NCBI GenBank assembly: GCA_001931905.2
Contig: MSJI02000318.1
Span: 1-32,188 of the forward strand
Source: Cladosporium sp. IMV 00045
Lineage: Eukaryota; Ascomycota; Dothideomycetes; Cladosporiales; Cladosporiaceae
Direction: 5' to 3'
Length of the DNA: 32,188 nucleotides
Positions 1 to 32,188 of this stretch are shown in pieces; position 1 is the stretch's first letter; each line of letters begins with the position of its first letter. The position numbers were made by a program, and so were the translations under genes. The notes beneath the pieces were generated by a model. It had not been told where the DNA came from and made no database searches. It saw nothing but the letters and a program-made list of their open reading frames with translations.

Positions 1-739
1 CAGAAGCCAGTGCTTGGACTGGACCATGACACCTTGGTCCTGAACACCGATGGTGACAGCTTCCATGCCCGCGCCGGAGAGGTAAGGGTCAGCGCCAAAG
101 CCTTCCCAGTTACGACCAGCGCGAGCAACGCGGCCAAGGGGGCCTGCAACGGGCAAAAGGGCGACGTTGATTCCCATCTTGAAGTATTCCATGCCCATTG
201 CTTCGCCAAAGCGGCGCATCAGACTGCGGTCGAAAGTGGCGCCGACAGTGATTTGGGCAGGGAACGCAGAGACGAACTCCTGACCACGGATGCCTGAAGG
301 TCCATCGGCAAAGCTGTGTATATCTTGTTAGACACTTCTGTTGCATTGTCTCGTCTTGCTGTGCATCTTGCTTACCAAAACTGAGGAATTCCGAGACGTT
401 CAATGGCAGGCGTGTTGCCAACGCAGTCGCCTTCGTGTCCGTTGGTCATGTTGACCTTTTCGTCAATGGTCATCTGGGAGACGAGGTCACGAGCCCTGGC
501 GTAGGCGCTCTGCCATGATTCGTCGACTCCGCCATCGCCCTCAGCTGGAGTCAGATTAGCTGGTGTTCGCCTCGTTCGTATGATTGAGGCTTACGAGTTG
601 GGTAAACAGGAGGACTTTGTCCATAGTATGGTTCGGAGACATTGGTGAAACCCTCAAGACTGGCAATCCTAGGGTTGGACTGAGCCAGAGCTTGATGGCA
701 TGACAGGAGCAAACCTCCAATTGCTGATGCAGACTTCAT
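1..739 (-). CDS. GH3 family beta-glucosidase, 5' part (partial at left edge)
   Basis: Secreted glycoside hydrolase family 3 enzyme, probably a beta-glucosidase cleaving terminal glucose from cello-oligosaccharides. Spliced exons are 739-595, 544-376 and 313-1 (continuing outside); introns of 50 nt (594-545) and 62 nt (375-314) keep the frame exactly. The 209 visible residues start with a signal peptide (hydrophobic core IGGLLL, likely cut after ALAQ), a short Ser/Pro-rich linker, then GH3 N-terminal domain landmarks: the MTIDEKV helix, GIPQFCFADGPSGIRG, a GPVAGPLGR-like strand (here LLPVAGPLGR), GRNWEGFGADPYLSG, and the start of the SKHW strand. The catalytic nucleophile Asp and C-terminal domains lie beyond the window. 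Start chosen at the ATG directly before the signal sequence; an in-frame TTG three codons upstream is not a credible fungal start. Family certain; substrate inferred. Confidence 0.93.
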
Positions 740-2048
740 GACAGGCAAGTTTGTGCTGGCTCAACAAACTTGAGAGTACATCAGTCACATCTTATGTACC
801 GTTCATTGACCGGTTCATTGACGGTTGTTCGGGTAGTAGTGATACCGGGTTTTCTTGGCCTGAGGGGTACGATAAACTGAGGGATATTGTTGTTCATGCT
901 TGTGGATCCCCTGCAATGGATGAACAGATGCTGAGAAGATGACATTGCGACATCGCAGCCACATAGAAGATCGGCAATTGGAGAATGCTGGAGAAGTCAA
1001 AGCTGTAGAGGAGAAGTTGTGGTAGTGATGCAGGCCAAGATGTGGAGTTGGTAGGAGACCCGCATCCGCATGTTCACACCATTCGATGGAATCCACTTTG
1101 ACCTTTGCTACAAACCTTCGTCCCACATGGACGGATGGACTGCCCGGGATACCGTCTTTTTCTGCATACCCTTCGCGAGAAAAGTATCCGAGATTCGTCT
1201 CCGCAAAATGCCACATGGTGAGGTTCTAGTTCTCACTTTCGTGTGATGTTTGCCTTCTCTGACGAGAACTCCATGATCGTGGTGACGAGTGCTCGAACTC
1301 CTCGAACAAAAGGCTCGCAGTCGAACCCTCAGGTCTTCATAAACGGAAACGCACATACCTACAAACGAAGACAGCCAATTCTTGCCTCGACACGAGTGTG
1401 CAAGGATAAAAGCATGACTCGCAGACTTTGCATTGGATCGGGTTGTCTTCTGCGTTGTCTACCTCGGAGGACCGCCGATGGGCGACCTTTAGTGTCGATC
1501 ACGGGGCATCAATGGCCGAAGGATGTATCGATTTCGCACAGCCTCGACGGTCGACTGGTATTTGTTGGAATGTACAAGCCATTTGGTCAGACCAAGATCA
1601 AAAATTCAATAGTAAAAGATCGTAATTGAGTCGAAGGATACCTCTGATCAATCGTGGCATCGTCGTCGCTGTTAGCCCTCGACGAGTAGCATAACCAAGC
1701 TTCACCCGGATAGCCAAGATTTCTCAAGCACATAGGTGGCTGGCGCCTTTCGCGATGGCCAAGAATTATTGAATACTCCATGTAGTATCCGAGGTTGATC
1801 GTCCGGAAAACAGTGGAGATACGGATACAGCATGCCACCTACTGTACGAAGTAGGAGGGCTCGCCCAAGCACCCTCGTATAAATCTCCAATGAGCGCTTG
1901 AGGGAGAAGACATGGTCAAATTCGGCTCAAGGAAGCAAGACCTCTCCAAATCTGCCAACTTCAAGACCAGAACACCTAGATAAAAAACGTCAAAACCGCA
2001 GCTTACGCAGGACATCGCGACTTTATTTCCAAGATGGATGGCAACAGC
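740..2048. other. Intergenic region, promoter side of the GH3 gene
   Basis: About 1.3 kb between the GH3 start codon and the tRNA terminator. Short open frames on both strands lack coding character, conserved motifs and plausible splice partners, so I call no gene. It presumably contains the promoter of the GH3 gene; I did not recognise a defined carbon-regulator site with confidence. Confidence 0.6.
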
Positions 2049-2052
2049 AAAA
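2049..2052 (-). terminator. RNA polymerase III terminator of the tRNA-Glu gene
   Basis: A TTTT run on the minus strand begins 8 nt beyond the tRNA 3' end, the usual position and form of a Pol III terminator. Confidence 0.7.
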
Positions 2053-2059
2053 GAGAATC

Positions 2060-2162
2060 TTCCGACGCGGGGAATTGAACCCCGGCCTTGTCGGCACTGA
2101 GCTTCTTGTCGAAACAAGTGAAGAATGAGAGCGACAAATCCTAGCCACTAGACCACATCGGA
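2060..2162 (-). tRNA. trnE-CUC: tRNA-Glu (anticodon CUC) with a ~31-nt intron
   Basis: Reading the minus strand, the acceptor stem TCCGATG pairs with CGTCGGA (one T-G pair). The D-arm TGGTCTAGTGGCTAGG (A box) follows, then anticodon stem TGTCG/CGACA around the loop CTCTCA-intron-C, so the anticodon is CTC. The T-arm CGGGG-TTCAATT-CCCCG contains the B box. The intron sits one base 3' of the anticodon (after position 37), the canonical nuclear tRNA intron site, and removing it leaves a 72-nt cloverleaf. The intron can form a CTTGT/ACAAG hairpin with a TTCG loop. Discriminator base reads A; the 3' CCA is not encoded, as expected. The intron boundary could shift by a base. Confidence 0.93.
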
Positions 2163-2737
2163 TTGATGAACGGATCGGTGAGTTTACCGTACTACTCGTC
2201 TGTACAGAGAGGGAAGGAGCGACCCAGCGCGCCTTCCCCGTTTGTCAAGTTGTAAGTGAATGTTTGTGAAGGAAGTGAAAACCGCAACCAATGGTTGGCA
2301 GAGCGAAGAGAGGATATCAAAGACAATATCTAACACCATTCGGGCTCTAAGCAATCAACAATGGTGGAGTCGCTTACTGATCTTGTCCAGAAGAGCCTCG
2401 GTTGTTGGATATCAGCATTCCGGGGAGGATTCTACGACACGTACTATCACGATAGGTATGAAATATTCAGAGATGCTCACAAGAGATGTGAGTTTGACAG
2501 ACTGTACGAATCCCGTGTGTATCTTGACTAAAAGGTAAATCAACAATTCTGGTAGTATGGGGATCTGTGTGGGTTTCCGATCACTTCTTCACTAGATATT
2601 GACTTTGAGGTGAGGACCGGCGCATTGTTCACGGGCCATCCGATGGATGGTGAAGTTTGTTGATAATACAATCGATATCTGTTGGTAATACAAGGGATGA
2701 ATGGGAGTTGACTTGACTCTGCCCATGGTAGTCGAGA
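2163..2737. other. Intergenic region between the tRNA and MTG2 3' end
   Basis: Contains the 5' flank of the tRNA and the 3' flank of MTG2. No convincing coding frame or RNA gene seen. Confidence 0.6.
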
Positions 2738-4528
2738 CTACGAAAACTCGCCTAGCAGGCTAGTCATCATAGCTCGCACGCGCTGCACGCCCTCTTTCTT
2801 CATCGCGCAGACAGGCACGGCGCGGACCTTCTTCGTCCACGCGTTCGCCTTGCCGCTGGGGTGCAGTTCGCTGCCTTCCTGCATTTTCGCCAGGTAAGCT
2901 TGCAGGTTCTGAAAGTTCTTCTGCGTGCCCTCCTTGTCTGCCTTGGTGGCGACGACGAGCCATGGCTTGGCGGAGATGGGCGGCAGTGCGAGCGGAGGGA
3001 GTGATTGTCCCGGTAGTGGCTCGAGGAGAGTCGCTTCTTCCGGCACTGACACGCCGTGTGCGTTCTCGACGCGTGCGTGGCCGAAGTCCAAGTCACTGCT
3101 GGGAGCGTATGTGACCATGCCCTGTTCGTCGGGAGTGTGTTTTCGTTGCGTCGCGGCAGCGAGCTCCTGGGCGCGGATGTTCTCGTACTCGCCGACTTCT
3201 TTCCACAGACCTTTCAGGGCTTGCACGGCGTCTCCGGCGCTGAGATCGACGACGAAAGCCAGGACGCCTGCGCGCTCGATGTGGCGCAGGAAGCCTAGAC
3301 CGAGGCCGCGGTCGAGGTGGGCGTCTACGATCAAGCCTGGAATGTCGGCGATGGTGAAGTTCGTACGCAGCTCGCCGGTGGGGTAGTAGAGAGGGTTCTC
3401 AAGTCTGCCGCGCTGATTGTCAAGCACGACAGTACCGATGTTGGGCGATAGGGTTGTGAATGCCCAGTCGCCGATGCGGGCACGACTGCTGGTGAGTGCT
3501 CGTATCAGCGTACTCTTGCCTGCGTTGGGAAGGCCGACGAGACCGACATCAGCAAGCAGCTTGAGCTCGAGTTGCAGGTGGATGCGAGTGCCCTCGTCGC
3601 CTTTTGTGGCATACTTGGGCTTGGGTTTCGAAGGAGTGACAAAGTGGGTGTTTCCTAATCCGCCACTCGCACCGGCCACAAGCAGCATCGGGGCTTCCAT
3701 AGGCTTGTTGAGATCCAGACGAAAAGGTGCCCGTGGCTCTGACATGGCGAGGACATTGCGACGAGGCTTTGGCAGTTGGGGGAAGTCTTCAGCTGTGAAG
3801 TGATGGGGAACGGCAGCAGGATGAAGCAACCATTTGTCGCGCCGATGAGTGCGCTCGTGTTCTGCAGCTTCGACGGCCTCTAGATCTTCTGCGTTTACTT
3901 CTTCTGGGCGAGAGCCTCTACTGCGTTTCTGCTCTTCCTCGTACTCAGCAACAGGATCATGACGAGATATCTCTCGTATGACGGTTCCGACCGGCACAGT
4001 CAACAATATGTCCTCGCCTCTTTTCCCTCCCTTAGATGTGCCTTGTCCATTTCTTCCTCTGTCTGCTTTGATGGAGCCTCGTCTGGCGATCTTGTGCAAG
4101 CTCGTTTCGCCTCGGATGGCTTGGATATATATCGAGCCTCCAGTTCCTCCGTCTCCGCCATTTGGTGGTCCATCGGGGATGTATTTTTCTCTCAAGAATG
4201 AAATGCAGCCATGGCCTCCGTTTCCAGCGGCAATTGTGAGCGTGCAGGCATCTGTGAATGGCGTCTCGCGGTAGTCCGGAAGCTGTGGGTTCAGGTGGTC
4301 GTATTGGGAGACATCTCTTCCTGGTCTTGGTGCCTCTTCGCTCGCTGTCACCTCAGCTGGTGCAGCCGTTGTCGTTTGCCATCTTCGAGTCAAGTGCCTG
4401 TTACCGATCACTCGAAATCTAGGGGCGAGGCGGGTGGCCGCGCTGGACCATGAGCTATCGAGACATGGATATAGGAAGGGCGTGAGTGTGCTGGAGAGCA
4501 GGCGAGAAGAGCCAAGCGTTGAAGACAT
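2738..4528 (-). CDS. MTG2: Mitochondrial Obg-type GTPase (large ribosomal subunit assembly)
   Basis: Single-exon gene, 596 aa. Obg/CgtA GTPases act in late assembly of the large ribosomal subunit; the fungal Mtg2 form does this on the mitochondrial matrix side. The first ~75 residues are Ser/Thr/Arg-rich with few acidic residues, a probable targeting peptide. The Obg glycine-rich fold begins near residue 91 (FTDACTLTIAAGNGGHGC, then PPNGGDGGTGGSIY at about 121-134). It is interrupted by a charged insertion at about 187-275, then resumes with VAGASGGLGNTHF. The GTPase domain shows G1 GLPNAGKST (332-340), G3 DIPG (395-398) and G4 ATKADK. Start set at the ATG at 4528; the frame runs five codons further to a GTG, which is not used in fungi. 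Divergent from the dehydrogenase gene at 5069. Confidence 0.93.
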   Translation of the reverse strand: MSSTLGSSRLLSSTLTPFLYPCLDSSWSSAATRLAPRFRVIGNRHLTRRWQTTTAAPAEVTASEEAPRPGRDVSQYDHLNPQLPDYRETPFTDACTLTIAAGNGGHGCISFLREKYIPDGPPNGGDGGTGGSIYIQAIRGETSLHKIARRGSIKADRGRNGQGTSKGGKRGEDILLTVPVGTVIREISRHDPVAEYEEEQKRSRGSRPEEVNAEDLEAVEAAEHERTHRRDKWLLHPAAVPHHFTAEDFPQLPKPRRNVLAMSEPRAPFRLDLNKPMEAPMLLVAGASGGLGNTHFVTPSKPKPKYATKGDEGTRIHLQLELKLLADVGLVGLPNAGKSTLIRALTSSRARIGDWAFTTLSPNIGTVVLDNQRGRLENPLYYPTGELRTNFTIADIPGLIVDAHLDRGLGLGFLRHIERAGVLAFVVDLSAGDAVQALKGLWKEVGEYENIRAQELAAATQRKHTPDEQGMVTYAPSSDLDFGHARVENAHGVSVPEEATLLEPLPGQSLPPLALPPISAKPWLVVATKADKEGTQKNFQNLQAYLAKMQEGSELHPSGKANAWTKKVRAVPVCAMKKEGVQRVRAMMTSLLGEFS

Positions 4529-5068
4529 GCGAATGATGTGCACGGTGGTTGCGCAGTCGGATGTTATTACAATGGCCCTCGTATACTGTTTTTCGCGGTC
4601 CAGACTCTGCGCGCGATGATGTCGCCTTCAGCCAGCAACAATTTTGGGTACGAGCAGGCTTCTCCGCGTATGAAGGACGCACCCCAGCCAGCCGGAGATC
4701 CTTCGAGGTCTTGCACTTCTGAGGAAGATCACTCTACCCGCGGACTCACTTCAATCCATGTTGATCAGATCGAACACGAGATCACTAGTGTTACTCCATC
4801 GATGTGACTGCAATATACGAGTCCCAGGCATTTCTGTTACATCATGTTTGCCGTCGGTAGTCGTCTTGCCGCTCCTTCCCCAAGCGAAAGGAGAGAGTGG
4901 TCTGCCCTTCAACTGAGCCTAGGCAACCCGCCATCCTCCATGACACGCCACAGTGAAACCCCTCCTCTATCTGACATACAGCAGTACAATTCACCTAGGC
5001 GCCAAACCGGGATCCGACGCCTCCGCTCCTTGAGCTGAATACGCATTCGTGTGTATATATCTACGCAA
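4529..5068. promoter_or_regulatory. Divergent promoter region, MTG2 / SDR
   Basis: 540 bp between two divergent start codons, so both core promoters must lie here. Overlapping short frames on both strands look non-coding. No individual transcription-factor site stands out. Confidence 0.55.
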
Positions 5069-6373
5069 ATGCCCCCTCTCTCGGACGCCGGCCTTGATGC
5101 CGCACAACTCCTCATCATCATGGCTTCTTCCCTCGTCAAACATGTCGCCTTGAACCCAGTGGTCACTGGACCTCTCCTCTACATCCTTATTCAAGCGCCA
5201 CCGCACATCCAGCAGCCGGTACTACAAGCGCTACGCCAATACGTGTCGCCTCAAACCCTGGAGCGAGCTGTGACGGCTTTGAAATGGCTCCTTGGCCTCG
5301 GTCTCGTTCGCGTCGTGAACCGGTTCCTCTCTGAGCTGGCCCAAAACAACTTCCGCTTCAGATCAGAGAAGCACAAATATGACTGGCCAAAAGAGATCGC
5401 CGTAGTCACCGGAGCAGCAAGTGGCTTCGGTCGACTCATCAGCGAAGGGTTTGCCGCAAAGGGTATCAAGGTGATGGCCCTTGACATCCACGACTCACTT
5501 CCTCTGGACATGCAAGCGAACAAGAAAATTCATTACTACAAATGCGACGTCACGTCGGCAGATGCTGTCAACCAGGTTGCCGAGTTCATCCGCTCCGACC
5601 ATGGAAACCCGAGCATCCTGATCAACAATGCTGGTATCGGTTCAGATAAACACATTCTGCAGATCGAGCCGGAACAGCTGAAGCGTATGTTCGATGTCAA
5701 CACTGTCAGCCACTTCTACACTGCCAAAGCCTTCGTGCCGTCTATGATCGCGCAGCGTAAAGGCCATGTCGTTACGCTTGCCTCGATGGCTTCTTTCATG
5801 GCTGCTCCGGTAAGTCTTATCAGAACACATTTTTCTGAATTGCGGAAGCTAACGTGTCGATAGTATGTCACATTATTCTCGTTCCATATCCTGTCCCCTT
5901 TGCAGTAAATTGCATACGACGTCAAACAAGAGCATACTGACCTATCAAACAGAGGCATGGTGCACTACTGCATGACCAAATCCTCCGCGCTCGCCTTCCA
6001 CGAAGGTCTCGCCTCCGAGCTCCGCAGCAAGAAAAGCGGCGCCCCGGAAATCAAACTAACCTGCGTGCACCCGACCTGGGCAGCGACGCCCTTGATCGCT
6101 CCCTACCGCGAGAAGATCAACAAAAGTGGACAGACCATCATCGACCCGCAGACCGTGGCGGACGCTGTGGTGAAGCAGGTGATGAGCGGGAGAGGCAAGC
6201 AGATCATCCTCGGTGGAGGTTTGGGTTGGCTTGCGGGTGCTCGGGGTTGGCCGCATTGGGTGACTGGTGCTATCGGTATGGTGCAGGCTTGTGAGTGATC
6301 TTGTTGTTCAGATTCATGCTGTGGTTGTCTACTTGCTAATTTCTGTTTAGCGCAAATGGATGCCATGCAGTGA
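5069..6373 (+). CDS. Short-chain dehydrogenase/reductase, RDH10/SDR16C-like, membrane-associated
   Basis: NAD(P)-dependent oxidoreductase, 366 aa after splicing: exons 5069-5808, 5953-6290, 6351-6373. The N-terminal ~110 residues hold hydrophobic stretches (for example LLYILIQ and LKWLLGLGLVRVV) suggesting a membrane anchor. The Rossmann fold follows: TGAASGFG cofactor loop (114-121), NNAG (186-189), catalytic Ser239 (VVTLASMAS) and YCMTK (Tyr252, Lys256), with the family's usual 13-residue Ser-Tyr spacing. The layout resembles the retinol-dehydrogenase-10/SDR16C group, but the substrate is unknown. The first intron cannot be one ordinary intron: the frame only works as a stwintron (separate entry). 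The last intron (6291-6350) has donor GTGAGT and acceptor TTTAG and leaves the short tail SQMDAMQ. Start at 5069; the ATG at 5120 (ATCATGG) is in a stronger context and is an alternative. Confidence 0.9.
5809..5952 (+). other. Probable [D1,2] stwintron (twin spliceosomal intron)
   Basis: The internal intron is 5810-5863: donor GTAAGT, branch-like GCTAACG, acceptor GATAG. It lies between the first G (5809) and second base of the external intron's donor. Removing it joins G5809 to TATGTCAC and recreates a GTATGT donor. The external intron (5809 plus 5864-5952, 90 nt) then has branch TACTGAC and acceptor AACAG. The join gives CC|A GGC ATG, restoring Pro-Gly-Met-Val-His-Tyr and the YCMTK active site. 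Removing 5810-5952 as one intron shifts the frame. Stopping after the internal intron leaves an in-frame TAA at 5906-5908. Confidence 0.85.
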
Positions 6374-7328
6374 TCGAATGCGCGCTTGGGAGAGTCACGA
6401 TCGAGTTCTGACGGACGTAACACTTTAGTCATTTCTCTAATACTCTGACATGATCGACTGCCATGGTCAAAGGAGGGATGCAACCCCGACTCGTGTGTTC
6501 CAGTGGTTAAGCGTCATGAAAAGAATGAATCATTCTATTCGTCCGAGCGGGATCCATGCATTCGCCCAATGTTGCGAGGAACACAAATCTAGTCTTCAAT
6601 CAAAAGCATGCGGACATTTCTAGATGTGTGGCGAATGAGCGAATGAACTCCACTGACAGACTGGACCCTGGCACGACGATTATAGGTGATGATGCTGAGA
6701 CGGATGTCGTGCAGCAAGTGATGCAAATGTTTGCATGATGTTAAGCCTCGTGGGGCCTTCGATAATAATCATCCTGTAGCTGTAGATTTAATCCAACTGG
6801 TGAATGTGGTCAATTCATGGTACGGTTTGTCGATGGCAGGCAGGTTTCCCAGCATCTACGTAAATGTCTCAAGTGTACTTTGTGAAGCGTTGCTGAGGGG
6901 AGGATCACACATTTTCGATGCTTCATCACGGAGATGAATACCGTACACTGATCAATGATAAAGACCAAATGAAAGCACATCTTCAATACCCGCAAATACA
7001 TGCCTATGTAGGAATATCAATCGACCGACCCCTGGTATGCAGCAATCATTTCGTCCTGGCTCGGCCCAAATCGGAGCCTCGGAAGAGTTGGGCACGGTTC
7101 AGAATGTGAGCCATGCGGCCAGTGCTAGCCATAGAAGAGCATGGACTTTCATGGCTGCTGCACACTTTTCTCCAAGTCCTTGTGGCGCGCTGTTCCATCA
7201 TCATTCCTCTATCTACATCCACCACCTCTCCTCTACCCATCTCTTAATTCATCACCCTTCTATACCCATTTCATTGATTGCGAGCCGGTCACTGTATTTG
7301 TATTCCTTTTTCAGCCAATTCCTTCAAG
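6374..7328. other. Intergenic region between SDR and SSC1, including the SSC1 promoter
   Basis: About 950 bp without a supported gene. The part nearest SSC1 (from about 7190) is rich in C and T, as in many fungal promoters and leaders, with a CCAAT motif at 7314-7318. I did not find a clear heat-shock element array by eye. Confidence 0.5.
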
Positions 7329-9500
7329 ATGCTGTCCTCCAGGTTCATGCGGAACGTAAGTGGCCGTCGCATCTCCTCCCTTTTCCTGCTCTTGCGACCA
7401 ACATCGGCTAACCCATCATCCAACAGGCCGTTCCGCGCGCCACCTCTTCTCTTCGTTCCTCCGCATACAGATCCCCCATCACCTCAACATTCAGGAGATC
7501 ATACGCCGAGAAGATCGACAGCGATGAGAAGGTTAAGGGCCCCGTCATCGGTATCGACTTGGGTACCACCAACTCCGCCGTCGCTCTCATGGAGGGCATG
7601 AACCCCAGAATTATTGAGAACTCCGAGGGTGAGCACATGCGCCGCATTAAGAAGATGGAATCGATGGAATACTGACAATACATCAGGTGCCCGTACTACT
7701 CCCTCAGTTGTCGGTTTCACCAAGGAGGGTGAGCGTCTGGTCGGTATTGCCGCCAAGCGCCAGGCCGTCGTCAACCCCGAGAACACTCTCTTCGCCACCA
7801 AGCGTCTCATCGGTCGCAAGTTCTCCGACGCCGAGGTCCAGCGCGACATCCAGCAGGTCCCCTACAAGATTGTTCAGCACACCAACGGCGATGCCTGGCT
7901 CGAGGCCCAGGGCCAGAAGTACTCTCCTTCGCAGATCGGTGGTTTCGTTCTCGGCAAGATGAAGGAGACCGCTGAGGCCTTCGTTGGCAAGCCCCTCAAG
8001 AACGCCGTCGTCACTGTTCCCGCCTACTTCAACGACCAGCAGAGACAGGCCACCAAGGACGCCGGTCAGATCTCCGGTCTTAACGTCATGCGTGTGATCA
8101 ACGAGCCCACTGCCGCCGCCCTCGCCTACGGTCTCGAGAAGGACGACCGCGTTGTCGCCGTCTACGATCTTGGTGGTGGTACTTTCGATATCTCCATCCT
8201 CGAGATCTCCAGCGGTGTGTTCGAGGTCAAGTCCACCAACGGTGACACCCACCTCGGTGGTGAGGACTTCGACATCACCCTCGTCCGCCACCTCGTCCAG
8301 CAGTTCAAGACCGAGCAGGGCATCGACCTCTCCGGTGACCGCATGGCCATCCAGCGTATCCGTGAGGCCGCCGAGAAGGCCAAGATTGAGCTGTCCTCTT
8401 CCCTCCAGACCGACATCAACCTGCCTTTCATCACTGCCGATGCCTCTGGCCCCAAGCACATCAACACCAAGATGACCCGTGCTCAGCTCGAGGGTCTCGT
8501 CGAGCCCCTCGTCAGCAGGACCGTCGAGCCCGTCCGCAAGGCCCTCAAGGATGCCAACCTGCAGTCCAAGGACATCCAGGATGTCATCCTTGTCGGTGGT
8601 ATGACCCGTATGCCCAAGGTCACCGAGACCGTCAAGAGCATCTTCGGCCGTGACCCCGCCAAGTCGGTCAACCCTGACGAGGCTGTCGCCATCGGTGCCG
8701 CCATCCAGGGTGGTGTCCTCTCTGGCCAGGTCACTGACCTCCTCCTTCTCGACGTCACCCCTCTGTCTCTCGGTATTGAGACTCTCGGCGGTGTCTTCAC
8801 CCGTCTGATCAACCGCAACACCACCATCCCTACCAAGAAGTCCCAGACCTTCTCTACCGCCGCTGACTTCCAGTCCGCTGTTGAGATCAAGGTCTACCAG
8901 GGTGAGCGTGAGCTTGTCCGTGACAACAAGCTCCTCGGCAACTTCCAGCTTGTCGGTATCCCCCCTGCGCACCGTGGTGTCCCCCAGATCGAGGTCACCT
9001 TCGACATTGACGCCGACTCCATCATCCACATTGGTGCCAAGGACAAGTCCACCAACAAGGACCAGTCCATCACCATCGCTTCCGGCTCCGGTCTGAGCGA
9101 GGAGGAGATCCAGGGCATGGTCAACGACGCCGAGAAGTACGCCGGCCAGGACAAGGAGCGCAAGGCCGCCATTGAGGCCGCCAACCGCGCCGACTCCGTT
9201 GCCAACGACACCGAGAAGGCCCTCAAGGAGTTCGAGGACCGTCTCGACAAGAGCGAGGCCGAGCCCATCCGCGAGAAGATCAACTCCCTCCGCGAGTTCA
9301 TCGCCAAGAGCCAGGCCGGCGAGGGCGAGATCTCCGCCGAGGAGATGAAGACCAAGACCGACGAGCTCCAGCAGGCCAGCTTGAGCCTCTTCGACAAGAT
9401 GCACAAGGCCAAGGCCGAGCAGCAGCCCGAGGGCCAGCAGCAGCAGGAGGGTCAGCAGGGTGAGCAGCAGCAGGGTGGTGAGGGCGAGAAGAAGCAATAG
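7329..9500 (+). CDS. SSC1: Mitochondrial Hsp70 chaperone (Ssc1)
   Basis: Matrix Hsp70 that drives protein import with the TIM23 motor and folds imported proteins; 680 aa. Exons: 7329-7355 (only MLSSRFMRN), 7427-7628, 7687-9500; introns of 71 and 58 nt. An Arg/Ser-rich presequence ends near FRRSYAEK (about residue 37). The ATPase domain shows the first phosphate motif [10 protein letters not shown] (50-59), then [21 protein letters not shown] and the [11 protein letters not shown] motif. The substrate-binding domain carries [15 protein letters not shown] and an alpha-helical lid. The C-terminus is a Gln/Gly/Glu-rich low-complexity tail ending GEKKQ, with neither HDEL nor EEVD, which together with the presequence argues for a mitochondrial rather than ER or cytosolic paralogue. 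Strong C-ending codon bias indicates high expression. Confidence 0.97.
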
Positions 9501-10648
9501 ACTGCCTGATTCTCCGACCTGATACCTCGTCTGTCTGTTGATTGTTTTGATAATGTTTCGAGCGACTTGATTTTTTTATGTTTGCATATCCACACCACCC
9601 CAAAAGCGCGAAATCGCAAACGCTGTACTTTTAACGCAGCGCTTCACATAGCGCTTTATGTATCTATACTCTTGCCCTCACACTCGCCTACTTCGGCTTG
9701 GTGAGGGTAGTCCCCTTTCTTCCAACACACACACTTCTTATTCTTATTATCGAGCACCTCTCAACGTTTAGGAGGGAAAATGGCGAGCACCGGGTTTCGC
9801 TTGGCGTTTCGAGGACGCATGTGTGGGAAGAAACAGTTTTGGGGGAATGATGCAACGAAGCATTGTTGTATTGGTTTTGACTACTTGGTGGTTATACCCG
9901 GATTGCTGGGCGCAAGAGGATGAGATTTGCCGATTTTGTGTATTATATCCCTCTCCGCTCTTCATACAATAAAAGCAGATTTCTTGATCACAACATCTCC
10001 TCGATGTGATGTGCACCGCATTGGATCGACTCCTCTCCCTTTGACTGGTGTTTTGCGCGTTGCGTTCAGCATCGAAATTGCATAAGGCTCTCAGGTAGAG
10101 GTACATGTGCACTTTATACCTTATTCTACTCAGACCATCTGTATACATGCAGATTGTCTTACACACCCCCCATGCGTTCTCTCAATCCAAGTCGTCGGCT
10201 CGATTTGCTTTTCAGCCTTGCCGTTGGGCTGGAGATTGGCGACCCACCGCAGCAGGATTCGCAGCCAATCATTATTCTCAAGTGCTCAGGCCCACTCGTC
10301 TCTATGGTGTCATCTGAGACGGCAAGAGCTCTATACTTTCGACCGCCTTCGAGCTTGGAGGCCGGTCTGAGGCAAACTGGGCGGCAGCGGTGGTCGCTGC
10401 TGCGCGTAACGCCCGGCCAAGCTCTTCTCTTCTGTGCGTGTGTGTGTTTGTGGCCGTTTCGCCGACGCGGTTTCTTGCTACTCTGCTTGTTCCACTGCGT
10501 TTCCTCCTTAGAGTAGGTGTATATCATCAATCTCATCACGCGCTCGCGCTTCGTCGGCATTCACGCGCATTCATCGTCTAAGGGACCGAGCATACATATA
10601 TCGATAAACAACAGAAATCGCCTGTCCGAATAGCCTGTCCGAGTCACC
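9501..10648. other. Intergenic region: SSC1 3' flank and PNS1 promoter
   Basis: About 1.15 kb. The SSC1-proximal part holds two AGCGCT palindromes 6 nt apart (9638-9643, 9650-9655) and a stem-loop at 9675-9707. The PNS1-proximal part holds a short GT-rich stretch near 10433-10453. No supported gene. Confidence 0.5.
9675..9707. other. Inverted repeat / stem-loop in the SSC1 3' flank
   Basis: CCCTCAC (9675-9681) pairs with GTGAGGG (9701-9707), with an inner GCC/GGC pair set around TACTTC. It lies 175 nt after the SSC1 stop, so it may be part of the 3' UTR. Function unknown. Confidence 0.5.
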
Positions 10649-12428
10649 ATGGCCCAGCGCGGCGAAGCGGCCGAATATTTCCAGGGCGGTGGAGGAGGAG
10701 GAGGAGGATACCAGATGAACCAACCCCCGCAGGGTGGCCAATGGCAACAACAACCGCCGCCGCCGCAACAGCAGGGCTACGGCTATGGCCCTCCGCCCGG
10801 CCCACCACCGCAGCAGCAGGGCTACGGCGCACCGATGCCTCCACCTCCCAACTACGGCCAGCAGTACGGCGGAGGGGACCAGAAGCCCAATTTCGATCAG
10901 GTGTTCAAGATTGAGAAGCCGAAGTGGAACGATCTGTGGGCAGGCATTCTGTTCATCCTCGTTTGCGCTGGCTTCGTCGTCGTCAGTGGGATTGCTATTC
11001 AGGGCTACGCGGCTACGAAATCTTTCAATGGAGGAGGCATTTACGACTCGCAGAATGAGTTTGGTCTCAGCACGAATACTCTCGTGTTGTTTGTCTTTTG
11101 TCTGGTCGTGGCGATTGTGCTGGGTTATGGATATGTTTGGCTGGCGAGGAGTAAGGACATCCAAAACATTCGAGGTTCATGCGGTTGAAGTGAAGTGCTA
11201 ACAACATGGCGACAGAATTCACCAAGCAGTTCATCTGGATCACGGGCATCCTGAACATCATCTCCTGCTTCGTCACGGCCATCTACATGCTTTCGCGCCG
11301 CTACTGGAGTGGCGGCATAGTCTTCCTCCTCTTCGGTTGCTTCGCCGCTTTCTGCTTCTACACTTGGATTCCAAGGATTCCCTTCTCGGTCCTGATGCTG
11401 CAGACCGCCATCGACGTCTCCAAGAACTACGGCCACGTCTACCTCATCTCCTTCCTCGGCGGTCTGGCCGCGGCGGCTTTCGGCGCCTACTTCTCCGTCA
11501 CCATGGTCGCGGTGTACGTCAAATACGAGCCAGGAAACAACCCGGCGTGCAACCAAGGTGCGGGAGACTGCAGCTCCGGCACCGTTATCGGGTTGCTGGT
11601 CTTCATCACCTTCGCCGCCTACTGGATCACGGAATGGCTCAAGAACGCCATCCACACCACCATCTCCGGCGTCTTCGGCGCATGGTACTTCAACCCCAAG
11701 AACCCGGCCAAGGGCGCAACCCGCGGCGCCGCACGACGCGCCATGACCTACTCCTTCGGCAGCATCTCTTTCGGCTCGCTGATCGTCGCCATCATCCAAT
11801 TCCTGCGCCAGCTCTGCTCCGTTGCGCGCAGCCAATCGGCCGGGGACGGCAATCTGGGCGGCCAGATCGCTTTCTGCATTCTGGGATGTATCATTAGCCT
11901 GCTCGAGTGGGCGGTGCAGTTCATCAACCGCTATGCTTTCAGCTATATTGCTCTGTACGGCAAGAGTTACATTCAAAGCGCCAAAGCGACTTGGCAGTTG
12001 ATCAAGGACCGCGGCATGGACGCTCTCGTCAACCAGTGTCTGACCGGACCGGTGTTCACCATGGGCGCCACTTTTGTCGCGTACATCTGTGCCTTGTAAG
12101 TTCCCCAAACAAAACCCCCCAGATCTCTCTCTCCCTTCCCTAAAAAGTCCCAACTAACACCCCCTCTCCCAGCCTCGCCTTCCTCTACCTCGTCTTCACG
12201 AACCCGGCCTACAACTCCAACGGGGAGTTCACGCCCGTGGTCGTGGCGTACGCGTTTCTCATCGGCTTGCAGATCACCAACTGCTTCACCACCCCGCTGT
12301 CGAGCGGGATCGATACGATTTTCGTCGCGGCCGCGTGGGATCCGGAAGTCCTCATGCGCGAGCACCCGGAGCTGTATGCGAATATGGTCAGGGTTTATCC
12401 GCAGGTGCAGCAGGCTATTCATGCTTGA
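10649..12428 (+). CDS. PNS1: Choline transporter-like protein (Pns1/CTL family)
   Basis: Multi-pass plasma-membrane protein of the CTL/SLC44 family, 545 aa. Exons: 10649-11150, 11216-12095, 12173-12428; introns of 65 and 77 nt with CTAAC branch points. Residues 1 to ~80 form a cytosolic low-complexity tail rich in Gly, Pro, Gln and Tyr (a run of eight Gly, then PPPPQQQGYGYG-type units). The first membrane helix starts near residue 96 (LWAGILFILVCAGFVVV); further hydrophobic segments are spread to the C-terminus. Family landmarks: FTKQFIWITGILN across the first splice junction, the GVFGAWYF segment, and ITNCFTTPLSSGIDTIFVA near the end. Transport of choline by fungal Pns1 has not been firmly shown, so the substrate is inferred. 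The start CACCATGG is an ideal context. Confidence 0.93.
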
Positions 12429-15400
12429 GATTGCTTTTGAGGGGGAGGGGTTTGCTGGGAGGGTGAGGGGAGAGACTCAGAAGGGGGGAAAAAAAGTGAA
12501 GGGTTGAGACGTGGTCTCTGTTGATGAGGATATAGGAAAGGGTGGGGGAGGTTATTTTCGCGTCAAGAAGGGAACTTTGTCGCTTTGTGCTTTTTGCATT
12601 CCAGAGGATATACCCCCAAATTCGGTTTCCACTCACGGTTATGGTGTTTGATGAACGAGAAAAGGGGAAAGGAAAATTGAAAAACAAAACCGTAATGGAA
12701 GAGGGAGGGAGGAGCTGATGGTTTCTTTTGCTGGAAAGGCGGGACCTTACGTCGTGCCTGCTCTCTTTTCTTATATCTTTTTCCTTGCTGTAGCTAATAG
12801 TACTGTTAATGTCTTCCTCCATATCTCCCTCCTCCTCCCTCTACCACCCAGACCAAAACTAAAATCTCCGGCAGCCTTTTCAGTACAGATAAAAGAAACT
12901 TCACCCTCAGCAGTCAATAAGGTAGCATCAGAGGCCTTCGCCGTATATAGAGCAACCTCGTCACCACAACGACAAGCTTTCCACCCGTGATTCTAAAGGC
13001 CAGCTAAGATGCCCACGGCTAAAAACGCGTTGTTCGCCAAACGAAGCTAGAAACCAATTCGATATCTCATCAAGACGTCGAGACAATGCTCCGGTAGATA
13101 TATCTGTAAGTCGCAGATTCTCCTAGTTTCCAGTAGTCGATGGAAGCCTGGAGATGGAACTGTAGGGCGAATGGCAAAAGGCTGTGGCATTCATTAATGA
13201 ACAAGGAAGAAATGAAAAAATGACACCGAAAATCAAAAGAATCGAAAACCACTCGGAGCAAGACAATAAGGTAAGGTAGGATGGAGGCAAGTCGGGCCGC
13301 CGTGGCGAAGCGACTTCACTCCACCTTGCTCGGTTGCCTGATTAATTACTTGCACGCTTTCGGGTTGACCAGTAGCTCAGTTCTTCGTGTACCCAGATAG
13401 ATACGGAGCAGAGGCAAAGAGAAAGAGGGAGTGGAAACTTGGATGCCCGTCTCGAGAAAAGATCGCCTACCTATCCCGCGGGAATCTGGAATGGGCATCG
13501 AGTGATTATTACTCCAAGAAAAAGCGGATTGAAAGCGAAATCGTGAGAGTGAGATGCATGAGTTTGGACTCGATCTCACTTCAACTGATCGGAAAAGCAA
13601 CCGCCTGTTTGGAAAGCGGAAGAGGAGAGAGGTGAGGTGAGGTGAAGCACCTTAACGCGCTGTCTTCTCGATTCTCACTACTGCCCTACCTACCTTACCT
13701 AGGTACTGAGTGTACACTGACCCACGTCTGCTGCGGCTCTGTGAAAGTGGGTCGTCAAGTCTCGTTTTTCCCAAATGGGAAGAAGAAAGCCTCGGTTTAA
13801 CGTGAGTGTGGTAGAGTGGAAGGGGTCGAGACCATTTACTAGTGCTTTCTATCGGGTGGGAATGACGCGCTGTGCCTTTAGGGTAGGAGTCCCACTTCGA
13901 CACGCAAGTGGTGAAGTGACGTTTGACGGGGCATTCAGGAACAGAACACATCGCGCAGTAGCTTGATGACTCGCTTGAACGATGAAAGGCAGAAAGGGAG
14001 ACACGGCTTGACGGCTGAACGGCCTTCGGGCCAGTCGAAAGAAGTCTGGGGGAGGGATGATGATGGCTGTTGGAAGTTGGCGCGCTCCACGCGCGTTCAT
14101 GGAGAAGAGGAGCGAAGGAACTGTCAAGTCCGCGATTATTATGGGCCTCGTCTGCTCTCCGCGACAGAAGATGGAGATAACGGCTGCGGACGGGTGCGAC
14201 TTCACCCGCTAAGCCGTCGCTCTGTTGTATGTGTATGAGGTCGTTCTGCTTTGGATCTCACGATGCATGCGAGGATGAGTCAAGCAGTGCTTCATTCGTC
14301 GGTGTTTGACAGCTTGACATTTTTTCGCTTAGGCATCTACGGCCCGCTACAGCAACAGTATTTCCCTCACATGCTTTTGTCCGCCATGCATGCATGCAAC
14401 GTACAGCCGCATGGTCGTGGTGATCTGATCTGGAGCGCGGCGCGCACGCGGCTGGCCCGGAGGATCGCGCGATTTGCACATCCTCAAGGCCTTTCTCTCG
14501 CCCGGGATTCGTTCTTGTTGGGTACCTTAGCTATCTGTCAGGCTGTTCGGTTGGTCGGTTGGTGACTTGGTGTTCCACCACGTGCGTGCCCTGCTTTTGA
14601 AGGAGAGTCTGCGCGCTCTTTCTGGGTGTTTCCATCTGTCTCTTGTATGCGTGCAACAGTGCACGTTGCACTGAGAGTGGGGCATCAGGCACAGACAGGC
14701 TTCACGATGTTCGTTTCTTGAGGCTCTGTACTAGTAGCGGCTAGGTAGAGAAGAGCAAAGAAATCATGTCTTGCCTGTTAGCGCCGCGATGACGACGGAT
14801 CGAATGATTTACGGATCAGATACATCACTCATCCAAAACGCTCACTTCACCAAACGCACGTGCGAATCGAATCGAATCGAGTCGGGCGGCTCCGCCACGC
14901 CTCGTTTGCGGCATTGTCATTATTGCGACTTTCTGTTCCTTACGCTGCTTGCTACAGCGATCAGACACGCTCGAATCTACAAGCATAAACAGTGAGGTAA
15001 ACAACCACCACCGCCTGCTATAGTTACATGTACCTCGGACCCTGTCTGTAGCTGCAAGTGGCCATCCAGTAGATATACATGGTCAGCGCCACGCATGTGT
15101 CTCGGCCCGTTTTCGCCTGTGCCTGTGTACTGCCCTGACCTGATGCTCAGCAGCAGTCAGGTAGTCCAGAGTGCTACCTCCTAGCAGGTCAGCGCCATAT
15201 CTGCATCACCCACCCACCACAAATGACACGCCCGTGACGCAGTGGGCGCTCAGGATGGCGCGGGTTGGGCCCATGCCTTGCCCATGCCAAAGGCGGGGTG
15301 GGGCAATTGGATGGCTAGCTGCTGTTTGTATGGTGGATGGTGGATAGCTCCTTCCCAGGGCCTAGAGCCAAAGCAAACATCACCCGTGCCTTCCTGTTCA

Positions 15401-15797
15401 TTCCCTCACTCTGCTCGCGATTGCGGGGCTACTCTTTCCTCATTTCAGCGTCTCGTGATGGGCCGGCCGATCTATTGATCTGTTTCCTTCGCCCGCTTCA
15501 CATCTTCCTTCACTCCTTCACTGAACTTCACTTCACTCTTGACCTTCACCTCTTCCCCTCTACTCACTCCTCCATTGCTTGATACTTCTCACGTTCAACT
15601 ACTACCACTAACTGAGGTTCCTGTCACCGACAACACCCCTCACTCCAAACACAAAAGGTAAGCTATTGCTGATGTCTCGTTTGCTTGGGCTCGTCGACTT
15701 TGTGTAGATACAACAACAAACGTAGCATATCGACTGACATCACTTTCAAGACAGCTACACTACTTCAACTCCCACCACCCAGCCTTCTCAATACACA
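12429..15797. other. 3.4 kb gene-free stretch (PNS1 3' flank to MPD1 promoter and leader)
   Basis: The longest gene-poor part of the window. Short frames occur on both strands but none shows a start in good context, a domain, or coding-type third-base use. Visible structure: a 12-nt inverted pair AGGTAAGGTAGG (13269-13280) and CCTACCTTACCT (13689-13700); a run of GAATC units near 14867-14880; and a C/T-rich tract from about 15480 to 15600 leading into the MPD1 leader. No tRNA or transposon ends recognised. Confidence 0.5.
15658..15707 (+). other. Probable 5' UTR intron of the mannitol-1-phosphate dehydrogenase gene
   Basis: AAAG|GTAAGC donor, TTGCTGATG branch-like site and TGTGTAG acceptor define a 50-nt intron that ends 90 nt before the ATG. 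It matches the size and signals of the other introns here, but no reading frame tests it. Confidence 0.55.
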
Positions 15798-16967
15798 ATG
15801 GCAGGCAAGAAGGGCGTTCACTTTGGTGGCGGCAACATTGGCCGTGGCTTCGTCGCCGAATTCCTGCACAACTCCGGCTTCGAGGTCGTCTTTGTGGATG
15901 TCATGGACAACCTCATCGAGACTCTCCAGAAGACCCCCAGCTACGAGGTCACTGAGATTGGTGAGGATGGCGAGAAGAAATTCCACATCGACAACTATCG
16001 CGCCCTCAACTCCAAGTACAGCATGGATGAAGTCATCCACGAGATCGCCACCGCCGACACCGTCACCTGTGCCGTTGGTCCCAACATCCTCAAGTTCATT
16101 GCTGAGCCCATTGCCAAGGGTATTGAGGCCCGCAAGGAGAGCAACCCTCTCGCCGTCATTGCTTGCGAAAACGCCATCGGTGCCACCGACACTCTCCGTG
16201 GCTTCATCGAGGCCAAGCTCTCGGAGGAGACCAAAGCCAACATCGCCCCCAAGGCTCGCTTCGCCAACTCGGCTATTGACCGCATTGTGCCGTTGCAGCC
16301 CGAGGGTGCCGGCATGAACGTCCTCATCGAGAAGTTTTACGAATGGTGCGTCGAGGAGAAGCCCTTCGATGGCAACCCGCCGGCTATCAAGGGCGTCCAC
16401 TTCGTCGACGACCTCCAGCCTTACATCGAGCGCAAGCTCTTCACCGTCAACACCGGCCACGCCACCGCCGCCTACTACGGTCACAACCGCGGCTTCAAGT
16501 ACATCCATGAGGTGCTCGCCGACAAGGAGCTGCACGACATCGTCCAGAACACTCTCAAGGAGACTGCTCACCTCATCACCCTCAAGCACGCCCACATCAG
16601 CAAGGAGGAGCAAGCCGAATACATCGATGCCATCGTCAAGCGCATTTCCAACCCGGCCCTCAAGGACGTTGTCGAGCGTGTCGGTCGTGCTCCTCTCCGC
16701 AAGCTCAGCCGCAAGGAGCGTTTCATCGGTCCGGCTGCACTCCTCGCCGAGGGTGGTGAGAAGTTCGACTGCCTCCTTGGCGGTGTCGAGATGGCTCTGC
16801 GCTTCCAGAACGTCGAGGGTGACGAGGAGTCTGCCGAGCTCGCCAAGAAGCTGAAGGACCTGGACGCCACCACTGCCACCAAGGAGCTCACCGGTCTTGA
16901 AGAGGACCACCCGCTCTTCTCTGCTGTGGTGGAGAAGGTTAAGAAGGTGCAGGGTGAGAGCTCTTAG
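15798..16967 (+). CDS. MPD1: Mannitol-1-phosphate 5-dehydrogenase
   Basis: NAD-dependent enzyme interconverting fructose 6-phosphate and mannitol 1-phosphate, the main entry into fungal mannitol synthesis; cytosolic. Intronless coding region, 389 aa, normal for the family. The N-terminal Rossmann motif is [11 protein letters not shown] (residues 8-18). The polyol-specific long-chain dehydrogenase signature K-x4-N-x2-H appears as KLFTVNTGH (Lys213, Asn218, His221). The strand [10 protein letters not shown] and the [11 protein letters not shown] segment are also typical. Strongly biased to C-ending codons, suggesting high expression. Start at the only ATG before the Rossmann motif. Gene naming differs between species (MPD1, mpdA). 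Confidence 0.95.
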
Positions 16968-18030
16968 TTGGGGTCGCTGACTTCGGCCCTGCCGGAGGCG
17001 ATCAAAACCCGCCTCACCATGAACACTTAGGTCAAGCTTCCGCTGAGACTTTGACATGGCCCAAGGTGGCACTTTCCTTACTGTTTGATGATTTGCATGA
17101 TTAACGAGCCAGCATGGAGTTATTGCGTTACATGGTGCAAGTGGCCTGGACGAGGTGCATCAAGGGCCCAAGGATTCTGCTTGAGTGATTTTTCTGATTT
17201 GAACTGCTTGCTTGATTGAGATGGAGACTAGCTGAAAGATAGTCAACAAAAATGTCTCCTTTTCCATTATGTGGTTCCGCTGTTCAAGTTTGTTGTTTGC
17301 CTTCCGGGGGAGAGCACGTTTAGGAAGGCTCTGCTCGTGGTTTCCAACGTAATGTATTTGTGAGCTTGCGATGTTGTAGGAGTGTTCCTGCCAACACCTA
17401 CATGTAGGTACGAGGACTTTTCAAAGGATCATTGCCCAAGACAATTCATTGAATGAATAAAACAGTAGTATTAAAAACACAATTCTTCCCATTATATACT
17501 TTTTCCAACTGCGCTCCGACCATGTCCTCCTCCCCGCATCTTCCCCAGACTAGCCCGACCACGCTACAGCCGAACAGCTTCTGACGTATCTCTCTCTACC
17601 TCTAGCTTTCTCTTTGTCTCTCGCACCGACCTCTGCTGTCTTCACATCACATGCTTGCATTCATCTCTTACTTCAACATCCTTTGCCTCTTCTCCTAAAC
17701 CCCTACCTCAACAAACCCCAAACACCCAATCCTACTCTCCCCGCCACCCCCAGCGCATACCGCCGTCCTCCGCCCGTTCACGAGCCGTTTGGTCAAGTGA
17801 TCACAAACAATCGATTCATTGCTGAGAGAATCGCTTCTAGTCGGATTGTACGAAACGTAACGCTACTGCGAGCAACGAGTGGCACCCCTCTCCGCAACGG
17901 CGACGACCATAACGACGACGCAGACGAGGGAGATCTCCCAGAACTAATACAAACCGCCCCGCCTGCTCCCACGGCTGTCCCACAACAAACACCGCGCCGG
18001 CGCCGGACGGCGCTGACGAGCCTGCAGAAG
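16968..18030. other. Intergenic region between MPD1 and the DUF2415 gene, with an ATG-less open frame
   Basis: The first ~550 bp look non-coding (MPD1 3' flank). From about 17585 the strand is very C/T-rich, as in a promoter or leader. From 17614 to 18030 a plus-strand frame without ATG is continuous with the DUF2415 gene and may be an N-terminal extension or a long leader (see findings). Confidence 0.5.
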
Positions 18031-20589
18031 ATGGCGATTGAGAACATCCCGTATGTTGCTACCATTCCGGTCGCGCAGATTTGGGTTGCGTGAGCTTGTG
18101 AGAAAACATGTTTGGCTGACTCTGGCGCTTTTTTTGCAGGTACCCTGATGCCGACGATTTGGTGGCGAAGGAGAAGACGTTTTATCCGTTGCGCATACCT
18201 GTTTCGTGAGTCCACGCTTCGCTCTTAATACTCTCAAGAGCGCAATGAAGGCGCTTGGAAGATCTGAAAGTGCACTCTCAGAGACCTGTCCTTGCTAATG
18301 CGCGGTCTTCTTACGAACAGGCACTGGCAACTACGTCACTACATCTCCAATCCCGAACCCGACCGCTTATACTACGCCTCCGGCCACGACGTCTACTGTC
18401 TCTTCATTGCGTCGCGGAAACGACGACACATTGCCAAATTACCATTCGAGGCGCGCTGCACCTCTTCCGGATACGGCTGGGTTTGCGTCGGTGGAGAAGA
18501 CGAGGGACATTTTGCTGCTATCAAGGTGGATGGCATGGGGCCACGTACGAGCGAGGTCGACGAAAGATTGGATATCGGTGGAGCATGGGGGAGTGGCAGT
18601 GCGGTCGGCAGCGGCAGCGGCGGCGCGACCAGAAGAGGCGCGCACGTCAAGGTCGAGCGGATTGGCGAGGAGATAGTGAACTCCATTTCCATTCACCGGG
18701 TCCAGGACGAGGATGCGCACTTGGACGATATCGTCGCCGTGCTCACGAACAACGACAAGACGGTGCGGATATACAGCTTGCCCCGACGCTTGGAAACCTG
18801 CGTGTTGGATCTGCCGTTCGCCATGAACCACGCGACCATTTCGCCTGATGGGACGATGCTGGTGGCTGTTGGAGACGTCAATCAGGCGTATTTCTTCCAG
18901 CGAGATATCAAGGACACACCGCCGCAGATTCCCAAACCTCACAACCGCCTCACGAGCGAGAGTCTAGAGTGGACTCTCACGAACGTGGTTAGCTTGCACG
19001 TTTCTGCGACAGATTCTACTATGGGTTATTTCACCACTGCTTGGAGTCCGAATGGACAGCTAGTAGCTCTGGGCTCGGAAGGAGGCTACATCACGGTGTT
19101 CGATGTTGACATCCTTACCAACCCGGACTTTGAGGACGAGGACGCTATTGTTGCGGTAATCCCTGGCTCGCGGCCGGATATCCCACAACCACACCCCGGC
19201 GCGGTCAGGAGCATGCTCTTCTCGCCAGATCCGTGGGATCTACTTATCTGGGCGGAGGACCAGGGGAGAGTGTGTATCGGGGATCTGCGGACTGGCTTGA
19301 AACAGAAGCAAGTGGTGACGTTGGACCCACGAGAGGAGGGCTTGTCAAAGATCGAGCCTGAAGATTTGCCTCAGGAGGCATCCAACGCGACTAGACACCT
19401 GGATGATTTGGAGATGGAATTCTTGCGGAGATATCGCCAGCAACCGAACGACAGCAATAGCTCTGTCAACTTCGCAACGGAGTACATCGAGGCGAGGCGT
19501 CGACAGAGACTTCACAGGCAGGACTTGGCGACTTCGCGAGCTACGTCTGCCACTCGGGCCGCGCTGGATGACGATCCGCAGGGCCTTACGGCTCGAGAGC
19601 AGGAAATCTTGAATACATTGAGAACGACTCGACAGAGAGAGGAGGCGAGGACTCAAGGCGGTATTGCTAGAGGCGTCAACTACACGACGTCCGACATGTT
19701 CGGCAGTGGCAGTCGTTCGAGCTCATCGAACACCCCAAACCCTGACTCCGGTTCTGGTAGAGGGTTGGGTGATAACTCGACCTCCTGGGCAGAAAACTTC
19801 CCCGAACTATCAAGAATGAACGCCAGTCCCAGACCAGAGCAGTCAAACGAAGGCTCCGAAGAACCACGACTCCCACCAATCCAAGTCCCCGGCGACGCAG
19901 GCACATGGGGCGCGAGCCGCCAACGACCACACGCCGCCGAAACCTCCACCTCGACCTCCCGCCAAAGCAGCAACAGCAACAGCAACCCACGCCAACCCCG
20001 CCGCCGCGCCTCCGTCATCCTCTCCCCACCCACCACCGCCACCTCAACATCCACCTCCACCTCCACATCCGCAAGCAACACCACCCGCCCACCCCCCTCC
20101 ACCAGCTCCGATAACGACAACAACCCCACCAACCCCTGGGGTACAATCGAAGAAGCCATGGCCCTCGCCCGCGGCCCGCTCTTCGAATCAACCCGCCCAA
20201 CAGCCACCCCACCCATCCCCTCCCGCCCCGAACTCAACAGCGAATTAGCAGCCGAGCGCGCCGCCCGCGCCCGCGCCCTCGTAACCCAACGCGACCGCTG
20301 GCGCGCCCTCGTCGCAGACGGCACGCAGCCGCCCAACGCGCACGCCACGGGCGCGAATGCCACGGGTGTTGGTGGTACGGTCAGCCGTCTCGCCGCATTT
20401 CCGGATGGGTATGAGGCTGTTCTGAGACGCATGAGAGGTGTCACGGGACGGGAGATGGGGGTGCGCACGGCGGGGTTGGCTATGAGTGGGGATGGGGGCA
20501 CGCTGTGGGCGGCGTGTGAGGAGGGGATTTTCGAGTTGAGCGTGGGGAGGAGGAAGAGGTTGTTTTGGCCGGCGGTGCAGATGGTTTGA
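18031..20589 (+). CDS. DUF2415 / WD40-like repeat protein of unknown function
   Basis: 797 aa in the model used: exons 18031-18089, 18140-18205, 18321-20589; introns of 50 and 115 nt keep the frame and join YPDADDLVAKEKTFYP to IPVSHWQLRHYI, a conserved fungal start region. The N-terminal half looks like a beta-propeller: a WD-like repeat at about 277-306 (TTAWSPNGQLVALGSEGGY) and the DUF2415 segment at about 336-372 (VRSMLFSPDPWDLLIWAEDQ then GRVCIGDLRTG). The C-terminal half is low-complexity, with Ser/Thr/Pro/Asn runs around 570-640, and ends with a short propeller-like strand region. Function not known. The start is uncertain: 18031 is the only in-frame ATG upstream of the conserved region (AAGATGG, good context), but the frame is open for ~139 codons further upstream. 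Convergent with ARG2. Confidence 0.85.
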
Positions 20590-21226
20590 TCTTGCGAAGG
20601 TGTGGTTCGGTGTCTAATTTTGTTTTCATGGAAGTTCTGGCGTGAATGAACCGAGAATTCTATGGAATGATTTGATGGTTGGGGAGGGAAGGGAGATTGA
20701 TGACTCCCAGGGCCGATGTGTCTTGTTTTCTTTCTTTTTCTCTGTTTTGTTTGACGATAGTCTCTTTTTTCTTTCTTTTTCTTTCATGATTGATGGATAC
20801 TTGCTTCTTCTCAGCGCGAGAGAGGGGAGAAAAGGGTGAACGGGGAGGAAATGTACAATGTATCAAGAACAACAGCAACGGCAACGAAGGCAGAAACGAG
20901 AACGAATCAGTGATTAGCGTACGGCGAGAATGAAATGATGGCTATCTGTTTGCTGCATGAATTCTTGAGTGAGTTGAGGGCGTCAGTTTGTCTGATCTTT
21001 CTTCTGCTGAGAACGAGGAAAGTGAGGCACAGAACACGAAGAAGCCCGGTGACGCGACTGACTACCTAGCTTGCGGAATCTAGTGTGGCCAGCCAGTGTC
21101 TGCCCGATGGTTCTCGGACACGTATCTTTTTCTGAAAATGATAACTTATGCATACAGTCTCTTTGACTTTGACATGCGCCTTCTACATCCCCAACTCTGC
21201 CTGAACTAGCTAGCAACACACATCCT
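20590..21226. other. Convergent 3' flanks of the DUF2415 gene and ARG2
   Basis: 637 bp between two convergent stop codons. T-rich tracts at 20722-20785 probably belong to 3' UTR or polyadenylation regions. No gene seen. Confidence 0.55.
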
Positions 21227-23194
21227 TCAATCCGGCCTCTGGCCCTTATCCGCCCAACTCGGCGCCACATTGCTGCAAACGGCCACATACTCCTCCCACC
21301 TCTGCTTATCCTCCACCACGCCCTGGCCCGTCCAGAACATCGTCCAATTGCTGTCCGGAATGGTCCAAGACCCCGCCGCACGCTCGAAGTACCACTTGTT
21401 GACGGGGTTGTCGTTCCTGCTGCGCCAGCACACGCCGTGCGGGAAGCACGTGCGCGCCATCGCTTGGAAGACAATGTCCGCCACGCCCGCGGAGCCTTGC
21501 GAGGATTGCAGGACGGCGAATTTGTCGAGGTAGGGGACCACTTTGGTCGGGTCTTTCGAGTTCGGTGCGGGTTCCCAGGTGAGGATGGCGCCGCCTTCGT
21601 AGTCGCCTGCGACGATTAGGCCGGCGGTGCGGCCGGCGATGCGAGAGAGGTAGTGTTCGACGTCGAGTTTGCGGCGGAAGGAGTTCTCGATGAGAGCGAC
21701 GAGGCGGGGGAAGTTGATGCGTGGGTCTTCGCGCAGGTTTATTGTGGTGGTGCCGGTGGGGGGTGCGGTCCAGCCGACCCAGCGGTCGGCGGAGGGGATG
21801 ATGGTTAGGGGCATGCCTTTTTTGACCAGGGTGGCGGCGGGTCGGGAGGGGGTTGTTGAAGAACCGTTGGAGGGGGATGAGGAGGGGAGACGTTCGAGGG
21901 GAAGGGATGAGGAGACCATGGGTTTGTTGGTGAGGAGGTTGTGGATCAACGTGTTCTTCTGCTGTCGCGTTCCGGTTCGGATGGGTTCTCCGGGCGTTCT
22001 GCCACGGGATGAGACGGCTGCTTCTTCTGGTGTGATGATCAAGGCTGATGATGCTGAGGGTAGCATTGAGAGGCATTGCCGGGTGATGTCCAAATTGGCC
22101 AGATGCTGTCTGTACCGAGCTTCGGGATTCCCAGTGCTGCCGTTTGCCAGTTCCTTGCTGATAGCTTCGAACTCTTGTTCGAGGTTGATGAAGATGTGTG
22201 CGCCATCTCCACGATCCTTGCTCGGGATTCCTCCCACGGGATCTAGCATGATGATGCGGTCCAGAGAAACTGGATCGGGATATTCTGTGTTCCTGCCGAT
22301 TGTTGGCGATGTGCCTTGTCCCGACAGCTGTGCAGTCAAGGCTCGCATTACCTCAGCCAGGCTTGCTGAGGTCAAGTGGCCAGATTCTGAGTAAGCTATA
22401 GTGGGAACGACGGTGACGGCGCCGCGTTTCAATGGGTGCAAAAGAAGCTTCGGCATGTTGACATGCACGCCAGTGCCACCCAGAGAGTCAGCCATGTCTG
22501 CACAGCCCATGGCATCAGGCACATAGCGTGCACCTTCGGGACTATGATTCGATATGGCTTGCACGAGACGATCGCCTTGCTCGGAGAGCATTTGCCTTCT
22601 GGCATGCAAATCTTGGTGATGGATGGGTCCTAGATCCACGCAGTCAATGGCGAGCAGAATACGCATGTCAAGCCTGACGAGTTGCGAGAGAGTAGCGGCA
22701 ATGCCATCCAGAAGTTCATCGTTGAGATTTTCGGGTGAGCGAAGTGAAACCAGAGCGGTATGCAAGGTCGTCTGTTTGATGGGGACCTTCTCCGGCACAA
22801 GCTCACGCGTGAATTGCGGCGTGTCAGCAATGGCTCTGGCGGGGGCATATAGACCGCCTAGGTTGACGCCCATCCTGTCGACGCGGTCCTGATCACGACG
22901 ATGTCGAGCATTCTTCTCATCCTGGGGAGATGGCTTGGGTGGAGAAGCTTTGGATTCTTTGAATCTCGAAAGGTATTGTTTTGCGTCCCGCTTTGTGGCA
23001 TTGGCCGAGAAGACATTCATGAAGAGGTCCCTCGAGGCTTGAGGGTCTTCTCCAGCGGGAGGCTTTCCATTCCTGCGAGGACCAGCGGCGTTTCCAAATT
23101 GGCGAGTAGATTCATGGGCAGTGAGACCCGAGGCGGCTTTCTTAAGTGCCCCGAACGCGTTTGCCTTTCCAGACGCCAACATAGAGGTAGTCAT
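21227..23194 (-). CDS. ARG2: N-acetylglutamate synthase, mitochondrial
   Basis: Catalyses the first step of arginine synthesis, acetyl-CoA plus glutamate to N-acetylglutamate, in mitochondria. Single exon, 655 aa. The N-terminus (SGKANAFGALKKAASGL) is basic and amphipathic, fitting a targeting peptide. The conserved NATKRDAKQYLSRF block follows at about residue 65, then an amino-acid-kinase-like regulatory domain, a Ser/Pro-rich linker and a C-terminal acetyltransferase domain: AGDYEGGAILTWEP, LDKFAVLQSSQGSAGVADIV (556-575) and NPVNKWYFER (596-605). These C-terminal motifs identify the Arg2 subfamily. The start ATG at 23194 is overlapped by a uORF beginning at 23201. The next in-frame ATG is at 23182 and could be used. 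Head-to-head with CYS4. Confidence 0.93.
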   Translation of the reverse strand: MTTSMLASGKANAFGALKKAASGLTAHESTRQFGNAAGPRRNGKPPAGEDPQASRDLFMNVFSANATKRDAKQYLSRFKESKASPPKPSPQDEKNARHRRDQDRVDRMGVNLGGLYAPARAIADTPQFTRELVPEKVPIKQTTLHTALVSLRSPENLNDELLDGIAATLSQLVRLDMRILLAIDCVDLGPIHHQDLHARRQMLSEQGDRLVQAISNHSPEGARYVPDAMGCADMADSLGGTGVHVNMPKLLLHPLKRGAVTVVPTIAYSESGHLTSASLAEVMRALTAQLSGQGTSPTIGRNTEYPDPVSLDRIIMLDPVGGIPSKDRGDGAHIFINLEQEFEAISKELANGSTGNPEARYRQHLANLDITRQCLSMLPSASSALIITPEEAAVSSRGRTPGEPIRTGTRQQKNTLIHNLLTNKPMVSSSLPLERLPSSSPSNGSSTTPSRPAATLVKKGMPLTIIPSADRWVGWTAPPTGTTTINLREDPRINFPRLVALIENSFRRKLDVEHYLSRIAGRTAGLIVAGDYEGGAILTWEPAPNSKDPTKVVPYLDKFAVLQSSQGSAGVADIVFQAMARTCFPHGVCWRSRNDNPVNKWYFERAAGSWTIPDSNWTMFWTGQGVVEDKQRWEEYVAVCSNVAPSWADKGQRPD

Positions 23195-23201
23195 TTTCCA
23201 T
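23142..23201 (-). promoter_or_regulatory. Overlapping uORF at the ARG2 start, possibly arginine-attenuator-like
   Basis: A 19-codon frame starts 7 nt upstream of the ARG2 ATG in a fair context (GGCATGG), in a different reading frame, and ends inside the ARG2 coding region. Its product MENDYLYVGVWKGKRVRGT has Asp-Tyr-Leu, four residues, then Trp-Lys. The known arginine attenuator peptide of fungal arg-2 leaders has Asp-Tyr-Leu, four residues, then Trp-Arg. The overlap with the main start and the short N-terminal side are unlike known examples, so the resemblance may be chance. Confidence 0.4.
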
Positions 23202-23261
23202 GCCTAGGCAAGCACTCACAAAGGGCAGGCTGGGTGTAACGCGCAGTGCAGGATAAGAGCT

Positions 23262-23268
23262 TGAGTCA
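23262..23268. promoter_or_regulatory. Gcn4/CPC1-type site TGAGTCA
   Basis: A perfect 7-bp match to TGASTCA, the site bound by the general amino-acid-control bZIP factor Gcn4 (CPC1/CpcA in filamentous fungi), 68 bp from the ARG2 start. Binding is inferred. Confidence 0.6.
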
Positions 23269-23653
23269 GAAGATGAGGTATTCAGGAAAATCGGCCGCAC
23301 GGCGCAGTATGAGCCATCCGTCCGCCGAAGGTCGGATGGAACACAACGAGCTATTTAGTGCTTTTCCGGTTGGGAGGGATAATTAATCGGGGATGATGCA
23401 GCAAGAGAGCAGTGAAAGGTGGTGTACGATGTACCGGAGAGCCGAGAAACTCGGGCTACAATAATCGTGCAGTCGTGCTCCGGTGGTAGTGAGTCGGTGT
23501 GAGGTGGTGGTCAAGCAAGGACTGAAGAATGACTAAGTCGTTTTCGCCCTGTTACAAAACACTGTGCCCTATCGCCGGCAACGGCGTTGAGGTGGGAGAG
23601 CCATCGAACTACGACCCGTCTATGAATGTTAGCTAGTCTGATGATCCTCTTCA

Positions 23654-23667
23654 GTATATAAATATAT
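23654..23667 (+). promoter_or_regulatory. TATA-like element upstream of CYS4
   Basis: GTATATAAATATAT, about 260 bp before the CYS4 ATG. The sequence is nearly symmetric, so it could also serve ARG2. Confidence 0.4.
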
Positions 23668-23928
23668 CCTCTCAAAGATCCGCCGCGCCCTCAAACACTC
23701 TTCAGACTTCACTTTGGGTGATTTTTTTTCTTTGCGGTGCAAAAATGCTGGATGCGGCTACTGGAGGCTAGTGTCGGTTGAGAAAGCCCATTCTAGAGAA
23801 TTACGAGCTCAAAACCCGGCAGCACGATTCTTCTTGCAGGTAGGTCAGGCACTTCTCACTACTGCTGTCTTCTTCGTTCTTTCTTGTCTGTCTACACTCT
23901 TTCAAATCTTCGCCATACCCATCTCAAC

Positions 23929-25608
23929 ATGTCTCACCTCTCGTCTCGTGCCCCTCGGCACCCTCCCGCCGTCATGGAGAGCGCCTTGGAAAACATCGGC
24001 AACTCGCCTCTGATCCGCCTCAACCGCATTCCCCAATCCCTTGGAGTCGACTGCAAAATCTACGCCAAATGCGAGTTCTTCAACGCCGGCGGCTCCGTGA
24101 AGGACCGCATCGCCCTGCGCATGGTCGAGGCCGCCGAGAAGGAAGGCCGCATCAAGCCCGGATACAGCGTTCTGATCGAGCCCACGAGCGGAAACACTGG
24201 AATCGGCCTTGCTCTGGTCGGCGCTATCAAGGGATACAGGACGATTATCACCCTCCCGGAGAAGATGAGCAGTGAGAAGGTTTCGGTGCTGAAAGCGCTG
24301 GGCGCGGAGATCATTCGCACACCCACGAGTGCTGCTTGGGATGCTCCGGAGAGCCACATTGGTGTTGCGAGGCGGTTAGAAAAGGAAATCCCCGGCGGCG
24401 TCATTCTGGACCAATACTCCAACCCGAACAACCCGCTTGCACACGAGATGGGCACCGCGGAGGAGATTGTCGAGCAGGTGTCGAAGGTGGAGGGCAAGTT
24501 TGCCGCTCTGGTTGCTGGCGCTGGCACTGGTGGCACCATTACTGGTCTGTCAAGGGGTATCAGGAAACACCACGGACAGGACGTCAAGATCATTGCAGCC
24601 GACCCTATGGGCTCCATTCTGGCTGTTCCCGCTAGCCTGAACGATGAGGGCAAAGACAAGCCGTACAAGGTCGAGGGTATCGGCTACGACTTCATCCCCG
24701 ACGTCCTCGCGCAGAAGGAGGTTGATACTTGGTACAAGACCAACGACGTAGACAGCTTCTACTGGGCCCGCAGACTCATCCGCGAGGAGGGTCTGCTCTG
24801 CGGTGGCTCCTCTGGCTCCGCCATGAGCGCTTGCGTGCAGGCAATCAAGGGCCTCAACCTGGGCAAAGACGATGCCATCGTCGTCATCCTCCCCGACAGC
24901 ATCCGCTCATACCTGTCCAAATTCGTCGACGACGACTGGCTCGCCGCGAACGACCTCCTCCCTCCGTCTCCCCCGACCAGCGCTCCCATCTCTCCCACCC
25001 TCAAACCCAACGACGCCTCCGGCCAGGAGAAGAAGGTCGTCGTCAACGGCCACTCCAAACCCGAAGACAAGCAGCCGAAGAAGAAGCAAGACGACTACGC
25101 CGGCGCGGCCGTGTCCGACCTGCGCCTGAAACCCATCCAAACCATCCCCAGCACCTCCACCGTCGACGAAGCCGTCGAGCTCATGCGCGAGAAGGGCTTC
25201 GACCAAATCCCGGTCACGGGCAGCAAAAGCACTCGCCTCGTCGGCATGGTGACGCTGGGCAACTGCCTGTCCTACCTGTCCACGGGCCGCGTGCAGGTCT
25301 CCTCGCCCGTGTCCGAAGTCATGTTCAGCTTCTCCAAGCTGGACGAGGTCAAGCCGCTGGAGAAATTCCCCGCTCTCACGGAGGGCGACGAGAGCAAGCG
25401 CTCTTTCGTCGAGATCACCATGCAGACTCCTCTGAATGTCCTCGCGCGCTTCTTCGAGTGGAACGCCGCTGCTGTCATCACGGAGAAGAACACCGCGAGC
25501 GGCGTTGAGGGTCCCGCGGGGCTGAAGGCTGTGGCTGTCGCTACCAAGGTCGATTTGCTCACTTATCTTGTCAAGCAGGGCAGGATGTCGCAAAATGGTG
25601 GCAAGTAG
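23929..25608 (+). CDS. CYS4: Cystathionine beta-synthase
   Basis: PLP enzyme condensing serine and homocysteine to cystathionine, first step of transsulfuration; cytosolic. Single exon, 559 aa. Fold type II PLP motifs: GGSVKDR with the PLP-binding Lys58, PTSGNTG (85-91) contacting the cofactor ring, and the phosphate-binding loop GAGTGGT (197-203). After the catalytic domain (to about 345) comes a low-complexity linker rich in Pro, Ser and Lys (about 346-395). A C-terminal regulatory module with CBS-type repeats follows (TIPSTSTVDEAVELMREKGF, then GMVTLGN). There is no N-terminal haem-binding segment, as is usual for fungi. The ATG at 23929 (CAACATGT) is preferred; Met16 is an alternative. 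The regulatory module separates it from plain cysteine synthases, which lack it. Confidence 0.95.
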   Translation: MSHLSSRAPRHPPAVMESALENIGNSPLIRLNRIPQSLGVDCKIYAKCEFFNAGGSVKDRIALRMVEAAEKEGRIKPGYSVLIEPTSGNTGIGLALVGAIKGYRTIITLPEKMSSEKVSVLKALGAEIIRTPTSAAWDAPESHIGVARRLEKEIPGGVILDQYSNPNNPLAHEMGTAEEIVEQVSKVEGKFAALVAGAGTGGTITGLSRGIRKHHGQDVKIIAADPMGSILAVPASLNDEGKDKPYKVEGIGYDFIPDVLAQKEVDTWYKTNDVDSFYWARRLIREEGLLCGGSSGSAMSACVQAIKGLNLGKDDAIVVILPDSIRSYLSKFVDDDWLAANDLLPPSPPTSAPISPTLKPNDASGQEKKVVVNGHSKPEDKQPKKKQDDYAGAAVSDLRLKPIQTIPSTSTVDEAVELMREKGFDQIPVTGSKSTRLVGMVTLGNCLSYLSTGRVQVSSPVSEVMFSFSKLDEVKPLEKFPALTEGDESKRSFVEITMQTPLNVLARFFEWNAAAVITEKNTASGVEGPAGLKAVAVATKVDLLTYLVKQGRMSQNGGK

Positions 25609-26241
25609 GCGGTTGGGATGGCTTGGAATGGTATGATGTGATATGTGGTAATGTTTGGATCGGACGACTTATACGAGGGGGATTGATTCTCAAAGCGCAT
25701 GGCGTTGGTTTTCTGGATGGGAGATAGATTAAGCATGGCCAAAGGCTCTCAACACCTTGGGGCTTGGAGGAGTTCCATTTTAGTTTTTCTGGTTTTGAGG
25801 CAAAATAGAAGCCGCGAGGCACTCGATATCATGAGTAAGGTCCTTTTTCACTTCATTCGATTTTAATTTTGTTGTCAGCAAGAAGAGATAAAGCCTGCGT
25901 CTTGCTTGCTCGCTTGCTTCCTTCTCAACGACGCTGGAGACAGTGAAGCCGATGGATTGGAAGTCATTCACTTACGTCGTGAGGCAGAGTGAACGCACGG
26001 ACCACACTGCATACGTCTTAATTTCCCCTGGCCAACACAATCTGAACTGCAACTCAAGGCTCCAACAACAGCAGCAACTACATAGCCTCTCAACAAACCC
26101 TTCCCACCTACGCTCGTTGCTTAGAGGCGGCACGACCGATTTCACTGTCTCTCTCCAACCCACCGGCGCACAACCACGCACCTACTCACGCTCTGCCAAA
26201 GCGCATCGCTACCTCAAAATCCCACGCATCACCTCGCCATT
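25609..26241. other. Intergenic region between CYS4 and the F-box-like gene
   Basis: CYS4 3' flank followed by a probable promoter and leader. Short frames do not look coding. No RNA gene seen. Confidence 0.55.
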
Positions 26242-26859
26242 ATGGACGCCACTTCTCCTCCCGCCAAAGACTTCCCCGTCGAGATCTGGATGCGCATCTT
26301 CGAGCACACGATCCACAGCAACAACGCCTACGCCCGCCCCGAAGTCATCGAGGCGTACAAAAGAGCTCTCGGCAAACACGCCGCGATCCGCAAAGTATTG
26401 AAAAAGCTACCACCATTCGAAAGACGCTTCTGGTCGACGACCCGAAACTACTATGCAATCAATCGCAACAGCCGTGCCGCCGCGGTCAAATTGCGCCTTG
26501 CACGAGAGCTGTTGGCGTCTTGCAAGCAGCCCGTGGAGTTGGAACAACACACTCTTCAGCATATCAAAGAGCACATGCCGTCCGGCACAGCCGTCTTGCA
26601 CTTGACCAATTACGAAGCTGCCGAAGATTACATTGAAGGCGGTGAGTTTCTGAAGAGGTCGGTCTTTAGCGGGTTTGTGTCTTGCGTTCATTTCTTCGAC
26701 GATTATGAGCATGTTGTTATTCTCGCACCGTTGCCTCCTTTCTGGGGTCTCGATCTATGCTCGGATATGCTGGAGATTTCCAACCGCGCTGGTGAGATAA
26801 TTCAGACTGATCGACGCGAGAGAGGGGTAGCGGCTGCGAAGATTGAGGTCTTTCTTTGA
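26242..26859 (+). CDS. Hypothetical protein with an F-box-like N-terminus
   Basis: Single exon, 205 aa. I do not recognise the full-length family. Residues 11-24 (FPVEIWMRIFEHTI) match the opening helix of fungal F-box or F-box-like proteins (pattern LPxEIxxxIF). The middle is basic and helical (AAVKLRLARELLASC), and the C-terminal half is mixed with hydrophobic strands (VSCVHFFDDYEHVVILAPLPPFWGL in two parts). If it is an F-box protein it would be an SCF adaptor, but the degenerate box and short length leave this open. Start at the first ATG (TTATGG). No introns. Convergent with the TMEM97-like gene, with stop codons 275 bp apart. Confidence 0.75.
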   Translation: MDATSPPAKDFPVEIWMRIFEHTIHSNNAYARPEVIEAYKRALGKHAAIRKVLKKLPPFERRFWSTTRNYYAINRNSRAAAVKLRLARELLASCKQPVELEQHTLQHIKEHMPSGTAVLHLTNYEAAEDYIEGGEFLKRSVFSGFVSCVHFFDDYEHVVILAPLPPFWGLDLCSDMLEISNRAGEIIQTDRRERGVAAAKIEVFL

Positions 26860-27133
26860 GGAGTGAGGGAGCGGCGTGAAAGAGAAGTGCGGGCTTGCCA
26901 AGGTCGGAGGACTCGAGTAACGAGAAAGAGGCAATCCCCAAAACTGAAGTCCGCCGCGAGAGAGGGTGATCCTCGAGATTACAACGTTAGATGACGAGGA
27001 CACAGATCTTGAACTTCTGTCTTCTTTTGTTTCAATTTTTCTTTTCGTTCTCTTCTTTGCAGAGCTTCATCGTTGAAAGCGTTTCCACCCACAAGGGTGC
27101 AGCTAGCAGTGCAAAATCAAACACCATCCACCC

Positions 27134-27893
27134 CTATTGCACTTTCTTACCATCCCTCGACAGCTGTCGCTGCCCAACAGTCTCGTTAAGACGTCCAAGC
27201 ATATCAACACCCATGAACACCGCTGTCAAAAGTCTGTCAGTACTGGAAGCTCCGATGACCAAAGCACTAAAGGGGGGAAATGAGACATTCACGTACACAA
27301 AGCCAAATAAGGCACATACAACTTCCCCAACTCCAACTTCTGCGCGTCCAGGAAATCACTCCAGCTCATGTAATCCGCGATGCAAGTGGCCGTCGTGACT
27401 GCCGTTTGGACCGCGTACACAAGCAAGTGAATCGGGACTTTGGGATCGTCTGCGTGAAGAAAGCCCACATCAGCTTCGTGACATGGCACAATCGATTGCT
27501 CGAAAGAATACAAACCTCGAACAAGAGCTCCAATAGCCCAAAGCGACAAAGGAACATGGTAGATCAATTCCATGTACATGTACATGTTGAACCAGGCGGG
27601 AGGTTGCGTGAAGAAGCGGTCGGCATAGGTGGCGATGTAGAATTCGCGTAGGGAGGTTATGAAGGCCGGTTTCAGGTTCTCAGGGTAGAGGGGAGCGAGG
27701 TCGACACCTGGTGATGTTGTTAGTGAGAAGTCACTTCAGATTTAATGGGGTGGTTTATGGGGTTTTGGTTTTGGTTTGTCTGGCTTCTGGAAGATACGGG
27801 CGACTTACAGAAAAGCACGGGGACGTGGATGATGAAGAACGCGAGGTAGACGAGGTCGCGTTTGCGCGAGAAGATGCTCGTTGCGTTCACCAT
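27134..27893 (-). CDS. EXPERA-domain membrane protein, TMEM97/sigma-2 receptor-like
   Basis: Four exons: 27893-27809, 27707-27516, 27449-27297, 27222-27134; 172 aa, close to the ~176 aa of animal TMEM97. Introns of 101, 66 and 74 nt have donors GTAAGT, GTTTGT and GTACGT, and all phases agree. Four membrane segments are visible: DLVYLAFFIIHVPVLF, the LIYHVPLSLWAIGALV region, IHLLVYAVQTAVTTATCI and the YVPYLALSVFMGVDML end. The PPAWFNMYMYMELIYHVP block and DDPKVPIHLLVY fit the EXPERA fold of sterol-isomerase relatives. Animal members sit in the ER and are linked to sterol handling; the fungal role is unknown. Start at the ATG before NATSIFSRKRD. Intron 3 has competing sites that would also stay in frame. 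Confidence 0.85.
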
Positions 27894-28940
27894 ATTGATC
27901 TACTTTGAATTGCTCTGTGCGTGGGAGTAACTCTTGATTGTTGATAAACCTTTCGAGATGTAGTGCACTCAGGGAGACGAAGCGTTCAAAGGGTTAGAGC
28001 CTCGACGGGCCGCTGAGACTAATTTGTGCTACCGGGCCTTTCTCCGCTTACCCCGAGCAGAGGGAGAGTGCACCCGTTAGCATCGACACCGAGCGAAAGG
28101 CTTTGATAGGGTCGATACATGCAGACCTAAAACCGCGTCCTGCAATCTGCAAGAAAGCGAATTGTGCTCCCGTTAGCGCTGACATAAGAGCAGATGTTTT
28201 CATTGGTTTGACTCGTTGAAGACCTTCCCAAAGGGTCAGCTCATGCCAACGCCCGTGGGCCACCCGTTAGCGTTTGGCTGCGAGTAGAAGGCATTGATTG
28301 GATGAGTAGTTTCGTCTGGTATGCTGATGAGTTAGTAGTATCTAGAATGGCGTTCATGGACTATGCTATGACCGCAGGTCGTCTAGACCTACGCACGTGA
28401 GACGTGTTCGAAGGCGTTGTGTGCAGTCAGTTCCTTGATCTGACCTTCAAGTATTCGAAGGTCCAAAAGGGTTGATTAACATATTGCGACGGCAGAATGC
28501 TTTTGCCTGAACCGTTCTGGTGTGGAATGTTGATCATACTGAGACCGAGAAAATAAGAGAAAAGGATGGTTCCTGAAATGGGAAAATTTGAAGAGAACTC
28601 GATTAGCTTTGAAAAGGCTTCAGGTCTGTTAGGATAGGAAGCAATAGGGTGGAGATCAAGTAATGATAGCTCGGGGTTGCACTGCACGAAGGTCTGGAAT
28701 AGAAGACCTCAAGATTAATCAGGATAACGGACAGGACGACGAAACCAAGGTTTGATCGGTGAAATTACTGGATTGGATTCTGGCGCATAGTATGATGGGG
28801 AGGGATACCGATGAATCCTTTTGTCGTGAATGGACGGTCTCGATGATATCTGTAAAATCAATCGCATATCATTGTATCATTGTATCGTCTGTCGTCTATC
28901 GTTGATCGTCTGCACTGCACAATCATTGACTCTCCACCAA
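27894..28940. other. Intergenic region upstream of the TMEM97-like gene, with degenerate repeats
   Basis: About 1 kb between the TMEM97-like start and the stop of the second dehydrogenase. The left part holds three diverged tandem units (separate entry). The rest has short A/T-richer frames with no coding support. Confidence 0.5.
28071..28314 (+). repeat. Three degenerate tandem repeats, period ~95 bp
   Basis: The word CCCGTTAGC recurs at 28073, 28169 and 28263, spacings of 96 and 94 bp. Similarity continues for about 50 bp after each copy: unit 1 CGAAAGGCTTTGATAGG, unit 2 CAGATGTTTTCATTGG, unit 3 TAGAAGGCATTGATTGG. Units 1 and 2 also share AGACCT about 50 bp in. Aligned by eye only, so the outer limits are approximate. 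Confidence 0.6.
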
Positions 28941-29762
28941 TCAACCCTTGAAACTCTCCTCCGCCTTCTTATACTCCTCCCCAAAGGCCCCATACCACCT
29001 ATCCGTCAACTCCCTCCCCATACCCGCACTCACCACATCCTTATCCTCCTCCAACTGACTCTTGACCTCCTCCATAAACTCCTCCACCGTCAACGCATTC
29101 GCGCCCTTCTCCTTCTTATTGTCATCCGGATTATCTCTCTCCCGATGCAAATCCGTCCCAACACTCGGCGGCAGAATCTCCACAACCCTCACATCCGTGC
29201 TATCCGCCTCAAGCTGCGAGCGCAGGTTCATCGTCCAGAAATGCACCCAGGCCTTGCTGCCGTTGTAGACGGGGTTGATGATGCTAAACGGGCTGATGCC
29301 CAGGACGGAGGAGACGTTCATGATCACGCCGCCTGTGCCGCCGGCGCAGTGCGCTTTGAGGTGAGGCAGGAGGTGCACGGCGAGGTGCATGGGGCCGGAG
29401 ATGTTGGTGTGCAGTTCCTGGTCGGCTTTGGGCAGGAATTCATCGGCGCTCATGTTGTTGACGTCCAGGGGGCGTTGCACGCCGGCATTGTTCACGAGGC
29501 AGTCGAGTTCCGGGTGTTCCTGGGTGATTTTGCGGATGACAGGGACGATTTGGCTGGTGTCGCCGGTGTCGATGAGGTAGTAGGGGATATCGCCTAGTTC
29601 TTTCGAGGTGGTTTGGAGTTTGGATTCGGTGCGGCCGGCGATGATGACCTTTTTGCCGAGTGAGAGGAAGTACTCGGCCATGGCTCTGCCGATGCCGCCT
29701 GCGCCGCCGGTGATCAGGGCGCACTTGAAGTCGAGGATCTTGAAGCGTTGTTCGGTCGCCAT
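28941..29762 (-). CDS. Short-chain dehydrogenase/reductase, DltE-type
   Basis: Soluble NAD(P)-dependent oxidoreductase, 273 aa, single exon, normal length for a classical SDR. Cofactor loop TGGAGGIG (18-25), NNAG (91-94), a Ser pair at 151-152 (MNVSSVLG), and the catalytic Tyr166 and Lys170 in YNGSK. The C-terminal part has a charged segment (DNPDDNKKEKG) and an acidic helix (EEFMEEVKSQLEEDKD), as in the DltE-like group of uncharacterised fungal oxidoreductases. Substrate unknown. Not closely related to the membrane-associated SDR at 5069: it lacks the N-terminal extension and introns. Start CCATGG at 29762 is clear. Confidence 0.92.
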   Translation of the reverse strand: MATEQRFKILDFKCALITGGAGGIGRAMAEYFLSLGKKVIIAGRTESKLQTTSKELGDIPYYLIDTGDTSQIVPVIRKITQEHPELDCLVNNAGVQRPLDVNNMSADEFLPKADQELHTNISGPMHLAVHLLPHLKAHCAGGTGGVIMNVSSVLGISPFSIINPVYNGSKAWVHFWTMNLRSQLEADSTDVRVVEILPPSVGTDLHRERDNPDDNKKEKGANALTVEEFMEEVKSQLEEDKDVVSAGMGRELTDRWYGAFGEEYKKAEESFKG

Positions 29763-30784
29763 GGTTGTGGTTTGGTCTGGGTTGTGAGGGTGGGTGTTTG
29801 TGTATAGCTTGTTGGGTGTTTTGCGAGAGTGGCAATTTAGATTCCTTTTGAGACAAAGGAGAGATGTAAAGAGACGGAGATATACTTACACCACTACAGT
29901 AGAGAAACAAGTAATCTTCCTTGCAAGAGTCGAGTGGAAACGACCGGATATTTTTCGCGCGCGGCTGTTCATCACATATGACGATGCAAATACTCAACCC
30001 ACCCATTAGAAATCCATTGCGGACCCTTACATCATATATCGAAGAAGTGACCGCGGAGTCGGAACATGCGGTGGAGCTCGTCGGCAGACTGACCGAATGC
30101 CGGAGAACATGACTCTGCCATTGCTCAAGAAGGCGAAAAGAAGGAAGGAAGGAATAGAAGAAACTTGCAAGGAGGCGTTGGCAGCAGAGAAAGATTTTCA
30201 AGCATCTCCGTGGTGAGACACTCGGACCTTCGACTCGCGAGATGGGATTTCATCGTTTGCGATGCAGCGATGATAAGGTAATCAATAAGGTACCATCTCT
30301 TCTCTCGCCTGCATTCATCATTCTGACCTCCGCACCCTCACCAGTTACGTGCAATTATGCCAGAGCCGTTTCCTCAACATCTCCATTATACCCTTAGATG
30401 CCTTGCCTTCCCTCTAGTCGTTGTTGTTAGTTCAGTCCTTCATTCCAAGAAAACGATCAAAAGATCCAGTTGGCTGTCGGCCCTCGCGAAAACCATAAGG
30501 TACATTGCAAGCACGAAACATCAAATTGTCGAACGGTGATGACGAAGTCTTCAAATAGAGAAATGAATCTCGTTTCAAAGCGATCGGTCTTACTTTTTGG
30601 TAAAATAGTCTATTTCGAGAGCCACCCATGGAAAAATCCCTTTTCATCAATCAAAATTTCATGCCACCTTCAACGGGCGGCAAAGATATAGTAGTGATAA
30701 CACAAAACCCCAAAACGCCATGCACGCTGATGAAGTCTCTTCTTTTCCCTTCCACATCCCCACCCCATCAACTCAAAAGCCAGC
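29763..30784. other. Intergenic region between the DltE-type SDR and NOG1
   Basis: About 1 kb holding the SDR promoter (left) and the NOG1 3' flank (right). The short frames here lack coding features. No RNA gene recognised. Confidence 0.5.
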
Positions 30785-32188
30785 TTAACGACTCCTACTA
30801 CTACCATTACCCCTCTTACCAGCCAGCAACCACTTAGCCTTACTCGCCGTCTCCCTGTGATCGGCATCACCCTGCCTGGCCATACGGTTACGCTGGCGCT
30901 GCACGAGCTTGGCGAGCTTGGCGGCCTTCTCCTGCGCTTTCCCGTCCGTGATGCCCGTGGCGTTGCGGTTGGAGTTCTGCGTGCGGGTGGCGACGCGCGA
31001 TTTGCTGCGCAGGCGCTCCTCGGGCGTGGCGTCGACGTCCATGGCGCCGCTGTCCTCGGTGGCGGCGCGGGACATGCTGCGCGGCCGCGAGGGGCGGGAG
31101 GCGTTGCGCGCGCGCTCTTCGATCGCGGAGGTGTCGTAGCCGGCGCTCTCGAGGCCGGCTTGCATCTCGCTGAGGTCGACGTTCTTCTTGTTGCGGGGCA
31201 GGATGGCTTTGTTCTTGAGGGATTTGCGCTGCTTGTTGGCGTTGCGGATGAGCTGGCGCTTCTCGCGGATCAGATCGGCTTTGTATTTGATGTCGGCCTC
31301 GTCGGCGTCGTCGAGCTCTTCGTCTTCCTCGTTGTCGTAGTAGCCTTCCTCCGCCAGGCGGGACTCCTCCTCTTCCAAGGCGGCCAGCTTCGCGTCGATC
31401 TCCGGGTCGATGAAGTCGTACACGTTCTTGCCCTCGAAGTACTCCGGGATGCGGTCGTTCTTCCACTCGTCGTTCTCCAGCAGGTATTTGTCGCGGAGGT
31501 TGACGTTGAAGACACCGGCGCCGCCCTCTTCCTCCTCGATATCGCGCATGAGCTTGGGCCTGTTCGGGTCGTTCTTGTCGTACTTGACCTTGTCCTTGAC
31601 GGCGTCGGGGATGAAGGTCTCCCTGGTAACGCCACCAATCGGCTGCGCGACGTGGATTCTCTTGAGGACGTCGCCGAGACGGCCAGTGACGTCTCCAGAT
31701 GCGTTGGTGCCGGACTTCATCTTAGCCGCGTTCCTCTCAGCAAGCAGACGATCGCAAGCGGCGTTCCTCACGTTCATGACACCCTCCATGGTCGCGCAAG
31801 AAGTCTGGAGCATCTCCACGTTGGCCATGCCCAGCAGCTCCTTCAGCTCGGCCTGGGTGGACTCGTCCAGATCCTCAGGCCTGGTGACATCGATCTTGTT
31901 GACGACGATGAAAACCAGCTTGTTGGCAAACAGCGGCTTGATGCTGCGGAAAAGGGCCATCTGAGCGCTAACGCTGTAGCCGCACTGCTCGCTCAAATCC
32001 ATAAAGTACATAATCGCACTCCTCAAGTGCGCAATCGCCGTGATGGACTGCATCTCAATGGTGTTCATCTCTTCAAGCGGGTGGTCCAGAATACCGGGCG
32101 TGTCGATCGCCTGGAAGCGCAGCATCTTGTAGTCGAAGTGGCCCACGAACAAACTCTTGGTGGTGAAAGCGTAGGGCTGCACGTCGAC
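30785..32188 (-). CDS. NOG1: Nucleolar GTP-binding protein 1, C-terminal part (partial at right edge)
   Basis: GTPase needed for 60S ribosomal subunit assembly in the nucleolus and nucleoplasm. 467 residues are visible, beginning VDVQPYAFTTKSLFVGHFD; the N-terminus and the P-loop lie outside. Visible GTPase motifs are G3 DTPG (in IDTPGILDHPLEEMN) and G4 NKID (VVNKIDVTRPED). The TIEMQSITAIAHLRSAIMYF and DLSEQCGYS segments are diagnostic of Nog1. After the GTPase domain come the KNVYDFIDPEID block, an acidic stretch and a basic, Arg/Ser/Lys-rich tail (KNKAILPRNKK, then many RSRS-like residues), as expected for the ribosome-binding C-terminus. Stop TAA at 30787-30785. No intron in the visible part. 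Confidence 0.96.
   Translation of the reverse strand, partial: VDVQPYAFTTKSLFVGHFDYKMLRFQAIDTPGILDHPLEEMNTIEMQSITAIAHLRSAIMYFMDLSEQCGYSVSAQMALFRSIKPLFANKLVFIVVNKIDVTRPEDLDESTQAELKELLGMANVEMLQTSCATMEGVMNVRNAACDRLLAERNAAKMKSGTNASGDVTGRLGDVLKRIHVAQPIGGVTRETFIPDAVKDKVKYDKNDPNRPKLMRDIEEEEGGAGVFNVNLRDKYLLENDEWKNDRIPEYFEGKNVYDFIDPEIDAKLAALEEEESRLAEEGYYDNEEDEELDDADEADIKYKADLIREKRQLIRNANKQRKSLKNKAILPRNKKNVDLSEMQAGLESAGYDTSAIEERARNASRPSRPRSMSRAATEDSGAMDVDATPEERLRSKSRVATRTQNSNRNATGITDGKAQEKAAKLAKLVQRQRNRMARQGDADHRETASKAKWLLAGKRGNGSSRSR

What the first reader, a model, noticed from the sequence alone, without database searches (positions are those of the whole stretch)
5809..5952. Stwintron placed directly before the SDR active site
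Seen: nested donor/branch/acceptor sets, and a frame that works only if 5810-5863 is removed first and the rebuilt GTATGT donor is then used. Known: [D1,2] stwintrons are described in filamentous ascomycetes but are uncommon. Inferred: excision must be sequential, and failure of the second step meets a stop three bases after a competing TTGCAG acceptor (5901-5905 region). Because Tyr252/Lys256 lie a few codons downstream, incomplete splicing yields an inactive protein, so the structure could act as an expression check.
Basis: partly seen in the sequence, partly recalled or inferred. Interest (0 to 1): 0.75.

Follow-up and report, generated by a model that had tools for sequence, protein, structure and literature searches.

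The report
Intron within an intron, fungal dehydrogenase
A fungal dehydrogenase gene is interrupted by an intron that sits inside the start signal of another intron, so it should have to be spliced out in two ordered steps; this is a known kind of intron, here shared by relatives, and nothing seen shows that it acts as a control switch.

Summary
Window 5809-5952 reads as a [D1,2] spliceosomal twin intron (stwintron): G5809 | internal intron 5810-5863 (54 nt) | rest of the external intron 5864-5952 (90 nt with G5809). Donors and branch points fit the fungal consensus. It is the window's only hit to the published [D1,2] formula (0.037 per shuffle). Of the models enumerated, only nested [D1,2] models give the protein that homologs demand.

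Relatives agree. A Cladosporium fusiforme gene model keeps the external intron as a 32-residue insert at this site. Unspliced fragments of relatives show a phase-0 donor and a phase-2 acceptor, which one ordinary intron cannot join. Intron-bearing relatives form one clade (0.988) with one nested loss.

Eight other genes of this 49.9-Mb genome have [D1,2] candidates across whose junction a known protein family or structure runs. The literature searched holds no report for Cladosporium. New member of a known kind; RNA evidence is missing.

The parts
5069..5808 (+). exon 1 of the SDR gene (ATG 5069; another in-frame ATG at 5120), ending with CC of the Pro247 codon
   Evidence: Pfam adh_short over residues 110-301 of the spliced protein
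5809..5952 (+). whole [D1,2] stwintron, 144 nt
   Evidence: only hit of published model A in the window; nested model gives the homolog-consistent protein
5809..5809 (+). G1 of the split external donor
   Evidence: rebuilds GTATGT with 5864-5868
5810..5863 (+). internal intron, 54 nt, GTAAGT..GCTAAC..TAG
5848..5853 (+). internal branch point GCTAAC
   Evidence: fits RYURAY
5864..5952 (+). remainder of the external intron (90 nt with G5809), TATGT..ACTGAC..CAG
   Evidence: retained as 32 residues in the C. fusiforme gene model
5936..5941 (+). external branch point ACTGAC
   Evidence: fits RYURAY
5953..6290 (+). exon 2, first base completes Pro247; Tyr252 and Lys256 active-site motif YCMTK follows
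6291..6350 (+). probable ordinary last intron GTGAGT..TAG; the end ASQMDAMQ resembles C. fusiforme ASQLDRMLE
   Evidence: sequence
6351..6373 (+). probable last exon with stop TGA (protein of 366 residues)

Best explanation
A [D1,2] spliceosomal twin intron in a short-chain dehydrogenase gene of a Cladosporium-like ascomycete. The spliceosome first removes 5810-5863, joining G5809 to TATGT and so rebuilding the donor GTATGT; it then removes 5809 plus 5864-5952 and completes codon CC|A (Pro247). The first exon base after it is A and not G, so the alternative [A2,3] route is closed and the order is fixed. It was most simply gained once in the ancestor of a clade of relatives and lost precisely in one of them; it is not a recent repeated copy. 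Shown: sites, frame, conservation of the split phases in translated fragments. Inferred: that and in which order it is spliced. No special function is needed to explain it.
For: Sites fit the consensus; only model A hit in the window, 0.037 per shuffle; of 58 open single-intron, 7 two-intron and 66 nested models only two nested [D1,2] models give AAP-GMVHYC; gapless alignment across the junction to 17-beta-hydroxysteroid dehydrogenase XI, 1yb1, E 1.7e-30; C. fusiforme retains the external intron as 32 residues starting YV = TATGT; 20 of 120 listed relatives read into the intron as Pro-Val (phase-0 donor) and 6 of 6 intron-reading 3' fragments of this group show AG|R (phase-2 acceptor); one clade, support 0.988; 3' fragments in one clade with the window gene, 0.93; eight other genes of the genome with the same architecture and a protein family running across the junction.
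Against: No RNA evidence. The relatives' introns are read from translations, not DNA, and donor and acceptor come from different records except in C. fusiforme; Val-Ser can also be GTN TCN. The second copy of the gene in this genome breaks off before the intron, so no DNA comparison of the intron itself was possible. A second nested model (internal acceptor 5905, rebuilt donor GTAAAT) gives the same mRNA.
Confidence: 0.95

Rival explanations
1. One conventional intron, for instance donor 5810 (GTAAGT) with acceptor 5932 (GAG), adding HTDLSNR before GMVHYC.
For: Open frame; donor is good.
Against: Seven residues next to the active site that no listed homolog has; GAG acceptor; relatives show AG|R directly before the exon.
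Confidence: 0.02
2. Nested, but with the internal acceptor at 5905 (TTGCAG) and rebuilt donor GTAAAT; same mature mRNA.
For: Gives the same protein; both internal acceptors may be used at times.
Against: GTAAAT lacks G5; by eye no YTRAY branch point shortly before 5905; C. fusiforme's retained piece starts TATGT, as the 5863 model predicts.
Confidence: 0.03
3. The stwintron works as an expression check: its two-step removal is regulated and failed second-step splicing shuts the gene through a stop.
For: Retention of the external intron meets TAA 5906-5908, full retention TAG 5861-5863; the junction is five residues before Tyr252.
Against: The external intron of C. fusiforme is open and in frame for 32 codons; loss in P0002; no unusual RNA fold. 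C. fusiforme is a single test of the stop.
Confidence: 0.06
4. A recent copy from a multiplying family of sister stwintrons.
For: Such families exist in Hypoxylaceae and Xylariaceae (abstract and introduction of PMC12403724).
Against: One match of the 144 bases in the genome, itself; no BLAST similarity to the other fetched loci; position shared across a clade.
Confidence: 0.01

Closest known systems
Uniquely occurring [D1,2] stwintrons of Hypoxylon sp. CO27-5 (PMC9024468)
   Same: Five motifs and spacings of model A; position-conserved in relatives and sequence-unique in the genome; 144 nt lies within their 114-313 nt.
   Different: Dothideomycete, Cladosporium-like host instead of Xylariales; RNA not seen here.
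Sister [D1,2] stwintrons of Xylariales (PMC8469720, PMC12403724)
   Same: [D1,2] type.
   Different: No similar copy in the genome and no significant fold.
[D1,2] stwintron of lipS in Aspergillus (PMC5639578)
   Same: [D1,2]; an old position with losses that leave no intron (abstract and passages).
   Different: Other gene; lipS has a standard intron at the site in early-diverging classes, whereas I saw none at this site among the continuous ORFs examined.
[D1,2]/[A2,3] alternatively spliced stwintrons, e.g. alternative oxidase of Helminthosporium solani (PMC5639578 passage)
   Same: Starts with GG; same donor split.
   Different: Exon after it starts with A (5953), so the [A2,3] route is closed.

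Membership tests
[D1,2] stwintron | Complete internal U2 intron (donor, branch point, acceptor) | tested here: met
   5810-5863, consensus fit
[D1,2] stwintron | It splits the external donor between G1 and T2; removal rebuilds a canonical donor | tested here: met
   G5809 + TATGT
[D1,2] stwintron | External branch point and acceptor in range | tested here: met
   Model A match
[D1,2] stwintron | No single canonical excision gives the conserved protein | tested here: met
   0 of 58 single-intron models
[D1,2] stwintron | Position and split phases kept in orthologs | tested here: met
   Translations only: C. fusiforme, 20 five-prime and 6 three-prime fragments
[D1,2] stwintron | Splicing intermediate lacking only the internal intron | not testable with these tools
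   No RNA data held
Sister (repeated) [D1,2] stwintron | Sequence-similar copies elsewhere in the genome | tested here: not met
   Only itself
Sister (repeated) [D1,2] stwintron | Symmetrical, structured termini | tested here: inconclusive
   A terminal stem is drawn, but the whole fold is no better than shuffles, z 0.28; symmetry was not measured as in the papers
Regulatory poison intron | Stop on second-step failure conserved among relatives | tested here: not met
   C. fusiforme external intron open for 32 codons; one relative only
Regulatory poison intron | Splicing changes with conditions | not testable with these tools
   No RNA data

The most novel reading that the evidence does not exclude
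Cladosporium-like Dothideomycetes carry a sizeable, so far undescribed population (tens per genome) of old, position-conserved [D1,2] stwintrons, several of them next to or inside catalytic motifs (SDR Tyr/Lys, histidine-kinase H-box, catalase). The abundance seen in Hypoxylaceae would then be no oddity, and gain and precise loss of nested introns could be dated within one family.
Probability: 0.6. Interest if true: 0.45.

Novelty: new member of a known kind. Interest (0 to 1): 0.33.

Why it matters
It adds a well-supported, clade-shared [D1,2] stwintron in a Cladosporium-like fungus and shows how standard annotation can misread one: the C. fusiforme model keeps the external intron as 32 residues beside the active site. 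With eight further homology-supported candidates in the same genome, two of them in two diverged gene copies, the lineage offers a second system beside the Xylariales in which birth, conservation and precise loss of nested introns can be followed.

Tried and rejected
Single-intron, two-intron and other nested models were enumerated and set aside on protein homology and site quality (two-intron and nested models GT-AG only). No special RNA structure; Rfam and tRNA scans of the window gave nothing. A sister-repeat origin was not borne out. I sought the second gene copy to compare introns: contig C589 matches at 95% but ends at the equivalent of 5708 and no other contig with the rest was found.

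A genome census stayed partial. A relaxed pattern of the first three motifs gave 69+54 hits against 38+45 for the reversed control; not all places were listed. I had 70 loci (30, 40); with the window they gave 70 distinct candidates. A codon-score test separated weakly from wrong-frame controls: gain of at least 5, 15 true frame against 6 and 9; at least 7, 11 against 5 and 7; at least 9, 4 against 4 and 4. So I claim no number per genome. For the other genes alternative models were not enumerated, and the candidates shown were picked from the top of that scoring. Superseded scripts: read one strand only, replaced; tree of mis-cut rows, replaced. The tree leaves out rows P0081-P0120 without the intron; that uses 68 chosen tips.

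Full report
What is there. Between the codons for Ala-Ala-Pro and Gly-Met-Val-His-Tyr of a short-chain dehydrogenase (SDR) gene on the + strand lie 144 bases that start GGTAAGT and end CAG. Removing 5810-5863 first joins G5809 to TATGT, giving the donor GTATGT; removing 5809 plus 5864-5952 then joins CC to A GGC ATG. Donors GTAAGT and GTATGT fit GURWGY, and branch points GCTAAC (5848-5853) and ACTGAC (5936-5941) fit RYURAY. With a probable ordinary last intron at 6291-6350 the product has 366 residues. The junction codon is Pro247; Tyr252 follows.

Is it more than chance. The formula with which the discoverers of stwintrons screened a genome (model A of PMC9024468; part of the methods and section 3.1 read) hits the window once on both strands, here. 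In 300 dinucleotide shuffles it hits 0.037 times on average; 11 of 300 have any. I enumerated gene models: 58 single introns (GT-AG, GC-AG, AT-AC) keep the frame open through Tyr252, but none gives AAP-GMVHYC; nor does any of 7 two-intron models. Of 66 nested models two do, both [D1,2] with the same outer boundaries; one has good sites, the other the weak rebuilt donor GTAAAT. The spliced protein aligns without a gap across the junction to 17-beta-hydroxysteroid dehydrogenase XI (1yb1, E = 1.7e-30) and fits Pfam adh_short over residues 110-301.

Evidence from relatives. The protein search listed the best 120 of 3543 matches. The best is a Cladosporium fusiforme protein (75% identity over 95%). 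It has 32 extra residues, YVQTRSPSV...QLVS, exactly at the junction. Read back, they are TAT GTN ... AGN: the annotation removed the internal intron and kept the external one (96 nt) as coding. Twenty of the 120 leave the exon as Pro-Val-Ser (18), Pro-Val-Gly (1) or Pro-Val-Arg (1), as expected of ORFs that run into a GT donor in phase 0; Ser could also be TCN. A search with the 3' part gave 28 matches and one with an alignment of nine listed 120 of 249. Among the 120 proteins P0121-P0240, six of this group run upstream into the intron (P0125, P0128, P0136, P0138, P0145, P0163). In all six the residue before (D/G/E)(I/M)V is Arg, as AG|R would give: an acceptor in phase 2. By eye all six also have Thr-Asp, Ala-Asp or Leu-Thr a few codons upstream, compatible with ACTGAC, GCTGAC or CTAAC. 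One less similar fragment, P0212, has Arg in another register and stays undecided. A phase-0 donor with a phase-2 acceptor cannot be one ordinary intron. The six fragments lie in one clade (support 0.93, 34 of 68 tips) with the window gene, C. fusiforme, P0002 and P0008. These are translations, and the two ends come from different records except in C. fusiforme.

History. In a tree of exon-1 sequences the 22 tips with the intron (window and C. fusiforme included) share one clade (support 0.988, midpoint root) that holds only two others: P0008 (Polychaeton citri, an annotated protein whose introns I cannot see) and P0002, an ORF on a 36-kb contig that reads straight through the site and sits beside intron-bearing P0066. 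P0002 seems to run into the last intron, so I take it for unspliced genomic sequence. The simplest history is one gain and one precise loss. Loss without intronic remains is described for the lipS stwintron (PMC5639578, abstract and passages). The 144 bases have no other match in the genome and the RNA folds no better than shuffles (z = 0.28, 112 of 200 shuffles as good), so it looks like an old unique stwintron and not a recent repeated one.

The genome. The window is contig C315 of an unnamed 49.9-Mb assembly of 954 contigs. A second copy of the gene region, 95% identical in DNA over 2.1 kb, ends at a contig edge before the intron. A relaxed pattern for the first three motifs gave 123 hits against 83 for the reversed pattern. 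From 70 distinct candidates (window included) I translated 16 after removal of the stwintron and gave 10 of these to Pfam. In seven a domain runs across the junction (junction residues): zinc alcohol dehydrogenase L028, alpha-amylase L057, histidine kinases L026 (only about five residues of the domain lie before the junction) and L039 (between SHEL and RSPLHG of HisKA), MFS transporter L063, catalase L077, phosphoesterase L083. In two (L051, L043) the domain starts after the junction. L091 had no Pfam match but aligns across its junction with exo-1,3-beta-glucanases. The catalase aligns gaplessly and nearly identically across the junction to a solved catalase (9rwy); a catalase-phenol oxidase from Cladosporium sp. 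(9hxt) scores alike over the same stretch. L057 and L028 also align across theirs. For the MFS transporter and the catalase a second copy (L069, L023) has the same arrangement, with 84.3% and 92.5% identity inside the stwintron against 100% and 95.0% in the 60 bases upstream and 92.0% and 96.7% in the 150 downstream. That makes eight other genes with homology across the junction; alternative models were not enumerated for them. A codon-score test of the 70 separated only weakly from wrong-frame controls, so I give no genome total.

Mechanism. In Ascomycota splice sites pair by intron definition, and the internal intron must go before the external donor exists (introduction of PMC12403724 read). 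The downstream exon starts with A, so the [A2,3] detour that a G would allow (PMC5639578 passage) is closed. One-step use of the distal sites, documented as occasional missplicing, would leave one G and here gives a frameshifted ORF of 360 residues; retention of the external intron gives a stop at 5906-5908, and retention of everything a stop at 5861-5863. These are inferences from sequence.

The expression-check idea. It predicts that the stop after second-step failure is kept; in C. fusiforme the external intron is open and in frame. It also sits badly with a clean loss in P0002. I rate it unlikely, not excluded; the stop was tested in one relative only.

Comparison with print. The library search for 'stwintron' found 10 papers; with 'Cladosporium' one, a 2014 essay in which the two words are unrelated (passages); with 'Dothideomycetes' three; a further search with 'Capnodiales' added no stwintron paper beyond the first list. 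[quoted passage not shown] I saw none for Cladosporium or for this gene. The library lacks most subscription journals.

Noticed in passing
G000: C315/C589 (L003), C456/C496 (L063/L069), C8/C563 (L023/L077): Several genes occur in two diverged copies (95% DNA identity over 2.1 kb at the window's gene), so the 49.9-Mb assembly may hold two subgenomes or haplotypes.
   Followed up: partly
L039 (G000:C179) and L026 (G000:C21): Two histidine-kinase genes carry [D1,2] candidates inside conserved motifs: HisKA (SHEL|RSPLHG) and HATPase (RRI|ILNLVG).
   Followed up: partly
P0001, Cladosporium fusiforme Q7P37_005445: The public gene model appears to carry 32 false residues from a retained external intron.
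   Followed up: yes
P0147 (26-kb contig, source ncbi): A gene model close to P0002 joins exon 1 and exon 2 without intron but reads part of exon 1 in a shifted frame; a sequencing error, a decayed copy or a wrong model.
   Followed up: no
window 7602-9575: The minus-strand ORF matches Pfam NAD-GH (PF10712, E 3e-140) opposite a 632-aa plus-strand ORF; I recall that this Pfam family is the antisense of Hsp70, so the plus-strand gene is probably an Hsp70. Diverged matches to this stretch lie on three other contigs.
   Followed up: no
window 28941-29885, minus strand: A second SDR-type gene (adh_short) in the same window.
   Followed up: no
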